A stretch of 64,000 bases of DNA, from the NCBI RefSeq assembly GCF_900129725.1, contig NZ_FQWQ01000004.1, positions 62,001 to 126,000 of the forward strand, in the 5' to 3' direction. Source of the DNA: Chryseolinea serpens. GTDB taxonomy: Bacteria; Bacteroidota; Bacteroidia; Cytophagales; Cyclobacteriaceae. Position numbers and translations under genes: made by a program. This document shows, piece by piece, positions 1-64,000 of this stretch (position 1 is its first letter; every line of letters begins with the position of its first letter). The notes under the pieces were generated by a model. It made no database searches. It saw nothing but the letters and a program-made list of their open reading frames with translations, and had not been told where the DNA came from.

Positions 1-1
1 G

Positions 2-1591
2 GCCAGCGATGTCGTAGTGCCTTCCTCTGCGCCCAATATGCCCATCGTCAATGCGGCGGGAGCGGTTTGCAGAAGCATAACGATCAACAACGGCGCGTCC
101 CTGACGATCACCGGCACCAACAATCTTGATGTTTATGGAAGTTGGACCAACGGTGGCACGTTCACCCGCAATAACAGCACAGTAACCTTTAAGGGTACGG
201 GTTCAATGGGTGGTTCGGCAGCAACGACGTTTAACAATGTTATCATCTCCGCTACCGGCAGTGTAACCGCGCCGGCCGGGAATTTGAACGTGGCCGGAAA
301 CTGGACGAACAACGGTACATTCACCGCGTCGACCGGGACCATCACCTTTACCGGGACAGGGCCAAGTGCCATCAACGGAACTACGGCCTTCTACAACCTG
401 ACGATGTCTAAGACGGGCAACAATGTTACGCTCAGCGGTACGGCAACGACAACGGTCAACAACACGCTCATATTAACAAGCGGCAACCTGGTGTCATCGT
501 CTACGCACGGCCTTGCCCTGACGGCTACGGCCACCACCAGCGGTGGCTCCGCCGGCAGCTTTGTGTCGGGACCGATGACAAAAGTGTTAACAGGTACAAG
601 CTTTATATTCCCGTTGGGCAGCGTTTCGGCGAACCGATACCGTCCGGCCCAGATCAACAACACCAGTGGCCCCGACACGTGGTCGGTCGAATATGTTGGC
701 GCCGATCCCACCACGGGTGGATACTCCAACAACATTTACAATTATTCAAATTTGAAGAAGGTAAGTGAGTTTGAGTATTGGTTGATATCGCGCGCGGGTT
801 CAACAGCCGCCGACCTGACGCTCTCCTACAATGTGGGCAGCTACATTCCGCCAGACATTGGGAATGTCGGCAACTTGAAAGTTGTTCATTGGGATGGTAC
901 CCAGTGGGATCTTCCTAGCGGGGGAGGCAGTTTCTCGCAATCGGGATCGAATATCACCGGCACAGTGACCATGACACAGATCACGTCTTTCAGCCCCTTT
1001 TCACTTGGCTCCGGAGACATTACTTCACCCCTGCCCATCAAGCTTTTATATTTCAAGGCAAACGTCGTGGGCGACGAGGTCGTAACGGAGTGGGCTACTG
1101 CCGAAGAAGTGAACAACGACTACTTTACGGTGGAGAAATCATCCGACGGCGAGACGTTCGCTGAAGTGGCGAAGGTTTCGAGCCTGGGCGATACCAAAAC
1201 GGGACATCACTACTCCACTAACGATGTGGATCCTTATCCGGGTCTGTCCTACTATCGCTTGAAGCAAACCGATTTCGACAGGAAGTTCACCTACTCAAAA
1301 GTGGTGGCGGTGCAGTATAACGGCATGACCTCGGTTTTGTTGCGGGCTTATCCCAATCCTTCTGCCGGGAAGAAAATTACCGTGGAGATCAAAGGCTTTA
1401 AGGGCGTGACCGACATACCGGTTCAGATCTACGACATGCTCGGGAAACCGGTCCTCGAAACGATACTGACCACAAGCAAATCAGGCTCGCTGAAAGAAGA
1501 ACTTGTATTTGATAAAACACTGCCCGCGGGGCTGTACATTCTCAAGGCCGGTCCTTCGTTAAAGCTGATGCAGAAAATAGAGGTGGAGTAG
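2..1591 (+). CDS. T9SS-exported surface protein, C-terminal part (5' end outside window)
   Basis: The reading frame is open to the left edge, so only the last 529 residues are seen. The first part is low-complexity, Thr/Asn/Gly-rich, with repeated units of the type GSWTNGGTF / GNWTNNGTFTASTGTITF, as in secreted beta-helix or adhesin-like proteins. It is followed by a module with LPIKLLYFKA and YYRLKQTDFDRKFTYSKVVAV, typical just ahead of type IX sorting tails, and then a C-terminal Por secretion tail beginning at AYPNPSAGK and ending LPAGLYILKAG...KIEVE. From family knowledge, such tails direct export by the Bacteroidota type IX system and attachment to the cell surface. The passenger's activity cannot be told from what is visible. 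A terminator follows 30 bases after the stop. Confidence 0.85.
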   Translation, partial: ASDVVVPSSAPNMPIVNAAGAVCRSITINNGASLTITGTNNLDVYGSWTNGGTFTRNNSTVTFKGTGSMGGSAATTFNNVIISATGSVTAPAGNLNVAGNWTNNGTFTASTGTITFTGTGPSAINGTTAFYNLTMSKTGNNVTLSGTATTTVNNTLILTSGNLVSSSTHGLALTATATTSGGSAGSFVSGPMTKVLTGTSFIFPLGSVSANRYRPAQINNTSGPDTWSVEYVGADPTTGGYSNNIYNYSNLKKVSEFEYWLISRAGSTAADLTLSYNVGSYIPPDIGNVGNLKVVHWDGTQWDLPSGGGSFSQSGSNITGTVTMTQITSFSPFSLGSGDITSPLPIKLLYFKANVVGDEVVTEWATAEEVNNDYFTVEKSSDGETFAEVAKVSSLGDTKTGHHYSTNDVDPYPGLSYYRLKQTDFDRKFTYSKVVAVQYNGMTSVLLRAYPNPSAGKKITVEIKGFKGVTDIPVQIYDMLGKPVLETILTTSKSGSLKEELVFDKTLPAGLYILKAGPSLKLMQKIEVE

Positions 1592-1620
1592 GAGCGGCTA
1601 CCCATGAATCATAGTGAGAT

Positions 1621-1661
1621 GCGCGCAGGACGACCTACACAGTCGCCTTGCGCGCTTTTTT
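1621..1661 (+). terminator. Rho-independent terminator of the T9SS protein gene
   Basis: A 14-bp stem (1621-1634 with 1642-1655; one G-U pair and one mismatch) closes on a 7-base loop and is followed by six T. It lies about 30 bases past the stop codon of the preceding gene. Confidence 0.75.
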
Positions 1662-1888
1662 ATTGATTATGGTGTGGACTGCTTTTGACAAAGATCATCA
1701 TTCACGACATGCCCGCCGTGAAGGGGCGATAACAATATGCTCAAACAGGTTTGGACACCTGGGCTCGCAACAAGGCGGAGATGCACTGATTATTCAACTT
1801 ATGAAGTGGGCAGAGGAAGAACTTGAAGTAGTGATAGCGTGAGCCGTTTATTCGATGACTGCGAGGAGCCGCCGGTTAAATGCGACAC

Positions 1889-2809
1889 CTAGTTGTTCTG
1901 AAACGACTGCTTAAATTCCATCGGTGTGACATTCATCTTCTTTTTGAACAGCTTGTTAAAAGACTGCGGCCGTTCAAATCCCAAATGATAGGCAATCTCC
2001 GCGACCGATAAATGGGTAGCCGATAAGTACTCTTTGGCCTTCTCGATCAATTTCTCATGAATATGCTGTTGCGCGCTTTGTCCCGTCAGCGTGCGAAGCA
2101 TGTCGCTCAGGTAGCGTGGGGAGACATTGAGCTGTTCGGCCAGGTACTCTACCGTGGGCAATCCCCGCTGGAGCGACTCCTCTTTTTCGAAATAGTCGCT
2201 CAGCAGACGCTCCAGCTGTGTGAGCAGATCATGATTTACCGCTTTGCGCGTAATGAACTGCCGCTTGTAGAATCGGTTGCTGTAGTTCAGCAATACCTCC
2301 ATGTGCGACAACATCACATCGTGGCTGAAATCGTCGATGGAAGTGTTCAATTCCTCGCGGATGTTTTCAAACACATTGAAAATAATGTTCTTTTCCTTCT
2401 CTGAAAGATGCAACGCTTCGTTCGCGTCGTATGAAAAGTAGCCGAATCGCTTGATGCCGGTTCCCAGTGCGTGGTTCCTCAAAAAATCCGGATGAAAGAA
2501 CAGCGACATGCCGGAGTATTCCTCATCGTCCGTGATGTGGATCACCTGGTTGGGCCCCGTAAAGATCATGCCGCCTTCGTCGAAATCATAGAAGCCCTGT
2601 CCATACCCGATTCTCCCGTGCTTTGTTTTCTTGTAGGAGATTTTATAGAAGTCGAATACGAACGAGCCCGGCAGGCTATCGTGGTCTATGTTCATGATGG
2701 TGTTGTCCACGAGGCTCACCAGTGGATGCAGGGGCTTGGGCAGCCCCAGCATCCGGTGTAGCTCGGATATGGAATGGATCCGGATCGGTGTGTGTTCTTC
2801 TTTTTTCAC
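1889..2809 (-). CDS. AraC family transcriptional regulator
   Basis: 306-residue protein with an N-terminal cupin-like sensing region and a C-terminal AraC double helix-turn-helix (about residues 205-306), recognised by LNVSPRYLSDMLRTLTGQ and by VAEIAYHLGFERPQSFNKLF, followed by the usual TPMEFK end. It should be a DNA-binding regulator. It lies 17 bases downstream of the start of a short-chain dehydrogenase gene read in the same direction, a pairing common in Bacteroidota where the AraC protein controls the dehydrogenase. The effector is unknown. Confidence 0.88.
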   Translation of the reverse strand: MKKEEHTPIRIHSISELHRMLGLPKPLHPLVSLVDNTIMNIDHDSLPGSFVFDFYKISYKKTKHGRIGYGQGFYDFDEGGMIFTGPNQVIHITDDEEYSGMSLFFHPDFLRNHALGTGIKRFGYFSYDANEALHLSEKEKNIIFNVFENIREELNTSIDDFSHDVMLSHMEVLLNYSNRFYKRQFITRKAVNHDLLTQLERLLSDYFEKEESLQRGLPTVEYLAEQLNVSPRYLSDMLRTLTGQSAQQHIHEKLIEKAKEYLSATHLSVAEIAYHLGFERPQSFNKLFKKKMNVTPMEFKQSFQNN

Positions 2810-2826
2810 GTGACAAAGTTAATAGC

Positions 2827-3624
2827 TTAATCCCCGAAAACCATTTTTCGCATCTCGCCCCTGAACGCTTCATTGCCCAGCGCATTGCGTCTCGCATAGA
2901 GGGCCCTGGCATCTTCTCCAGCCACATAGCGCACCTGGTCTTTTCCATCGGTTGCGGCTTCATACACCATGGTGGCGATCTGGTCGGCCGTGGCAAAGTT
3001 GTCGGCGTTAAAAAGAGCCATCATTTTCCGGCTGGCTTCTTCATAAGCCGGGTGCGCGATCACTTCGAGTGAGCGGTTCATGAAGTCGGTCACGATCCCG
3101 CCCGGCGCCACTGTCTTGATGCCGATGTTATGCAGTCCCAACTCAAACGACATGCTTTCGCTCCATCCCTCCAATGCCCACTTTGTAGCGTGGTAGATCG
3201 AGCTCAGCGGAAATGAAAACAATCCTCCCATGGATGTTGTCGTTATAAACAGCCCCTGTCTCCGTGCCCTGAAGTGGGGGATGAATGCCTTCGTGACCCG
3301 CAGCACACCCATCAGGTTGGTATCGATCTGCCGCGCGATCTCTGCGTCGCTGTAGCCTTCCATCGGACCTACCAGCCCATAGCCCGCATTGTTGAATACC
3401 ACATCGATCCCGCCCAATTCCAGCGCCCGGTTTACGGTGCTTTCAATTTGCGCCACATCGGTCACATTCAGCGGCAAGAGCGTGATGCCCTTAAGATCCT
3501 TCAACTCCGTTTCCTTGTCCGGGTTCCGCATCGTAGCAATGACCCGCCATCCTTTAGCTTGAAATAATTTGGCCGTCGCCTTTCCCAGTCCTGTCGACGC
3601 CCCGGTGATGAAAATAGTCTTCAT
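2827..3624 (-). CDS. SDR family oxidoreductase
   Basis: 265-residue classical short-chain dehydrogenase/reductase. The cofactor-binding glycine motif TGASTGLG is at residues 7-14, NNAG at 78-81, and the catalytic Ser131, Tyr144 and Lys148 (YHATK) are all present, so an active NAD(P)H-dependent enzyme on a carbonyl or alcohol is expected. The basic residue after the first strand region (TMRNP) favours NADPH. The substrate cannot be inferred. It is the promoter-proximal gene of a two-gene unit with the AraC regulator that follows. Confidence 0.88.
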   Translation of the reverse strand: MKTIFITGASTGLGKATAKLFQAKGWRVIATMRNPDKETELKDLKGITLLPLNVTDVAQIESTVNRALELGGIDVVFNNAGYGLVGPMEGYSDAEIARQIDTNLMGVLRVTKAFIPHFRARRQGLFITTTSMGGLFSFPLSSIYHATKWALEGWSESMSFELGLHNIGIKTVAPGGIVTDFMNRSLEVIAHPAYEEASRKMMALFNADNFATADQIATMVYEAATDGKDQVRYVAGEDARALYARRNALGNEAFRGEMRKMVFGD

Positions 3625-4081
3625 GTTTGTGTGTTTTTAAATTAACATCACAAAGGTCAGCCAGGGTAGGGTGCCAAATGTTTCCGTATTGAGCTTCGTT
3701 GTTTCCAAAATGCCGGAAGGGGCATGCCGGGACCGATAAAGCCGAAAATAATAGCGCTGATGAATGATTTTGGAACGAAGGACCCGTCAATATTCCGATC
3801 CTGTTTCTTACAGCCATGGATATTGAAGGCAATGTTGACAAGGGGGGTACCAGGCCGCAGCCGTAACGTTAAGCAAGAAGACCAGCGTGCTAATCAGCCA
3901 GGAAAAGGGACTTTGTGTGACAAACGAGACGCTGGAACCAGAGACTCTTTGCGCTCATCCTCATCCAACTGAGTGTCCCCACGTTGGGTTTGTCACGCCA
4001 TAATAATTACGCTTATATTGAGTTTGATCAGTTAATTGTTTACATTTCTTGGTACCCACGCAAGGCAGCACTTGCAAACAA
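3625..4081. other. Intergenic region upstream of the hyf-like operon
   Basis: About 450 bases between two divergent units (SDR/AraC to the left, hyf-like operon to the right). It must hold both promoters. The possible short reading frames here have no recognisable protein features. No clear terminator, RNA gene or repeat was seen. Confidence 0.5.
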
Positions 4082-6094
4082 ATGCTCTTTAAGGAAATTT
4101 TAAGGATCTCCTTTGTAGCGCTCCTACTGATTCCCTTCCTGAAAATTACCTGGAAGGGACCCGTTACCGTACTGATCATCCTCCTGAACATTTTAGTAAG
4201 CACTTCGGTGGCGTGGCCTTGTTTAACGGGTGACGCTTTAGAGACTATCGTGCAAGGTTCGTATATCTTTGGAGAAATTCCGCTTCGTCTTGATTCTCTT
4301 TCTGCCTGGTTCATTCTGACGATCAATTTTACATTTTTAACGGGTGCGTGGTTTGGCTGGCAATACATGAAATCGTATGAAAGCAACCCGGCTAATCTGA
4401 GTTTTCATTATATATCATTAATAATTCTTCATACCGCTATGTTGGCCATCTGTGTTGTCCAGCATAGTATAGCCTTCCTGATCGCCTGGGAAGTAATGGC
4501 GCTTTCGGCTTTCTTCCTGGTCATATTTGAACATGGAAAAACGGAGACCATCAGAGCAGGCATCAACTATCTGATTCAATCGCACATCTGCATACTCCTG
4601 CTCACCATCGCCTTCATCTGGGTAGCGTCGCGAACAAACTCGTATGACTTTCAGGCTATCCATAAATTCTCAATGGATTTTTCGCCGTTGGTAAGCCTGG
4701 TGTTATTTCTGATATTCTTTGCGGGCTTTGGCATAAAGGCAGGCTTTGTCCCCTTTCATACGTGGCTGCCCTACGCACACCCGGCGGCTCCTTCTCACAT
4801 TTCAGGAATGATGTCCGGTGTGATTATAAAGCTTGGCATCTACGGGCTCTTGCGAATGATATTTTTAATTCATGGCGATTATATCGTTATGGGTTATGTT
4901 ATCATTACAGTCTCCGTGATCTCCGGCCTTTATGGTGTGATGCTCGCCATTATTCAACACAATTTGAAAAAACTGCTGGCCTATCACAGTATTGAAAACA
5001 TTGGTATCATCGGCATTGGCATTGGTTTGGGAACGCTGGGCATGGGTTTGCATAACACGACGCTCATCTATTGTGGTTTTGGCGGCGGGCTGCTGCATGT
5101 GCTTAATCACTCGCTCTTCAAGTCACTCTTATTCTATAGTGCAGGAACGGTTTACCAGGCCACGCACCTGCTCGATATTGACAAACTTGGAGGGTTGGTC
5201 AAGAAAATGCCGCATTCGGCCTTCTTATTTCTTCTGGCGGCATTAGCCATTTGCGGGCTGCCCCCGTTCAATGGTTTTGTGTCGGAGTTTATGATTTACT
5301 TCGGCTTGTTCAGTAGCTTAAAGGAAGCCAGTACACTCACGCTCGTTTTTTCATTGGGATCCATCATCGGCCTGGTGCTGATTGGCGGTCTGGCCGTACT
5401 CTGTTTTACCAAGGCATTTGGTACCGTTTTTCTGGGCACACCCCGGCATCAGTTACACGAAGAACCAGGAGAAGCCCATGCGTTGAAACTGATTCCGCAA
5501 TACCTGGTGGCGGTCATGATACTCTTCATTGGACTCGTTCCACAATTTTTTCTTCATTATCTCATCAGACCTATCGCACTGATTGCTGACCACACCACGC
5601 CGGCGGACACAACCCTCACGGAGAGCATTTCCGCCATAAGTTTTGCGGGGTTTGTTTTTGTTGGTATTGTCTTAACACTCTTTGTTATTCGGAAAATGGT
5701 GACATCATCACGGCCTGTTCGAACGGATGCAACGTGGGGCTGTGGCTATGTAGGCAACGCCAGCAAGATGCAATATACGGCCAGCTCCTTTATCCGGACC
5801 TATCGCAAACTGGCAGAACCGCTGCTTTCGATTCATAAAAATAAGATTATGGTCTCCGGGGTATTTCCGACGCAATTGGAACATAAGACCCATCCCTATG
5901 ACCGGATTGAAGAGAAATTGATTGATATCCCATTAAAGAACATAAAACTATTCCTGAGCAAGTTTGGATTTCTTCAGAGTGGCGACCTGCAGCAGTACGT
6001 ACTGAATGGCGTACTCTTTATTACAGCGATCATCGTCATTCCATTGGTTGTAAAATCAGTAGAGATTATTATTTCATTTATCGAGCAACTTTAA
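4082..6094 (+). CDS. hyfB: Hydrogenase-4 component B-like / NuoL-type ion-pumping subunit
   Basis: 670-residue polytopic membrane protein of the proton-conducting antiporter-like family (NuoL/M/N, HyfB, MrpA/D). The conserved pump residues are visible: the Glu in AWEVMALSAFF, the Lys in FGIKAGFVPFHTWLP and the Lys in SGVIIKLGIYG, plus the HNLKKLLAYHSIENIGII segment. It should form a transmembrane ion channel. The start is placed at the ATG at 4082, which begins directly with a membrane segment; an in-frame TTG at 4049 would add 11 unlikely residues. It is the first gene of a tight six-gene operon and ends 1 base before the next start. The C-terminal cytosolic region carries ATWGCGYVGNASKMQYTASS, as is usual for HyfB-like proteins. 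Confidence 0.88.
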   Translation: MLFKEILRISFVALLLIPFLKITWKGPVTVLIILLNILVSTSVAWPCLTGDALETIVQGSYIFGEIPLRLDSLSAWFILTINFTFLTGAWFGWQYMKSYESNPANLSFHYISLIILHTAMLAICVVQHSIAFLIAWEVMALSAFFLVIFEHGKTETIRAGINYLIQSHICILLLTIAFIWVASRTNSYDFQAIHKFSMDFSPLVSLVLFLIFFAGFGIKAGFVPFHTWLPYAHPAAPSHISGMMSGVIIKLGIYGLLRMIFLIHGDYIVMGYVIITVSVISGLYGVMLAIIQHNLKKLLAYHSIENIGIIGIGIGLGTLGMGLHNTTLIYCGFGGGLLHVLNHSLFKSLLFYSAGTVYQATHLLDIDKLGGLVKKMPHSAFLFLLAALAICGLPPFNGFVSEFMIYFGLFSSLKEASTLTLVFSLGSIIGLVLIGGLAVLCFTKAFGTVFLGTPRHQLHEEPGEAHALKLIPQYLVAVMILFIGLVPQFFLHYLIRPIALIADHTTPADTTLTESISAISFAGFVFVGIVLTLFVIRKMVTSSRPVRTDATWGCGYVGNASKMQYTASSFIRTYRKLAEPLLSIHKNKIMVSGVFPTQLEHKTHPYDRIEEKLIDIPLKNIKLFLSKFGFLQSGDLQQYVLNGVLFITAIIVIPLVVKSVEIIISFIEQL

Positions 6095-6095
6095 T

Positions 6096-7001
6096 ATGCT
6101 AAGCCTTGGCCTGATCATTATGGCGAGTTTATTTTTTGGAGGGATCATCCTTCGAACCAAGAGCCTTGCTTCAGGTCGTAAGGGGCCGGGTGTTTTTCAG
6201 CCCTTAAAAGACGTCATCAGGCTGCTTAAAAAAGGCGCCGTTTACAGTCGCACGACGAGTTTCATTTTTCAAGTTGCCCCCACAGTCTATTTTGGTTCGA
6301 TTGTCATGGCTGTGCTTTTAATTCCTTTTGGAGAAAGTAACAGTCTTTTGTCTTTTAAAGGCGACTTTATACTTTTTGCCTATGTGCTGGCGATCGGGAA
6401 ATTTTTTATGATCATTTCTTCATTGGATACCGGCAGTGCCTTTGAAGGGATGGGGGCCAGCCGCGAAGCGCTATATTCATTGCTGGTTGAGCCGGCCTTT
6501 TTTCTTATCCTGGGCTCCTTTGCGTTACTCACCGGTCATACATCCTTTCATGAAATTTTCGCGTCCCTTCATCTGAGTTCCGCCTTTTCATACGCACTCG
6601 CCACGCTCGCTACGTTTGTCTTCGTGCTGATCGCCATGATCGAAAACAGTCGTCTACCGATCGATGACCCGAAGACACACCTGGAGCTCACGATGATCCA
6701 CGAAGTAATGATCCTAGACAATAGCGGCTATGATCTGGGGTTGATCTTGTATGCAACAAATTTAAAGTTTGCGATGTACGGTGCTTTGGTGACCAACTTC
6801 TTCATTGCAGGAATGAGCCTGCCGGTTGCCATCCTTTTATTCATTGTCATTCAAGTGGCATTTGCTGCTACGGCCGGACTGATTGAGTCGTTTTTAGCTC
6901 GCTTTCGCATGAATCACAATGCACAATTTATTTTCTCATTGTCGTCTATCTCGCTGGTTATTTTTTTCGGTGTCTTATTGATCCTTGGAAAATTCTCATG
7001 A
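6096..7001 (+). CDS. hyfC: Hydrogenase-4 component C-like / NuoH-type membrane anchor
   Basis: 301-residue membrane protein with about eight helices, of the NuoH/HycD/HyfC family that forms the link between the soluble arm and the ion-pump modules. Visible family features are KGPGVFQPLKDVIRLLKKG near the N-terminus, GMGASREALYSLLVEPAFF, and IENSRLPIDDPKTHLELTMI, whose acidic residues lie on the loop facing the soluble arm and are conserved in complex I. It follows the HyfB-like gene with a 1-base gap and its stop lies 1 base before the next ATG. Confidence 0.88.
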   Translation: MLSLGLIIMASLFFGGIILRTKSLASGRKGPGVFQPLKDVIRLLKKGAVYSRTTSFIFQVAPTVYFGSIVMAVLLIPFGESNSLLSFKGDFILFAYVLAIGKFFMIISSLDTGSAFEGMGASREALYSLLVEPAFFLILGSFALLTGHTSFHEIFASLHLSSAFSYALATLATFVFVLIAMIENSRLPIDDPKTHLELTMIHEVMILDNSGYDLGLILYATNLKFAMYGALVTNFFIAGMSLPVAILLFIVIQVAFAATAGLIESFLARFRMNHNAQFIFSLSSISLVIFFGVLLILGKFS

Positions 7002-7002
7002 T

Positions 7003-7635
7003 ATGACCTACGTATTGCTCATTTTGTTTACGATCACATTTTTCTACCTGGCCATTGCCAATCGGCTCGATAGCATCATAAACTTGCTCGTATTCCAGGG
7101 CATACTATTATTCGGAATGGCATTCATTGAACTGCGCGAGCTCCATGTAGTAAACCTTGTTTTTATCCTGTTGGAAACCATCGTATTCAAAACCATAGCC
7201 ATTCCCGTTTTTTTGCGCTACGTTATTCGGAAGAACAACTTGACGAGGGAGTCTGAGCCCTTCCTGTCAAATTTTGTTTCACTGATCATCATTACGCTGA
7301 TGATTGTCATTGTCACTTTTATCATCAGCAACGCTATTCACGATACGCACGTCAAGAATATCTTCTTTGTTGTGGCGCTGTCAACCTTATTTACGGGACT
7401 CTATCTCATTGTCAGCAGGCGAATGATCATCACGCACGTGATGGGTTTTCTTGTGATCGAAAACGGTGTTTTCATTTTAACGCTTGCCGTGGGAAATGAG
7501 ATGCCCGCACTGGTCAACATTGGGATCTTGTTGGATATTTTTGTGACCGCACTCTTGCTTGGAATTTTTGTCAATAAAATCGGCGACGTCCTGAAGGACA
7601 TGGACGTAAATAAACTGAGAAATTTAAAAGACTAG
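7003..7635 (+). CDS. hyfE: Hydrogenase-4 component E-like membrane subunit
   Basis: 210-residue membrane protein with about six helices, resembling HyfE, whose C-terminal half corresponds to the NuoK-type subunit (MGFLVIENGVFIL contains the Glu expected in a membrane helix). The ATG at 7003 is used; a TTG 18 bases upstream would overlap the preceding gene. In the family this small subunit lies between the anchor and the pumps and contributes to the ion path. Position three in the operon matches hyfB-C-E-F-G-I order. Confidence 0.82.
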   Translation: MTYVLLILFTITFFYLAIANRLDSIINLLVFQGILLFGMAFIELRELHVVNLVFILLETIVFKTIAIPVFLRYVIRKNNLTRESEPFLSNFVSLIIITLMIVIVTFIISNAIHDTHVKNIFFVVALSTLFTGLYLIVSRRMIITHVMGFLVIENGVFILTLAVGNEMPALVNIGILLDIFVTALLLGIFVNKIGDVLKDMDVNKLRNLKD

Positions 7636-7636
7636 C

Positions 7637-9082
7637 GTGATTGAGGCGTATCTTATAGCGGCTTTTGCCATGAGTGGCGTGTTATTCTTCTCCCGGAAGA
7701 AGGCCGTTATATATACCCTTGTGATCCTGTTTTTAATAGGGCAATGTTCGCTGACGGTATACGAATACCAACATCTCAACCTGGAGGAAGCGGGCTATTT
7801 TAAGGCGGATGCATTCTCCGTGATTTTTTTATCCGTACTCAGTCTGATCAGCCTGGCGTCGGCTTATCACAGTTATGTATTCCATACGAAGCGGAATGGG
7901 TTGGTGAGAAATGTTGCCATATACTTCTCTGCCTGGGTCATGTTTATTGTCGCGATGAGCGGTGTATACCTCTCAAGCCACATCGGGCTAACCTGGGTAT
8001 TCATTGAACTCACCACATTGTGTGCTTCGGCTTTGATCTATCACAACCGAAATGAGCGATCGATAGAAGGGACCTGGAAATACATTTTTGTTTGTTCCGT
8101 TAGCATCACGTTGGCTTTTATCGGAATACTCTTTCTGAGCGTTGCCATCCAGGAAGCTGGGTCAACCGATCTTTATTATGGGGCATTGCTCAGTCACGCG
8201 CCGAAACTTAACCCATTCTGGTTGAAGCTGGCGTTTATTTTCATATTCACCGGGTATACTTGCAAGGCCGGATTGGTTCCCATGTTCACGGCCGGTGTCG
8301 ATGCAAAAGATAAAGCGCCGAGTCCGGCGTCGGCCCTTTTTTCAAGCGCATTGATGAATGTCGGCTTTACCGGGATCTTCCGGTTTTACGAAATTATTGC
8401 GCAGACGACCATTCTTCCATGGGCGAACGTCATCATGTTGGTGGCGGCTGTGCTTTCCATTTTTGTCGCAGCGGTCTACATGCTGAAGGTCAATAACGCC
8501 AAGCGCATGCTGGCCTATTCCAGCATCGAGCACATGGGCATTGTGCTGCTGGGCATCGTATCGGGGGGGATTGGTGCTTTTGGAGCAATCCTGCATCTCA
8601 TCCTGCATTCATTTGCCAAGGTTAGCTTGTTCTTTCAGATCGGACAAGTGTACAGGGTTTATGGAAGTAAAAGTATTTTAGATATCGGTAACTATTTCAA
8701 ATACAATACGACAGGCGCTTTTGTCCTGATCCTCAGCTTTATTTGCGTTACCGGCATGCCGCCTTCCGGTATGTTCATCAGTGAGTTTATGATCTTCAGA
8801 GGTGTTTTTCAATCGCATCACGTCCTGATACTGATCTTGGTCATTTCGCTGATCACCATGATCATCTGGGCTTTTGGTAAAAATATGTTTAAGATGGTGT
8901 TTACAGCACCGGCTGATTTTGATGATCGTCAGGTCGAAAAGATAAGCGCTGTAGAATCACTTTCGCAATTTTTCTTTCTGGCGCTGTTGGTCTACCTGGG
9001 ACTGAACCCGCCCGCGCAACTGGTATCGCTGATCGAAGAAGCAATAAAAAACTTACCGCATGAAGTATGGAAACGGTCGTGA
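7637..9082 (+). CDS. hyfF: Hydrogenase-4 component F-like / NuoN-type ion-pumping subunit
   Basis: 481-residue polytopic membrane protein, the second antiporter-like pump of the operon. Conserved residues include Glu in TWVFIELTTLCASAL, Lys in GYTCKAGLVPMF and Lys in NNAKRMLAYSSIEHMGIV; the position of the second channel Lys is Asn (SALMNVGF). The start is a GTG one base after the preceding stop; there is no ATG nearby that keeps the first helix. The end overlaps the next gene by 16 bases, indicating coupled translation. Confidence 0.86.
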   Translation: MIEAYLIAAFAMSGVLFFSRKKAVIYTLVILFLIGQCSLTVYEYQHLNLEEAGYFKADAFSVIFLSVLSLISLASAYHSYVFHTKRNGLVRNVAIYFSAWVMFIVAMSGVYLSSHIGLTWVFIELTTLCASALIYHNRNERSIEGTWKYIFVCSVSITLAFIGILFLSVAIQEAGSTDLYYGALLSHAPKLNPFWLKLAFIFIFTGYTCKAGLVPMFTAGVDAKDKAPSPASALFSSALMNVGFTGIFRFYEIIAQTTILPWANVIMLVAAVLSIFVAAVYMLKVNNAKRMLAYSSIEHMGIVLLGIVSGGIGAFGAILHLILHSFAKVSLFFQIGQVYRVYGSKSILDIGNYFKYNTTGAFVLILSFICVTGMPPSGMFISEFMIFRGVFQSHHVLILILVISLITMIIWAFGKNMFKMVFTAPADFDDRQVEKISAVESLSQFFFLALLVYLGLNPPAQLVSLIEEAIKNLPHEVWKRS

Positions 9083-10563
9083 TCAAAAATAATCAAAACA
9101 TACCGCTTGCCTCCATTCCGGTGAGTGATTATGAAAAGTTTCTTCTTGTTAACACATCGTTTGTTAAAGAGTCATCTTTTCATTGTGTTTCCTACTATGG
9201 TGTTGCCGTACCGGAAAAATTAAGACTGATTTGTTGCATGGCCGACGATGATCATGGAACGATTCATGTATCGTCATCCCTGGTGGACAGACAAGCCACG
9301 TTACCTTCCTTTACGGCGCATCACCTGTCATTCGAAAAATTCGAACGTGAGATCCATGAAAACTTCGGCATAGCCTATCCTGATCATCCGTGGTTGAAGC
9401 CGGTGCGATTTCCATTCAACCGTGCAAATCATCAAAGTACCATTGCCCATTACCCATTCTTTAATTCTGCAAGCGAAGAACTTCATGAAGTGGGTGTTGG
9501 CCCTATTCATGCGGGTGTAATTGAGCCGGGCCATTTCAGGTTTATATGCAATGGTGAACAGATCATGCACATGGAGATTCAACTGGGCTTTCAGCATCGG
9601 GGTATTGAATCGTTATTCCTGGAAAAGAAAAAATTATTACAACGTGCCACGTTGGCAGAAACCATTGCCGGTGACACCGCCGTTGGACATACCACCGCGT
9701 TTGTGAACCTGTGGGAAAGCCTGTGCAACTATACACCCGACGAAGACCTGCAATTTGCCAGAACACTGGCGCTTGAACTGGAAAGAATTGCCATGCACAC
9801 CGCTGATCTTAGTGCATTGTGTACCGATGTGGCCTATCAGCTTGGGAGTGCCGTATACGGAAGGTTGAGAACACCCATTATTAATTACATGCAGATCTGG
9901 TGCGGCAACCGCCTTAGCAAGGGATTGATTCGGCCCGGCAAATTGAATTTTCCATTCACTAGAGATTTAGGTGATCAACTGTCAAGACTATTGGACGTAT
10001 ACGAAAAGGATTTTAATGAAGTAAGCGACAATACCTTCCGCTTGCCCAGTGTGCTATCGCGATTCGAAAAGACAGGTGTTGTCACCCATGGACAAATTAC
10101 AGAAATTGGCGCGGTGGGAATGGCCGCACGCATGAGCAACGTTAGGCGCGACGTCCGTGCAACCCACCCTCATGACCTCTATGCTAAACTGGAACACGTA
10201 CCTATACTAAAACACCATGGCGATGTTTATTCCAGAGCACAAATAAGAAGAGAAGAGATCAATCAGTCTATTGGTTACATCAGAAGCCTCTTGAGGGACA
10301 TCCCCGGGGAAAGTAAAAATCGTAAGCCCCTGGGGTTGCCCAAGGCCAACGCATTTTGCATATCATTAACAGAGGGTTGGCGTGGCGAAATTTGTCATTG
10401 CGCCATAACGGATGAGCACGGTGAATTCGTTCACTACAAGATCAAAGACCCCTCTCACCATAATTGGCTGGCACTGGGACTGTCCGTAAGAAACAATGAG
10501 ATCTCGGATTTTCCGGTGTGCAACAAAAGTTTTAATCTTTCCTATTGCGGACATGATTTGTAA
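9067..10563 (+). CDS. hyfG: Hydrogenase large subunit-like protein (NuoC-NuoD fusion type) lacking NiFe ligands
   Basis: 498 residues: an N-terminal NuoC-like domain (about 1-130) fused to a NuoD/hydrogenase large-subunit-like domain (GVGPIHAG...LGFQHRGIESL). In group-4 NiFe hydrogenases the first metal site reads E-R-x-C-G-x-C-x-x-x-H; here residues 198-208 read ETIAGDTAVGH, so both cysteines are replaced (Ala201, Thr204) while Glu and His remain. The C-terminal D-P-C-x-x-C site is also absent; the protein ends DFPVCNKSFNLSYCGHDL with two cysteines nine residues apart and no cleavable tail. It therefore should not bind NiFe and belongs with the hydrogenase-related (Ehr-like) proteins. No maturation genes are nearby. 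Confidence 0.86.
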   Translation: METVVIKNNQNIPLASIPVSDYEKFLLVNTSFVKESSFHCVSYYGVAVPEKLRLICCMADDDHGTIHVSSSLVDRQATLPSFTAHHLSFEKFEREIHENFGIAYPDHPWLKPVRFPFNRANHQSTIAHYPFFNSASEELHEVGVGPIHAGVIEPGHFRFICNGEQIMHMEIQLGFQHRGIESLFLEKKKLLQRATLAETIAGDTAVGHTTAFVNLWESLCNYTPDEDLQFARTLALELERIAMHTADLSALCTDVAYQLGSAVYGRLRTPIINYMQIWCGNRLSKGLIRPGKLNFPFTRDLGDQLSRLLDVYEKDFNEVSDNTFRLPSVLSRFEKTGVVTHGQITEIGAVGMAARMSNVRRDVRATHPHDLYAKLEHVPILKHHGDVYSRAQIRREEINQSIGYIRSLLRDIPGESKNRKPLGLPKANAFCISLTEGWRGEICHCAITDEHGEFVHYKIKDPSHHNWLALGLSVRNNEISDFPVCNKSFNLSYCGHDL

Positions 10564-10566
10564 TAT

Positions 10567-11319
10567 ATGATCGAGGATATAAAAATAGTGATGCACCAGG
10601 GCAAACAATTTATCCCTGATGTAACGGCGGCAAAGGTACCCGGCATATTTCGGGGAAGACCTGTGATTAGTCAAGCCGATGTAGACGAGCAGGCCCTGGT
10701 CGAACTCTGTCCTACCGGCGCTATACGCTCCAATCCATTCTCTCTTGATCTGGGAAAATGCACGTTCTGTGGTGAATGTGCTTTCGCCAATCCGGAAAAA
10801 GTCAAATTTACATCTGACTATAAACTGGCGACCAACGAACGTGAAAATCTGATCATTAAAGCCGGAGAAGATAAACCGATGGGGTTGAATCCCGACAAAA
10901 TCAGAAAGGAAATTCATGAATATTTCGGCGGATCATTGAAGCTGAGACAAATTTCTGCCGCCGGCGACAACAGTTGTGAGTTGGAGCTCAATGCCTGTGG
11001 TAATGTTAATTTTGATATGGGCCGCTTTGGTATTGAGTTTGTTGCGTCACCACGCCATGCCGACGGTATTGTCATCACGGGTCCTATTTCTGAGAACATG
11101 GCACAACCCACTCAAATTTGTTATGATGCTGTTCCGGATCCCAAGATCATTATTCTGGCCGGTACGGATGCCATCAGCGGCGGGATACTGGCCGGAAGCA
11201 AAGCGCTGAACAGAACCTTTCTGGATAAATACCCTATTGATCTATACGTGCCTGGAAATCCCGTTCATCCGCTTACGTTCATTAACGGCGTGCTTGAGTT
11301 GATCAAAAGTAGAAGATGA
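10567..11319 (+). CDS. hyfI: Ferredoxin-NuoB-like fusion, proximal FeS ligands mostly lost
   Basis: 250 residues. The N-terminal part can hold one [4Fe-4S] cluster: Cys48 (LCPTGAI) and Cys65, Cys68, Cys71 (CTFCGEC). The C-terminal half is NuoB/HyfI-like (GRFGIEFVASPRHADGIVITGP, DPKIIILAG), but of the four cysteines that bind the proximal (N2-type) cluster only one is kept: the positions are Asp134, Cys137, Asp201 (GTDAISGG where GxCAxSGG is usual) and Asn231 (PGNP instead of PGCP). An extra Cys144 lies close by. Electron transfer to the large subunit in the usual way looks impossible. Last gene of the operon, 3 bases after the large subunit. Confidence 0.85.
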   Translation: MIEDIKIVMHQGKQFIPDVTAAKVPGIFRGRPVISQADVDEQALVELCPTGAIRSNPFSLDLGKCTFCGECAFANPEKVKFTSDYKLATNERENLIIKAGEDKPMGLNPDKIRKEIHEYFGGSLKLRQISAAGDNSCELELNACGNVNFDMGRFGIEFVASPRHADGIVITGPISENMAQPTQICYDAVPDPKIIILAGTDAISGGILAGSKALNRTFLDKYPIDLYVPGNPVHPLTFINGVLELIKSRR

Positions 11320-11464
11320 TAAAAACGCCTGGCCAAAGACGTTCCCATCCCGTCGAAATCTTCATTCAGCAAAGACATTTTTAAGGATACGTTAAGACAA
11401 ATTAAAGCTTGCTTTAAGTAGTTCTTCATCGCGTTTTTATACCTTGGAGCGCGTTGGGAATGCC

Positions 11465-11827
11465 ATGAGAAAGGTTTTGATTTTCATATTGCTCGGAATT
11501 CACCTGAATTTTTCTGCGTTCATTCCACAGTTCGATGAAGTGGATAGGATCGACCGGAACGGCAATAAAGTCGATGATATCAATAGCCTTTTTGAATTTA
11601 TCTATGAAGTTGCGCTTGGCAATTCCGACGCCACCCCGGAAGATGAAGATAACGACCATGTCAGATATTTCCATATCGTAAGAATGGGAACATACTTCTG
11701 TCAAAACGTACAAGCCGTGAAGGATCTCGATGCCGGATTATATCGCGTGATCCGTTGCCCCATAACGAAAGAAGAAAAAATCCATCCTGTTTTCTTTGAG
11801 ATCCCTTCTCCTCCGCCCAAAGCATAG
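11465..11827 (+). CDS. Small secreted protein of unknown function
   Basis: 120 residues from the ATG at 11465 (an upstream TTG at 11444 is less likely because it would precede the signal peptide). Residues 1-18 (MRKVLIFILLGIHLNFSA) look like a signal peptide; the mature part is acidic, with FFEFIYEV-like and MGTYFCQNV...YRVIRCPITKEEK segments and two cysteines that could pair outside the cytoplasm, and a Pro-rich end. No family is recognised. It stands 145 bases after the hyf-like operon in the same direction and may be read from the same transcript, as no terminator is seen between them. Confidence 0.6.
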   Translation: MRKVLIFILLGIHLNFSAFIPQFDEVDRIDRNGNKVDDINSLFEFIYEVALGNSDATPEDEDNDHVRYFHIVRMGTYFCQNVQAVKDLDAGLYRVIRCPITKEEKIHPVFFEIPSPPPKA

Positions 11828-11901
11828 GCTATCCACAATTTTTTAGGCAGTTCAGATTATCAATTGCCGAAACCTCATTCATTACAATCTGCTAAAAGGA
11901 T

Positions 11902-11924
11902 CCATAGGGTCATTGTACCTATGG
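11902..11924. promoter_or_regulatory. Inverted repeat upstream of the RND efflux genes
   Basis: CCATAGG (11902-11908) and CCTATGG (11918-11924) form a perfect 7-bp inverted repeat with a 9-base spacer in the 299-base non-coding stretch before the efflux adaptor gene. It could be an operator for a metal-responsive regulator or a weak hairpin ending the previous transcript; there is no T run. Nothing else was recognised in this gap. Confidence 0.3.
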
Positions 11925-12126
11925 CTCATTTCTGCTTTTTGTTAACGCTCTCCGCTATGTCCGGGTGTCTGTCTTGATACGTTGGGCATTTGGTCTGGCG
12001 TGAAAAATGACGACTAGGTTTTGATAATTTTTTTCACGGCGTAGCCCTGGCGAATACATCAGGCGTGCCAAAATCTTGATTTTGAAATTTTTCGGAAACC
12101 ATCATTTAACCATTAATTCCAGTACG

Positions 12127-13206
12127 ATGAAACTCATATTGATATATTTCCAGGCTTGTCTCTTGATTATTTTTAGTTCGGCTTGTTCCCATCCGAGATC
12201 GTTCCATGGCAAGCGGGCCAATGTTATTTCGGACTCCATTATTAATCATCTGCAGACCGCTTCCGTCAGCTTAGAGGATGACAATAGCTTTATAAAACTA
12301 AACGGTAAAATACAGCCAAATGAAACAAAGCAGGTGAGGGTGTTTTCATTGGTCAGCGGGAAGGTCCACTCCGTGAATGTCGAATTAGGAGACATTGTGA
12401 AAAAAGGCCAGCTGTTGGCCGTCCTGAACAGTATCGAAGTGGCCGAGGTTTCTAATAATTTGACCCTGGCAGAATCAAATGTTACGATGGCCAGAAAGAA
12501 TTTGGAAATGGCCAAGGACATGTATGAAGGCAGGCTGGCAAATGAACGGGAATATCTGAATGCGAAGATCTCCTATAACAATGCAGTGTCTGAATTGAAT
12601 CGCGCCAGCCAGGTGGCCTCCATAACGGGTGGCGACCGGTCGAATTACCCGGTTAAAGCTCCGATCAATGGTTTTGTCATTGAAAAAAACATTACCAATA
12701 ATTCTGAGGTGCGACAAGATAATAACTCCGATCTGTTCGTCATCGCGGATTTGTCCAATGTCTGGATCATAGCCAATGTTTATGAATCCGACTTGAACAA
12801 GGTGGACGTCGGCGACCCGGTGACGGTTAAGACCTTAGCCAATGCTGAAAAGAATTACCCCGGCACGATCGATAAAATATACAATGTGCTCGACCCCGAA
12901 ACCCGCACCATGAAAGTCCGGATCAGCATGGATAATCCGGATAACGAATTAAAACCAGAGATGTTCGCGACCGTCAAGGTGAATATCCGGTCAACCGGCA
13001 AGTCCCTCGCCGTTCCTTCGCAGGCGCTGGTGATGGACAATAGCAAGTATTACGTGGTCGTGCGAAAAGCCGACAAGCTGGAAGCAAAGGAGATCAACCT
13101 GATCAAGAGGGTGGATAACAAAGCCTTTATTTCCGGGCTTTCCTTAGGCGACGAAGTGGTCGTCAATTCCCAGGTATTCCTGTATCAGGCATTAAGTACT
13201 AACTAG
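12127..13206 (+). CDS. Efflux RND transporter periplasmic adaptor (membrane fusion) lipoprotein
   Basis: 359 residues from the ATG at 12127; the N-terminus is a lipoprotein signal with the acceptor cysteine at residue 20 (LLIIFSSAC). The body has the barrel-sandwich lipoyl halves (GKVHSVNVELGDIVKKGQLLA and APINGFVIEKN), a short helical hairpin between them, and the beta-barrel (VWIIANVYESDLNKVDVG) of HlyD/CusB-type adaptors. It should join the inner-membrane pump encoded 8 bases downstream to an outer-membrane channel. An in-frame TTG at 12076 was not chosen because it would precede the signal. No regulator or outer-membrane factor lies next to it. Confidence 0.88.
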   Translation: MKLILIYFQACLLIIFSSACSHPRSFHGKRANVISDSIINHLQTASVSLEDDNSFIKLNGKIQPNETKQVRVFSLVSGKVHSVNVELGDIVKKGQLLAVLNSIEVAEVSNNLTLAESNVTMARKNLEMAKDMYEGRLANEREYLNAKISYNNAVSELNRASQVASITGGDRSNYPVKAPINGFVIEKNITNNSEVRQDNNSDLFVIADLSNVWIIANVYESDLNKVDVGDPVTVKTLANAEKNYPGTIDKIYNVLDPETRTMKVRISMDNPDNELKPEMFATVKVNIRSTGKSLAVPSQALVMDNSKYYVVVRKADKLEAKEINLIKRVDNKAFISGLSLGDEVVVNSQVFLYQALSTN

Positions 13207-13214
13207 CAAACGCC

Positions 13215-16200
13215 ATGTTTAAGATCATCAAAAATTGCATTGCCTTCTCGCTAAAGAACAGGCTCTTTATATTCCTGGCAACATTCCTGTTGATCATCTG
13301 GGGTGTCGTGGCTTTTAAAAATATTCCCATCGAAGCCTTTCCGGATGTTACCAATACGCAAATAACGATCATTACACAATGGCCCGGCAGAAGCGCAGAA
13401 GAAGTTGAAAAATTTGTATCCCTTCGGATCGAAGTGGCCCTGAACCCGGTACAGAAAAAAACCTCCGTACGTTCAACAACCGTCTTTGGTCTTTCCGTGG
13501 TAAAAGTCATTTTCGAAGACGGTGTCGACGATGCTTTTGCCCGTCAGCAGGTAAATAACATGTTGCGCGGGGTTGAGCTGCCCGACAATGCGGAGCCTGA
13601 TATCCAACCGCCGATTGGCCCGACCGGTGAGATTTTCAGGTACACGTTGAGCAGTACGGCCAGGACCGTCAAAGAATTAAAGACCATTCAGGATTGGGTC
13701 GTTCAGCGTCAATTCCTGGGGGTACCGGGCGTCGGTGATGTCGTTAGTTTTGGAGGGGAAGTAAAGACCTATGAGATCAAAGTCAACCCGCAAGAATTGG
13801 CGTCTTATAATATTACGCCGCTAGATGTTTACAATGCCGCATCTAAAAGCAACATCAACGTCGGGGGAGATGTCATCGTGGATAATTCGCAAGCCTATGT
13901 GGTAAGAGGCATTGGCTTGTTGAATAATGTGGACGAGATCGAAAATATCATTGTCACCAATATCAATGGAACCCCCATCCTCGTAAAGGAAGTGGCGGAA
14001 GTGGATATTTCTAACCTACCCAGGCTGGGACAGGTGGGAAGGGATTTGCAAAATGACGTCGTCGAAGGGATCATCGTCATGCGCAAAGGAGAGAACCCAA
14101 GCGAGGTGATCAGGAGGGTGCAGGCCAAGATCGATTACCTCAATGAAAAAGTGCTACCTGCCGATGTAAAAATAGATACCTTCTACAATCGCAATAATCT
14201 CATTGACTTTGCTACCCATACCGTCCTGCACAATATGTTGGAGGGAATAATTTTTGTCACGGTCATTGTCTTTCTGTTTATGGCCGACTGGCGCACAACG
14301 GTCATCGTGGCCATGGTCATCCCGTTGTCTTTACTCTTTGCCTTTATTTGCCTTACCCTAAAGGGAATGAGTGCAAATCTTCTGTCGATGGGGGCAATTG
14401 ACTTTGGCATCATCATCGATGGGGCCGTGGTCATGGTGGAAGGTCTCTTTGTGGTTTTTGATCAGCGCGCCCGTACGATGGGGATGGAGCGGTTCAATAA
14501 GCTTTCCAAATTGGGCATCGTCAAAAATACAGGAGGTGAACTGGGTAAAGCCATTTTCTTTTCCAAGTTGATCATCATAGCAGCCCTGTTGCCTATTTTT
14601 TCTTTTCAGAAAGTAGAGGGGAAGATGTTTTCACCCCTGGCCTGGACGCTTGGCTTTGCGCTGTTGGGCGCTTTGATTCTGACACTGACACTCGTTCCCT
14701 TACTCAGTAGCTTGCTGCTACGGCAAAATGTCAGGGAAAAACATAACCCGTTTGTGGAGTTTATCACCAACAGGGTCATGACCATGTTCTCCTGGACCTA
14801 TCACCATAAAAGGGTGTCGCTTTTAATAGTGTCGGCCCTGGTAGCCATCGGATTGTTTTCGTTTAAATTCCTGGGAACTGAATTTCTGCCGGAGTTGGAC
14901 GAAGGAGCCATTTACATCCGGGCTACTTGCCCGCTAAGTGTTTCGCTCGAAGAATCGCGCGCCCTGGCAAATAAAATGAGGAAGGTCATCCGGGCGTTTC
15001 CGGAAGTTAAACAAGTGATGTCCCAGACCGGCCGCCCGAACGATGGAACGGATGCCACAGGGTTCTACAATATTGAATTTCATGTGGACATCTATCCAAA
15101 AGATCAATGGACCAGTGGTATCACAAAAGAAGAACTCATCGAGCAGATGCAGGAAAAGCTGGATGTATTCCCGGGTATTAATTTGAATTTTTCCCAGCCG
15201 ATCATGGACAATGTGGAAGAGGCCGTCTCGGGCGTAAAGGGGTCGCTCGTGGTAAAGATCTACGGAGAGAAACTGCCCGTAACGGAGAAAAAGGCAAATG
15301 AGATCTATGACGTGATGAAGAACATCGCCGGTGTTGAAGACCTGGGTGTCATCAGGAACCTTGGCCAGCCTGAACTGCGCATCGATTTAGACGCTGCAAA
15401 AATGGCGTTGTATGGCGTCACCACGGCCGATGCGAACGCTATTATTGAAATGGCCATCGGCGGCAAGGCCATCTCTCAGATCTACGAAGGCGAAAAGAAA
15501 TTCCAATTGCGTTTGCGCTATGAAGAGGCGTATCGAAACAATGTGGAAGCGATCGGTAATTTGATGGTGCCTACTTTACGAGGCGCCCAGGTCCCTATAA
15601 AAAATATTGCGTCGATCGAAAAGCTGACGGGGCCAAGCCTGATCTTCAGGGATGACAATCGCAGGTATAGTGCGGTGAAGTTTTCCGTGAGAGGTCGCGA
15701 CATGGGCAGCACGATCGCCGAAGCCCAGCGAAAGGTGAGTGAATCGGTTCAGCTGCATAAAGGATACGAAGTCCAATGGGCAGGTGACTTTGAAAATCAA
15801 CAGCGCGCCACACATCGGTTGCAGCAAGTTGTGCCAGTGAGTTTGCTGCTGATTTTTTTGATCCTCTTCGTGATGTTTGGCGACATAAAAGATGCGGGCA
15901 TCGTGTTGCTGAACGTTCCTTTTGCTATGATTGGAGGCATCGCCGCGTTGCTGATCACGGGTACGAATTTTAGCATCTCCGCCGGCATTGGGTTTATCGC
16001 GTTGTTTGGGATTTGTATTCAAAACGGGGTGATCCTCATCTCCGTTTTCAAAAACAATTTGCACAAGATCCAAAGGGGCGAGTTCACCCATCACTCCCTG
16101 GAAAATGCCATTACCGATGGCGTAAGAACGAGAGTGAGACCGGTCATCATGACCGCCCTGATGGCTGCCATCGGTTTAATGCCGGCTGCCCTTTCAACAG

Positions 16201-16337
16201 GGATCGGATCGGAAACCTCCAAGCCGTTGGCCATCGTTGTCATTGGAGGATTAGTGACGGCCACGATATTAACACTGCTGGTCTTTCCGTTGTTCTTCTA
16301 CGTGTCGTATCGGAAATTGGGACAAGATCTGGAGTGA
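13215..16337 (+). CDS. CzcA/CusA family heavy-metal RND efflux pump
   Basis: 1040 residues, full length for the heavy-metal efflux RND family. The fourth membrane helix carries DFGIIIDGAVVMVE with Asp396, Asp402 and Glu409, the charged pattern of CzcA-type divalent-cation exporters rather than the CusA monovalent type, so Zn, Co, Cd or Ni are likelier substrates than Cu or Ag (inference from family signatures). The PDVTNTQITI and GxxSEEVE-like N-terminal porter motif and two sets of membrane helices separated by large periplasmic loops are present. It is co-transcribed with the adaptor. An outer-membrane TolC-like partner must be encoded elsewhere. Confidence 0.92.
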   Translation: MFKIIKNCIAFSLKNRLFIFLATFLLIIWGVVAFKNIPIEAFPDVTNTQITIITQWPGRSAEEVEKFVSLRIEVALNPVQKKTSVRSTTVFGLSVVKVIFEDGVDDAFARQQVNNMLRGVELPDNAEPDIQPPIGPTGEIFRYTLSSTARTVKELKTIQDWVVQRQFLGVPGVGDVVSFGGEVKTYEIKVNPQELASYNITPLDVYNAASKSNINVGGDVIVDNSQAYVVRGIGLLNNVDEIENIIVTNINGTPILVKEVAEVDISNLPRLGQVGRDLQNDVVEGIIVMRKGENPSEVIRRVQAKIDYLNEKVLPADVKIDTFYNRNNLIDFATHTVLHNMLEGIIFVTVIVFLFMADWRTTVIVAMVIPLSLLFAFICLTLKGMSANLLSMGAIDFGIIIDGAVVMVEGLFVVFDQRARTMGMERFNKLSKLGIVKNTGGELGKAIFFSKLIIIAALLPIFSFQKVEGKMFSPLAWTLGFALLGALILTLTLVPLLSSLLLRQNVREKHNPFVEFITNRVMTMFSWTYHHKRVSLLIVSALVAIGLFSFKFLGTEFLPELDEGAIYIRATCPLSVSLEESRALANKMRKVIRAFPEVKQVMSQTGRPNDGTDATGFYNIEFHVDIYPKDQWTSGITKEELIEQMQEKLDVFPGINLNFSQPIMDNVEEAVSGVKGSLVVKIYGEKLPVTEKKANEIYDVMKNIAGVEDLGVIRNLGQPELRIDLDAAKMALYGVTTADANAIIEMAIGGKAISQIYEGEKKFQLRLRYEEAYRNNVEAIGNLMVPTLRGAQVPIKNIASIEKLTGPSLIFRDDNRRYSAVKFSVRGRDMGSTIAEAQRKVSESVQLHKGYEVQWAGDFENQQRATHRLQQVVPVSLLLIFLILFVMFGDIKDAGIVLLNVPFAMIGGIAALLITGTNFSISAGIGFIALFGICIQNGVILISVFKNNLHKIQRGEFTHHSLENAITDGVRTRVRPVIMTALMAAIGLMPAALSTGIGSETSKPLAIVVIGGLVTATILTLLVFPLFFYVSYRKLGQDLE

Positions 16338-16356
16338 TGCATATCCTTGATAGAAG

Positions 16357-16386
16357 GGAGAGGGCAGGGAGGGCCTTCTCCTTTTT
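16357..16386 (+). terminator. Rho-independent terminator after the RND pump gene
   Basis: A 9-bp stem (16357-16365 with 16373-16381, one G-U pair) with a 7-base loop is followed by five T, 20 bases after the pump stop codon. Confidence 0.8.
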
Positions 16387-16537
16387 ATGAAGGATATGAA
16401 TAGTCGGTGGAAACGACGCTCGTATGGGGACTATTCGTTTCGTAAATTCATTAAATTTGACCGATGGAAGATTTGTTTTGGGTGCATCAAGAACATCGCT
16501 GTGGGATGGCGAACAAAGACCATCGGATCGGATGACC

Positions 16538-17317
16538 ATGAAAGCACAATTCATTCTTCCGCCCTTCGCCATTTCCCGGTGCGTAAAAAACATACTGGTG
16601 GTTGAAGATGCCCATAGGTCAAGCGACTTCATTCTGCCGCTCTTTGCCAACGGCGCGCCGACACTTGTTTTTCAAAGCGTCAAGGCGTCAAGAAACGGTA
16701 AACCGGTGGGACATCTCACCCTCTACGGGCAACTCATTGCACCCAGCGACCTGGTGATCAAAGGAGACTTTACTTTAATAGCGTATTTCTTTTATCCCTA
16801 CGCCCTGCGCTCCCTGTTCGATGTGAGTGGCGCCGAACTGACGGACGAACATGCGGACCTCCATTTTTTAAAAGCGGCCACCGACTTTAGCCTGCAGGAA
16901 AAACTTTTGAATGCACCGGCGTTAAAAGACCGGTTGGAAGAAATGACGACGTTCATCCAAAAGCTGATGGAACGCAAAGCCGCCGACGATAAAAAGATCG
17001 TATTTGCCACCACCGAGATCCTGAAAAACAACGGCCTGCGACAACTCACCGACATCCGGCAGGAACTGAATGTTTCGGAAAGAACCTTTCAACGACTGTT
17101 CGAGCTAAACGTTGGCATCTCCCCAAAAATGTACCGTCGCATCTGCCAGTTCGATGCTGCCTTTCAAGCACTCCACCTGGATCCCAAGGCCAAGCTGAGC
17201 GACATCGCGTATCAAAACGGTTTTGCAGACCAAAGCCATTTTATCCGCGTTTTCAAGGAGTTCACAGGCTTCACCCCAAGTCAATACCTGGACCGGCTTT
17301 CTCAGTATATTCCATAG
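16538..17317 (+). CDS. AraC family transcriptional regulator (DUF6597-type N-terminus)
   Basis: 259 residues from the ATG at 16538. Homologues of this group begin close to a short strand such as MKAQFILPP, so this start is preferred to the ATG at 16424, which would add 38 residues with no family character. The C-terminal third is an AraC DNA-binding domain: LTDIRQELNVSERTFQRLFE and KLSDIAYQNGFADQSHFIR with FTPSQY. The gene is followed 91 bases later by a DHFR-like reductase read in the same direction, its likeliest target. Confidence 0.82.
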   Translation: MKAQFILPPFAISRCVKNILVVEDAHRSSDFILPLFANGAPTLVFQSVKASRNGKPVGHLTLYGQLIAPSDLVIKGDFTLIAYFFYPYALRSLFDVSGAELTDEHADLHFLKAATDFSLQEKLLNAPALKDRLEEMTTFIQKLMERKAADDKKIVFATTEILKNNGLRQLTDIRQELNVSERTFQRLFELNVGISPKMYRRICQFDAAFQALHLDPKAKLSDIAYQNGFADQSHFIRVFKEFTGFTPSQYLDRLSQYIP

Positions 17318-17408
17318 ACTTTTAAAAAAGTTTCTTGCCGTGACGGGTCTGTTCTATTTCCGCGGACGGGGCTGCCCTAACGTTGTGTAAAAATTTAACC
17401 GATCACAA

Positions 17409-17960
17409 ATGAGACAACTCATCGTCACCGAATGGATGTCATTGGATGGCATCTTCGATTCAACCCTCATGAACCAATGGTTCGAACCCTATCATAGCGA
17501 CAGCCGCGCCGCATCCATACGCGACACCATCGACAACTGCGATGTCATGCTCTATGGACGACATACCTACGAGATGATGTATCCCTATTGGTCGTCGCTG
17601 AAAAATAACGAAATGGGGGTAGCCGCAAAGTTGAACGCCGTAAAGAAATACGTGGTCACCACCACGCTGAAAGAGGGGTGCTGGCAGTCGTCCACCGTCA
17701 TCCGGCAAAACGCAATGAAAGAGGTTGCTGCCATAAAAGCGCAGGAGGGAGGACCGATCCTGGTCCAGGGTAGTGCAACGCTCGTGAGATCGCTGTTGGA
17801 GGCTAAGCTTGTGGATGAATTGAAATTAATGATCCAGCCCCACATCATGGGATTTGGAAGGAGGCTGTGGGAAGAAAACTTGAACGTTGGCCTGGAGCGT
17901 CTCGAGGTTCAAAACCTGGACAAAGGCGTGACGGTTGTGAGATTTAAGCCGATACCCTAA
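17409..17960 (+). CDS. Dihydrofolate reductase family protein (RibD C-terminal-like)
   Basis: 183 residues with the fold pattern of the DHFR/RibD reductase group: N-terminal QLIVTEWMSLDGIFDS, then MLYGRHTYEMM, the nucleotide-binding GGPILVQGSATLVRSLLEAKLVDELKLMIQP, and a final strand VTVVRFKPI. Family members are NADPH-dependent reductases of unknown substrate and often lie next to AraC-type regulators, as here. It is not a housekeeping FolA: the folate-site signature is not evident. Confidence 0.85.
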   Translation: MRQLIVTEWMSLDGIFDSTLMNQWFEPYHSDSRAASIRDTIDNCDVMLYGRHTYEMMYPYWSSLKNNEMGVAAKLNAVKKYVVTTTLKEGCWQSSTVIRQNAMKEVAAIKAQEGGPILVQGSATLVRSLLEAKLVDELKLMIQPHIMGFGRRLWEENLNVGLERLEVQNLDKGVTVVRFKPIP

Positions 17961-17984
17961 GGCGGCTGTGAAAATCTGCCATGG

Positions 17985-18212
17985 TTATTTGATTGACCAA
18001 ATTGTTGACGTTGCCTGGAGAAGCAGATCACCATTGATGACCTTCGAAGCTGCCATGACGTTGGGCACATTTGCCGCTATGCGAGCGTTGCCATAGACAT
18101 CATGGAGAAACACCAGCGAACCAATGATGGCGGTCACTACACCGACTATGGCGAGGAGGGAACGGACCCGTGATCTGTTTCCGGTTTCGAGGGTGTTATC
18201 AAGTGTTTTCAT
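17985..18212 (-). CDS. Small single-pass membrane protein, unknown
   Basis: 75 residues with one hydrophobic helix (about 19-40, SLLAIVGVVTAIIGSLVFL) preceded by a basic segment RNRSRVR-like and followed by a polar tail. No family is recognised. It converges on the DHFR-like gene with 24 bases between stops, and its start is separated by about 136 bases from the DUF5690 gene stop on the same strand. Confidence 0.5.
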   Translation of the reverse strand: MKTLDNTLETGNRSRVRSLLAIVGVVTAIIGSLVFLHDVYGNARIAANVPNVMAASKVINGDLLLQATSTIWSIK

Positions 18213-18348
18213 TTTGCCTTGTGATTATGATGTAAATAACGGGCGACAAAACGGCTTTGGCTATGGCAAAAAGGCCATTTCAGGACCCCGGTAGGTGAAT
18301 GCCGGAAAACGGGCGGTGAATATTCGCGGAGGGAGGGGCAGGGGAGGG

Positions 18349-19653
18349 TTACGCCTGAACCTGATGTGATCGCCACCGCCGGTGCTTCAAATGGAAATAC
18401 ATCATCGATCCGGCGATCAACAAACTACCCGCAGCCGAAACGGCATAGCCCGCCAGGAGAAAGAAATCCAGCCAGCTCACGTCCGCAAAGCCAAATTCCT
18501 TGAACAGCACCACGCCCAGGCTCCCCAGGTACCCAAAAGAATCGGCGATATACATGATGAATCCCACGGTGCCCACATACTGGAAGGCGGCCAGCAGACG
18601 GTCAAAGAAGATGCTGTTGAATGGAATGTAGCCCAGGTACAATCCCAAGCCGATGAGGATCATCCAAATGGTGGGAGAGATCAGGTGTTGCTGAAACAGG
18701 AACGTGCTCACGCCCACCAACACCATGCCCACAAACACGATCAGGTGATTCACCATCAAAGCAGTTTTGTTGTTCTTGATCAGCATGGTGCTGCCGATAA
18801 TGATGAGCACGGCAATGGACACGGGTGTTTCGGTGGTGGCAAAAATCTCTGGCGAATTGCCATAGCCCAGCGACTTCCAGACCTCGGCCGAAAAATTGTC
18901 GCGCAGGTCGCGGAAGGTGGTAAGCAGCATGTAGCTGAGGGTGAACAAAACAATACCCGGTAAAAAGGTGGCGACAAAGTTCTTGCGCTCTGTCGCATTC
19001 ATCGGCTGTCGTTTTGTGCGCAACTGCTCATCCAAAGCCGACGGCGGCGGCAGTTTGTCGAGCAAATACAGGAACACCAGCAAGGGCACCACGAATACGC
19101 CACACGCCGCAAACGGCATCCACATTTCGGGAACACCCCAATCGCGCATGATAAAGCCACCGATAGACTTGGCAAACCCGGCGGAGAAAATAAAGCTCAC
19201 CGACAGTCCGGCACCCAGCACCTCCGTGAATCGCCGTCCTTCCAAATACCCGAACACCATGCCCCAGACGAAACCAAGGGGAAATCCATTGGTAAAGAGA
19301 AACACCATATTATAAGGCGGAGGCACCAACGCGAACAGCAACCACGACAAACCGGCCAGCCCCACCATCAGCAGGATGCCCATGGCCCGCGAGGCGGCTT
19401 TCAACTCCGAAATGATTTTGATGCCGACGAACTTGGCACAGCCATAGCCCACCACCTGGAAGATGACGAGCCAACTTTTAAAACTCAACGCCCCGACGCG
19501 CATGCCCTCGAACGTGGCCACGGAGAAGGCTTTCCGGAAAGCATAAATACAGGTGTAGAGACAAAACGCCATGAGGGTGGCATACAGGGCAAACCAAAAA
19601 CTGTGGGTCTGCTTTAACCAGCGGGTGATGGGCGACTCAGTAGATAATACCAT
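18349..19653 (-). CDS. DUF5690 family MFS-like membrane transporter
   Basis: 434 residues with about twelve hydrophobic helices and an MFS-like layout: TLMAFCLYTCIYAFRKAFSVA in helix 1, GYGCAKFVGIKIISELK (the loop after helix 2), and a central cytosolic stretch before helix 7. The protein resembles the DUF5690 family of Bacteroidota. The transported compound is unknown. Its start overlaps the end of the PHP phosphatase gene by 17 bases, so the two are translated together and probably share a pathway. Confidence 0.8.
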   Translation of the reverse strand: MVLSTESPITRWLKQTHSFWFALYATLMAFCLYTCIYAFRKAFSVATFEGMRVGALSFKSWLVIFQVVGYGCAKFVGIKIISELKAASRAMGILLMVGLAGLSWLLFALVPPPYNMVFLFTNGFPLGFVWGMVFGYLEGRRFTEVLGAGLSVSFIFSAGFAKSIGGFIMRDWGVPEMWMPFAACGVFVVPLLVFLYLLDKLPPPSALDEQLRTKRQPMNATERKNFVATFLPGIVLFTLSYMLLTTFRDLRDNFSAEVWKSLGYGNSPEIFATTETPVSIAVLIIIGSTMLIKNNKTALMVNHLIVFVGMVLVGVSTFLFQQHLISPTIWMILIGLGLYLGYIPFNSIFFDRLLAAFQYVGTVGFIMYIADSFGYLGSLGVVLFKEFGFADVSWLDFFLLAGYAVSAAGSLLIAGSMMYFHLKHRRWRSHQVQA

Positions 19654-20485
19654 GCGCGTTGAATGAAAAGGGTTTCCAGCGGCCTTCGTGTAAGCAGCTG
19701 ATCGTTTTAAATCCGATACGGTGCAACAGCGCTGCCGTTTCCGGGAAATGGTTGGTCAGATCCTCCGGGCGATGCGCGTCGCTATTGATGGTGAGGGGAA
19801 TATTTTTCTCCAGCAACAACTGCAGTATCCAGGGACTGGGATAAGGATCGTCCAATTTTTTATGATACAGTCCCCGGGTGTTCACCTCCACGATGGCGCC
19901 GCTTTTTTTGATGAGGTCCAGCGTTTGCCGGAGCTGATCCACATACCATGGGTCCTGCTCGTTGAAGAATTGACCGTCTATATTTTGGATCTTGATCTTA
20001 TCCAGGTGCCCGATCACGGTGGGGCAGGCCTCGTTGATCATTTGCCGGGTCAACTCGTAATAGCGCACCAGCGTGTCGCGAATGTTGCTGTGAAAGATCT
20101 TTTCATACCCTTCCAGGAAATGCGCATGCGGACCGTCGATCTCCCAATGGGTTCCATCGGGCAATGACTCTACAAAATGGATGGAACCGATGGTGAAGTC
20201 GAGGAGGGGGCCGAAATCGGATGGGGCCACCATGCCGGGAATGAAGTCTACTTCCAGGCCGGCGTAAATCTCAAGGTCTGGGGTGGTCGATTTGAGGCTT
20301 TGGATCTCGTCCCGGTAGGCGGTGAGGTTCTCCGTCTTCATACACCATTTTGAGGGAAAGGGCAGGGGTGCGTGCGAGGAAAAGCCGAGGCTGACCATGC
20401 GTTGCTCCTGGGCCCGCGCTACGTGGTCGGCTAGCGTGCCTTTGCCGTCGCAAAAATGACTATGGGTGTGAACGTTCGACCACAT
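19637..20485 (-). CDS. PHP domain histidinol-phosphatase-like protein
   Basis: 282 residues of the PHP metal-dependent phosphatase family (HisJ/HisK type). Metal ligands are visible at the N-terminus (HTHSHFCDGKG), in GLEVDFIPG, FTIGSIHFVE, IGHLDKIK and in INSDAHRPED near the C-terminus. By family it hydrolyses L-histidinol phosphate or another small phosphate ester in the cytoplasm. No other histidine genes are nearby; the downstream overlapping gene is a transporter, so a different substrate is possible. Confidence 0.85.
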   Translation of the reverse strand: MWSNVHTHSHFCDGKGTLADHVARAQEQRMVSLGFSSHAPLPFPSKWCMKTENLTAYRDEIQSLKSTTPDLEIYAGLEVDFIPGMVAPSDFGPLLDFTIGSIHFVESLPDGTHWEIDGPHAHFLEGYEKIFHSNIRDTLVRYYELTRQMINEACPTVIGHLDKIKIQNIDGQFFNEQDPWYVDQLRQTLDLIKKSGAIVEVNTRGLYHKKLDDPYPSPWILQLLLEKNIPLTINSDAHRPEDLTNHFPETAALLHRIGFKTISCLHEGRWKPFSFNAHGIIY

Positions 20486-21141
20486 CAGGGGGCGTGCAGG
20501 TTTGAGGTTTATGATCCGATTTAAGGTATTTCAATGGGGTTTCAAAATAGGGATGGAGAACCGGCCACAGGGGTTGGCGTCTTTTGCCGGCAAACGCCGG
20601 TCACCCTCAAGTCAATCCTAACAGTAGTCAGTCGCACAGAAGGCCTGAGTTTTTAATTAACAAATTCATCCCATGTGGGTGACAGAGAATTCACATGCGT
20701 GTTTCACCTTTGCTGCCGTCCTTCACCATTCAAGCAGAATATTTCTTCATAAGTTTAGGTTAATGAAAGAACTTCTTCGAAGGACGAGCCCTCCAGTCGG
20801 GAGGGCTTTTTTTATGCCTGCCGGGTTATCGTTTCATATTCCGAGACAGTGCGAAACCCCTGGTATAGTTTGTAAAGTACGAAGAGGTGGAAGCCACCGA
20901 TTAAGCGGATCAAAATAGAACGCTATTAGGCTGATGGACTCGCGGAAGGATATAAATCATTGACACTGTTCAAACATTTGCAGCATTCCTAAAAAGATAA
21001 CCCCGACCTGGCACAGACCGTGAACTATGTAGATAAATCAAAGAGGGGATAGGCTTACTCTTTAAGCCTAAAGCCCAAGGAGCTGAGGCGCTTCAATGAT
21101 AGTTGCTGACTGTGTGAAAACATCTATTACCTTTAGCAAAA
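20486..21141. other. Gene-poor region with orphan terminator
   Basis: About 650 bases without a convincing protein gene. It contains one strong plus-strand terminator (listed separately) with no gene in front of it, and a short hairpin AGGCTT...AAGCCT near 21047-21065. The rest looks like decayed or non-coding DNA. Confidence 0.45.
20787..20813 (+). terminator. Orphan rho-independent terminator, possible end of a small RNA
   Basis: A perfect 8-bp stem AGCCCTCC / GGAGGGCT (20787-20794 and 20800-20807) with a 5-base loop is followed by seven T counting the last stem base. The neighbouring gene upstream is on the other strand, so the terminator must end an unrecognised plus-strand transcript starting somewhere after 20486. 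Confidence 0.65.
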
Positions 21142-21312
21142 ATGAGGGAGTTTTTTACTCGTGCGATAATGGCGCAAATGCCGAAGAAGTATGATAGTGA
21201 TCAACCTCTTTTAAAGATACTCGAAGACGCCGTAAAAAAAATATCCAGACAAGTTTCTCAAAACGCTATTACAGGATCTAGGGAAAACAAAGGTGTTGAA
21301 AATGGAAAATGA
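21142..21312 (+). CDS. Short hypothetical protein, translationally coupled to next gene
   Basis: A 56-residue frame, MREFFTRAIMAQMPKK..., hydrophilic and Lys-rich, with no recognised family. Its stop lies inside the next gene: the next ATG is at 21302, giving an 11-base overlap in another frame, the arrangement expected of coupled translation. The overlap is the main argument that it is real. Confidence 0.4.
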   Translation: MREFFTRAIMAQMPKKYDSDQPLLKILEDAVKKISRQVSQNAITGSRENKGVENGK

Positions 21313-21736
21313 CGAGACTACGGAGGATAAATGGGGGTGGGTACCCTTATCAATTTGTTTCGTCGCCGTGGTTGGTTATCAACTCTATCTTATCCGCTCG
21401 GCAAATCAAAACGAGACCTTGGTTAAAAGTGATTACTTAATAACTTACGGAAAGATACTTGAATATTTGGATTTGAATGGTGGTGTTAACGGAAGTGATT
21501 CCAGGCAGATCAGGTATAGTTATAGCGTGGGAAATGTGCGCTATGACCGGGAGATTGTGACGGAATTGATTTTTCCCGAGTGTGAAGAGCCATTATCAGA
21601 GGCTTGCCAAGCAAAAACATTTTGGGTGATATATTCTAAAATCGACCCTAGTAAAAGCCTAATAAACTTCGAAGTTGATATAAAGGGAGACACGGCATTA
21701 TCGGGATTTCACGAAAAGGTTGACGATTTTTACTAG
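21302..21736 (+). CDS. Hypothetical single-pass membrane protein
   Basis: 144 residues from the ATG at 21302 (GTG at 21293 is possible). A membrane helix lies at about residues 13-31 (VPLSICFVAVVGYQLYLI) after an acidic N-terminus; the rest is a predicted extracytoplasmic domain with several strands (IRYSYSVGNVRYDREI, FWVIYSKIDPSKSLINF). This resembles small Bacteroidota proteins of the DUF3592 type, where a conversion-like strand pair follows one helix, but I do not claim the family. It converges with the STM3941-like gene and their stop codons overlap by 4 bases. Confidence 0.6.
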   Translation: MENDETTEDKWGWVPLSICFVAVVGYQLYLIRSANQNETLVKSDYLITYGKILEYLDLNGGVNGSDSRQIRYSYSVGNVRYDREIVTELIFPECEEPLSEACQAKTFWVIYSKIDPSKSLINFEVDIKGDTALSGFHEKVDDFY

Positions 21737-22272
21737 ATTCGGAACAGCGTAGACACTGATGTTGGCAAAATTTTCAATTTCTCTTTTCTACTCTCCGGTC
21801 TCAGTTTGCTCATTTTCATAATGAACTCAGCCAGTTTAAATTCGTCAACTCCAAGTTGTCCAACTGAAATATCTATTTGATGTGCATCAATCTCAGGGAA
21901 GATCATAAAGGGTCTATCAACTTGTGCCTTCTTAATTGACGATAAGTACTTGTTGTCCACAATCAAACAAACATATCCCCCGATTAACACGTCCATAGCA
22001 TATGCGCGTTGAATAACGTCCCAATTAATGAAGTCTTTACAGGTTCTGCGATCAAATATTCCGATTTCGTTTATCACGATTTGTGGTCGCCTGTCGAATA
22101 GATGAAATATTGCAACTGGATACCCAAGTCCACAAACACCGATAACCGGATACCAAGCCCTTGTTGGAACATCGAGCGTCACCAACAAGAACAGTGCACA
22201 AACTACAACTACTGAGGAAATAAGAATTAGTTTAAACGCCCTCTTCGGAGACTTATACAATATAATTTCCAT
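21733..22272 (-). CDS. STM3941 family membrane protein
   Basis: 179 residues from the ATG at 22272 (the TTG at 22305 would add 11 residues). It begins MEIILYKSPKRAFKLILISS, as STM3941-like proteins do, has two membrane helices (about 13-31 and 40-58), and then a soluble domain with NEIGIFDRRTCKDFINWDVIQRA, a PH-like pattern found in such proteins. Function is unknown. It faces the preceding gene tail to tail. Confidence 0.72.
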   Translation of the reverse strand: MEIILYKSPKRAFKLILISSVVVVCALFLLVTLDVPTRAWYPVIGVCGLGYPVAIFHLFDRRPQIVINEIGIFDRRTCKDFINWDVIQRAYAMDVLIGGYVCLIVDNKYLSSIKKAQVDRPFMIFPEIDAHQIDISVGQLGVDEFKLAEFIMKMSKLRPESRKEKLKILPTSVSTLFRI

Positions 22273-22337
22273 TACTCCCGCTAATTTCGTGGGTTCAAGA
22301 TTCAAAATACCAAAGTGTCAGAGTATTTCTTAATAAA

Positions 22338-22424
22338 TCAGTTGGAACAGTGAATGCCAATGACTACACCTATTATCACGATGCCGCCAACGGCTAATAG
22401 AGCGATGTTGAATACTTTTTTCAT
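22338..22424 (-). CDS. Possible 28-residue hydrophobic small protein
   Basis: The frame starts at an ATG (22424) and encodes a Lys-Lys start, one hydrophobic helix rich in Gly, Val and Ile (AVGGIVIIGVVIGI) and an HCSN end. The composition is that of a membrane-inserted microprotein or a type I toxin-like peptide. There is no homology argument; it may be chance. Confidence 0.3.
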   Translation of the reverse strand: MKKVFNIALLAVGGIVIIGVVIGIHCSN

Positions 22425-22773
22425 GCGAAGCGGGATTTAAAGAACGGGTTTTAAAAAAGGGATCTTCATCCCGGCTGGATTACTAACTCGTGGATCAAGG
22501 AATCTTACCCACGCACACCTTCTGTGTGCTAGGTGTAACTAAAACAGCTTCCTTCGTTGGGCTAAGTAAAACGCGAATTAAGACAACGGTATATTATTAT
22601 ATGCTTTGTGTCTAATGGGTTCAAAACTATTAAATAGGTCAATCATTTTATACCCCAAGCCGGGAGGGCTTTTTTATTGCTCAAAACTTTCTGTTAAGGG
22701 CCCCTGAGAAATCCTCACTCCAACGGCATCGTTATACGCTAAAGGACGGTGCCTGCTACTTTGCTACACCCAT
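22425..22773. other. Non-coding stretch with weak terminator-like hairpin
   Basis: About 350 bases without a supported gene. It holds a small hairpin around 22518-22545 (GCACACC...GTGTGC-like) and the terminator-like element listed next. Low GC compared with neighbours. Confidence 0.4.
22657..22675 (+). terminator. Weak orphan terminator-like hairpin
   Basis: AAGCC (22657-22661) and GGCTT (22667-22671) form a 5-bp stem with a GGGAG loop followed by a T run. Its 3' half, GGGAGGGCTTTTTTAT, matches that of the orphan terminator near 20.8 kb. No plus-strand gene precedes it. Confidence 0.4.
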
Positions 22774-23013
22774 TCATTTTTCTCTGGACTTAATGGGAAG
22801 GAGTTTATGATTCATAACATAGTATTCTATTACCTTACTTAAATCGCGCACTTTTTTAACCAGGAGTTGTTCGCGTTCCTGCTTTGCGTCGAGGTCCGAC
22901 AGGATAGAGGTTTCCATCAACTCCACATGCAACAGATCGCAAATGAAGTTCATTTTGCTTCGCACAGATGCCATCTGCTCGGTAAGTTCCGCTCGTTCCA
23001 AATCGGTCAACAT
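22774..23013 (-). CDS. Hypothetical small coiled-coil protein
   Basis: 79 residues starting at an ATG (23013), highly charged and predicted helical throughout, with heptad-like spacing of Leu/Met/Val (LTDLERAELTEQMASVRSK and LLVKKVRDLSKVIEYY). No family recognised. It lies downstream of the fibre-like gene on the same strand, but a strong terminator separates them, so it would need its own promoter. Confidence 0.4.
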   Translation of the reverse strand: MLTDLERAELTEQMASVRSKMNFICDLLHVELMETSILSDLDAKQEREQLLVKKVRDLSKVIEYYVMNHKLLPIKSREK

Positions 23014-23094
23014 AGCCCTGTTGTTTCTATGAAGGTAGAAAAAGAATAAAGCAAATTCTCCCCCATCATCAGGGGTTTTCTATGCTGGGGCGAT

Positions 23095-23126
23095 AAAAAA
23101 ACAAGCAAGTGTTTAAACTTGCTTGT
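23095..23126 (-). terminator. Rho-independent terminator of the fibre-like protein gene
   Basis: A perfect 10-bp stem (23101-23110 with 23117-23126, ACAAGCAAGT / ACTTGCTTGT) with a 6-base loop. Read on the minus strand it is followed by a run of seven T (complement of 23095-23101). It lies 147 bases after the stop of the gene ending at 23273. Confidence 0.85.
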
Positions 23127-23272
23127 TGGCTTGAGTTCATGCCTTGAGAAAAGACTTGCCGGAAAACGGCGACTACTATTCTGCGAACGTGATTGCATCT
23201 CAAGTTCTTTGATGCCATCACGTTTTACAGTGATGATTTCCGGGTCCGGTATTCAACCCCAGAAGGCACAGC

Positions 23273-24334
23273 TCATTTGATTTGTTTCTTCAATGCTGAA
23301 ACTTCAGCTTTCAGGGAATTGACTTCGTTTTGCTGCTCCAGCATGTACAGCGTGAGCTCTTCAATTTTTTTCAACAACAGCATATTCATTTCCCCAACGT
23401 TGATACCATCTTTTTCAAGCTCCTTAGCCGCGGGCACTTCGGGAAGGTGTTTGTTTTGGCTGATGAAGTCCCTGAGTTCGCTTAACGAGGGCATCTTATA
23501 GTCGCTTTCAAAAACATAATCCGGCCCTGGAACACTCAGGTCAACTTTCACTTCCTGCGCATGGACAGTGCCTTTTACGGCAAGTTTCGCGTCCGGAGCG
23601 GTTGAGCCAATGCCGACATTTCCGGAGTACATATTGATGCTCATCTTAGGATTGAATGTTCCCGATGGATCATCACCAGTATTATAGCCAAAATGCAGGT
23701 AGCGCTGTACACCGCCGTCATCCGCACCAATAATGGCAAAATCGTTGGCATAGCCTGTAGGGGCTGTTTGCATACCAAAATACCCCTTATTCACTTGATC
23801 AGCATTCGCACGAAGAAAAAATGAAGGCTTTTTGGCGCCCGAACCAAGGTCACCGATCTTGATCCGGTGACCACCTGAAATACTGGAATAGACACTAAGC
23901 GTTGCGTCCGGATCTACTACACCGAGACCAACGTTACCATTCGTATCGATAATGAGCCGGTCCTGCATGGTACTGCTGGGGTCCAACAAGCTAAAGAACA
24001 TTTTAGGTTGGGTTGACCAATAGGTCTCCTTTAAGGTTATTCTTCCCAGAATACCGTTATTGGTGACGTTGTTGCCAATCCCGAGGTCAAGCCTCACACC
24101 CGCTGTGCCATTGGGGCTTCCCGGGTTAGTTTGTAGAATAGTTAGGGCGGTCTGTACTTGAGTGTTATCCCCTGCTACGCGTACTTCAAGCGGGGATACG
24201 GGTGATGTTGTGCCAATACCCACACGGCCCGTCGCCGGATTGGTTGTTGCAGTAACCGTTCCATTGGGAACAGACAATTGAGCCGTAGCCCAAAAAAAAC
24301 TAATGGACAATAGAGACGTGAGGAGTACTCGCAT
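23273..24334 (-). CDS. Secreted tail-fibre-like / S74-like surface protein
   Basis: 353 residues with a signal peptide (MRVLLTSLLSISFFWATAQ). The body has repeats of the GxVGIGTTSPxxxLxV kind (GRVGIGTTSPVSPLEV, GNVGLGVVDPDATLSV, GNVGIGSTAPDAKLAV) typical of Bacteroidota fibre-like exported proteins. The end matches the widespread C-terminal module with PDYVFESDYKMPSLSEL, HLPEVPAAKELEKDGINVGE and a final coiled coil (about 315-353) that probably trimerises. It is likely extracellular and structural; no enzyme residues are evident. It is monocistronic, ended by the hairpin near 23.1 kb. Confidence 0.8.
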   Translation of the reverse strand: MRVLLTSLLSISFFWATAQLSVPNGTVTATTNPATGRVGIGTTSPVSPLEVRVAGDNTQVQTALTILQTNPGSPNGTAGVRLDLGIGNNVTNNGILGRITLKETYWSTQPKMFFSLLDPSSTMQDRLIIDTNGNVGLGVVDPDATLSVYSSISGGHRIKIGDLGSGAKKPSFFLRANADQVNKGYFGMQTAPTGYANDFAIIGADDGGVQRYLHFGYNTGDDPSGTFNPKMSINMYSGNVGIGSTAPDAKLAVKGTVHAQEVKVDLSVPGPDYVFESDYKMPSLSELRDFISQNKHLPEVPAAKELEKDGINVGEMNMLLLKKIEELTLYMLEQQNEVNSLKAEVSALKKQIK

Positions 24335-24958
24335 AACATTTCGGTTTATGGTTGCTAATAAAGAAATAGATGAATGTATGTATGACGTAAATAATAAATA
24401 GCCGACAATATTTTATTGGCTGGCGCTCTGGAGGAAGCATAGCCCAACGGTGGCAAAGATAGCACCTGGATGAATGTGAAAAAGCAGAAGCCTGCTATTT
24501 GGTGATGTAATTTGATCTGCTGCGGGTTCCCTATCGGCCAGCGGCAGAAAGTTTGCGCAGCGAGTCAATTATGGCTTCCGTTACCTCGGTTAACCTTACG
24601 CGATATAAAAACGACGGATAGGTTGAATGCCTCAGTTCTGGCTGGCCTAAAATATCCTCAAACCACGGCAAACCCCGCTACTTCGTGGCCTTTCCCTGTG
24701 TTCCGATCCGGTGCAAAGCCCCAGGATTTCGGCGGCCGCAACCCTCCATTCCAGCCCTATTTTCACGCGAAGGAAGTGCCCGAAATCCGATCCATTAATA
24801 TTTCATAACCCATTCAGCGGTAGCTTTCTACAAAGTAATATACCCTACTTGAAGTCATTCTTTTAGCGTTCTGTTTTGGGAGTTTTGATGATCCAACCTG
24901 CCAAGTGTTAGTCACGAAAACAGTTGGATCTGAATAACAAAAAACAAACCTATTAAGT
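24335..24958. other. Divergent intergenic region with a candidate Bacteroidota promoter
   Basis: About 620 bases between the fibre-like gene (minus) and the SusC gene (plus). On the minus strand, TATCTTTG (complement of about 24452-24459) fits the TAnnTTTG -7 element of Bacteroidota sigma factor promoters, with a T-rich -33 region about 18 bases upstream, placing a start about 110 bases before the fibre-like gene. No clear match was found before SusC. A possible 98-codon frame within the gap has no protein-like features. Confidence 0.35.
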
Positions 24959-27900
24959 ATGAGGAAAATTTTACTAGTCTGTAGTATGTGCCTCGCCATT
25001 GCCTGGAGTGTGGTGGCGCAGGACCGAACGGTTACCGGCAAGGTGACCGAGCAAGATGGCTCACCCTTGCCGGGTGTGAACGTTATTGTGCAAGGCACGT
25101 CCGTCGGAACCGTCACGGATGTGGATGGCAAATATTCCGTCAGCGTTCCATCGGGATTCGGTGTATTGGTCTTTTCTTTTATTGGACTGACCACACAGGA
25201 GATAGATGTTGCCAGCCGGACCTCGGTCGACATTTCGATGTCCACCGACGTGAAGCAATTGGGTGAAGTGGTCGTCACGGCCGCCGGTATCGAAAGAGAA
25301 GCCAAGTCGCTGGGCTATGCCGTCAACTCGGTGAGTGGCGACAAGGTGTCGCAAAAATCAGAACCCGATTTGCTCCGCAGTATGCAGGGCAAAGTGGCCG
25401 GGGTGAACATTCTAAGTTCCAGTGGAGCGCCGGGCAGTGCCACCCGCATCACCATTCGCGGTAACAAATCCATGTTCGGAAACAACCAGCCGCTGTTCGT
25501 GGTCGATGGCATTCCCTACGACAACGGCTATAACGTCACCTCCAACGAAGTGACCGATGGAGCATCCTACTCCAGCCGCATTGCCGACATCGACCCCAAC
25601 AACATCGAGTCGATGAGCATCCTGCCCGGTGGTGCCGCGGCAGCCTTGTACGGCGTTCGTGCCGCCAACGGCGTGGTGGTCATCACCACAAAATCGGGTA
25701 GCAGCCGCGCCTCCCGCAAAGGACTGGAGATTGCTTACTCCTCCGGTTTCGCGATCGAGCAAGTGGCCAACCTCCCCGAATATCAAAACAAATACGGCAC
25801 CGGCTCGAAGGGCGACTATGCCGAAGCCAACGGCAGCTGGGGTCCTGCATTCGACCGGCCTGGACCCGGTGTGAACTATGGTCTGGATGGCAGTACGACA
25901 CCCAACGGAAGCGACTATGATTCCATTCCGTACTGGTCTTCCTATGCCGCTGTTTTTCCGAACGGCCCCAAGATGGTGCCCTACCGGGCCTATCCCAACA
26001 ACGTAAAAGATTTCTTTAAGAATGGAAAGGTGTTCGAAAACTCCATTACCATCAGCGGTGGTAACGAGAAGTCCGTGCTCACCCTCGTGGCATCGAACCT
26101 GAAGCAGGATGGCTACATCCCGCATTCATCCTTCAACAAGACCAACATCAGTTTGGGTGGACAAACGCAATTGGTGAACGGTCTTCACGTCGGTGGAAAC
26201 CTCTCCTACACAAATTCCGCACAGCGTGGACCGCTCAGCGGCTATGGATCCGCCAACCAGGTGAGTGCCTCGGCGTTTTCGCGGATTCTCTTTCCGGGCC
26301 GCAGCTGGGACATCACCGGTCAACCGAAGTATGACCCCGTCACACAAGGCAACGTGTTCTTCCTGGGCTCGGCGGCTGACAACCCGTACTGGTCGGCACA
26401 GAACAACGGCATCCACAGCAACGTCGACCGGATCGCGGCCAGCGTAAACGCAGGCTACGATATCACGGACTGGCTGAACGTCACCTACAAGATCGGTATC
26501 AACACCTACAACGACCGCCGAAAAGAAGTGACCCGTAAAGGCTCCGTGGGTGCGGCAGGACTCGGACAAATCATCCTGGACAATATTTACTACCAGGAGA
26601 TCGAATCGAACTTGCTGGTCACCATCAACAAGAACATCTCGGACGACCTGAGTCTCAAGGCGATCATCGGACAAAACATAAACCAACGCACCGGCGAAAG
26701 CCAGGCGGTAAAGGGTGTGAACTCCATCGCGTTTGATATCGACGACATCGACAACTACAACTCGGTGACCCCGTTTGGAGGCACGTACTATCGCCGAAGA
26801 CTGGCGGGCTTGATGGGTGATGTTTCTTTGGGATGGAAGGATTATTTGTTCCTGAACCTGACCGGCCGCAACGACTGGTCGTCCACTTTGCCCAAAAACA
26901 AAAACAGTTTCTTCTATCCCTCCGTGAGCACCTCGTTTATTTTTACAGAGGCGCTGGCGATGGACAAGAGCATTCTTTCCATGGGTAAGATCCGTGCAGC
27001 CTGGTCGAAGGTGGGTAATGACGCGTTGCCCTATTCCCTGAAAGCAACCTACAACCTCAACCAAGGCAACAGCAGTAACCTCGTAGGTGCCCTGCCTGGA
27101 AACGACCTTCCGTTCCGGGGACATCCGGGTGCTACCACAGGTACGACCGTGTATGACCCCAACCTCACGCCGGAATTCAGTACGACCATCGAATTGGGAA
27201 CGGACCTGTCGTTTTTCGGGGACCGCATCAATGTGAAAGCGACGGTGTATAAAATCAACACCACCGACCAGATCGCACCCATCGCGCTGCCTGACGAAAC
27301 AGGCTTTAACCAGATCATCACCAACTTCGGCGAATTGTCGAACAAGGGGATTGAACTCGGACTGGATGCCACGCCCGTTAAACTTGCCAACGGCTTTACG
27401 TGGAATATCTATGGCACCTACACCCACAACGAGAATATTGTTGAAAAGCTTTCGCCAGGTGTGAGCGAGATCGTACTGCGCAACGTGTTTGGTGGCAGTG
27501 TGACTCCCATGCTGGCCGTGGGCAAGCAATACGGCATGTTGAAAGGAACCTATGATGTGACCGACGATCAAGGTAGGTTCCTGATCGACCCCGCCACGGG
27601 CGCGACCATCATCTCCAAGGACTTCCACTACATTGGAAACCCCAACCCGAAATTCCTGGCCAGCTTGGGCAACGCCTTCAGCTTTAAAGGATTCACGTTG
27701 TCGTGCTTGTTCAACCTTCGCTATGGCGGCGATCTGTTCTCGGCTACCAACCAATTCTATGTCGGAAGAGGCGTGACACGCTACACCGAGGAACGCGATG
27801 GAACGTTCATCATCCCCGGCGTTTACGGCGACACCAACACCAACAAGCCGATCCTGGTCGACAACAAGGAAGTGCCCAACACCACGCAAGTCATCAAGAA

Positions 27901-28225
27901 CGACCTCTACTTCCAGACGGCCGGCGGTGGCTTTGGTATCAATGCCTCTGACAAACAAAGCATCTTCGATGCCACCGTGCTTCGCCTCAGCGAAGTAACG
28001 TTCGGCTACAGCGTGCCCAAAGTGTTCTTGAAAAAGACACCGTTTGGATCTTTGAGTCTCACGTTCACCGGCCGCAACCTCTGGTACAAAGCCCCCAACT
28101 TCCCGAAGTATTCCAACTACGATCCGGAAACTACCTCTTTCGGTGGTCAGAACTACACCGGTATAGAATACAACACGGCACCTTCGGTGAAGCGTTATGG
28201 CGTGAACCTGCGTGTTACCTTCTAA
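24959..28225 (+). CDS. SusC/RagA family TonB-linked outer membrane protein
   Basis: 1088 residues. Signal peptide (1-21, ending SVVAQ), then a carboxypeptidase-regulatory-like plug extension (TVTGKVTEQDGSPLPGVNV ... GVLVFSFIGLTTQEI), the TonB-dependent plug (DLLRSMQGKVAGVNI, RITIRGNKSMFGNNQPLFV, VDGIPYDNGYN, SILPGGAAAALYG) and a 22-strand barrel ending RYGVNLRVTF with a terminal aromatic residue. Members form the energised import channel capped by the SusD lipoprotein. The partner gene follows after 18 bases. The accompanying metalloprotease suggests oligopeptide rather than glycan uptake (inference). Confidence 0.95.
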   Translation: MRKILLVCSMCLAIAWSVVAQDRTVTGKVTEQDGSPLPGVNVIVQGTSVGTVTDVDGKYSVSVPSGFGVLVFSFIGLTTQEIDVASRTSVDISMSTDVKQLGEVVVTAAGIEREAKSLGYAVNSVSGDKVSQKSEPDLLRSMQGKVAGVNILSSSGAPGSATRITIRGNKSMFGNNQPLFVVDGIPYDNGYNVTSNEVTDGASYSSRIADIDPNNIESMSILPGGAAAALYGVRAANGVVVITTKSGSSRASRKGLEIAYSSGFAIEQVANLPEYQNKYGTGSKGDYAEANGSWGPAFDRPGPGVNYGLDGSTTPNGSDYDSIPYWSSYAAVFPNGPKMVPYRAYPNNVKDFFKNGKVFENSITISGGNEKSVLTLVASNLKQDGYIPHSSFNKTNISLGGQTQLVNGLHVGGNLSYTNSAQRGPLSGYGSANQVSASAFSRILFPGRSWDITGQPKYDPVTQGNVFFLGSAADNPYWSAQNNGIHSNVDRIAASVNAGYDITDWLNVTYKIGINTYNDRRKEVTRKGSVGAAGLGQIILDNIYYQEIESNLLVTINKNISDDLSLKAIIGQNINQRTGESQAVKGVNSIAFDIDDIDNYNSVTPFGGTYYRRRLAGLMGDVSLGWKDYLFLNLTGRNDWSSTLPKNKNSFFYPSVSTSFIFTEALAMDKSILSMGKIRAAWSKVGNDALPYSLKATYNLNQGNSSNLVGALPGNDLPFRGHPGATTGTTVYDPNLTPEFSTTIELGTDLSFFGDRINVKATVYKINTTDQIAPIALPDETGFNQIITNFGELSNKGIELGLDATPVKLANGFTWNIYGTYTHNENIVEKLSPGVSEIVLRNVFGGSVTPMLAVGKQYGMLKGTYDVTDDQGRFLIDPATGATIISKDFHYIGNPNPKFLASLGNAFSFKGFTLSCLFNLRYGGDLFSATNQFYVGRGVTRYTEERDGTFIIPGVYGDTNTNKPILVDNKEVPNTTQVIKNDLYFQTAGGGFGINASDKQSIFDATVLRLSEVTFGYSVPKVFLKKTPFGSLSLTFTGRNLWYKAPNFPKYSNYDPETTSFGGQNYTGIEYNTAPSVKRYGVNLRVTF

Positions 28226-28243
28226 TTTAACCTCGAACGAATC

Positions 28244-29857
28244 ATGAACATGAAGACATGCACAAAATACATCGCCCTTTCCCTCTGCGCCTGGATGGCG
28301 TCGGGATGTAGCGATTTTCTCGATATCAACACCGACCCCAACAACCCCAGCAAGGTGAAACTTTCGCAATTGCTCACGCAATCGGAAGTGACCATGGTGA
28401 ACTCGTTGGGCATCGGTTCTAACGGTCTTTCTACCAGCACTTCCATATTGGTTCACCAAACCGTGCAACGCGGCAGCGTGGATTCGTATGTAGTGTCGGG
28501 AGAAGACTTCCAGATCACCACCGCGTGGCAGAATTTATATTCCGGAGCATTGGAAGACTACCTGGCCATCATTGAACAAGGCACAGCAAGCGGCGACGCA
28601 CACTACGTCGGCGTGGCCCAGATCCTGACGGCCTACGCCTATAGTGTCATGGTCGACGTGTGGGGTGATATTCCGTATTCGGAAGCGCTCGTGGGCAACG
28701 AGGTGCACTATCCGAAATACGACGACGATGCCTCGATCTATCCAAAATTATTGGAAATGATCGACAACGGCATCGCCAACCTGGCGGCAGAATCCGGTCT
28801 CTCTCCGGGAGGCGACGATGTGCTCTACAACGGCGACCTCGCCAAATGGAGAAGATTTGCCAAGAGCCTGAAACTGAAATTGTACAACCAGACCCGTCTA
28901 GTGGATGACGTCACCGCCGAGGTGAATGCGCTACTGACCGAAGGCGACCTGATGAAGGCCGGCGACGATTTCGAATTGGCTTACGGCACATCGGTTTCCC
29001 CCGACGACCGCAACCCTGCTTTCGTGTTGGAATATACGCTGGGTAATCGCCCATCCTATATCAGCCCCTACTTCTACGAGATCATGATGAACAAAAGCAC
29101 GCTGAACGATGTGCTGAGCGGCATCACCGATCCCCGTACGCCCTACTATTGGTTCAAACAGCTCACCGACCCGAACGATGCTCAGAATCCCACGGAATAC
29201 ACCGACACCAACGGATTCCTGTCGATCTACTTTGCTTCACAAGGTGTGAACCAGGGATGGCAGCAAGACCGCTCGCAAACCGTGCTCGGGCTATATCCCA
29301 TCGGCGGTCGCTACGACGACGATGAGGGAGGTATCGTAAATACTTCAGGTGCTATAACCGGTCCGGGTAATGTAGCCCAACGGTTGTATCCCTACTTCAA
29401 CGCGCTGTATACCCAAGCCGAGTTGGTCCTCACCGAAACCGGGGTGACCGGCGATGCCAGGGCCTTATTCAAATCGGGCATGCAGGCGTCCTTTACCAAG
29501 GTCAATGCCATCGCACAAGCCGCCAACGCCCCGCTCATCGCGACGGCCGATATCACCGACTATGTGAACGATGTGCTGGTCAAATATGATGCTGCCGATG
29601 ATGCGGGCAAACTGGAACTGATCCTCACCGAAAAATGGATCGCCAGCTTTGGCTTTGCCATTGACACGTATACCGACTATCGCCGCACGGGCTTCCCCAT
29701 CATGTTCGATCCCAACACGGACAACATTCCCTTCACGGTGACCAGCCGGGGCTACCCGGTCGCGCTCGCCTACAATGCGAATGCCTTGAACCTGAATCAA
29801 AATGCACCGGCACAAAAAACGGTGACCACCGACAGAGTGTTCTGGGACCCTAACTGA
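28244..29857 (+). CDS. SusD/RagB family nutrient-binding outer membrane lipoprotein
   Basis: 537 residues. The signal ends in a lipobox with the acceptor Cys at about residue 22 (WMASGC), followed by SDFLDINTDPNNPSKV, the hallmark of the SusD-like group 2 lipoproteins, then TPR-like helices (VGVAQILTAYAYSVMVDVWG, DIPYSEAL). It should bind the substrate at the cell surface and close over the SusC channel encoded upstream. An alternative ATG two codons later is equally possible. Confidence 0.93.
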   Translation: MNMKTCTKYIALSLCAWMASGCSDFLDINTDPNNPSKVKLSQLLTQSEVTMVNSLGIGSNGLSTSTSILVHQTVQRGSVDSYVVSGEDFQITTAWQNLYSGALEDYLAIIEQGTASGDAHYVGVAQILTAYAYSVMVDVWGDIPYSEALVGNEVHYPKYDDDASIYPKLLEMIDNGIANLAAESGLSPGGDDVLYNGDLAKWRRFAKSLKLKLYNQTRLVDDVTAEVNALLTEGDLMKAGDDFELAYGTSVSPDDRNPAFVLEYTLGNRPSYISPYFYEIMMNKSTLNDVLSGITDPRTPYYWFKQLTDPNDAQNPTEYTDTNGFLSIYFASQGVNQGWQQDRSQTVLGLYPIGGRYDDDEGGIVNTSGAITGPGNVAQRLYPYFNALYTQAELVLTETGVTGDARALFKSGMQASFTKVNAIAQAANAPLIATADITDYVNDVLVKYDAADDAGKLELILTEKWIASFGFAIDTYTDYRRTGFPIMFDPNTDNIPFTVTSRGYPVALAYNANALNLNQNAPAQKTVTTDRVFWDPN

Positions 29858-29884
29858 TGATATACTTTAAAAAATCTTAGAGTT

Positions 29885-30745
29885 ATGAAATATAAAATAA
29901 ACTATATAGCGCTGGCGGTTCTCGGAATGCTGCTCACGTTCTCGTGCGAGGACAAAGACAAGCAATTGTTCGACGACTTCCAGCAAGGGTCGATCCCGCT
30001 CTTTGCCCAGGAAGACGACGATTCAGGGCTAGTGAATTATCTCGATCCGACCGAGACCATACTGTCGTTCAATGTAACACCCGAAGGATTGTCGCCGGTG
30101 AGCAGCGTCGATGTATTGGTGACCTACAACAATTCTGAAACAGGCGCCAGCGAAACGATCACCTATACCAATGTGACGACTTTCCCGGCCACCGTGAAGA
30201 TCACCCTCGACCAATTGCTGACAGCCTTTGGATCCGACATCGTGACCCAGGACACGTTGAGTCTGGGCGATAATTTCGTGATCGGCGGCGCCATGAAAAT
30301 GGCCGACGGCCGCTACCTCAACGGCGGCTATAGCCCCAGTGTGTTCAGCAAACGACCCGTCACCCTTACCTATACGGTGAGCTGCCCTTCCAGTATTCCC
30401 GAGGGCAAATGGGAAGTCCATGTGGTGTCCACCGATGCCACCTATACCGTGAACCTCACAAAAGTGGGTGGAGGCACGTATAACATCGACAACTTCAACT
30501 TCGACTATGACCTGGATTTCTATGGCGGTTTCAACGACCTGGCCGGTGCAGCAACCTTCATCGACATCTGCAACGACCTGACGTTGAACGGCGTCGAACC
30601 TAACTATGGTATTTCGTGGCGCGGCAGCGGTGTATACGACCCCGCAGCACAAACCCTCACCTTTGGCGAGATCACCGACGTGGAATACGGGCAGGGACCC
30701 TATACAAACGGTGGCGGCAACTGGGTGTTGACGTATAAGCCGTAG
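29885..30745 (+). CDS. SusE-like surface lipoprotein, unknown ligand
   Basis: 286 residues with a lipoprotein signal (GMLLTFSC, Cys at 20) and an acidic, all-beta mature part; residues 55-130 look like an immunoglobulin-like domain and residues 145-286 like a second beta domain (GKWEVHVVSTDATYTVNLTK, NYGISWRGSGVYDP). It lies 27 bases after SusD and ends the uptake operon before a GC-rich hairpin. By position it is an accessory ligand-binding lipoprotein like SusE/SusF, but no specific family is claimed. Confidence 0.75.
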   Translation: MKYKINYIALAVLGMLLTFSCEDKDKQLFDDFQQGSIPLFAQEDDDSGLVNYLDPTETILSFNVTPEGLSPVSSVDVLVTYNNSETGASETITYTNVTTFPATVKITLDQLLTAFGSDIVTQDTLSLGDNFVIGGAMKMADGRYLNGGYSPSVFSKRPVTLTYTVSCPSSIPEGKWEVHVVSTDATYTVNLTKVGGGTYNIDNFNFDYDLDFYGGFNDLAGAATFIDICNDLTLNGVEPNYGISWRGSGVYDPAAQTLTFGEITDVEYGQGPYTNGGGNWVLTYKP

Positions 30746-30771
30746 GATAAAGAGAAGCATTTTGAAAGAAG

Positions 30772-30798
30772 GAGAGGCCGCCCATAAAGCGGCCTCTC
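30772..30798 (+). terminator. Hairpin after the SusCDE-like operon
   Basis: A perfect 10-bp GC-rich stem (30772-30781 with 30789-30798, GAGAGGCCGC / GCGGCCTCTC) and 7-base loop, about 26 bases after the stop. Only a short T run follows, so termination may be partial. Confidence 0.6.
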
Positions 30799-30873
30799 TC
30801 CGTTTATAAAATACCACTTTTAGTTTTTGATACTCTTTTTCTTTTTTAGCTTCAAACTCATTAACCTGAATCT

Positions 30874-33351
30874 ATGCGACCCACCTTGCCCTCCCTGCTT
30901 TTGTTGGTGCTTGTTCCCTTCCTTTCACCCGGCCAAAAAAAGAAGGCCGACGCCGAACCCGCACCCGTCACCTCGCCCATAGCCGACAAAGTGAAGAACT
31001 TCAAAAAGCTTCCCGGCTATTTCGAATATTACTATGACGAAAAACAAGACAAGATCTGGCTGGTCATCGACAAGTTCGACACGGAGTTCCTCTATGTCTA
31101 TTCCCTGTCTGCCGGCGTCGGCTCCAACGACATCGGTCTCGACCGCGGACAACTGGGCTCGGAACAGATCGTGAAGTTCGATCGGAGAGGCCCCAAAGTG
31201 TTGCTGGTGCAACCGAACTATAACTACCGCGCCATCTCCAACGACAAATATGAACGCAAGGCCGTGGAGGACGCCTTCGCGCAGTCGGTGCTCTATGGAT
31301 TCAAAGTAGAAGCGGAGGAAAGCGGCAAGGTGCTGGTAGATGCCACGGGCTTCTTCCTGCAAGACATCCACGATGTGAAAGGAACGTTGAAAGCCACCAA
31401 GCAAGGCAGCTACCGGCTCGACGAATCAAGATCGGCCATCTATACACCCCGCACAAAAAACTTCCCAAAGAATTCAGAGTTTGAAGCCACGCTCACGTTT
31501 GTCGGCGAACCCGAAGGTGCCTATATCCGCAGCGTGGTGCCATCGCCGTCAAGCGTCACCGTGCGCGAGCACCACTCCTTTGTGGAGTTGCCCGATCAGA
31601 ATTATACGCCGCGCAAATTCGACCCGCGCGCAGGCTACTTCGATATATCCTACTATGACTATGCCACGCCCATCAGCGAGCCGATCGAAAAACGTTTCAT
31701 CACCCGTCACCGCCTGAAAAAGAAAGATCCCACGGCAGCTTCCAGCGAGGCCGTGGAGCCCATCATCTATTACCTGGACCGTGGCACACCCGAGCCCATC
31801 CGCTCTGCGTTGCTCGATGGAGCCCGCTGGTGGAACCAGGCCTTTGAAGCCGCGGGATATACCAATGCCTTCCAGGTAGAGCTGATGCCCGAAGATGCCG
31901 ACCCCATGGACGTGCGCTATAACGTGATCAACTGGGTGCACCGCTCCACGCGCGGCTGGTCCTATGGAGCGTCAGTGATCGACCCCCGCACGGGTGAGAT
32001 CATTAAAGGACACGTCACCTTGGGTTCACTGCGCGTGCGGCAGGACTTCCTCATTGCCGAAGGCCTGTTGGCTCCTTATGAAGATGGCAAGCCTGTGTCG
32101 AAAGAAATGGAAACCATGGCGTTGGCGCGCCTTCGACAACTTGCTGCACACGAAGTGGGACACACCCTGGGACTGGCCCATGCCTATTCGTCCAGCAGTG
32201 AAAACCTGGCGTCAGTCATGGACTATCCTCATCCCTATGCGGCCCTGGTCAATGGCAAAGTTGATCTGAGCCATCCCTACGACGACAAGATCGGCGCATG
32301 GGACAAAGTATCCATCACCTATGGCTACCAGGATTTTCCTTCGGGCACGGCCGTTGAACCCGCCCTGAACAACATCTTGCAACAAGCTTTGAAAGCCGGC
32401 CTCACGTTTCTCTCCGACCAGGATGCCCGCCCGCTGGGAGGATCGCATCCTTACGCCCACTTGTGGGACAATGGCAAAGACCCCGCCGATGAGTTGAACC
32501 GGGTATTGGATATCCGCGCTGCCGTATTGAAAAACTTCGGAGAGAACAACATCAAGCCGGGGGCGCCCATGGCCACGTTGGAAGAAGTGTTGGTGCCCAT
32601 GTACTTCTTCCACCGCTACCAGACCGAGGCATGTGCCAAGTTGGTGGGGGGACTGAACTACCGCTATGCCCTCCGTGGCGACGGCCAACCGGTGACGGAA
32701 ATGGTCTCGCCCGCCGAACAAGCCAAGGCCCTCGATGTATTATTGAAAACGATTGCGCCTCAGTCGCTGATGTTTCCCAACAAATTACTCCAGATCATAC
32801 CTCCCCGTCCCTTGGGCTATACGCGCCACCGCGAAGTGATCAAGATCCGCACCGAACTCACCTTCGACGCCCTGGGCGCCGCGGAAAGCGCCTCCCAAAT
32901 AACCCTGAGTTTGCTGCTACACCCCGCCCGCGCCGGCCGCTTGGTAGAGTATCACGCCCGCGATCCCAAGCAACCCTCGCTGGAGGAAGTGATCGACAAA
33001 GTGATCCTGGCCACCATCAAGGCACCGCGCAAAAGTGGCTACGAAGGCGCACTCCAAATCACGGTAAACGACGTCCTTTTGACCAATTTGATCCAATTGG
33101 CCCTCGACAACAACGCCTCTGCACAGGTGCGGGCCATTGCCTATTTAAAGCTCGAACAGATCAAAGCGTGGATGACACCACGCTTCCAAACGGTGGTGGA
33201 AGAGGACTGGAAAGCGCACTATACGTATGCTCTGGCCCAAATTCAAAAATTCCAGGAAAATCCCGACGAGTATAAAAAGGACATCCCCCTGGTAGCGCCT
33301 CCCGGCCAACCCATTGGAATGGAGGAAATTGATTTTTGCGGTCGTTTTTGA
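30874..33351 (+). CDS. Secreted zinc-dependent metalloprotease (DUF5117/DUF4953 type)
   Basis: 825 residues with a signal peptide (about 1-20). Residues 40-280 match the DUF5118/DUF5117 N-terminal region (PGYFEYYYDEKQDKIWLVI; RFITRHRL), and the catalytic metzincin motif HEVGHTLGLAH is at residues 426-436, with the downstream Met-turn SVMDYPHPY. Zn is bound by the three His and Glu427 is the base, so the enzyme should be active in the periplasm or at the surface. It is 128 bases after the SusCDE-like genes in the same direction, and may release the peptides they import (inference). Length is normal for the family. Confidence 0.92.
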   Translation: MRPTLPSLLLLVLVPFLSPGQKKKADAEPAPVTSPIADKVKNFKKLPGYFEYYYDEKQDKIWLVIDKFDTEFLYVYSLSAGVGSNDIGLDRGQLGSEQIVKFDRRGPKVLLVQPNYNYRAISNDKYERKAVEDAFAQSVLYGFKVEAEESGKVLVDATGFFLQDIHDVKGTLKATKQGSYRLDESRSAIYTPRTKNFPKNSEFEATLTFVGEPEGAYIRSVVPSPSSVTVREHHSFVELPDQNYTPRKFDPRAGYFDISYYDYATPISEPIEKRFITRHRLKKKDPTAASSEAVEPIIYYLDRGTPEPIRSALLDGARWWNQAFEAAGYTNAFQVELMPEDADPMDVRYNVINWVHRSTRGWSYGASVIDPRTGEIIKGHVTLGSLRVRQDFLIAEGLLAPYEDGKPVSKEMETMALARLRQLAAHEVGHTLGLAHAYSSSSENLASVMDYPHPYAALVNGKVDLSHPYDDKIGAWDKVSITYGYQDFPSGTAVEPALNNILQQALKAGLTFLSDQDARPLGGSHPYAHLWDNGKDPADELNRVLDIRAAVLKNFGENNIKPGAPMATLEEVLVPMYFFHRYQTEACAKLVGGLNYRYALRGDGQPVTEMVSPAEQAKALDVLLKTIAPQSLMFPNKLLQIIPPRPLGYTRHREVIKIRTELTFDALGAAESASQITLSLLLHPARAGRLVEYHARDPKQPSLEEVIDKVILATIKAPRKSGYEGALQITVNDVLLTNLIQLALDNNASAQVRAIAYLKLEQIKAWMTPRFQTVVEEDWKAHYTYALAQIQKFQENPDEYKKDIPLVAPPGQPIGMEEIDFCGRF

Positions 33352-33484
33352 TAAATCCGGCGAATAAAAAGGCATTTTATGGTTCTTTTTTATAGAAGCC
33401 CGGCATGTAGGTTTTCATGTTTTTTTGAGTGGAATTTGAGACGGGGGCTGGCGAAGTTGCATGAACGGAATTGGAGCTTCCCCT

Positions 33485-35419
33485 ATGTTACACCGAACGA
33501 CCTTAGTCGTCTGTTTGCTATTATTGTTGTCTGCTTTCTGTTTTGCCCAAAGAAGCGAAACGGATAGCCTGGAAAGCCTTTTAAAAAACATTCCCTCCGA
33601 CACCACCAAGGTGTGGCTTCTCAATAAACTGGTGACCGGTCTGCGTGAGCGCGACAACAACAAAGCCTTGGAGTACGGCCGCCAGGCTCACGACCTGGCC
33701 CTCGTGCTCAACTACGAACGCGGCCTCGGACAAGCCCTGGAGAACCTGGGTTGGATCCACTATCGCAAAGGCGACTATTCGCGCGCCTTCGAGCTCTCTA
33801 CCGCCGCGCTTACCATTGCTGAAAAATTCAACGACGGATCGGCCATTGCCCGTTGCCTTAACAACGTGGCGGCGATCAGCTATGAACAAAAACAATTCCT
33901 GGTGGCCATCGCCAACTTCAAGAAAGCTTACGAAGTAAGCAGACAGATCGGCGACAGCGTGGCGATGTCGCGAAGCACAAACAACGTGGCGTTCAGTTTT
34001 CTGGGGATGGAGCGCTACGACTCGGCCAAGGTATACGCCGAACGTGCGCTGAAAACAAGCCACGGCAAAGACAAACTCTTCCTGGTTGGATTTTCGTATC
34101 GCACCCTGGGCGACATCGACGTGCACGACAAACAATACGAAAGCGCGCTCAAAAAATTTCACCACGTGATCAGCATTGCCGACGAACTGGGCAACGTGTT
34201 TCTGAAAGTGTCAACCCTGCACCGCATGGGGAAGGCCTATTATCTGCGCGGCGATCCCGAACGGGCGCTTTCTTTCTTGTTGCAAAATATTTCCCTGGCC
34301 AGCGAACACGAATTTAAAAACGAACTGGAACGCTCGCTGAAGCTGGTGTCGGATATCTATGCCTCAAAAAAGGAGATCGGCAAGGCGTTCGATTATCAAA
34401 CCCAATACCTGGCTGTTCACGATTCATTGTACAACCAACGCAGCGGCGAACAAATGGCCCTGATGCAAGCGCGCTTTGATTCGGAAATGAAAGAAGCCAA
34501 GATCGAGTTGTTGCTAAAGGATTCGCTGTTGAAAAAGGAAGAGCTGCACGTGCAGCGCAGCCTGATCTATTTTTCCGTGGGATCCTTTGTGTTGATGGCC
34601 ATCCTGGCGTTTGTGCTGCTCTATAACAACCGCGTAAAGAAACGGGCCAACGATCAACTGGCCGCCAAGAACCTGGAGATCGAACACCAGGCGCAGCAAC
34701 TGCGCAACGTGAACATCACAAAAGACAAACTGTTCTCCATCATCAGCCACGACCTGCGAAGTCCCCTGGCCAGCCTGCGCGGTCTGATGGATATTATGAG
34801 CATTGAAGAATTGACGCGGGAAGAGTTCCTGACCACGACGGGCAAGCTCCGTCAAAACCTGGACTCCGTGCGTGAGGACCTCGACAACTTATTGTTCTGG
34901 GCTCAGTCGCAATTGAATGGACTTCAAAGCAACCCTACATTCCTGAAGGTACGCCCGCTGGTAGAAGAAAAGATCCAGCTCTATGAGGAGATCGCGCGTC
35001 AGAAAGAAATCACCGTGGTGAACGAGATCGATGAATCCCTGTCGGTGCTGGTCGACCGGAATCACATCAGCCTCATCATCCGCAACCTGCTGGCCAACGC
35101 GTTGAAGTTCAGCAAACCGGGCGGTCTCATCATCGTGCGCGAGAAGTTGAAAGGCGACTTGGTCGAGATCTCCATCACCGACTCTGGCGTGGGCATGACC
35201 TCCAGCGACCTTCGGAAATTGTTCAATGTGGAAACACACTTCTCCAACCCCGGCACGTTTCAGGAAAAAGGCGCGGGCATCGGCTTGTTGCTGACCAAAG
35301 AGTTCATAGAAAAAAATGGTGGATCCATTTGGGCCACCAGCGAACTGGGCAAAGGATCCACCTTCACATTCACCGTCCGGCAAGACACCAACCTCGTGAA
35401 CGAAGAAGAAGTCGTTTAA
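33485..35419 (+). CDS. TPR-containing sensor histidine kinase
   Basis: 644 residues from the ATG at 33485, which puts a classical signal (MLHRTTLVVCLLLLLSAFCF) first; the ATG at 33461 is an alternative. Periplasmic TPR repeats fill about residues 30-340 (ALENLGWIHYRKGDYSRAFE and similar), followed by a coiled coil, one membrane helix (SVGSFVLMAILAFVLLY) and a kinase core: HDLRSPLASL with the phospho-His, NLLANALKFSKPGG, DSGVGM and GAGIGLLL. No receiver domain or regulator gene is adjacent, so it is an orphan kinase; signals may be bound by the TPR domain. Confidence 0.9.
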   Translation: MLHRTTLVVCLLLLLSAFCFAQRSETDSLESLLKNIPSDTTKVWLLNKLVTGLRERDNNKALEYGRQAHDLALVLNYERGLGQALENLGWIHYRKGDYSRAFELSTAALTIAEKFNDGSAIARCLNNVAAISYEQKQFLVAIANFKKAYEVSRQIGDSVAMSRSTNNVAFSFLGMERYDSAKVYAERALKTSHGKDKLFLVGFSYRTLGDIDVHDKQYESALKKFHHVISIADELGNVFLKVSTLHRMGKAYYLRGDPERALSFLLQNISLASEHEFKNELERSLKLVSDIYASKKEIGKAFDYQTQYLAVHDSLYNQRSGEQMALMQARFDSEMKEAKIELLLKDSLLKKEELHVQRSLIYFSVGSFVLMAILAFVLLYNNRVKKRANDQLAAKNLEIEHQAQQLRNVNITKDKLFSIISHDLRSPLASLRGLMDIMSIEELTREEFLTTTGKLRQNLDSVREDLDNLLFWAQSQLNGLQSNPTFLKVRPLVEEKIQLYEEIARQKEITVVNEIDESLSVLVDRNHISLIIRNLLANALKFSKPGGLIIVREKLKGDLVEISITDSGVGMTSSDLRKLFNVETHFSNPGTFQEKGAGIGLLLTKEFIEKNGGSIWATSELGKGSTFTFTVRQDTNLVNEEEVV

Positions 35420-35450
35420 CGGCAAACGTCAGTCATTTCATCACAGCAAA

Positions 35451-36575
35451 TCAGCCTTTCAATTTTTTTAGCTCAGCCTCATAGGCGGGAGCGTTTGCTT
35501 TCTGGTCTTCCGGAATGTTCTTGATGGCCAGCTCCCAGTTTTTGATCGCGCTCTTCTTATCGCCCATGGCCGTGAAGCCGCGTGCCAGTCCCACGTACGT
35601 GGTAAACATATCGTTGGGATGCAATTGGCGGTTGAGCTTGAACACGTCCATCGCTTTTTGATTTTTACCGGAAGCCAGTAAGGCCCGTCCATATTGATGC
35701 ACGGCCATCACCGTGGCGCTGGGTAGTTTAATGGCTTTATCCATTACGGCGTCTGCTTCCGTATCCTTGCCCATGGCCTGCAAAACCTGCGCCTTGGTTT
35801 GGAGGGAATTAAAATCTTCAACGCCGATGAAGGTTCCGCTGATCGCATTGTCGGCCCAGTGCAAAGCTTCTTCGAGGTTCACCTTGTTCTGGGCGCAGAA
35901 CTGTGCGGCAGTCATCCAGGGTTGGTTGGTGAAACCGACGGTGGTGCCTTCCAGTTGGCCGCGAAGTTTTGCCACATAGATGTCGTTGACATTGGGCACT
36001 TCGATCTTGAACGGGACCCGGCGGTTTTCCCATTGCAGATAGGCCGTGGCGGAGGTTTGCTGGCGGTCGTCAAAACCGTAGGTGAGCCATTCGGTATACG
36101 GAGCATCCACGGGAGTGGTCTTCACCCGCAGGGCATCTTCCTTGTCACTGTAGAAGTAGCTGCCCCAGCTGGTGGAGTTGTTGGAAAAGATCCAGGTCCA
36201 GGGGCCGTCTTTCTCGACGTCGAGAAAGACGCCATACGTGCCGGCCTTGAGGGCCTGGCCTTCGATCTTCACATCGTTCGAGAAGGTGATCGTGGTGTTT
36301 TCATTGGAACCTGCACGCCAGGGAGCGGCTTTGGAGGTGCCATAGCCCTGATCGATAAAACCATAGTGTACCAACTCCCCCCAGATGTGACCTTTGCGGT
36401 CTTCTCCGTTGGGGCCGTGAACATCGGGACTGTTGTAGGTGATGGAAACCGAGGCGGGGCCGATCCATTGCGTGACGGTACATTTCTGATTGCCGCCACT
36501 GGGCGGCAAGGCCATTTGGGCGAATAGCGGCAAGCTCAGGCACAAGCTGCACGCCAGGAATAGTAGTTTTCTCAT
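35451..36575 (-). CDS. DUF2911 domain protein with C-terminal TPR
   Basis: 374 residues with a signal peptide (MRKLLFLACSLCLSLPLFAQ). Residues about 28-190 are a DUF2911 domain (VSITYNSPDVHGPNGEDRKGHIWG, ALKAGTYGVFLDVEKDGPWTWIFSN), and about 240-370 are helical TPR-like repeats (YGRALLASGKNQKAMDVFK). DUF2911 proteins are common exported proteins of Bacteroidota with no known activity. It converges with the TPR kinase gene (31 bases between stops). Confidence 0.85.
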   Translation of the reverse strand: MRKLLFLACSLCLSLPLFAQMALPPSGGNQKCTVTQWIGPASVSITYNSPDVHGPNGEDRKGHIWGELVHYGFIDQGYGTSKAAPWRAGSNENTTITFSNDVKIEGQALKAGTYGVFLDVEKDGPWTWIFSNNSTSWGSYFYSDKEDALRVKTTPVDAPYTEWLTYGFDDRQQTSATAYLQWENRRVPFKIEVPNVNDIYVAKLRGQLEGTTVGFTNQPWMTAAQFCAQNKVNLEEALHWADNAISGTFIGVEDFNSLQTKAQVLQAMGKDTEADAVMDKAIKLPSATVMAVHQYGRALLASGKNQKAMDVFKLNRQLHPNDMFTTYVGLARGFTAMGDKKSAIKNWELAIKNIPEDQKANAPAYEAELKKLKG

Positions 36576-36655
36576 AATGAGTTATTGGTTAGGGTTGAAG
36601 TAAAGATAAACGAATAGCCTTCACTTTGGGTGTCACCCGTGCCGAGGTATTTTGA

Positions 36656-37546
36656 TCAAACCGTATGAAACGCGCGCTCCGGTACGAGTACCTGTAGCGC
36701 GCCGGGCATCACCCGGATGTCGAACCGGTCGTGCTCGCCACACGGTTCGCCGTCGACGTGATACGCCACGGGGTGTTTGGTTTTGAGGAGGATCGCCGGT
36801 GCTTCGAGGATCTGGCAAATGGCGGAGGTTTTCAGTTGGCCGGCAAACATGGCGTAGACAAAATCCATGCGGTAGGCCGGCACTTTTTTCATGATGTTGA
36901 TGTGCAGCAGTCCGTCGCGCACGGAAGCCGCCGGAGCCACCCGGGCGTTGTTGCCATACTGCGACGAGTTGGCGAAGGCGATAATAAAGGCGCGCTCGTG
37001 GATCGTTTTGCCATTCAACTCCATCTCCACCTCGAAGGGTTTGAACTTCATGAATTCACGAATGGTAATGGAGGCATAACCCGCGAGACCACGCCGGGTG
37101 TGGTTTGCAAAAAGATTGGCGATGTGTCCATCAAAACCGATACCCGACACGTTGAGCGACAACTTGCCGTTCACCTGGAAGGTGTCCATGCCCAACACAC
37201 GGCTGCTGAAGATCTGGTCGATGGCCGTGTGGGTCTTCACCGAGATGCCGAGGTGTCGGCCGAGACCGTTGCCCGAACCCCGGGGAATGATGCCCATGGG
37301 GAGGGGGGTGTTGATCAGGCCTTGCGCCACTTCGTTCAAGGTGCCATCGCCACCCACCGCCACAACAAATGCATAATCTTTCCCCACCGCGTCGCGCGCA
37401 AGTTCCGTGGCATGACCCCGGTCGCGGGTGAACTCGATGCTACACTCCACGTCGTTCTTGACACAGGTGTCGATGATGCGGCCTTCCAGTTTGGGTTGGT
37501 AGCCGGTGCCGGCATATTTGTTTACGATGAACAGGGCCTTTTTCAT
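36656..37546 (-). CDS. Diacylglycerol kinase-like lipid kinase (YegS/BmrU type)
   Basis: 296 residues from the ATG at 37546 (a TTG at 37567 would add seven residues before the first strand). The nucleotide-binding features of the DAG kinase catalytic fold are present: FIVNKYAGTG at the start, VAVGGDGTLNEVAQG with the GGDGT motif, and PRGSGNGLGRHLG. The enzyme phosphorylates a lipid such as diacylglycerol or a sphingoid base with ATP in the cytoplasm; which one cannot be told. It stands alone between the DUF2911 gene and acpP on the same strand. Confidence 0.88.
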   Translation of the reverse strand: MKKALFIVNKYAGTGYQPKLEGRIIDTCVKNDVECSIEFTRDRGHATELARDAVGKDYAFVVAVGGDGTLNEVAQGLINTPLPMGIIPRGSGNGLGRHLGISVKTHTAIDQIFSSRVLGMDTFQVNGKLSLNVSGIGFDGHIANLFANHTRRGLAGYASITIREFMKFKPFEVEMELNGKTIHERAFIIAFANSSQYGNNARVAPAASVRDGLLHINIMKKVPAYRMDFVYAMFAGQLKTSAICQILEAPAILLKTKHPVAYHVDGEPCGEHDRFDIRVMPGALQVLVPERAFHTV

Positions 37547-37726
37547 GCGGTGGATTTTCGCCTTCAACGTTACTCATTTTTTTGAAGTTCTCCACCGGTC
37601 GGTTGGGGACATATGCCTTGAAGATCAGGATCTTCCGCAAAATGCCCAGCATCTTCCACCGTTTGAAATGAAAAATGGCACCCGGTACCTGACCGCGTGC
37701 CATTATGGATGACGTATGGTGGAAGT

Positions 37727-37966
37727 CTACTTCTTGACCTTCTCCTGGATGTATTTCACAGCCTGGCCAAAGGTTTGCATCTTCTCAGCGTCATCGTCCG
37801 GGATCCGGATGTCGAACGTTTGCTCGAATTCCATGACGATCTCTGCATAATCCAGCGAATCGATGCCAAGGTCTTTTACGAAGTTGGCTTCGGGGGTGAT
37901 TTCCGATTCTGCGATACCCAGCTTTTCCGTCAATATTTTTGTCACTTTCTGCGGGATGTCTTGCAT
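37727..37966 (-). CDS. acpP: Acyl carrier protein
   Basis: 79 residues, the normal size for bacterial AcpP. The phosphopantetheine serine is in LGIDSLDYAEIVMEFEQ, helix I (IPQKVTKILTEKLGIAESEI) and helix III (AEKMQTFGQAVKYI) are complete. It carries acyl chains in fatty acid synthesis. It is not beside fabF or fabD here, so it may be a second or specialised copy; divergent features (Tyr after DSLD) fit that. It is an intact comparison for the permuted acyl-carrier ORF at 46.6 kb. Confidence 0.9.
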   Translation of the reverse strand: MQDIPQKVTKILTEKLGIAESEITPEANFVKDLGIDSLDYAEIVMEFEQTFDIRIPDDDAEKMQTFGQAVKYIQEKVKK

Positions 37967-38099
37967 AGCGATAAAACTGTTTCGGTAAATGTATTAAATC
38001 CGCTTTTGCCCTCCAAGTGGGTTTGGGATGGAACTTTCGGGGTGTTTGCTGTGGTGAAAAGAGCGGGTGGTGAGCGGTTTGGCGGTTGGCTCCCGATAA

Positions 38100-38123
38100 C
38101 TTGTTGGTGGGGACACCAACAAG
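38100..38123. repeat. Perfect palindrome, copy 1
   Basis: CTTGTTGGTG (38100-38109), GGGA spacer, CACCAACAAG (38114-38123): a perfect 10-bp inverted repeat. A second copy lies 58 bases further on. Between acpP and the kinase gene, in a 270-base non-coding gap. Confidence 0.85.
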
Positions 38124-38181
38124 TGGGTGTGAGCTGTATCTCGAAGGCGAAGGGAATATTTAAGCCCGGGGGAAAAACCCT

Positions 38182-38204
38182 CTTGTTGGTGTCCCACCAA
38201 CAAG
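38182..38204. repeat. Perfect palindrome, copy 2
   Basis: The same 10-bp arms as copy 1 (38182-38191 and 38195-38204) with a TCC spacer. Its spacer is close to the complement of copy 1's, so the two copies are effectively inverted to each other and could pair into a longer stem. Confidence 0.85.
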
Positions 38205-38236
38205 AAGCGGCGGGCGAACACAATATAAAGTAGGGA

Positions 38237-39592
38237 TCAAAACCGCATAAAAAACTCCGTGCCCTTCCCGACAGTAGATTTCACGGTCAGCGTGCCCTGG
38301 TGGACACGCATGATCTGCCGGGACAGACTGAGCCCGATGCCCGAGCCCGATTTCTTAGTGGTGAAAAAGGGAATAAAGATCTTTTCCATGGCCTCGGGAT
38401 CAATGCCCGTTCCGTTGTCTTTTACCGAAATGACGGCGCGCGACTTCTCATTGACAAACACCTTGATCTCGATCTTTTTCTCTTCCTGGTCTTCGAACGC
38501 CTGGATGGCATTGCGGATCAGGTTGATCAACACTTGCTCGATCATGTTCTTGTCGGCCGAGAGGGTGAGGTCTTCGGGGTAGACCGAGATGGAGAGTTGG
38601 ATGCCGCGATCGTTGAGGTCGCGGCGGTGCAGCATGGCCAGTTCCTCCAGCAACGTGCGGATGTCGATTTGCACGGGCCGGGGCTTTGGGATGCTGGTGA
38701 GGCTGCGGAATTCTTTTACAAAATGGATCAGTCCCTCGCTGCGCTTGCTGATGGTTTGCAGTGAAAGGTGGATGTCGCCGAGTTGTTCTTTGGTGAGGGG
38801 CTCGCTGTAGTCCTCCTTGACGTGAGGTTTTAATTCTTCTTCTACGATGCCCGCCAGCGAAGAGATGGGCGTCACCGAATTCATGATCTCGTGGGTGAGC
38901 ACGCGCACCAGGTTTTGCCACGCTTCCATTTCCTTTTCTTCCAATTCACTCTGGATGTTCTGAATGGAAATGAGCTTCACGTTCTCGTTGCGCAGGGTGA
39001 GCTCGATGGCATAGATGGAAAGTTGTACCAGTTCTTCGCCGATCTTGAGGCGCACCAACTCACGGCCGCCCGTCTTCAGCTTCTCGAACACGTTCACCAG
39101 GGTGTCGCTCACTTCGGCCAGGTCGCGGATGTTGACGGCGCGGTTGATCTTGAGCAGCTTGCGCGCGGCGCTGTTGAAGATTTCGATGTTGCCGTCTTCC
39201 TTGAACACGATGAGGCCGATCCCCACGTGCATCACGATATTTTTGAAGAAAAGAAATTCCGAATCTTTTTCACGGCGCGAGCTGCGCAGCTTGAGCATCG
39301 CCTCATTCATTTCCTGGTGAAGCCGCTTCACGGCGGGGTCGTCGCTTTCGGTCTTGAAAGAATAGGAGAGGTCGTCGAATTGGATGGAGTCGAGGAACGA
39401 GGCCATGTTCTCGTTGGAACGGTCGAGGTATTCCACCAGCAGTTTGATTTGGTAGGCGCTCACCGCCAGGAAGATGAGGGCATACATCCAGTCGCCGCGG
39501 GAAAAGGCAAAAAATGCAAAAAGAAATATGGAGGCAGATAAGAACGCTACCCTTGGGAGTACAGGTGTTTTCCAGTTGAAATTAAAGTCCAT
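38237..39592 (-). CDS. NtrY-like sensor histidine kinase
   Basis: 451 residues from the ATG at 39592 (a GTG at 39622 is possible). Two N-terminal membrane helices (about 13-50) with almost no periplasmic loop are followed by a PAS-like domain (about 80-190, IGLIVFKEDGNIEIFNSAARKLL), the phospho-His region HEIMNSVTPISSLAG, and an ATPase domain with NLIRNAIQAF, DNGTGID and GSGIGLSLSRQI. It overlaps the end of the NtrC-like regulator gene by 11 bases and is its partner. The signal is probably sensed in the membrane or cytoplasm. Confidence 0.92.
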   Translation of the reverse strand: MDFNFNWKTPVLPRVAFLSASIFLFAFFAFSRGDWMYALIFLAVSAYQIKLLVEYLDRSNENMASFLDSIQFDDLSYSFKTESDDPAVKRLHQEMNEAMLKLRSSRREKDSEFLFFKNIVMHVGIGLIVFKEDGNIEIFNSAARKLLKINRAVNIRDLAEVSDTLVNVFEKLKTGGRELVRLKIGEELVQLSIYAIELTLRNENVKLISIQNIQSELEEKEMEAWQNLVRVLTHEIMNSVTPISSLAGIVEEELKPHVKEDYSEPLTKEQLGDIHLSLQTISKRSEGLIHFVKEFRSLTSIPKPRPVQIDIRTLLEELAMLHRRDLNDRGIQLSISVYPEDLTLSADKNMIEQVLINLIRNAIQAFEDQEEKKIEIKVFVNEKSRAVISVKDNGTGIDPEAMEKIFIPFFTTKKSGSGIGLSLSRQIMRVHQGTLTVKSTVGKGTEFFMRF

Positions 39593-40952
39593 ACTTCTCC
39601 ATTCGACGGTACAGCGAGGCACGCGTCAATCCCAGTTCGTCGGCGGCTTTCGAGATGTTGCCATTGTGCATTTGCAGCGCCTTGGCAATGGCCGTGCGTT
39701 CCACTTCATCCAGGTTCAGCGTGTTGTTCGCAGGGCCGGATGTCAGCGATCGGCTGAGGAGAAAATCGCTCTCCTGCAGCGTGGCCGAATCGGTCATGAT
39801 CACCGCGCGTTCGATGGCATGTTGGAGCTCGCGGATATTGCCCGGCCACGCATAGCGTTTCAGACGGTCGAGGGCTTCGCTGGCAATCGTGTTCACGAGC
39901 TTGTGATATTTCTTGGCGTAATAAGCAAGATAGTGTTGCGCCAGCAGCGGAATGTCTTCCACGCGTTCGCCGAGCGGAGGCACGCGGATCTCTACCGTGT
40001 TGATGCGATACAAAAGATCCTGGCGGAAGGTGCCTTCCTGCACCATCTTATGGAGGGGCATGTTGGTGGCACAGATCAGCCGGATGTTCACGGGGATGGC
40101 TTGATTGGCCCCGACACGCGTCACCACGCGGGCTTGCAAGGCGCTCAATAATTTACTTTGCAGGCTCATGCTCAGGTTGCCGATCTCGTCCAAAAACAAG
40201 GTGCCGTCGTTGGCGAGTTCGAACCGTCCGGGCCGGTCTTCGCGGGCGTCGGTGAAGGCGCCCTTCTTGTGGCCAAACAATTCGCTTTCGAATAGGGTCT
40301 CCGTGATGGCACCCATGTCTACCGACACAAAGCTGTTGTCTTTGCGCAGGGAGCGTTGGTGGATGGCGCGGGCGATGAGTTCTTTGCCCGTGCCGTTCTC
40401 GCCCAGGATCAGCACGTTGGCATCGGTCTTGGCCACCTTGTCGATGAGCGCGAACACTTCCTTGATGGAGCCACTGTCGCCAATGATATCGGCGAAAGGC
40501 TTGCTGATCTGTTCTTCCAGCATCTCCTTTGCTTTCTTCAGCTTGTCTACCTGGTTATAGGATTGCTTCAACCGGATCGCCGTGGCGATGGTGGCAATAA
40601 GCTTTTCGTTTTGCCAGGGCTTGAGAATGAAATCGGTCGCACCTTGTTTGAGGGCGCGCACGGCCATCTCCACATCGCCAAAGGCGGTGATGAGGATCAC
40701 CACGGCCGTGGGGTCGTGGGCCAGGATCTGCTCCAGCCAATAAAAACCTTCCTTGCCACTAGTGATGTCCTTGCTAAAGTTCATGTCTAGCAAGATCACA
40801 TCGTAGCTATCGTTGTTGAGGAGGAAGGGAATTTTCTTTGGATTCTTTTCAATGATCACATGGTGGGCTTGCTTCTTGAGCAACATCTTGGCCGCCAGCA
40901 ACACATCTTCATCATCGTCGATCATTAAAATTTTGCCGCCTTCAGGATTCAC
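39582..40952 (-). CDS. Sigma-54-dependent response regulator (NtrC family)
   Basis: 456 residues starting at a GTG (no closer ATG keeps the first receiver strand). Receiver domain with acidic residues 12-14 and phospho-acceptor Asp56; AAA+ domain with Walker A GENGTGKE (184-191) and Walker B TLFLDE (251-256); Fis-type helix-turn-helix at the C-terminus (GNISKAADELGLTRASLYRRM). The loop that contacts sigma-54 reads GAFTDA (231-236) instead of GAFTGA, a variant I recognise from Bacteroidota homologues. It activates sigma-54 promoters when phosphorylated by the kinase encoded downstream. Confidence 0.93.
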   Translation of the reverse strand: MNPEGGKILMIDDDEDVLLAAKMLLKKQAHHVIIEKNPKKIPFLLNNDSYDVILLDMNFSKDITSGKEGFYWLEQILAHDPTAVVILITAFGDVEMAVRALKQGATDFILKPWQNEKLIATIATAIRLKQSYNQVDKLKKAKEMLEEQISKPFADIIGDSGSIKEVFALIDKVAKTDANVLILGENGTGKELIARAIHQRSLRKDNSFVSVDMGAITETLFESELFGHKKGAFTDAREDRPGRFELANDGTLFLDEIGNLSMSLQSKLLSALQARVVTRVGANQAIPVNIRLICATNMPLHKMVQEGTFRQDLLYRINTVEIRVPPLGERVEDIPLLAQHYLAYYAKKYHKLVNTIASEALDRLKRYAWPGNIRELQHAIERAVIMTDSATLQESDFLLSRSLTSGPANNTLNLDEVERTAIAKALQMHNGNISKAADELGLTRASLYRRMEKYGL

Positions 40953-41097
40953 AGTGTATAGTAGATTTAGGGTGAATGATCATCTCCAGGGAATTTTGTG
41001 CCAACTTCGAAATCAAGCGAATTTCGCCCATAAAGCGGACACGACTGTCCCTGAGAGTACAAAGATGTTCAAAAATGAACAGTTTTATAGTACGGTA

Positions 41098-41892
41098 TTA
41101 GGGTTTTGGCGTAAAAAAATCGATTGTCTTGTTCTTAACGCTATAGATCCGCTCATCCGTGACCAGTACGAAGTGGGCGGGCTGGAGAAGGGGTTGTTCA
41201 CGGGTTTCGGCTGTGAATAAATTGAAGAATTTGAGCCGGTCCTTTTCGATATAATAGAGCTCTTCACCGATAAAGTTGAAGCTGTTCAGGGTGGGGCTTT
41301 CTATGGTCCTGAGCCATTTTCCCATCCTGCTAAAAACCTGAATGCCTTTGTGTGGCTGCAGCAGGAAAACGAATCCCTGGTACTCCCGGAGGGACGTAAA
41401 TGCCTTGATATCCTTGTAAAGCCCGGCAGGGATCTTCACGTCTATATCGACGGTCTCGGTGGCCTGGGTGACCTTTTTCAAACTACCATCGGCGGCATCG
41501 ACCACCCAGATGTCATGGTCGCCGGAGATGGTGACCAACCAGGGCTCAATCACGAATGACGAATCGAGATGATAGGAGGCGGTCATGTCGAACGATGGAT
41601 TATAAAAAGCATAATGACGGTCGTTCCGGAAATAAGCAAACAGCCTCGAGCCATCACGGGGATCGAACTGGGTGGGCACGGGACCGTGTTTGTAAACCAC
41701 ACCTAATGTTGCATCCGGTGCGAAGCGTTGTATTTGTCCACCCTTTGTGATCACATACAGGTCGCCGGGCCTGTCTACGGTGGCGTAAATAATGGTATCG
41801 CTAAGGGAAATGGATTTGATCTTTACCTGGGCCGATGCTTCAGCGAGGCCGAGCACAGAGATCAAAAACAAAAACCGGAGAGGGTATTTCAT
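41098..41892 (-). CDS. Secreted beta-propeller-like protein, unknown
   Basis: 264 residues with a signal peptide (MKYPLRFLFLISVLGLAEASA). The mature part consists of repeated strand pairs such as GDLYVITKGGQIQRFAPD, HDIWVVDAADGSLKKV, FVFLLQPHKGIQVFSRMGKWLRTI and ERIYSVKNKTIDFF, suggesting a 4- to 6-bladed propeller. It overlaps the LpxH-like gene by 4 bases (ATGA), so is translated with it. No enzyme or ligand motif recognised. Confidence 0.7.
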   Translation of the reverse strand: MKYPLRFLFLISVLGLAEASAQVKIKSISLSDTIIYATVDRPGDLYVITKGGQIQRFAPDATLGVVYKHGPVPTQFDPRDGSRLFAYFRNDRHYAFYNPSFDMTASYHLDSSFVIEPWLVTISGDHDIWVVDAADGSLKKVTQATETVDIDVKIPAGLYKDIKAFTSLREYQGFVFLLQPHKGIQVFSRMGKWLRTIESPTLNSFNFIGEELYYIEKDRLKFFNLFTAETREQPLLQPAHFVLVTDERIYSVKNKTIDFFTPKP

Positions 41893-42665
41893 GAAGGGGA
41901 TTTGAAAGTTTTAAGTTCTACGCGCTGTCCATCGTATTCGGCGTAGGTGGTGAAATTCACCCACTCGCCCGTGTTGATGTAGCGGCTGTTGGGGCCGATC
42001 TGCAGGTCGAGCGGAAGGTGGCGATGGCCAAAAATGTAGTAGTCGAAATGCTCGCGGCTTTCCAGGTCTTTGCAATACGACCAGAGAAACTCGCCCTCTT
42101 CTCCTTCAAATTTTTCCTCGCGCTTCTGATTGCCCAGGCGGCTCTTGCGCGACCAATAGTTTGCAATGCCTATGCCAAAGTTGGGGTGGAGGCGCGCAAA
42201 CAACCATTGGCACAACTTGCTGTTAAAAAACTTCTTGATGAACTTATAGGTGTGGTCGCCGGGACCCAATCCATCGCCGTGACCGATCAGTAATTTTTGT
42301 GCGCCCACTTGCAGCACCTGTGGGTCGCGGAAGATGGGAATGCCCAGTTCCGTTGGAAAGTAGTCGAACATCCACATGTCGTGATTGCCGGTGAAGAACA
42401 CGATCGGGATACCCGCATCGCGCAGCTCGGCCAGCTTGCCTTGCAGGCGGATGAACCCGCGGGGGATGGCGTGACGATATTCAAACCAAAAATCAAAGAT
42501 GTCGCCCAGCAAGTAGATGCTGTGGGCTTCATGCCGCACTTCCTCCAGCCAGGCCACGATGCGTCTTTCGCGCTGCAGGCTGGTGGCGTGGTCGGGAACA
42601 CCCAGGTGAAAGTCGGAAGCAAAGAATATTTTCTTTCCGTGAAGGCTGGCGACGGGTTCGATCAT
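41889..42665 (-). CDS. lpxH: UDP-2,3-diacylglucosamine diphosphatase (LpxH-like)
   Basis: 258 residues of the calcineurin-like phosphoesterase family with all metal motifs: SDFHLG (Asp-x-His), GDIFDFWFEYR, TGNHDMW, GHGDG and GHRHLP. The GDIFDFWFEYR segment and the GDG after GH are typical of LpxH-type enzymes, which cleave UDP-diacylglucosamine to lipid X at the inner membrane in lipid A synthesis. The downstream gene is the secreted propeller protein. Confidence 0.82.
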   Translation of the reverse strand: MIEPVASLHGKKIFFASDFHLGVPDHATSLQRERRIVAWLEEVRHEAHSIYLLGDIFDFWFEYRHAIPRGFIRLQGKLAELRDAGIPIVFFTGNHDMWMFDYFPTELGIPIFRDPQVLQVGAQKLLIGHGDGLGPGDHTYKFIKKFFNSKLCQWLFARLHPNFGIGIANYWSRKSRLGNQKREEKFEGEEGEFLWSYCKDLESREHFDYYIFGHRHLPLDLQIGPNSRYINTGEWVNFTTYAEYDGQRVELKTFKSPS

Positions 42666-42730
42666 AAAAAAACTCAGGTGCTTCTTAGGACACCTGAGTT
42701 CAAAAGTAAGATTAAAATGTCTAAATCAAG

Positions 42731-44782
42731 CTAGTTCGCTTCCTCGGGCGCATCGCCTTCCAGCGTCGGGGTGGGGTCAACACCCGGCTGCTCGTTCTCG
42801 AGTGCCTTCTTCTCATACTTACCCTGGCCGTTGGTGAACTGCTGGTAAGTGGTCAGCTTCTCGAAGGGGCGTTTGCCGATGAGTCTCTCCAGGTCGGCCT
42901 GGAACAGGATCTCTTTCTCCAGCAACTCCTTGGCGATGAGGTCAAGGTATTGACGGTGCTGGATCAGCAACTGCTTGGTGCGGGCATAGGCCGCATCGAT
43001 TATTTTCTTCACCTCGTCGTCGATCTTCTCGGCCATGGCTTCGGAGTACGGTTTTTGGAACGCGTAGTCCGATTGTTTGGAGTCGTAGAACGACATGTTT
43101 CCGATGGCGGGGTTCATACCATAGATGGTCACAATGCTGTAGGCCATTTTGGTGATCCGTTCGAGGTCGCTGAGCGCGCCGGTCGAGATCTTGCCGAAGA
43201 CAATTTCTTCTGCTGCGCGGCCACCGAAGGCCATACACATCTCGTCGGTCATTTGCTCAGTTTGATACAGGAACTGCTCGCGGGGGAGATACTGCGCATA
43301 GCCCAGTGCGGCTACACCGCGGGGTACGATGCTCACTTTCACCAGCGGGTCGGCATGCTCCAGGAACCAGCCTGCCACGGCGTGACCGGCTTCGTGGAAG
43401 GCCACGATCTTTTTCTCTTCGGGGAGAATGATCTTGTTCTTCTTTTCCAGACCACCGATCACACGGTCGATGGCATCCTGGAAGTCCTGCATGTCTACAG
43501 CTTTCTTATCTCTGCGGGCGGCAATGAGCGCCGCTTCGTTACATACGTTGGCAATTTCGGCGCCGGCAAAACCCGGGGTCTGTGCCGAAAGTTTTTTGGG
43601 ATCCAAACTCGGATCAAGCTTGATGGGCTTCAAATGTACTTTGAAGATCGCCTCGCGTCCGACGATGTCCGGCTTGTCGATGCTGATCTGGCGGTCGAAA
43701 CGTCCGGGGCGCAGCAAGGCCGAATCCAGTACGTCGGGACGGTTGGTGGCGGCCAGGATGATCACACCGCTGTCGGTGGCAAAGCCGTCCATTTCAACCA
43801 GCAAGGAGTTCAGTGTGTTTTCGCGTTCGTCGTTGGCACCGGGCAATTGACCGCGTCCGCGGGACCGTCCGATGGCATCAATTTCGTCGATGAACACGAT
43901 ACAAGGTGCTTTTTCCTTGGCTTGTTTGAAGAGGTCGCGCACGCGGGCCGCGCCCACGCCGACAAACATTTCAACGAAGTCGGAGCCGGAGAGCGAGAAG
44001 AAGGGAACGCCTGCTTCGCCTGCAACGGCTTTGGCCAATAAGGTCTTACCGGTACCGGGAGGGCCTACGAGGAGGGCGCCTTTGGGTATTTTACCACCCA
44101 GCTTGGTGAACTTGCCGGGGGTTTTCAAAAAGTCTACGATCTCTTTTACTTCTTCCTTAGCTTCGTCCAGGCCGGCTACGTCGGCGAAAGTGATTTTCAC
44201 CTTGCTTTCGGCGTCGAAAAGGGCGGCTTTGGATTTGCCGATGTTAAAGATTTGTCCACCGGGGCCGGCGCCACCGGTCATGCGGCGCATCAGCATCCAG
44301 AAGCCAAACAGGAGCAGGAAGAGGAAGCCCCATTGCACGAAGAGCTGGAAGTAGTCTTCGCGGTCTTCGGGTTTGTATTCGGGCCTTTTTGCTTCTTGAA
44401 GCGTGCTGCGGTAGGTACGGAACTCCTGGTCGAAGTTGCCGGCATCTACCACGTGCATGATATAGTGCGGGCCGCTATTGTTCGGCGTACTAAGCATGCC
44501 TTTGTTGAGGTCTTCCTTATATTTGACGTTATTCAGCGCTTCGGGTTTCAGCGTTACTTCTACGAACTTCCGGTTTTGAACCAGCACCACCTTTTTAACG
44601 TCACCGTTGCTCACCATCGTCTTGAAATCGTCGTAGTTCAGGTCTTGCAGGTTGCTCGAATTGCTGAAATACATGACTCCAAAGATCACCGCCAGGGTGG
44701 CCAGAATGACCCAAACCTGGTAGTTGCCACGGGGTGGTTTATTGGGTAAAAGGGGCTTATTATTTTCTTTCTTGTCAGCCAT
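42731..44782 (-). CDS. ftsH: ATP-dependent zinc metalloprotease FtsH
   Basis: 683 residues. Two membrane helices (about 22-40 and 149-167) flank a periplasmic domain; the AAA+ module has Walker A GPPGTGKT (240-247), Walker [12 protein letters not shown] and the second region of homology [20 protein letters not shown]; the protease site HEAGH is at 463-467. It degrades membrane and unstable cytosolic proteins as a hexamer. The acidic, Pro-rich C-terminal tail is unremarkable. It lies 63 bases after rsfS on the same strand, a linkage often seen in Bacteroidota. Confidence 0.97.
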
Positions 44783-44845
44783 TATCTATTTCCTCGTCAA
44801 TTTTTAAAATATCAAATCAATAACGTGTTGTGAATGAATTGGTTT

Positions 44846-45223
44846 TTATTTACCGTCTTCAATTTCGGTAATGTCCGCGTCACCCCAAAGTCTTTCCAAC
44901 GCATAAAATTCGCGCCGGTCTTTACGGAAGATGTGGACCACTACATCAATATAGTCGAGTAGCATCCACTCTTTATTGTTTTTTCCTTCGGTGTGCCAGG
45001 GATTTTCTTTCAGTGTCTTGAAAACTTCGGCGTCTACGGAGTCTGAAATAGCATCCAGTTGTTTGTCGGAGTTTCCGGAACAGATCACGAAGAAGTCAGC
45101 AACGGCATTTTTTATCTTGCGAAGGTCCATGATCACAATATCCGTGGCCTTTTTCTCCTGCATGCCCTTTACAATCACATCGCTAAGCTTTTCGGCGCTG
45201 GCTCCCTTCCTTTTTTTAGCCAT
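44846..45223 (-). CDS. rsfS: Ribosomal silencing factor RsfS
   Basis: 125 residues matching the RsfS/Iojap family: AVADFFVICSGNSDKQLDAISDSV, the Trp-His segment NPWHTEG and WMLLDYIDVVVHIF. It binds ribosomal protein uL14 and blocks subunit joining when nutrients are short. The Lys/Arg-rich N-terminus is usual. It is divergent from birA with 49 bases between starts. Confidence 0.93.
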   Translation of the reverse strand: MAKKRKGASAEKLSDVIVKGMQEKKATDIVIMDLRKIKNAVADFFVICSGNSDKQLDAISDSVDAEVFKTLKENPWHTEGKNNKEWMLLDYIDVVVHIFRKDRREFYALERLWGDADITEIEDGK

Positions 45224-45272
45224 TAATCTATCTTCGTTTTTTGTTTAACCCACAAAACTAATCAAAAATACC

Positions 45273-46034
45273 TTGTATAAAATTCCCGCCAGTACGCTTT
45301 TCCTTGGAAAAAACCTTGTTTTTGTGCCGGAATGTCATTCCACCAACACCCTGGCCCTGCAACTTTGCCAGAATTCCGGGCCGGCGGAAGGCACTTTGGT
45401 GATCACCCCGAATCAAACGGCCGGCCGAGGCCAGCGCGGAAACGGCTGGGAAGCCGAACCCGGCAAGAATTTTACGTTCTCCCTGATCCTGAAACCTGCC
45501 ACGCTGGCCCTAAAGGACCAATTTTACCTGAATATTTTCACCTCGCTGGCGCTCCGCGATTACCTGGCGGCCAAAGGATGCACTGCCGTTCGTGTAAAAT
45601 GGCCCAATGACATTTACGTCGGCTCCAAAAAAATATGTGGTATACTGGTGGAAAGCCAGATTTCGGGAAATAAGTTCTCGCACGTGGTGGTGGGCATCGG
45701 ATTGAATGTGAATCAGCAGAAATTCGGCACCGAGACGGCGACGTCGTTAAGCATTTTGACCGGGATGCAATTTGATCTGCAGGCAGAGTTGGAGAGTTTA
45801 CTGAAATTTCTGGAGGCGCGTTACTTGCAATTGCGCGAGGGGAAGATGGCTTTGTTGATGGAGGATTATTTGAAGGTGTTGTACGGATTGAACACGCCTT
45901 TGTCGTTTGAGGTGGAAGGTGTGCTCGCGGAAGGAATGATCGTAGGGGTGGATGAGTCGGGGAGGTTGAGGGTTTTGATGGAGGGGAGGGAGCGGGTGTT
46001 TGGTGTGAAGGAAGTGGGTTATGGGGTGGTGTGA
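45273..46034 (+). CDS. birA: Biotin--[acetyl-CoA-carboxylase] ligase
   Basis: 253 residues, a short BirA without the N-terminal DNA-binding domain. Catalytic features are ECHSTNTLA, AGRGQRGNGW (biotinyl-AMP loop), VKWPNDIYVGSKKICGILVE and VVVGIGLNVNQ. It joins biotin to the carrier subunit of acetyl-CoA carboxylase. The start is a TTG at 45273: no ATG is available in frame upstream, and homologues begin with a segment like YKIPASTLFLGKNLVF. The last about 40 codons are rich in G and use GGG/GTG more than the rest. Confidence 0.93.
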   Translation: MYKIPASTLFLGKNLVFVPECHSTNTLALQLCQNSGPAEGTLVITPNQTAGRGQRGNGWEAEPGKNFTFSLILKPATLALKDQFYLNIFTSLALRDYLAAKGCTAVRVKWPNDIYVGSKKICGILVESQISGNKFSHVVVGIGLNVNQQKFGTETATSLSILTGMQFDLQAELESLLKFLEARYLQLREGKMALLMEDYLKVLYGLNTPLSFEVEGVLAEGMIVGVDESGRLRVLMEGRERVFGVKEVGYGVV

Positions 46035-46045
46035 AGGGGGTTCAG

Positions 46046-46272
46046 CGTCATGCCGCAGGCACGAGTTTTTTAAAGACCTACGTCCGCGGTTCAAGGCATC
46101 CCGAATTTCGAGAGCAGTGAACGTGGATAACCTGCGCACGAGCCGAAACGAAAACCAGCAAACACCGAGTGCGTTGCGCCCGCTTTGAAATGCTGCACAG
46201 ATGCAGTGCGCTATCCGCGGGGTTCCTTGAACACGTGCGAAGCCAGAGCAAGGGCGTGCCTGCGGAACGACA
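46046..46272 (+). repeat. MITE-like repeat element, copy E1
   Basis: 227 bp bounded by imperfect inverted ends: CGTCATGCCGCAGGCAC (46046-46062) and GTGCCTGCGGAACGACA (46256-46272), matching at about 14 of 17 positions when inverted. It has no coding capacity of its own. It is nearly identical in plan to E2, and related in reverse orientation to the copies at 52.9-53.9 kb. It starts 11 bases after birA. Confidence 0.85.
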
Positions 46273-46299
46273 TGCTTTGTTGGAAGGCCGGCAGTGCTT

Positions 46300-46526
46300 C
46301 GTCATGTCGCAGGCACGAGTGTTATAAAAACCTGCGCCAGTAGTTCAAGACATCCCGAATTTCGAGAGCGCTGCGACTGGATAACTTGCACGTGGGCTGA
46401 AACGAAAACCGGCAAACACCGAGTGCGTTGCGCCCGCTTTGAAATGCTGCACAGATGCAGTGCGCTATCCACGGGGTTCCTTGAACGCGTGCGAAGCCAG
46501 AGAAAGGGCGTGCCTGCGGAACGACG
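46300..46526 (+). repeat. MITE-like repeat element, copy E2
   Basis: 227 bp, the same length as E1 and in the same orientation, starting 254 bases downstream of it. Ends are CGTCATGTCGCAGGCAC and GTGCCTGCGGAACGACG. The region from ACACCGAGTGCGTTGCGCCC to CAGTGCGCTATCC is identical in E1 and E2. An internal hairpin CTGCA...TGCAG lies in the 3' half. Confidence 0.85.
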
Positions 46527-46545
46527 TGCTTTGTAGGAAGGGGCG

Positions 46546-46594
46546 CGAGTACTTCCCTGTTGACTACCTTCGAGTACTTCCTGTTGACTATCTT
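46546..46594 (+). repeat. Short tandem direct repeat before the acyl-carrier-like ORF
   Basis: Two adjacent copies of CGAGTACTTCC(C)TGTTGACTA(C/T)CTT, 25 and 24 bases long (46546-46570 and 46571-46594), differing by one deleted C and one substitution. They lie between repeat E2 and the ATG at 46616, in the place expected for a promoter. Confidence 0.75.
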
Positions 46595-46615
46595 TGGAAG
46601 CAAAAATACCCGCCT

Positions 46616-46879
46616 ATGAGTCTAGACACCGTTGAGCTGATCATCAACATGGAGAAACATTTTAATATCGCTATCCCCGACCAGGAGGCTGGGCAAATCT
46701 ATACCGTGCAGGATATTGTGAACTGTGTCTACTCCAAAATCTCAGCGCGCCCCGAAAAGGCTGTGCATATAAAGGAGATTGAAGAAACAGTCATCCGCAT
46801 TTTAAGTGAATCCTCGGGCATACCCGCCAACGAAATTCAGTTGTCCCATAGCATCACCGGTGATCTCGGTTTGGATTAA
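46616..46879 (+). CDS. Acyl-carrier-like protein with circularly permuted domain order
   Basis: 87 residues from the ATG at 46616; upstream in-frame sequence comes from the repeat and is not used. The N-terminus MSLDTVELIINMEKHFNIAI is the second half of an acyl carrier domain, beginning exactly at the phosphopantetheine serine (residue 2); helix III follows (YTVQDIVNCVYSKI). After a short linker comes IEETVIRILSESSGIP and NEIQLSHSITGDLGLD, which is the first half of an acyl carrier domain and stops exactly before the expected Ser-Leu. Joining end to start restores a full domain. It may be a permuted protein or the remnant of two tandem domains. The next gene starts 2 bases later. Confidence 0.7.
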   Translation: MSLDTVELIINMEKHFNIAIPDQEAGQIYTVQDIVNCVYSKISARPEKAVHIKEIEETVIRILSESSGIPANEIQLSHSITGDLGLD

Positions 46880-46881
46880 TC

Positions 46882-47187
46882 ATGGCAAACGAAAACGAAG
46901 CCAGGGAAATAAACAAATCCAACTTGACAATGAAAAGAAGCACCATCCTGTTGATCGTATTTCTCTCGTGGATTTTGTTATTAATAATGACCAGCAAAAA
47001 TAAAATGAGTTCTGACGGATTCCTTGAAGTCGGCTTCCCCTTCATTTTTTATAGAGGTTTTAGCGGCAAAGGAAATTATGCTGAATTGGATTTGGGATTG
47101 CGCTATGGGAAATTGATAATAGACGTATTGATTTTCTTTTCAATAGCAGTCGGAGTAAGTAAATTAGTGTCGTTGCGCAGAAGGTAA
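46882..47187 (+). CDS. Small two-helix membrane protein, unknown
   Basis: 101 residues with two hydrophobic helices (about 20-37, STILLIVFLSWILLLIM; and 77-94, LIIDVLIFFSIAVGVSKL) and a central extracytoplasmic loop. No family recognised. The ATG lies 2 bases after the acyl-carrier-like stop, so the two are probably co-translated. An internal ATG at codon 17 could be the real start. Confidence 0.55.
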   Translation: MANENEAREINKSNLTMKRSTILLIVFLSWILLLIMTSKNKMSSDGFLEVGFPFIFYRGFSGKGNYAELDLGLRYGKLIIDVLIFFSIAVGVSKLVSLRRR

Positions 47188-47204
47188 TAATGGTCTGAGC
47201 TTAC

Positions 47205-47579
47205 CTATTTTTTAGGTTTCTTCAATGAAGATTTCTTGTTCGGGGTCTTTTTAGACGCCTTCGCATCTTTGTTATGTGCCAGCGAAAGATCGATCCAATA
47301 ATCGAAATCCTTTTTCGATTTCATCCCACTTTCATCAATCAAAACATACCCGATCATTGGCCGGTTTGTAAAATCCATGGTCCGGCAGCCTTTCTTTGCA
47401 ATGGCCTGCGCATGAAAATTCTTGTCGATGCGGCACATCAACTCGTCCTTCATTACGCCGACACACATTTTCCCATTGTACATGAAGACGAGCCCGCCCA
47501 TCATGGTTTTTTCTTCCACGGGATGGAGCTCGTTGAATCGTTCGCGAAGGCGGTCGGCCAATTTTTCGCTGTAGGCCAT
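47205..47579 (-). CDS. TfoX/Sxy family N-terminal domain protein
   Basis: 124 residues. The TfoX N-domain pattern is visible: KTMMGGLVFMYNGKMCVGVMKDELMCRID and MDFTNRPMIGYVLID. Only this domain is present, followed by a Lys-rich tail (ASKKTPNKKSSLKKPKK), so it is not a full Sxy competence activator. Such stand-alone proteins are widespread and of unknown role. It follows the receiver gene by 10 bases, likely one operon with the kinase and receiver. Confidence 0.85.
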   Translation of the reverse strand: MAYSEKLADRLRERFNELHPVEEKTMMGGLVFMYNGKMCVGVMKDELMCRIDKNFHAQAIAKKGCRTMDFTNRPMIGYVLIDESGMKSKKDFDYWIDLSLAHNKDAKASKKTPNKKSSLKKPKK

Positions 47580-47589
47580 GGGGTTGGTG

Positions 47590-48012
47590 TTACGTGGTCA
47601 CGAAGTCGACATACTTCTTCCAGAGGGTATGAACGACTTCCTTCGTAAGAGGTTTCGAAGCATAGTGGTCCACCATGTCCGATTGGGTTGCCTTCTGTTT
47701 GTCGCGCGGATCGAGCGAGCTGGAGAGCAGGCAGATGACACATTTCTGTTTATAGGGTGAGAAATTTTCTCTGAACTGGTCGATGAATTCCCAGCCATCC
47801 ATGCCGGGCATGTTGATGTCGACAAAGATCAGCGCGGGCCATTTGTTTTCGCGCTGGAAAGTGGACAGCGTCTCCAATGCTTTTTCGGCCGACTGTATGG
47901 CGAGTATGGACTCCACCTGCCCCGTCTGACGCAACATGATGGTGTTGAGAATGTTGACCACATCGTCGTCGTCGATCAATAGGACGAGATCCAGTTTTTG
48001 TTCTTTGGTCAT
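47590..48012 (-). CDS. Single-domain response regulator
   Basis: 140 residues, one receiver domain: acidic cluster Asp14-17, phospho-acceptor Asp65 in LIFVDINMPGMDGWEF, conserved Ser/Thr in CLLSSSLD and Lys120 in SKPL. It has no output domain, so it should pass phosphate or bind partners like Rcp1-type regulators. It starts 5 bases after the kinase gene stop and is its partner. Confidence 0.9.
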   Translation of the reverse strand: MTKEQKLDLVLLIDDDDVVNILNTIMLRQTGQVESILAIQSAEKALETLSTFQRENKWPALIFVDINMPGMDGWEFIDQFRENFSPYKQKCVICLLSSSLDPRDKQKATQSDMVDHYASKPLTKEVVHTLWKKYVDFVTT

Positions 48013-48017
48013 ATCCC

Positions 48018-49166
48018 CTAAGGTATGGTAAAATTGAAGACGCTTCCCTGGGGTGTATTCGGCTCAACCCAGATCTGCCCGTTGTGAAGTTCGGTCACGA
48101 TCTTGTGGCATTGGGCCAGCCCCAGGCCGTTGCCGTCGTACATACCCCGCGGGTGGAGCCGTTGATAGAGCCTGAATATTTTTTCGTGATGGGCGGGGTC
48201 TATGCCAATGCCGTTGTCGGCCACAGAAAAATTCCAATATTCCCCTTTCTTGGTGCATGAAATTTTCACCCGGGGTGGTTCATGGCTTCTGAATTTAAGG
48301 GCGTTGCTGATCAGGTTCTGAAACACGATCCGCAGTTCCATGCTGTAGCCCATCACTGCGGGCAATTCGTCCACTTCGATCGTGGCGTCGCAGTTTTTGA
48401 TCAACTGGCTGAGATCGGCTTTCACCTCTTCCAAGACATCCTGGCAATTGACCTTCGACATCACGTTGTCTTTTCCAATCCTGGAATATTCCAGTAGTCC
48501 ACGGATCAGGCCCGACATCCGGGTCGCGCCCTGCTGGATGTAGCCGATGTACGCCGAAACTTCTGGATCCGGATTTTGCGAGAGCTTGTTGGTCAGCAAG
48601 GCGATAAAGCCTTGTATGGTGTTCAGGGGTTCCTGCAGATCGTGTGACGCCACATAGGCGAACTGTTCCATTTCTGTATTTTTCCGCTCCAATTCGTTGG
48701 CGTACTTGGCAATGCCCTCGGCTTTTTTTAGTTCCGTGTTGTCGATGTGGCAACCGATCATGATGAGCGGCTTTCCTTGCTCGTCCCGTTCAACAATATT
48801 TCCCGAACAGATCACCCACACGATCGACCCGTCTTTGTGTTTATACCGGCATTCGATCTCAAAGGGGATCGCGCCATCGGACTCCAGGTGTTTTCCCAGC
48901 AGGGCATAGGTGTCGGGCAGATCGGAAGGATGCATGAGCCGGTTGATGGTCTCGGTCGAGTTCTCCAGTTCCGAGTCTTCATAACCCAACATCGCCTTCA
49001 GGTGAGGGCTGATGAACATGGTGTTCTCCGGGATGTTAAAGATCCAGTAGCCCGCCAGTGTGCTCTCGGTAATGCTGTTGAATAACGCCTCTTTCTCTTT
49101 CAGTTTCAGGCGCACCGCAGAAAGTTCTTTCTGAAGACTTTCCAGGGTAATGGACTCGTCCTTCAT
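48018..49166 (-). CDS. PAS domain sensor histidine kinase (phytochrome-kinase-like)
   Basis: 382 residues from the ATG at 49166 (GTG at 49184 possible). No membrane helix. N-terminal coiled coil, one PAS domain (about 25-150, STLAGYWIFNIPENTMFISPHLKAML; CRYKHKDGSIVWVICSG), then FAYVASHDLQEPLNTIQGF with the phospho-His, and an ATPase domain (LISNALKFRSHEPP, DNGIGIDPAHHEKIF, GNGLGLAQCHKIV). The HDLQEPL form is that of bacteriophytochrome-related kinases, which commonly pair with single receivers as here. Confidence 0.9.
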   Translation of the reverse strand: MKDESITLESLQKELSAVRLKLKEKEALFNSITESTLAGYWIFNIPENTMFISPHLKAMLGYEDSELENSTETINRLMHPSDLPDTYALLGKHLESDGAIPFEIECRYKHKDGSIVWVICSGNIVERDEQGKPLIMIGCHIDNTELKKAEGIAKYANELERKNTEMEQFAYVASHDLQEPLNTIQGFIALLTNKLSQNPDPEVSAYIGYIQQGATRMSGLIRGLLEYSRIGKDNVMSKVNCQDVLEEVKADLSQLIKNCDATIEVDELPAVMGYSMELRIVFQNLISNALKFRSHEPPRVKISCTKKGEYWNFSVADNGIGIDPAHHEKIFRLYQRLHPRGMYDGNGLGLAQCHKIVTELHNGQIWVEPNTPQGSVFNFTIP

Positions 49167-49525
49167 ACTTTGCCAGTCCTCCACACTACGGGCATGGATT
49201 CAAAAATAGCATTCGGATGCTTAGACCTCGGATTTTCCTTCAGGATGAACATATGAACAAGGGCTGCCAAATAAATAGGGGGTGTGGCAGTTTGAGAATT
49301 CGCTAACCTCGTTTACTCCATCGTTTCGTATTCGACAAAACTGCCTCCGCAAATTAGCGAAATGCCTTCGAATTCCGTATGTCCTCATAAAAATCGGAGG
49401 AGAAAAGTGAAACATAATATGCGACGTGCTCCAATAGGAAACCAGGATCGAAACGGATTACCACATTGGGATGACTTTTCGACAGATCCAAGCGGAGACT
49501 GGGATATAAAGCAATGGCGTCCGGG
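49167..49525. other. Intergenic, no gene seen
   Basis: About 360 bases upstream of the PAS kinase gene. No RNA gene, terminator or protein frame with recognisable features was found. It probably holds the kinase operon promoter. Confidence 0.45.
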
Positions 49526-50149
49526 TTAGGTCCTGCTGAATTTTGCCACCAGGTACCAGGAGATCAGGATTTGGAGCAAAATAAATGTGGGTAAAAGGGC
49601 AGGATGGACGATGAATATGTCCAGCGATTCTCCCGATGCCAGCATGACGGGCAAGTCCAATACGTTAAAGATCAAGATGGCCGCCAGGAGGCGAGTGTTG
49701 CCTTTGAAATACCACCAGCAAAATATTCCGTAGAGAAATTCAAGCACAAAATTCAGGAAGGGAAAGGAGATGATGCCCAACCCCCACACGGGCGTCTGGC
49801 TAAACGGCGAAAGCTGGATGTCCTTCTCATGAAAAAGAATATCCAGCGCCACGTGCGACAGCACACCCAGCGCGAAGGGCAAGGCCAACGGCTTGTTCCG
49901 GATGATCCAACGGATGATGCCATAGGAGATCAGCGACAACAGGACGCTGGAGAAGATGGAGTGTGAATAGGGAAGAAAGTCCAGGTGAAGCTTTCCGTTC
50001 GACACGGAAAAGTGTTCGATGCCCAGGTAGTTAAAAACGACCCAGAACAATTCAACGACCTGGGTGGAGATGAGCAAGGGCAGGATGGGAACGGCCTGCC
50101 GGTCTTTTTTGAGCAGCAAGCTGGTTGCCGCGTGGTTGATGGCATACAT
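49526..50149 (-). CDS. YdjM-like membrane-bound metal-dependent hydrolase family protein
   Basis: 207 residues with about five membrane helices. It has the histidine/aspartate pattern of the YdjM family: His6 (AINHAATSLLL), PYSHSIFSSVL, and LSHVALDILFHEKDIQL. The family is named a putative metal-dependent hydrolase but the reaction is unknown. It is just downstream of the broken Crp/Fnr gene on the same strand, whose product may have regulated it. Confidence 0.75.
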   Translation of the reverse strand: MYAINHAATSLLLKKDRQAVPILPLLISTQVVELFWVVFNYLGIEHFSVSNGKLHLDFLPYSHSIFSSVLLSLISYGIIRWIIRNKPLALPFALGVLSHVALDILFHEKDIQLSPFSQTPVWGLGIISFPFLNFVLEFLYGIFCWWYFKGNTRLLAAILIFNVLDLPVMLASGESLDIFIVHPALLPTFILLQILISWYLVAKFSRT

Positions 50150-50234
50150 GGTGTTTCTGATTTATATGCAAAGCAACACCGCCCATACCGGGGATTTTTT
50201 GACCTAGGTCAAAAAGTGAACCACGCGGTTTGTG

Positions 50235-50806
50235 CTATTGGTTCAGGGATAGTTTTCGCCTGATGCGGCTGAGCGTCTCCGGCTTTATGCCCAGGAATGA
50301 GGCGATGTCTTGCAGCCGGGCAGATTTATATACCTCGGGGTACACCTGCAGAAACCATTCATATTTGTCTTTGGCCGGAAGGTGGATAATTCTTTTTAGA
50401 AAATAGTCCCTCTCCATACAGGCTTTCTCCAGCACTTTTCGCCCCATGACATTGAGTTGAAGACTATGCGCATAGAGTTTCTGCAGCACGGGGAAGCTGA
50501 TCAGGAACAGGCGGCAATCCGTTACCGCTTCGATGGATTCATAGGAGGGGAGCTGCGAATAGAAACTATAGTATGAACTGCAAAATTTGCCGGGGCCATT
50601 AAACTCGGTGGTGATCTCGTTGCCTTGTTTGTCCAAGTGAAAAGTTCGCAGGTATCCACTTTCAATCAGCGCCAGGTGAATGCTGGGTTGTGTCCTTCGG
50701 TGATAAAGTACTCCCCCCTTCTCAACTGGCGTGCCGACAAGGATTCTTTAAACACGATCAGTTCATCCTGCGGTAATCCCAGTCCACTGAATAATTTGTT
50801 GCTCAT
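50235..50806 (-). pseudogene. Crp/Fnr family regulator interrupted by a frameshift
   Basis: The downstream frame (from about 50680 to 50235) encodes SIHLALIESGYLRTFHLD, KQGNEITTEFNGPGKFCSSY and a C-terminal helix-turn-helix (RLQDIASFLGIKPETLSRIR), typical of Crp/Fnr proteins of about 190 residues. The missing N-terminus is present in another frame: ATG at 50806 encodes MSNKLFSGLGLPQDELIVFK...RRGEYFITEGHN and then runs into a stop. The frames can be joined by adding one base near 50684-50690. It is either a disabled gene or a sequence error; no other damage is evident. Confidence 0.75.
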
Positions 50807-50967
50807 ACGTTGAGTCGTTAAAAATCATGACGCACCCGTTTGAAATGCGATAGACGATGTCAAACGTTTTGCCCCCGGATCGGCAAATGATCGGTTAAAG
50901 ATATGTATTAAAAGAATTCAAAGTTTTTATCTATTATTGACGCCACGTTATCTATCATGAACGGTCT

Positions 50968-51771
50968 ATGAAGAAAATTACTTTGCTGCTCTTTTTAGCC
51001 CTTGCCGGAAGAGCAACCTGCCAGACATTTCCTCCCCTTGATCTGAACCTGATCGTTTCCTCCGTAGACGCCGCTTCAGGACGACGGGAATTATCCCTCG
51101 AACTGCTGGCCACAAAAATTCCCAAGGATGATCGCGTAAGAATGGAGAAGGCGATCGATGATCTGAATGTTTCCATCTCGCGCGACCGGACCAATGCCAT
51201 ACTTTTTCTGGAGCGCGGTCTGTTGAAGAAGCAATTGAGCATGTGGCTGGACGCCACAGCGGATATAGAGCGGGCGTTGCGAAATGATCCCAAGGAAAAT
51301 GAAGCGCACTTCTATCTCTCCGAATTGTGGATGATGCAAGGCTCCCGCTATAACGCCCTGTCAGAAATCGAGCAATACATCAAGCAATGCCCCGACAGTG
51401 CAAAAGCTTTCTATCAAAAAGGTCTTGTCTTGACATTCCTTTTCAAAACAAAAGTCCGCAATTTCAAAGAGCAATGCCTGGAATCTATTCCCGAGTTTGA
51501 AAAAGCCATAGCCCTGAAGCCCAACTATCGGGAAGCCCTCCTGGTGCGCGGATATTGCAGCCAGTTTCTGGCACTTTTCGAACTGGCCCTGGCCGACTAC
51601 GACAAAGTGTTGGCAGCCCACCCGGATGACAGCCTCGTCTATTTCTTAGCGGGAAGTCTTTACGACGAACAGAAGGACATGGCAAACGCCTGCAAGAGCT
51701 ACACAAAAGCAAAGGATCTCGGTGCCAAAGTGCCCGACCGCATCCTGAAGCGAACTTGCCCCGGAAAATAG
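50968..51771 (+). CDS. Secreted TPR repeat protein
   Basis: 267 residues with a signal peptide (MKKITLLLFLALAGRATCQ). Several TPR units follow: AILFLERGLLKKQLSMWLDA, AHFYLSELWMMQGSRYNAL, AKAFYQKGLVLTF, EALLVRGYCSQFLALFELAL and LVYFLAGSLYDEQKDMANA. Such periplasmic proteins act as scaffolds; no partner can be named. It converges with the flavin oxidoreductase gene (15 bases apart). Confidence 0.82.
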   Translation: MKKITLLLFLALAGRATCQTFPPLDLNLIVSSVDAASGRRELSLELLATKIPKDDRVRMEKAIDDLNVSISRDRTNAILFLERGLLKKQLSMWLDATADIERALRNDPKENEAHFYLSELWMMQGSRYNALSEIEQYIKQCPDSAKAFYQKGLVLTFLFKTKVRNFKEQCLESIPEFEKAIALKPNYREALLVRGYCSQFLALFELALADYDKVLAAHPDDSLVYFLAGSLYDEQKDMANACKSYTKAKDLGAKVPDRILKRTCPGK

Positions 51772-51785
51772 ACCGGGCGTTCCGA

Positions 51786-52814
51786 TCATTTGCCTCTAAC
51801 GATGGGGGCTACACGCGTGCCGATAAGTTCGATGGACTTCAGCAGTTTTTCCTGCGGCAAATGCGCGTTGTCCATTTGGAACGTCAGGCGGGAGATACCT
51901 CCCAGTGCTTCGCTGTGGCGGATGATCTTCTCTGCTACTTCCTCCGGATTGCCTACGATCAAAGCCCCGCGCGCGCTTGCCTGCGCGTCGAAATGCGCTC
52001 TGGTCACCGGCGGCCAGCCGCGCTCTCTGCCGATCTCGGTAAAGGTGCGGGCATAGCCGGGATAGAAATCATCAAGGGCTTCTTTCGTGGTGTCGGCCAC
52101 ATAGCCCAGGGAGTGCAGACCCACTTTCAAGCGGTCGGGTGAATGACCGGCCTTGCTTCCCGCTTCGCGATACATGTCGATCAGCGGGCGGAACCGATGG
52201 GTTTCGCCACCAATGACGGCCACCATCAACGGAAGGCCAAGCACTCCGGCGCGCACAAACGAGGCGGGGGTGCCACCAACGCCTAGCCATATCGGTATGG
52301 GATTTTGTACGGGGCGTGGATAAACCGCCTGGCCGGTCAGTGGCGCGCGGAATTTGCCCGACCAATTCACGCGCTCGTTGTCGCGAATGGTCAGCAACAA
52401 GTCAAGTTTCTCGGCAAAGAGCTTGTCGTAGTCCTGGATGTTCAATCCAAAAAGCGGGAACGACTCCGTAAACGAACCCCGCCCCACCACCATTTCGGCA
52501 CGACCCTTTGAGATCAGATCCAATGTGGCAAAGTTCTGAAACACCCTCACCGGGTCGGCGGCGCTCAATACGGTGACTGCGCTGGTCAGCCGGATGTTCC
52601 GGGTGCGGGCCGCGGCGGCCGCCAGGATCACCGTGGGCGCCGAGTCCAGAAACTCCTTTCGATGATGTTCGCCCACACCAAACACATCCAACCCCACTTG
52701 GTCGGCCTGCTCTATCTTTTCGAGCAGTTGGCCCATGGCCTCGATCGCATAAATGCCCGTGTTGTCAACTTTATCTTTTTGTATGGCCGCAAAACTGTCA
52801 ATTCCAATTTCCAT
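51786..52814 (-). CDS. LLM class flavin-dependent oxidoreductase
   Basis: 342 residues from the ATG at 52814 (MEIGIDSFA); more upstream codons come partly from repeat sequence and were rejected. It is a luciferase-like TIM barrel: GLDVFGVGEHHRKEFLDSAPTV, LTSAVTVLSAADPVRVFQNFA, GRAEMVVGRGSF, and PIWLGVGGTPASFVRAGVLGLP. Such enzymes use reduced flavin to oxidise small organic compounds; the substrate is unknown. Repeat E3 lies about 110 bases upstream of its start and may contain or disrupt its promoter. Confidence 0.88.
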   Translation of the reverse strand: MEIGIDSFAAIQKDKVDNTGIYAIEAMGQLLEKIEQADQVGLDVFGVGEHHRKEFLDSAPTVILAAAAARTRNIRLTSAVTVLSAADPVRVFQNFATLDLISKGRAEMVVGRGSFTESFPLFGLNIQDYDKLFAEKLDLLLTIRDNERVNWSGKFRAPLTGQAVYPRPVQNPIPIWLGVGGTPASFVRAGVLGLPLMVAVIGGETHRFRPLIDMYREAGSKAGHSPDRLKVGLHSLGYVADTTKEALDDFYPGYARTFTEIGRERGWPPVTRAHFDAQASARGALIVGNPEEVAEKIIRHSEALGGISRLTFQMDNAHLPQEKLLKSIELIGTRVAPIVRGK

Positions 52815-52926
52815 GAAGATGTTCCCAGTAGGTTTGGTTATATACATTTTTTTTGCGGAGAATGTTCCAATTTGGAGGGGAGGACTAAAGAATGTCGTTA
52901 AGTCCTGCAAGCCTTCCGACAAGGCA

Positions 52927-53059
52927 CGTCGTTCCGCAGGCACAAGCTTCCTCTGGCCTCACACGCTTTCAAGGAACCCCGTGGATAGCACGCTGGATCT
53001 GTGCTGCATTTCAAATCGGGGATAGCGCTATCGGCATCCGCCGTGCTCATTTCAGTTCG
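52927..53059 (-). repeat. MITE-like repeat element, truncated copy E3
   Basis: 133 bp, reverse orientation relative to E1/E2. It begins with the end CGTCGTTCCGCAGGCAC (52927-52943) and matches the 3' half of the element (reverse complement) through to TTTCAGTTCG, where similarity stops. The outer flank GCCTTCCGACAAGGCA matches that of E4, so the repeated unit may extend about 10 to 20 bases beyond the inverted ends. Confidence 0.75.
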
Positions 53060-53072
53060 TAAAGCAACATCG

Positions 53073-53372
53073 TTACCAATACTTGACCGTCTCATACAGA
53101 TCATCCCATCCAGGATTAAACGCCACGATGAGTTCAATTTTTTTTATTCTCGAATAAGTCTTGATTTGTTTTTTCCGATCGATAGCTTCTTCTATGGAAT
53201 AAAAAGTTTCATAATAAACAAGCTTGCTGACATCGTATTTGGCAGTAAAGCTCCGCGGATAAGCTTTTTCTCTGTGCTCGGTGACCCTGGCGTATAGGTC
53301 TGACGTGACGCCGACGTAGAAAACCGTGTGACGATTATTTACAACAATATAAACACAACCCCCGCGGACCAT
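53073..53372 (-). CDS. GIY-YIG nuclease family protein
   Basis: 99 residues, a complete stand-alone GIY-YIG domain of the UPF0213/YhbQ-like group. The motif is GCVYIVVNNRHTVFYVGVTS (VYI...YVG), then the catalytic Arg in LYARVTEHR, the Glu in YETFYSIEEAIDRKKQIK, and the usual ending KKIELIVAFNPGWDDLYE. Such single domains are DNA nucleases or repair-associated proteins of uncertain role. The gene sits between truncated repeat E3 and full repeat E4 on the same strand. Confidence 0.88.
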   Translation of the reverse strand: MVRGGCVYIVVNNRHTVFYVGVTSDLYARVTEHREKAYPRSFTAKYDVSKLVYYETFYSIEEAIDRKKQIKTYSRIKKIELIVAFNPGWDDLYETVKYW

Positions 53373-53421
53373 GATGTCAAAATAGCAAAACTCGGAAGTA
53401 CTGCAAACCTTCCGACAGGCG

Positions 53422-53649
53422 CGTCATTCCGCAGGTACGCACTGCCTCGAGCATCGCATGTGGCCCAAGGAATCCCGTGGATAGCGCATTGGATCCGTGC
53501 GGGATTTCAAAGCGGGGATGAGGCTATCGGTGTTTGCCGGGTTTCGTTTCAGTTCGTGCGCAGTCCATCCCGTCTCAGTGCTCTCGAAACTCGGGATGTC
53601 TTGAATTGCGGGCGTGCGTTTTTATAGAGCTTGTGCCTGCGACATGACG
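53422..53649 (-). repeat. MITE-like repeat element, copy E4
   Basis: 228 bp in reverse orientation, bounded by CGTCATTCCGCAGGTAC (53422-53438) and GTGCCTGCGACATGACG (53633-53649). It matches E1/E2 along its length, more diverged in the half nearest the GIY-YIG gene. Confidence 0.82.
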
Positions 53650-53766
53650 TTTGCCGGTGTTCGTTTCAGTTCGGGCGTACGTTATCCAGGTTCAGTGCTC
53701 TCGAAATTCGGGATGTCTTGAACTGCGGGCGTGCGTTTTTATGGAGCTTGTGCCTGCGACATGACG
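53650..53766 (-). repeat. Half-unit of the repeat element, E5
   Basis: 117 bp covering only the half next to the GTGCCTGCGACATGACG end, following E4 head to tail. It shares TTTGCCGGTGTTCGTTTCAG and CTCTCGAAATTCGGGATGTC with its neighbours. Confidence 0.82.
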
Positions 53767-53886
53767 GTTTTTGCCGGTGTTCGTTTCAGTTCGTGCGTAT
53801 GTTATCCAGGTTCAGTGCTCTCGAAATTCGGGATGTCTTGAACTGCAGGCGTAGGTTTTTACCCAACTTGTGCCTGCGACATGACG
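53767..53886 (-). repeat. Half-unit of the repeat element, E6
   Basis: 120 bp, a third tandem copy of the same half-unit as E5 and the second half of E4, with few differences. It ends 7 bases before a bidirectional terminator. Confidence 0.82.
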
Positions 53887-53893
53887 GATAAAA

Positions 53894-53920
53894 AAAAGGG
53901 CACCCCAAGGGTGCCCTTTT
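53894..53920 (-). terminator. Terminator after the second SusC/SusD operon (bidirectional)
   Basis: A perfect 12-bp stem AAAAGGGCACCC / GGGTGCCCTTTT (53894-53905 and 53909-53920) with a 3-base loop, with A and T runs on both sides, 19 bases after the SusD stop. It can act on both strands. Confidence 0.85.
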
Positions 53921-53938
53921 CTTTATCCCACAACTCAC

Positions 53939-55747
53939 TCACCAACCAAAGATCTGTTTCAAATTAGGATTCAAAACAACTTCCGATTGGGGTACGGGGC
54001 GGTAGTAGTACTTGGGCTCTGCAAATTCGCCGCGGTCCGGGTCGGTCACGCAGGTGCCGCTGGTGCCGTTGGAAAGGTAGAAGGAGGCGTCGCTGCCGTC
54101 GGGGCCAACGCGGTAGTAGATGAGTTTTACGCCGAGGGAGTTTTCCTCTTTGTCATCTTCTGCGGGGATGGATTCGGAATCAGAGATAAGGATGATGTCT
54201 TCAACGCCGTCGCCGGTGAGGTCGTATTTGCCGAGGCCGGGGAAGTACAATCCTTCCAGTTCGTTTTCGATGAGCTTGCCGGCGTGCCAGCGCATGAGGT
54301 CATCGAAGCGGAAACCTTCCAGGGCGAGTTCGACGCGTCGTTCTCTGCGAATCTCGCGCAACACATCGGCCATGCCGCCGCTCACATTCGGATATTGGGC
54401 TTGCAACACGGGATCGGGTGTGGGTGTCATGGTGAGGTGGGGCATACCGGCGCGATCGCGGAGGGCGTTGATGGAGACATCAAGATCCCCTTGGGTGAGC
54501 ACGCCAAGTTCTGCGTTGGCTTCGGCATAGGTGAGCAACACTTCGGCAAAGCGGAGAACCGGAATGTCGACGCTGTTTTGAACCGTTACATCGGTGTCAT
54601 TCACAAAGCCTTTCGTTTGGTGATAGCCCGAAAAGTTTTTGGTGAGTTGTTGGACGTAGATGCCGGGGCCTTGGGCATAGGTGGAGGAGTTGATAAGTTC
54701 CCAACCCGGATAGGCATACGTTTGATAGAGGCGCGGGTCGCGATCCTGAAACTCTTCCACAAATTGTTTTGTCTCGTAGTTGGCCTGATTGGTATAGGGC
54801 GTGCCATCGGTCATCAGGTAGGTTTGCAACAGGTTCTTGCCCGGGTTCGATTCGTAGTTGCCAAACATCCAGGGGCCCCAGCCGCTGTTGAGCAGATCGT
54901 TTTGAGTGAACCTGCTAAAGATCACTTCCGGGTTGCCCGACAGATCAGTGCTGACAAAAAGCTTCCCGTAATCTTCCATGGGGTTGCCGGTGGAGTACAG
55001 TGAAAATCCACCGTTGGCCATGATCTCCTTCGCGACATCGCTGGCGATCTGGAGATACTTGTCGGCCGTGCCTTGCAGGGAAAGTTCGTCGTGGTATTTC
55101 CGGTACGTTCCTTCATGCAACGCGTGACGAGCGTAGTAGGCTCCAACAACCCATTTGTCAACCGTGCCCAGGCGTGGATCGTCCTTGACATGCTCCCAGG
55201 CAAAGGCATAGTCTTCAAAGATGTGGTCCACCACGGTGGCTCTGGGGTCGCGTGCTTTGTAAAGGTCGGGATCGGTGCTGGTCAAGGTCCGGTCGTACCA
55301 AGGTACATCGGAGTAGCGTTTCACTTTTTCCATGTAGAATTTTGCACGAAAGAACCGCGCCAATCCTTCATAGTTATTCTTTGTGGCGTCGTCTACCTGG
55401 GCCTTTCCGAAGTTGTCCAGGAAGTAATTAACCTTTCTCAGTTGCGCCCAATCGGTAATCGGGTTCCAGCCATCGAGAACGGTGGCGGGCGATGGTGAGC
55501 CGAGCATCATGTTCTTGATCTCCGTCATCCCGGTAGTGGCCGCGTTGTCGGTCGACCGGTCGTCGATGTAGATATCAAATCCTTCGAAGTCATAGAGGCT
55601 GTTGATATAGATCTCCAGGTCCTCGGCGGTATTGAAGAAGTTCTCCTTCGAGATCTCGGTCTCGGGGGCTCGTTCCAGGAAATCATCGTTGCAGGACTGG
55701 ACGCCCAGCAGCAGAGTAGCGGCGAGTAATACGATATATTTTTTCAT
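53939..55747 (-). CDS. RagB/SusD family nutrient uptake outer membrane lipoprotein
   Basis: 602 residues. Lipoprotein signal with the acceptor Cys at residue 19 (LLLGVQSC), then NDDFLERAPETEISKENFFNTAEDLE, the standard SusD start, and the conserved C-terminal region with DVLREIRRERRVELALEGFRFDDLMRW and a final RPVPQSEVVLNPNLKQ. This is the larger, classical SusD type, unlike the group 2 protein at 28 kb. It binds substrate on the surface for the SusC channel encoded 21 bases upstream. Confidence 0.95.
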   Translation of the reverse strand: MKKYIVLLAATLLLGVQSCNDDFLERAPETEISKENFFNTAEDLEIYINSLYDFEGFDIYIDDRSTDNAATTGMTEIKNMMLGSPSPATVLDGWNPITDWAQLRKVNYFLDNFGKAQVDDATKNNYEGLARFFRAKFYMEKVKRYSDVPWYDRTLTSTDPDLYKARDPRATVVDHIFEDYAFAWEHVKDDPRLGTVDKWVVGAYYARHALHEGTYRKYHDELSLQGTADKYLQIASDVAKEIMANGGFSLYSTGNPMEDYGKLFVSTDLSGNPEVIFSRFTQNDLLNSGWGPWMFGNYESNPGKNLLQTYLMTDGTPYTNQANYETKQFVEEFQDRDPRLYQTYAYPGWELINSSTYAQGPGIYVQQLTKNFSGYHQTKGFVNDTDVTVQNSVDIPVLRFAEVLLTYAEANAELGVLTQGDLDVSINALRDRAGMPHLTMTPTPDPVLQAQYPNVSGGMADVLREIRRERRVELALEGFRFDDLMRWHAGKLIENELEGLYFPGLGKYDLTGDGVEDIILISDSESIPAEDDKEENSLGVKLIYYRVGPDGSDASFYLSNGTSGTCVTDPDRGEFAEPKYYYRPVPQSEVVLNPNLKQIFGW

Positions 55748-55768
55748 GTCTTTAGATCTTTTGGGTTC

Positions 55769-58700
55769 TTAGAAACTCAATTCAAGTCCAAATGAATATC
55801 TTCTTTGGAACGGATACGCATAGCCCCAACCCGATTGGGTCTGCAACGACGGATTGGTTTTGTTGACGTTATCGGTAATGGCTTCCGGATCAAAATATTT
55901 TTTCAAGGCCGACCACTCCGTGAGGTTTTCGCCGCTCACATAAATGCGCAAACGGTTTATGTGCACACGTTCCAGCACGGCACGGGGGATGGAATAGCCA
56001 ATGGTGAGGTTCTTCAAACGAAGGTAGGCAGCACTCAGCATGTAGCGGGTCTGGGGTATTGCCAACCCTTGCGACTGGTCGACGCGCTCGCCTAAGTTGC
56101 GGTCGGCAAGCCAGGCCTGCAGCACAGGATATTTGGCATCGGTGTTTGCCTCGGCAAGTCCCGCATTGATATACGATTGTGAATGCTGAGCCATGAGAGC
56201 CGGGCTGTCGGCTGCTCCCCGGTAGAAATCCGTAAGGTGTTCGTAGCCTCCGGCATAGGGCTGCTGGTAGAATCCCCAGTAGAGATATTGCAAAGGATAG
56301 TAGTCCATTTTGCCAACACCCTGGAAGAAAATACGGAAGTCGAAGCCATTCCATTCTCCGCCCAGGTTGATGCCATAGCGGTAGCGTGGCAGCATGTTGC
56401 CAATGACGGAGAGATCCTTGGGATCATTGACGGTCGTTCCTTTTTGGATGGTATGATCGCCATCCAGATCCTGATATTTAGGCCATCCCGGCACGATGTT
56501 CAGCGCGCCCCAGGGGATGATGGCGGTTTGGTCGAGGTTGTTGATCTCTTCCTGGGTTTTAAACAGGCCATCGCTCTTCAATCCCCAGATCTCGCCCAGG
56601 CGTTGTCCTTCGTAGAATTGCGTGAGGTTCTTGTTGGGGTTGTCAAACCGGGTAACGTACGATTTGTTGTCCGACAAGATGACTCGGGCGTTGAAGTGGA
56701 GTGGCTTTGCTGCTACCGTAAATTCGTCATCATAGGCCAGCGACATTTCCCAACCCTGCGTTTTCAGGTCTGCGGCATTTTCGAGCGGCGGGTTTGCTCC
56801 AAAAACACCGGGAAGGGTTTTTCCGGGCATGAGCATATCTTTGGTGTCGCGTCGGTAGATATCAAACGTCGCGCTGATGCGTTGCTGGAGGAAACCCAGG
56901 TCGACACCAAGATTCCGGGTGTAGACTTTCTCCCAGGTATAGTTGGACGATACCGGCGCCGGGGCCGAGATCATCGTCGGGCGGGCACCGTCGAAGAGAT
57001 AGCTGGCTGTGCCGGCGTACATCAATTCGCGATAACCATATTCTCCCACACCGGATTGATTTCCCAGCGCGCCGTAGGATCCACGCACCTTGAATGCGTT
57101 CACCACACCGGACAACGGTTGCCAGAAACTTTCTTTATCCAGCCTCCAGGCAGCCGAAGCCGACGGGAAAAATCCAAAGCGTTTGTCTTTCGGGAACTTG
57201 GAAGAGCCATCATAGCGTCCGTCTAACTCTACGATGTAACGATCGTTGTAGATATAATTCAGGCGGTAGAAAGCTCCCCGGATAGACCAACTCTTGATTC
57301 GTTCGCCAACGGTGGGTATGCCGGTAGCCAGCTGTGGTGTGGGGAGTGCAGTAGAGATCACCCCGGTCCGGGCCATCGTCGTGGTTCCGAGGTTGCTGAA
57401 TTCCTGGTTGTATCCAACAATGGCGTTGAAATAATGACGGCTCAAAGTCTTTTCGAACGTTGCATAGGTGTTCGATACATAATAGCTATAGAAGGCAGCG
57501 GCCCGGTAGGCGGTGTTGGTGCCTTGCGTACGGATGTCGCCGGGACCGTATCCGATGTCATACTTCCGTTGATAGCTTGTGGAGTCGGTGTTGTCGCGGC
57601 GCACGGTGAAATCAGAGTTGATGCGCAGCATTCGGTTAAAGAATGAAAGCTCCCCGCTGAACGTGCTTTGGAGCATGTTTATTTTATTGTTGGTCTGGCC
57701 GCCGTTGGTGAGCTGCGCGCCGAGGAACCCGACATCATTGTTCGCCCACGTGCCATCGGGGTTTTTATCCCAGCTGGTGGGCGTGAGATTGAAAAGGTTT
57801 TGGAGGTCCATATAGAACGGCTTCACCCGGTCGGTGAAGGCCACCGAGGTGTTGTTGCCGATCGAAAGCCACTTGTAGGGTTTGAAATTTATTTTTCCCC
57901 GGAACGAGTAACGATCAAATTTATCTTTGGCCAGTTTGAGCGCTCCGTTTTGAGAATCATAGGAGCCGGAAAGATAATAGGACGTGTTGCCCGCCTTGCC
58001 GGATAACGACAGGTTCTGACGTTGCGACACAGTGGGGTTGTCGAGGTAGTATTTTGTCCAGTCGCGATTCCCCATGTATTGCCATTGGGTGTTGTCGTTT
58101 GGATTGAGCCGCACGGGGGCGCTGGAGTTCGGATCGTCAGAGCGTTCTTTTGCCCATTGGTATTGTTCTGCCGTATAGTTCACATAATCCCAGGGCGTGT
58201 TGTCTGTTGATGTTTCCTGCAACCGCATGTAGATGTAGGGATCGGTTATTTTATTGGGAAGGATGGTGGGTTTACTCCACGAAAAATTGTTCGTGTAGTT
58301 GATCTGCACACCATCTTGTGTGCCGGTTTTGGTGGTGATCAGGATCACACCATAGGCTGCCCGGGCGCCATAGATCGCCGCCGACGAAGCATCCTTCAAA
58401 ACGGAAATGCTTTTGATGTCTGCCGGGGCAATAAAGTTGAGATCTTTGGGATCCATGGGCACATTGTCCACCAGCACGAGGGGCTGTCCGCTGGCACTCA
58501 GGGAAGTGATGCCCCGGATATTGATGTTGGGTGTGCCGCCGGGTTCGCCACTCACAAAATCGACGTTGAGGCCGGCCACCGCGCCTTGTAAGCCCTGACC
58601 TACGTTCGCAATGGGTCGGGCCTCCATCACTTTCCCATCGATGGCATCGACAGCGCCGGAGAGATTCGCTTTCTTCTGTTCACCAAAGCCAACCACCACC

Positions 58701-59044
58701 ACTTCGGCAAGAGAGGTCGTGTTTACTTTGAGGGGAACATTAATCATAGAGCGGGCGCCCACGGGTATTTCTTCCGTCAGGTATCCAATGAAGGAGAAGA
58801 CCAGCACGTCGTTGGCTCCGGCTTCCAGCGAAAACTTCCCATCCGCATCGGTAATCGTGCCCTGGGTGGTTGACTTGATCAAAATATTGGCCCCCACGAT
58901 AGGGGTACCGTCAGCGGCGTCGGTGATCGTGCCCTGAACGCGTGTGCTTTGTGCCCTAACCGGGAACGTCGCAATGACCATGAGCACCAGGCACACGGTC
59001 ATCACTCTTGTCGCGGTTAGCATCCGGTTGTAGAAGTGATCCAT
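55769..59044 (-). CDS. SusC/RagA family TonB-linked outer membrane protein
   Basis: 1091 residues from the ATG at 59044. Signal region (about 1-32, ending FPVRAQ), a carboxypeptidase-like extension (VQGTITDAADGTPIVGANIL, DVLVFSFIGYLTEEIPVG), the plug (NVGQGLQGAVAGLNVDF, NINIRGITSLSASGQPLVLV, VLKDASSAAIYGARAAYGVI) and a barrel ending RYSFGLELSF. It imports a substrate powered by TonB together with the SusD partner. No glycosidase, sulfatase or anti-sigma gene accompanies it, so the substrate is open. Transcription may be repressed through the palindrome in front of it. Confidence 0.95.
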   Translation of the reverse strand: MDHFYNRMLTATRVMTVCLVLMVIATFPVRAQSTRVQGTITDAADGTPIVGANILIKSTTQGTITDADGKFSLEAGANDVLVFSFIGYLTEEIPVGARSMINVPLKVNTTSLAEVVVVGFGEQKKANLSGAVDAIDGKVMEARPIANVGQGLQGAVAGLNVDFVSGEPGGTPNINIRGITSLSASGQPLVLVDNVPMDPKDLNFIAPADIKSISVLKDASSAAIYGARAAYGVILITTKTGTQDGVQINYTNNFSWSKPTILPNKITDPYIYMRLQETSTDNTPWDYVNYTAEQYQWAKERSDDPNSSAPVRLNPNDNTQWQYMGNRDWTKYYLDNPTVSQRQNLSLSGKAGNTSYYLSGSYDSQNGALKLAKDKFDRYSFRGKINFKPYKWLSIGNNTSVAFTDRVKPFYMDLQNLFNLTPTSWDKNPDGTWANNDVGFLGAQLTNGGQTNNKINMLQSTFSGELSFFNRMLRINSDFTVRRDNTDSTSYQRKYDIGYGPGDIRTQGTNTAYRAAAFYSYYVSNTYATFEKTLSRHYFNAIVGYNQEFSNLGTTTMARTGVISTALPTPQLATGIPTVGERIKSWSIRGAFYRLNYIYNDRYIVELDGRYDGSSKFPKDKRFGFFPSASAAWRLDKESFWQPLSGVVNAFKVRGSYGALGNQSGVGEYGYRELMYAGTASYLFDGARPTMISAPAPVSSNYTWEKVYTRNLGVDLGFLQQRISATFDIYRRDTKDMLMPGKTLPGVFGANPPLENAADLKTQGWEMSLAYDDEFTVAAKPLHFNARVILSDNKSYVTRFDNPNKNLTQFYEGQRLGEIWGLKSDGLFKTQEEINNLDQTAIIPWGALNIVPGWPKYQDLDGDHTIQKGTTVNDPKDLSVIGNMLPRYRYGINLGGEWNGFDFRIFFQGVGKMDYYPLQYLYWGFYQQPYAGGYEHLTDFYRGAADSPALMAQHSQSYINAGLAEANTDAKYPVLQAWLADRNLGERVDQSQGLAIPQTRYMLSAAYLRLKNLTIGYSIPRAVLERVHINRLRIYVSGENLTEWSALKKYFDPEAITDNVNKTNPSLQTQSGWGYAYPFQRRYSFGLELSF

Positions 59045-59113
59045 AATTTGGGTTTTGGTTGAGTTTGATAGGTTAGGTCCAAATGGGTATTCAAATGTAT
59101 CGTTTCAAAATAG

Positions 59114-59131
59114 ATTGAATGACCATTCAAT
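59114..59131. promoter_or_regulatory. Operator-like palindrome between susC-like and tetR-like genes
   Basis: ATTGAATG-AC-CATTCAAT, a perfect 8-bp inverted repeat with a 2-base spacer, lies midway in the 152-base gap between two divergent starts. Its size and spacing fit a TetR-family operator. On the minus strand TACATTTG (complement of 59092-59099) fits the TAnnTTTG promoter element for the susC-like gene, so a bound repressor would cover its upstream half. Confidence 0.65.
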
Positions 59132-59196
59132 TAAATTTAACAGATTCTTCATATTGGAACAAATTCATTTAATTTACTTTGACAAAAGTTTAATAC

Positions 59197-59787
59197 ATGG
59201 GAAGAATAAGCCTCAAAGACACCCGCCAGAAAGAAATTATCCTGGCATTTTATACCGTTGCAAAAAAAATAGGACTCGAAAATGCCTCGATTGCCAAGGT
59301 GGCCGACCATATGGACATCAATCCCAGCCTGATCGTACACTATTTTAAAACCCGGGAAGCGTTGTTTTCCGGACTGATCGACTTCATTTTGGAGCAGTAC
59401 AGCGACATTTATAAAACGAACGGGCAGGACTATACGAACGCCCGCGAACTGAAACAGCTCATCGACAACCTTTTTTCACGAAAATGGAATAAGCTTTTTG
59501 ACGACAGCGTGTTTTACAGTTGTTATGCGCTGGTCTACAGGGACAAGAAAATACGGTCAGCCTTCAAGGCCCTGCACGAATCCTTGCGCAAACTGCTGAC
59601 GGATGCCCTGCAGAAAGCCAATAAAAACGGAGTCATCAACATCCGAAACGAGAAAGAGACGGTAGAAATAATTTTTGCGCTTATGGAAGGAGCCTATTAT
59701 TACCTGGGCATGGTGGATTCCAAAACAGACTACACCCGCAAGCTCAACATGCTGAAGAAACATGCGCTCCTCCAGTTGGGATTGTGA
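59197..59787 (+). CDS. TetR/AcrR family transcriptional regulator
   Basis: 196 residues. The N-terminal helix-turn-helix (about 10-55) reads RQKEIILAFYTVAKKIGLEN then ASIAKVADHMDINPSLIVHY and FKTREALF, as in TetR proteins; the C-terminal part is an all-helical ligand and dimer domain with LMEGAYYYLGMVDSKTDY. It is divergent from the susC-like gene and probably represses it and itself through the palindrome at 59114-59131. The inducer is unknown and may be the imported substrate or a product of it. Confidence 0.88.
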   Translation: MGRISLKDTRQKEIILAFYTVAKKIGLENASIAKVADHMDINPSLIVHYFKTREALFSGLIDFILEQYSDIYKTNGQDYTNARELKQLIDNLFSRKWNKLFDDSVFYSCYALVYRDKKIRSAFKALHESLRKLLTDALQKANKNGVINIRNEKETVEIIFALMEGAYYYLGMVDSKTDYTRKLNMLKKHALLQLGL

Positions 59788-59863
59788 CGGGCGATAGAGA
59801 GAAATCAGGTTTAATGCATTTTTAGCGTACATCGACTCTATAAACTATATATACCCGCTCGTC

Positions 59864-60100
59864 TTATCGCTTGATTTTCAGAATACGAAGAATGGAAAGG
59901 GTAGCAATCACCACCCAAATGATATTGACAAATAAATTAGGAGTATCCGCTTTATGATAAGAAAGAACGACCAGGCAAATGCCCCCGAAAGCATTTAGCG
60001 CGTGATAGTTCACCCGGTCGGGCTTCATTTTGCCCAAACTCAATAAACCATAAGCAACAACATAGGCCACCACGCCGGCCCACCCGATAATTTCAATCAT
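59864..60100 (-). CDS. CBU_0592 family small membrane protein
   Basis: 78 residues with three hydrophobic helices (IIGWAGVVAYVVAYGLLSLG, NALNAFGGICLVVLS after YHALNAFG, and FVNIIWVVIATLSIL). It matches the CBU_0592 family pattern of a short membrane protein with GAxxYVxAYxLL and a central Asn-Ala-Phe-Gly motif. Function unknown. It stands alone between convergent and divergent neighbours. Confidence 0.75.
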   Translation of the reverse strand: MIEIIGWAGVVAYVVAYGLLSLGKMKPDRVNYHALNAFGGICLVVLSYHKADTPNLFVNIIWVVIATLSILRILKIKR

Positions 60101-60236
60101 TGCACTGTGCAGAAGAGCCGTTTAAAAAATTTAATCATTCAATAATTGCGGATGCTTTTGGGTGTCCTAACTTGTTTTCAATTTTGAACAGTTATTCAAT
60201 ATATTACGATTTACAAAAAATACACATATCCCATTT

Positions 60237-61487
60237 ATGATAAAAATTAAATTTCTGTTATCTATTCTCTGTTTTCACCTGGTCGTTTTTGGACACGCAC
60301 AACGCAAAGCCGTTTTTATTATTCTTGACGGCATACCCGCGGATGTGATCGAGAAAGTGGAGACCCCGGTGCTCGACGAAATCTCCTCCAAAGATGGGTA
60401 TACACACGCTTATCTCGGCGGCGAAAAAGATGGCTACAGCCAATCGCCCACCATTTCTGCCGTGGGCTACAACCACGTGCTCACCGGCGTTTGGACGAAC
60501 AAACACAATGTTTGGGACAACGACATTGCAGCGCCCAACTATCACTACTGGAATATTTTCCGCATCGCCAAAGCATCCAACCCGAATGTCAAGACCGCCG
60601 TGTTCTCTTCGTGGACCGACAACCGTACCAAACTGGTTGGCGAAAACTTGCCGGCAGCCGGCGGCGTGAAACTGGATTATTCCTACGATGGATTGGAATT
60701 GGATACCGTGCGTTTCCCCCATACGAAAGACGCGAAGCACATGTCCGATATCGACGAAGCCGTATCGACCGAAGCTGGAAAATACATCCTCGAAAACGGA
60801 CCGGATCTCTCGTGGGTGTACCTGGAGTTCACCGACGACATGGGCCACATGTACGGCGACAGCCCTGCGTTTTATGATGCCGTGAAAAAGGCCGACGCCC
60901 GCGTTGGTAAGGTGTGGAACGCTATAAAAGAACGCGAACGGAAATTTGGCGAAGAGTGGATGATCGTGATCACCACCGACCACGGCCGCGGTGCAAAAAC
61001 CGGCAAGGATCATGGCGGTCAAAGCGAACGCGAACGCACCACCTGGATCGTCACCAACGCCAAGCCGCTAAACGCACGCTTCCACCAGACACCTGGCGCG
61101 GTCGACATCGCACCCTCCATTCTCAAGTTTATGAACCTCTCCATTCCGGAGGAAGTAAAAAAGGAGATCGACGGCGTGTCTTTTGTCGGCGATGTGTCGG
61201 TCAGCAATCTGAAAGCCGTTCGCACAGGCGACAAGATCGAACTGAGTTGGAGCGTGCTGAATCCTACCGGCGAGTTGGAAGTTCAACTAACGCCGACCAA
61301 TAATTTTGCAAAGGGAGGAGTCGATACCTATACGACGGTGGGAAAAGCTCCCGTGAAGGCTGGTAAATACACGTTCAACCTTCCCGCACCGGCATCCGCC
61401 GATGTCTATAAAATATTGATCAAGGCACCTTTTAACACGACCAACACCTGGGTGGTGAAAAAGGATTTTAAGAAAAGCAAAAGTTGA
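60237..61487 (+). CDS. Secreted alkaline phosphatase superfamily phosphodiesterase
   Basis: 416 residues with a signal peptide (about 1-21, ending VFGHAQ). The type I phosphodiesterase/pyrophosphatase pattern is visible: FIILDGIPADVI (metal Asp), the SPTISAVGYNHVLTGVW segment with the Ser/Thr nucleophile, LEFTDDMGHMYG (Asp/His ligands) and ITTDHGRGAKTGKDHGG. A C-terminal beta domain (about 315-410) resembles a fibronectin/Ig-like module. It should hydrolyse phosphate mono- or diesters in the periplasm. It is monocistronic, with a hairpin after the stop. Confidence 0.88.
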   Translation: MIKIKFLLSILCFHLVVFGHAQRKAVFIILDGIPADVIEKVETPVLDEISSKDGYTHAYLGGEKDGYSQSPTISAVGYNHVLTGVWTNKHNVWDNDIAAPNYHYWNIFRIAKASNPNVKTAVFSSWTDNRTKLVGENLPAAGGVKLDYSYDGLELDTVRFPHTKDAKHMSDIDEAVSTEAGKYILENGPDLSWVYLEFTDDMGHMYGDSPAFYDAVKKADARVGKVWNAIKERERKFGEEWMIVITTDHGRGAKTGKDHGGQSERERTTWIVTNAKPLNARFHQTPGAVDIAPSILKFMNLSIPEEVKKEIDGVSFVGDVSVSNLKAVRTGDKIELSWSVLNPTGELEVQLTPTNNFAKGGVDTYTTVGKAPVKAGKYTFNLPAPASADVYKILIKAPFNTTNTWVVKKDFKKSKS

Positions 61488-61494
61488 TATCGCG

Positions 61495-61526
61495 CCTGGA
61501 AGTGATCTTGCACGATCACTTCCAGG
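61495..61526. terminator. Hairpin between convergent genes
   Basis: A perfect 13-bp stem (61495-61507 with 61514-61526) with a 6-base loop lies 8 bases after the phosphodiesterase stop and 40 bases from the porin stop. It lacks a T run and may still end transcription from both sides. Confidence 0.6.
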
Positions 61527-61566
61527 TTACGTAGTTTGAAAGGAAAGACTTGCCAGTAGCGATGGG

Positions 61567-62799
61567 CTAGAAGTACGAGGAAAATCCAAATTGAAAGCCG
61601 GCCGTTTTCGAAGCGGGGTTGCCGAGGATATCGACTTGCCAGTTGTAGCGATAGTTCAGGCGGACCACCGTTTGTGATGTGGGCCTCCAACTGATTCCCG
61701 GCACCACGGAAAAGAAATCTTCGCGGATGTTGCCACCCGTTTCAATGAAGGTGCCTTTGTTCCAATCCACATACTCGATCCGGACCGCAGCGTTGATGAC
61801 CGATTTTTCAAACCCGAGCAAACTTCCTCTTCGAATGGGTTGCACCACGTCCATGTACCCACCCACCTGGCGTTTGCCATATTGCTGGCTATAGGAATCG
61901 GGAATATCGACGTGCACAAAAGCCCACTCGGCCCGGATATAGGTGTTCGTCGCCGGCACGGTGGAGGTGAAATCGACGGCCCAGGTGTCCACCCTTCTTT
62001 TCTTGTCGATGATCAGGCCGTCTTCCTGGAACTTGTTGTAGACCCCGCCCATATAGGAAAGACCGAGTTCGCCGATCCGCTTGTTGCGCAGGGCGACTTT
62101 GGCGGTGATCAACGGCTCGCCGTTAAAGCTTTCTTCAAAGCGGTCGGTGTTGAGTTTTGTCGCGGGGAGGAACGTCTTATTCTGTGTGTTGCTGATGATC
62201 TGGTCGTCAAAACCGTTGGTGAGATACACTTCATAGGCATAGACCCAATCCTTCTTATACAACTTTCCGTAAAGACCAAACCCCACATTGCTCCACGTGG
62301 CCGGCAGCATTTGCGTGGCGGAGACGGGGCGATCGATGAATTCCCACTTGGGACCATCATGGTTTTGGTTGAACGCACCGATCGGGTTCATGATCACCCC
62401 ACCGCGAAGATTCAATAAGGGATGGAATTCAAAATCAACCGAAGCAAATTCAATGTTGATTTCCTTTGTGCCGTCTTCGAATTCAATTTCGGACAAGAAT
62501 TTTATTCGCCTGGAGATCGTTGAGGCAATAAACAACGTGAGCCGTCGCATCTGGAATTGGTGCCCTTCCGAAACACCGTCGGTGCCGAGGTGTTGCCAGT
62601 TCGCTTCCACGTAGCCCCCCACGGCAACCGGCACTTTGCCGACCGAGAGAAACGGCCGGTTATAGACCGCGTCCATGTTGAGCAGCAACTTTGTGGTGTC
62701 CTTTGGCGTGCGCCGCAACAGGGTGGAGTCGATCTGACCACTCGCACGAAAGTTTAACAGCAGCAAAAGGAGGATCCCGAAGAGTAAAGGTCTTTTCAT
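61567..62799 (-). CDS. OprO/OprP-like porin
   Basis: 410 residues with a signal peptide (about 1-22). An outer-membrane barrel of the phosphate-selective porin O/P family: GGYVEANWQHLG, MRRLTLFIASTISRRIKFLSEI, GVIMNPIGAFNQNHDGPKWE, and an ending AGFQFGFSSYF with terminal Phe. It is co-translated with the Rieske gene upstream (4-base overlap). The actual ligand is not settled by family; in this operon it is linked to redox proteins. Confidence 0.85.
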   Translation of the reverse strand: MKRPLLFGILLLLLLNFRASGQIDSTLLRRTPKDTTKLLLNMDAVYNRPFLSVGKVPVAVGGYVEANWQHLGTDGVSEGHQFQMRRLTLFIASTISRRIKFLSEIEFEDGTKEINIEFASVDFEFHPLLNLRGGVIMNPIGAFNQNHDGPKWEFIDRPVSATQMLPATWSNVGFGLYGKLYKKDWVYAYEVYLTNGFDDQIISNTQNKTFLPATKLNTDRFEESFNGEPLITAKVALRNKRIGELGLSYMGGVYNKFQEDGLIIDKKRRVDTWAVDFTSTVPATNTYIRAEWAFVHVDIPDSYSQQYGKRQVGGYMDVVQPIRRGSLLGFEKSVINAAVRIEYVDWNKGTFIETGGNIREDFFSVVPGISWRPTSQTVVRLNYRYNWQVDILGNPASKTAGFQFGFSSYF

Positions 62800-63242
62800 G
62801 ATTGTCGCAGGTCTATTTTGATTTTCCCATCACTCACGGTGACCGGGAATGACTTTAAATTTTTTTCAGCGGGCCCCTGGCTCACGGTTCCCTTGTTGTT
62901 GAATTCACTTCCGTGACTGGGGCAATGCAAATGATCGCCCGAGGCTTGCAACTCCGATCCCTGGTGTGTGCACTTCATCCACAGGGCGCTGTATTCATTT
63001 TCTGAAAAACGATACACATAGATGGGAAACTCCAGCGTATCATTTTGCACGAGTATATAAGGACGGATGACGGTCTGCTCTTTTTTGAGATACGTGAATT
63101 CAGAAACCGGTACCACGATCCCGTTGGCTTCGATGGTGCCGGTGGCATAATGCGTGCTCTGACAGTTTGTTAAAACCAAGGGAACGATGCCCCCACCGAG
63201 GCAACCCAGACACGTTTGCCGGATGAATTTTCTTCTGTTCAT
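62796..63242 (-). CDS. Tat-exported Rieske (2Fe-2S) protein, probable lipoprotein
   Basis: 148 residues. Twin-arginine signal (NRRKFIRQ) with a hydrophobic stretch ending in a lipobox-like LVLTNC (Cys27), so it is probably folded before export and lipid-anchored. The Rieske ligands are Cys91/His93 (CTHQG) and Cys107/His110 (CPSHG). A short Rieske domain like this transfers electrons between periplasmic partners; here the neighbours are a porin and a di-haem cytochrome. It lies 10 bases after the cytochrome gene. Confidence 0.9.
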   Translation of the reverse strand: MNRRKFIRQTCLGCLGGGIVPLVLTNCQSTHYATGTIEANGIVVPVSEFTYLKKEQTVIRPYILVQNDTLEFPIYVYRFSENEYSALWMKCTHQGSELQASGDHLHCPSHGSEFNNKGTVSQGPAEKNLKSFPVTVSDGKIKIDLRQS

Positions 63243-63252
63243 AATTTTCGCC

Positions 63253-64000
63253 TTACAGGTTTTCCAGGAATTGAATCAATTTGGTTTTGTCATCGGCCGA
63301 AAGGCTCACATACCGGTCTTTCACTTGCGCAGCCTCACCGCCATGCAAGAGGATGGCCTCTTCAATGCTTCCCGCTCTTCCATCGTGCAACAAGAAATAT
63401 TTTCCGCCTTGAGAATTTTTTGAGAGCCCCAGACCCCACAACGGTGGTGTTCGCCATTCGTAGGTTTTTGCAGATCCTTCTGTGTAGCCATCGTCCAGTC
63501 CGGGCCCCATGTCGTGGAGCAACAAGTCGCTGTAAGGGGCAAAGACTTTATGGGCCAATGCGTTGATCGAAGAATTTCCTGTTTTCATCTCCGGCCGGTG
63601 GCATTTGGCGCAGCCTGTTGTGCTGAAGATCTGTGCACCCGAAACGAGTTCGTCTTTTTCACCACGGGCGATGGGGGCTTTTAATGTTTTCAGATAGAAC
63701 ACCACATCATTGACGCGCTGGTTGGGAATTTCGGGGTCGGTCTCCAGTCCTGAGTAAGTGTCGTAGGGTTCGTAGGTGGTAGTGATGCCAATGTCCTGAT
63801 TGTAGGCCGTCACGGTCTGTTGAAGGAGGTCATACGTAGCGCCCTTTTTGCCAAACCTGCCGATATATTTTTCATCCTTTTCAACGCTGCCTTCGCGGGG
63901 CGTAACATATCCCTTCAACCTGATCCAGTTGGCCACGCCGCTGATGCCGTCACCATCCAGATCGTCGGGGTCGGCCCAGCTCAGAATTTCTTCGTCGGCC
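63253..64000 (-). CDS. Di-haem oxidoreductase family (DUF1111) cytochrome, C-terminal part
   Basis: The frame is open to the right window edge, so the N-terminus is missing; about 248 residues are seen. Visible features are DPDDLDGDGISGVANW, typical of the DUF1111 di-haem family, and a haem c motif GCAKCH followed by a long region with LLHDMGPGLDDGY, WRTPPLWGLG and LLHDGRAGSIEEAILLHGGEA, all standard for these proteins. It is periplasmic by family. It is first of the three visible genes in the operon; in Bacteroidota and Proteobacteria such genes often accompany imelysin-type iron-uptake genes, which would lie beyond this window. Confidence 0.85.
   Translation of the reverse strand, partial: ADEEILSWADPDDLDGDGISGVANWIRLKGYVTPREGSVEKDEKYIGRFGKKGATYDLLQQTVTAYNQDIGITTTYEPYDTYSGLETDPEIPNQRVNDVVFYLKTLKAPIARGEKDELVSGAQIFSTTGCAKCHRPEMKTGNSSINALAHKVFAPYSDLLLHDMGPGLDDGYTEGSAKTYEWRTPPLWGLGLSKNSQGGKYFLLHDGRAGSIEEAILLHGGEAAQVKDRYVSLSADDKTKLIQFLENL

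Follow-up and report, generated by a model that had tools for sequence, protein, structure and literature searches.

The central open question about complex I is how electron transfer at the N2 cluster and the quinone site becomes proton pumping at distant places of the membrane. An operon of Chryseolinea serpens raises this question from another side: what drives a complex of this superfamily that has kept its pump and lost metal sites of its peripheral arm? The operon occupies positions 4082-11319 (plus strand) of the window, that is, the whole stretch of 64,000 nucleotides analysed here (NZ_FQWQ01000004.1, positions 62,001 to 126,000).

The operon and its membrane arm

The operon is intact and includes six open, tightly spaced genes in the order hyfB-C-E-F-G-(HI fusion). 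This agrees with the initial annotation, which had described the order hyfB-C-E-F-G-I and the tight spacing, except that the last gene is a HyfH/HyfI fusion. According to Pfam and NCBIfam, the products from HyfB to HyfHI belong to the families Proton_antipo_M, NADHdh, HyfE-like, Proton_antipo_M, 49/30 kDa, and 20 kDa/Fer4. The genes are as follows:

4082..6094, plus strand: HyfB-like antiporter-type membrane subunit, 670 aa (Pfam PF00361, 1.1e-51); an in-frame TTG is also present at 4049
6096..7001, plus strand: HyfC (NuoH-like) membrane subunit with the E-channel acids (PF00146, 5e-34)
6985..7635, plus strand: HyfE (NuoK-like) membrane subunit (NCBIfam hydrogenase 4 membrane subunit, 5e-18, below the curated cut-off)
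7637..9082, plus strand: HyfF antiporter-type membrane subunit (PF00361, 2.7e-40)
9067..10563, plus strand: HyfG large subunit, NuoC-like and NuoD-like, without NiFe cysteines (best PDB matches: FHL HycE 9e-33, MbhL 1e-26)
10567..11319, plus strand: HyfH/HyfI fusion, ferredoxin-like part and small subunit (PF01058 2.4e-18, Fer4 7.9e-05; MbhJ 1e-21, HycG 2e-17)

HyfE more likely begins with the ATG at 7003, right behind the HyfC stop, than with the TTG at 6985. Orthologues of the whole operon occur in many Bacteroidota, the phylum from which all sampled genomes came; thus, the operon is not a chance assembly. Niastella vici and Flavihumibacter profundi are environmental isolates among the carriers. 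In addition, none of the 30 further larger proteins of the window matched the Pfam families of hyp or formate dehydrogenase genes, as expected from the earlier claim that the window has no maturation or formate dehydrogenase gene. No gene for an NADH-oxidising module was found by Pfam in the operon or among these 30 proteins, and DabA (PF10070) was absent from the Pfam matches of the six subunits and the same 30 proteins.

Most of the channel positions tested in the membrane subunits are invariant. These are E137, K219, K250, H343, K347, E402, and K444 of HyfB (59/59 rows), E124, E132, E183, D190, D191, E197, E203, D208, and E264 of HyfC (62/62 rows), E64, K69, E159, and D184 of HyfE (62/62 rows), and E124, K210, K289, H324, K328, and E383 of HyfF (64/64 rows); E117 of HyfC is kept in 56/62 rows. 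However, position 241 of HyfF, which we take for its TM8 Lys position, is Asn in all 64 rows. Thus, the earlier statement that the Glu and Lys residues of the pump are kept is right for most positions and slightly too strong for HyfF.

Metal sites of the peripheral arm

HyfG could be aligned to HycE of Escherichia coli and MbhL of Pyrococcus. The positions of the four NiFe cysteines, which form two CxxC motifs in group 4 [NiFe] hydrogenases, read A201, T204, S492, and G495 in HyfG. The early reading of residues 201 and 204 as Ala and Thr, with the C-terminal D-P-C-x-x-C missing, was therefore correct, and all four NiFe cysteines are gone. Among 84 rows from the branch without the proximal cluster (described below), position 201 is never Cys and position 204 is Cys in two. 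These counts exclude L009, an outgroup, and rows shorter than 400 residues. The HyfG of L032 has one in-frame stop, which was entered as X here and in the HyfG tree; earlier HyfG alignments were made without this sequence. The relevant sites of HyfG, compared with 29 rows of the sister lineage, are as follows:

9667..9678, plus strand: former first NiFe motif A201-G-D203-T204, set against CGIC of HycE; D203 in 84/84 rows
10540..10551, plus strand: former second NiFe motif S492-Y-C-G495, compared by eye with D-P-C-Y-S-C of HycE; S492 and G495 in 84/84 rows
9820..9822, plus strand: branch cysteine C252; 82/84 branch rows, 0/29 sister rows
10393..10395, plus strand: branch cysteine C443, four residues past R439; 83/84 branch rows, 2/29 sister rows

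Since S492-Y-C-G495 ends three residues before the terminus, HyfG has no cleavable C-terminal peptide. Meanwhile, the old active-site pocket (E153, H156, D203, H208, D254, and R439) is kept and almost invariant. Its D254 is presumably the counterpart of the quinone-site Asp of complex I, and a by-eye alignment gave no HyfG counterpart at the position that we assume for the quinone tyrosine.

A second site is also changed. The proximal (N2-type) [4Fe-4S] cluster of complex I and group 4 hydrogenases is held by four cysteines of the small subunit, and HyfHI has D134, C137, D201, and N231 at these positions. This replacement had been overlooked in the initial annotation. The following sites were aligned to MbhJ and HycG, except for the last one, and counted in 91 distinct branch rows including the window:

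10966..10977, plus strand: former ligands 1 and 2, D134 (Cys in relatives) and C137, aligned to C-N-G-C; D134 in 91/91, C137 in 85/91 rows
11167..11169, plus strand: former ligand 3, D201; D in 90/91 rows, E in one
11257..11259, plus strand: former ligand 4, N231; N in 90/91 rows, Y in one
10708..10779, plus strand: C48, C65, C68, and C71, ligands of the one [4Fe-4S] that is kept; 91/91 branch rows and 33/33 rows with all four proximal cysteines

C137 is dispensable, being N, A, or S in the other six rows. Because it varies while D134, D201, and N231 hold, no thiolate is required there. The pattern of the kept cluster is presumably that of N6b.

The branch without the proximal cluster forms one clade in both gene trees. 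In the HyfHI tree, 91 rows are separated from 34 with a support of 100/96, the bootstrap being not fully settled. The HyfG tree is independent of the cluster columns, which HyfG does not contain, and separates 84 rows from 29 with an SH-aLRT of 93, slightly below the tool's mark of 95 (L009, L127, and L128 were left out). The sister lineage lacks the NiFe cysteines and keeps all four proximal-cluster cysteines; thus, the NiFe site was lost first and the cluster second. There were no intermediates among 132 HyfHI rows: ligands 1, 3, and 4 are all without Cys in 98 rows, the four cysteines are complete in 33, and the remaining row (L164, ligands CC-C) is cut where its locus runs off the contig. 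Seven duplicate HyfHI rows were removed before trees and residue counts. Of the 37 matching genomes, seven gave no locus (G161 already had a label and the other six have none), and five of these seven were used for gene order only. An AlphaFold model of fused HyfG-HyfHI (69 aligned rows; mean pLDDT 72.8, below 50 at residues 124-163 and 478-527) is poor at this site, and no reading rests on it.

The loss of two cofactors one after the other might indicate a relic whose peripheral arm is losing its function. However, the frames in the window are open, the operon is conserved with HyfHI identities of 68-80% across the best 80 loci, and the pocket and pump residues are almost invariant. We therefore rejected decay, which is highly improbable.

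Neighbouring genes and the possible driving force

In formate hydrogenlyase (FHL), all steps between clusters are described as shorter than 14 Å, and the HycG cluster is at the N2 place (PMC9474812). With this station removed, the gap to the pocket would be too long for useful electron transfer. The ion pump with an unknown donor of the initial annotation amounts to an ordinary Ehr (energy-converting hydrogenase-related) redox pump. In such a pump, electrons would pass from ferredoxin through the single cluster to a quinone or another acceptor at the old pocket and drive ion pumping. The operon type and the intact pump agree with this view, and for Mbx, which is termed hydrogenase-related, activity as a ferredoxin:NADP+ oxidoreductase is reported (PMC6349859). 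However, the station that lies between kept cluster and pocket in relatives is gone, the quinone tyrosine has no counterpart in our alignment, and no donor or acceptor gene recurred beside the operon in the neighbour survey. We consider such a pump quite unlikely. Thus, what stands of the earlier proposal of an ion pump with an unknown donor is the Ehr-type complex without NiFe site. Because the cluster that completed the path to the pocket has given way to D/x/D/N, the complex is less likely to be driven by an ordinary electron donor, and its driving force is probably not electron transfer of the ordinary kind.

Two observations speak against a cut wire. First, one [4Fe-4S] motif is invariant, which is odd without an electron path. 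Second, C252, C443, C57 (79/84 branch and 0/29 sister rows), and C445 (77/84 and 4/29) of HyfG appear in the lineage without the proximal cluster, where they might form a new wire or metal site. By this account, HyfG cysteines (C161, C252, C443, and perhaps C445 or C40/C56/C57) would bind a replacement cluster or metal, and the complex would still be a redox pump. Their frequency in the branch, their rarity in the sister rows, and the retention of the HyfH-part cluster in 91/91 rows favour this view. However, C252 is Ser in two and C443 is Val in one of the 84 branch rows, which is unusual for obligate ligands, and C161 did not originate with the cluster loss, since 28/29 sister rows carry it. 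A relocated wire is somewhat unlikely, and the conserved C252 and C443 leave room for another kind of metal site.

The same two cysteines were considered as substitute NiFe ligands. This was judged unlikely because 11 of the 25 carrier genomes gave no match over the cut-off for HypF, a maturation protein of group 4 [NiFe] hydrogenases, although draft genomes can miss genes. The genome of the window, which is 99.33% complete, is among these 11. The initial annotation would have been refuted by other residues serving as NiFe ligands; as far as the HypF survey shows, this is not the case. The other 14 carriers have HypF.

The neighbour survey gave no conserved partner gene beside the branch operons. 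The most frequent protein cluster after the six subunits, a Crp-type regulator by eye, was seen in 9 of 83 loci, many of which have short flanks. In relatives, however, SulP anion transporters adjoin the operon in the sister lineage and in three early-branching loci. SulP lies directly downstream of HyfHI in L133 (the nearest relative with CCCC proximal ligands), L184, and L189, one gene off in L188, within the operon in L148 and L224, and upstream in L134, L137, L138, L139, and L146. In L189, a carbonic anhydrase gene (Pro_CA) follows SulP. Furthermore, of the 25 sister loci in which the flank before HyfB is visible, 24 have an HTH-EIIA gene there by tblastn, and both deeper loci have one between HyfB and HyfC. 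Among 93 loci of the branch itself, 3 have a full SulP next to the operon and 0 have EIIA (66 show HyfB plus more than 800 bases before it; one record, L034 = L190, is counted twice), and the window contains neither. The hint of function therefore comes from the relatives.

The genome of the window has a SulP-carbonic anhydrase set elsewhere, away from the operon. Such a SulP is present in 38 of 148 family genomes (E <= 1e-90), and 35 of the 38 have no closely related operon, so the set is unspecific and a link in trans is weakened. All three carriers in this sample (G000, G008, and G087) have it, which is weak evidence. With the SulP of L133 as a query, matches at E <= 1e-20 came from 9 of 14 genomes, and the other 5 had none. 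No report linking SulP with Ehr or NuoL was found in titles and abstract beginnings.

Our preferred explanation, to which we give a probability of about 0.4, is an Ehr-type ion-translocating complex that has given up its wiring for redox reactions with quinone or hydrogen and perhaps serves anion or bicarbonate uptake. In a Bacteroidota branch of the complex I superfamily, loss of the NiFe site would have been followed by that of the proximal [4Fe-4S]. The membrane arm would still move H+ or Na+, and the peripheral arm would have stopped delivering electrons to the pocket. Instead, ion flow may be coupled to acid-base or ligand-binding chemistry in the pocket. The Asp/Asp/Asn set may hold a hard cation or relay protons above the E-channel, and the remaining [4Fe-4S] may be structural or a redox sensor. 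The likely job would be driving or gating anion uptake, for instance that of bicarbonate, because SulP, carbonic anhydrase, and EIIA genes adjoin early-branching and sister relatives; this is the weakest step.

A stricter form, in which redox driving is wholly dropped, is unlikely; the pocket would be a non-redox site coupled to the membrane potential (for example, for CO2/bicarbonate), and Asp, Asp, and Asn would form a site for a cation or protons at the N2 place. In a further reading, the old NiFe pocket would be a new hydrolytic site, such as one for CO2 hydration, in a non-redox machine coupled to the membrane potential. For this there is the precedent of DAB2, described as a zinc carbonic anhydrase coupled to a complex I-like subunit via the protonmotive force (PMC13144422), and SulP and Pro_CA adjoin L189, with Cys, His, Asp, and Arg conserved in the pocket. 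However, the six subunits gave no DabA match, the separate carbonic anhydrase gene beside L189 suggests that this activity is not needed from the complex itself, and metal binding in HyfG is putative. A hydrolytic pocket is improbable.

Comparison with known systems

If the preferred explanation of an unwired ion-translocating complex is right, a natural complex has kept pump, E-channel, and pocket minus the last cluster of the wire, and its halves have been separated by evolution, not engineering. Provided that ions are still moved, such a complex would show which coupling elements are required in the absence of redox chemistry. In addition, our results suggest that this Bacteroidota gene set, which homology would label "hydrogenase-4", is not for hydrogen metabolism.

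Ehr complexes have group 4 hydrogenase-like subunits without NiFe ligands, and their role is not established (PMC6349859, PMC7894505); a redox reaction coupled to ion transport is suspected (PMC6349859). The present complex shares the subunit set and the absence of NiFe ligands with Ehr (e.g. that of Geobacter sulfurreducens), which bears out its earlier assignment as an Ehr-type complex. It differs in the replaced proximal-cluster ligands and in the fusion of ferredoxin-like and small subunits. Titles and abstract beginnings of the open-access literature gave no account of an Ehr complex that has lost this cluster.

With E. coli formate hydrogenlyase and Hyf, it shares the HyfB/C/E/F-type membrane arm and the HycE- and HycG-like subunits, but it has neither NiFe cysteines nor proximal cluster, no formate dehydrogenase gene was found in the window, and its HyfH part has one [4Fe-4S] whereas two are described in HycF (PMC9474812). 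With respiratory complex I, it shares the homologous core and channel residues (NuoB/C/D/H/I/K/L-N), but the operon has no NADH module and no N2 ligands.

In DAB, or vectorial carbonic anhydrases, and in cyanobacterial NDH-1MS, channel subunits of the complex I type are linked with the uptake of inorganic carbon (PMC13144422). The SulP and, once, the carbonic anhydrase beside relatives of our operon are a likeness to these systems. However, no DabA was found among the six subunits and the 30 further window proteins, the whole HyfG/HI arm is retained, and the carbon link is one of gene neighbourhood in other branches. If the non-redox reading is true, Mrp antiporters and DAB would be joined by a third type of machine that runs complex I channels without electron transfer. 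To our knowledge, the present complex would be the sole such machine that retains the whole peripheral arm.

Operon and ligand sites

The operon and the features that follow it are listed below.

4082-11319, + strand: six-gene operon hyfB-C-E-F-G-HI, genes adjacent, frames open
11444-11827, after the operon: small ORF, 127 aa, no Pfam/NCBIfam match at E <= 0.001
12076-16337, after the operon: CusB/HlyD-type fusion protein and AcrB-type efflux pump (Pfam)

Pfam and NCBIfam assigned HyfB and HyfF (antiporter-type), HyfC (NuoH-like), and HyfE (NuoK-like) to the membrane arm. The peripheral arm is two proteins, HyfG (NuoC- and NuoD-like) and HyfHI, a ferredoxin-like HyfH part fused to a small-subunit HyfI domain. 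The best sequence matches among solved structures were E. coli formate hydrogenlyase (FHL) and Pyrococcus membrane-bound hydrogenase.

We found that four HyfHI residues, D134, C137, D201, and N231, sit on the four proximal [4Fe-4S] cysteines of MbhJ and HycG in phmmer alignments. In the window and the best 80 of 234 loci encoding a relative, D134 was present in 81/81, C137 in 79, D201 in 80, and N231 in 80. Further genomes were then added and 7 duplicates removed, which left 91 distinct rows of this branch (loci like the window's), window included. D134 was found in 91/91, D201 in 90/91 (one E), and N231 in 90/91 (one Y), and C137 in only 85/91 (3 N, 2 A, 1 S). Before duplicate removal, the 132 rows comprised 98 without Cys at ligands 1, 3, and 4, 33 with all four cysteines (CCCC), and 1 cut by a contig end, and no intermediate state with part of the cysteines lost was seen among them. 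Since the last cysteine is dispensable while two Asp and one Asn are fixed, iron-sulfur binding at this site is unlikely, and by its conservation the site is not neutral. In addition, C48, C65, C68, and C71 of the ferredoxin-like part, by pattern presumably the N6b-type cluster, were kept in 91/91 branch rows.

The initial annotation had stated that the NiFe cysteines are missing and that the window has no maturation or formate dehydrogenase gene, and our results agree. HyfG A201-G-D-T204 aligns to the large-subunit motif CGIC of HycE. In hydrogenase large subunits, the second NiFe motif is followed by a cleaved tail; HyfG ends 3 residues past S492-Y-C-G495, which lies at the place of that motif. 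Across 84 distinct branch rows, position 201 holds A, S, or T, position 204 holds T, S, or A (C in 2/84), and S492 and G495 are invariant (84/84). In Pfam, none of 30 proteins taken from the larger ones in the rest of the window matched a Hyp or formate dehydrogenase family. HypF, which is required for the NiFe cofactor, was over the cut-off in 14 of 25 carrier genomes and not over it in 11, including the window's own genome (99.33% complete).

Order of losses and retained residues

The HyfHI tree set the 91 branch rows apart by a split supported at 100/96, although its bootstrap had not settled. The HyfG tree, free of the cluster columns (those are in HyfHI), agreed (84 vs 29 rows; SH-aLRT 93, just below the tool's mark of 95). 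With the root set among other CCCC rows, the nearest outside row was L113 (genome G246), which is CCCC and already lacks the NiFe cysteines, as do the other sister rows (L114-L126, L151-L163). Thus, the sequences indicate that loss of the NiFe site preceded that of the proximal cluster, the second loss having occurred once in this sample.

PMC9474812 describes an FHL relay in which every step is <14 A and the HycG cluster is at the place of N2. With the proximal cluster removed, we estimate that the N6b-type cluster and the pocket would be separated by well over 20 A. Such a gap would be too wide for useful electron transfer, so the peripheral arm probably no longer acts as a wire. The chief rival explanation is a metal site rebuilt from HyfG cysteines gained on the second-loss branch, namely C57 (79/84 vs 0/29 sister rows), C252 (82/84 vs 0/29), C443 (83/84 vs 2/29), and C445 (77/84 vs 4/29).

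HyfG E153, H156, D203, H208, W438, R439, and H444 were found in 84/84 branch rows and D254 in 83/84. We take E153 and R439 for the counterparts of the hydrogenase proton-relay Glu and active-site Arg, and D254 for that of the complex I quinone-site Asp. L113 has Lys at position 153. By its near-invariant residues, the pocket is under constraint rather than in decay. A strictly conserved carboxylate where complex I has a histidine is mentioned in PMC9474812.

The membrane-subunit channel residues were invariant at most tested positions (59 to 64 rows). The earlier statement that the pump Glu and Lys are kept therefore stands for most positions but not for one in HyfF, where Asn241 is presumably at the place of the canonical TM8 Lys. 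Five loci (L182, L183, L191, L048, L094) have a second HyfB-like antiporter subunit in tandem; branch members thus differ in how many channel subunits they have.

Gene neighbourhood and distribution

The survey of neighbours in related genomes proposed by the initial annotation gave no common partner: by protein clustering, none beyond the six subunits occurred in more than 9/83 branch loci. The AcrB-type neighbour clustered in just one other of the 83.

In the sister lineage (CCCC, NiFe-less), an HTH-EIIA gene lies just upstream of HyfB in 24/25 loci with that side visible, except L133. In two deeper loci, it lies between HyfB and HyfC (2/2). This gene joins HTH_17 to PTS EIIA_2 (PtsN-like) and was seen in L134-L146, L207, L209-L216, L218, and L219; Pfam confirmed the domains for four of these genes. 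It was beside the operon in 0/93 branch loci, of which 66 show HyfB and >800 bases before it.

A SulP transporter was found in 6/29 sister loci, preceding the HTH-EIIA gene in five (L134, L137, L138, L139, L146) and directly downstream of the operon in L133. In 2/7 deeper loci, SulP interrupts the operon between HyfG and HyfHI; in L148 (6939-9137) it is a SulP-STAS-EIIA fusion by Pfam, and the L224 counterpart was identified by similarity alone. In this branch, SulP occurs in 3/93 loci, each of them early-branching: it immediately follows the operon in L184 and L189 and lies one gene off in L188. In L189, a carbonic anhydrase (PF00484, 4e-11) comes after SulP. Furthermore, a short protein resembling the SulP C-terminal end, with no STAS domain by Pfam, is encoded right after the operon in L033, L042, and L060; that of L060 matches TIGR00815 positions 390-565 at 1.7e-07, below the cut-off. 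Given three operon positions and two SulP types just 30% identical, the pattern suggests repeated association rather than a single hitch-hiking event. Literature searches (SulP with Ehr or NuoL) found, in titles and abstracts, no description of a link among energy-converting hydrogenase-related (Ehr) complexes, phosphotransfer regulation, and anion transport. On another contig of the own genome (L195), SulP, a carbonic anhydrase (PF00484, 2.3e-14), and a by-eye porin-like gene lie together. This says little, because such SulP occurs in 38/148 family genomes.

Relatives, defined as HyfHI matches at E <= 1e-20 in evenly drawn samples of Bacteroidota only, were found in 18/392 genomes of the phylum (2 this branch, 16 cysteine kind), 16/395 of the window's class (15 this branch, 1 cysteine kind), and 37/245 of another class (of 30 giving a locus, 1 this branch). 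In the family sample, 3/148 genomes have close relatives, and one of them (G087) has two copies, the second (L187, contig C81) on a short contig in the order HyfG-HyfHI-HyfB. L084 is titled Marinimicrobia, for which transfer and mis-binning are both possible. L186 (genome G847) and L181 are solitary HyfHI relatives of the CCCC kind (49% identical); no other gene of the six was seen adjoining. Three more NuoB-like genes in the own genome, G000 (C4:392541, C7:579702, C4:638207), suggest several complex I-type operons.

Proposed role and known systems

We propose that the peripheral arm would no longer conduct electrons and that ions most likely still pass through the membrane arm. From the gene neighbourhood of relatives, anion/bicarbonate uptake or ion balance is a more likely job than hydrogen or formate metabolism.

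Ehr complexes without NiFe ligands are already known, as PMC6349859 and PMC7894505 describe. What appears new here is the loss of the proximal cluster, of which no report in an Ehr complex was found in titles and abstracts of the open-access literature. In PMC13144422, the complex I-type channels of DAB2 run without redox driving. DAB2, as described there, is a precedent for non-redox use of such channels.
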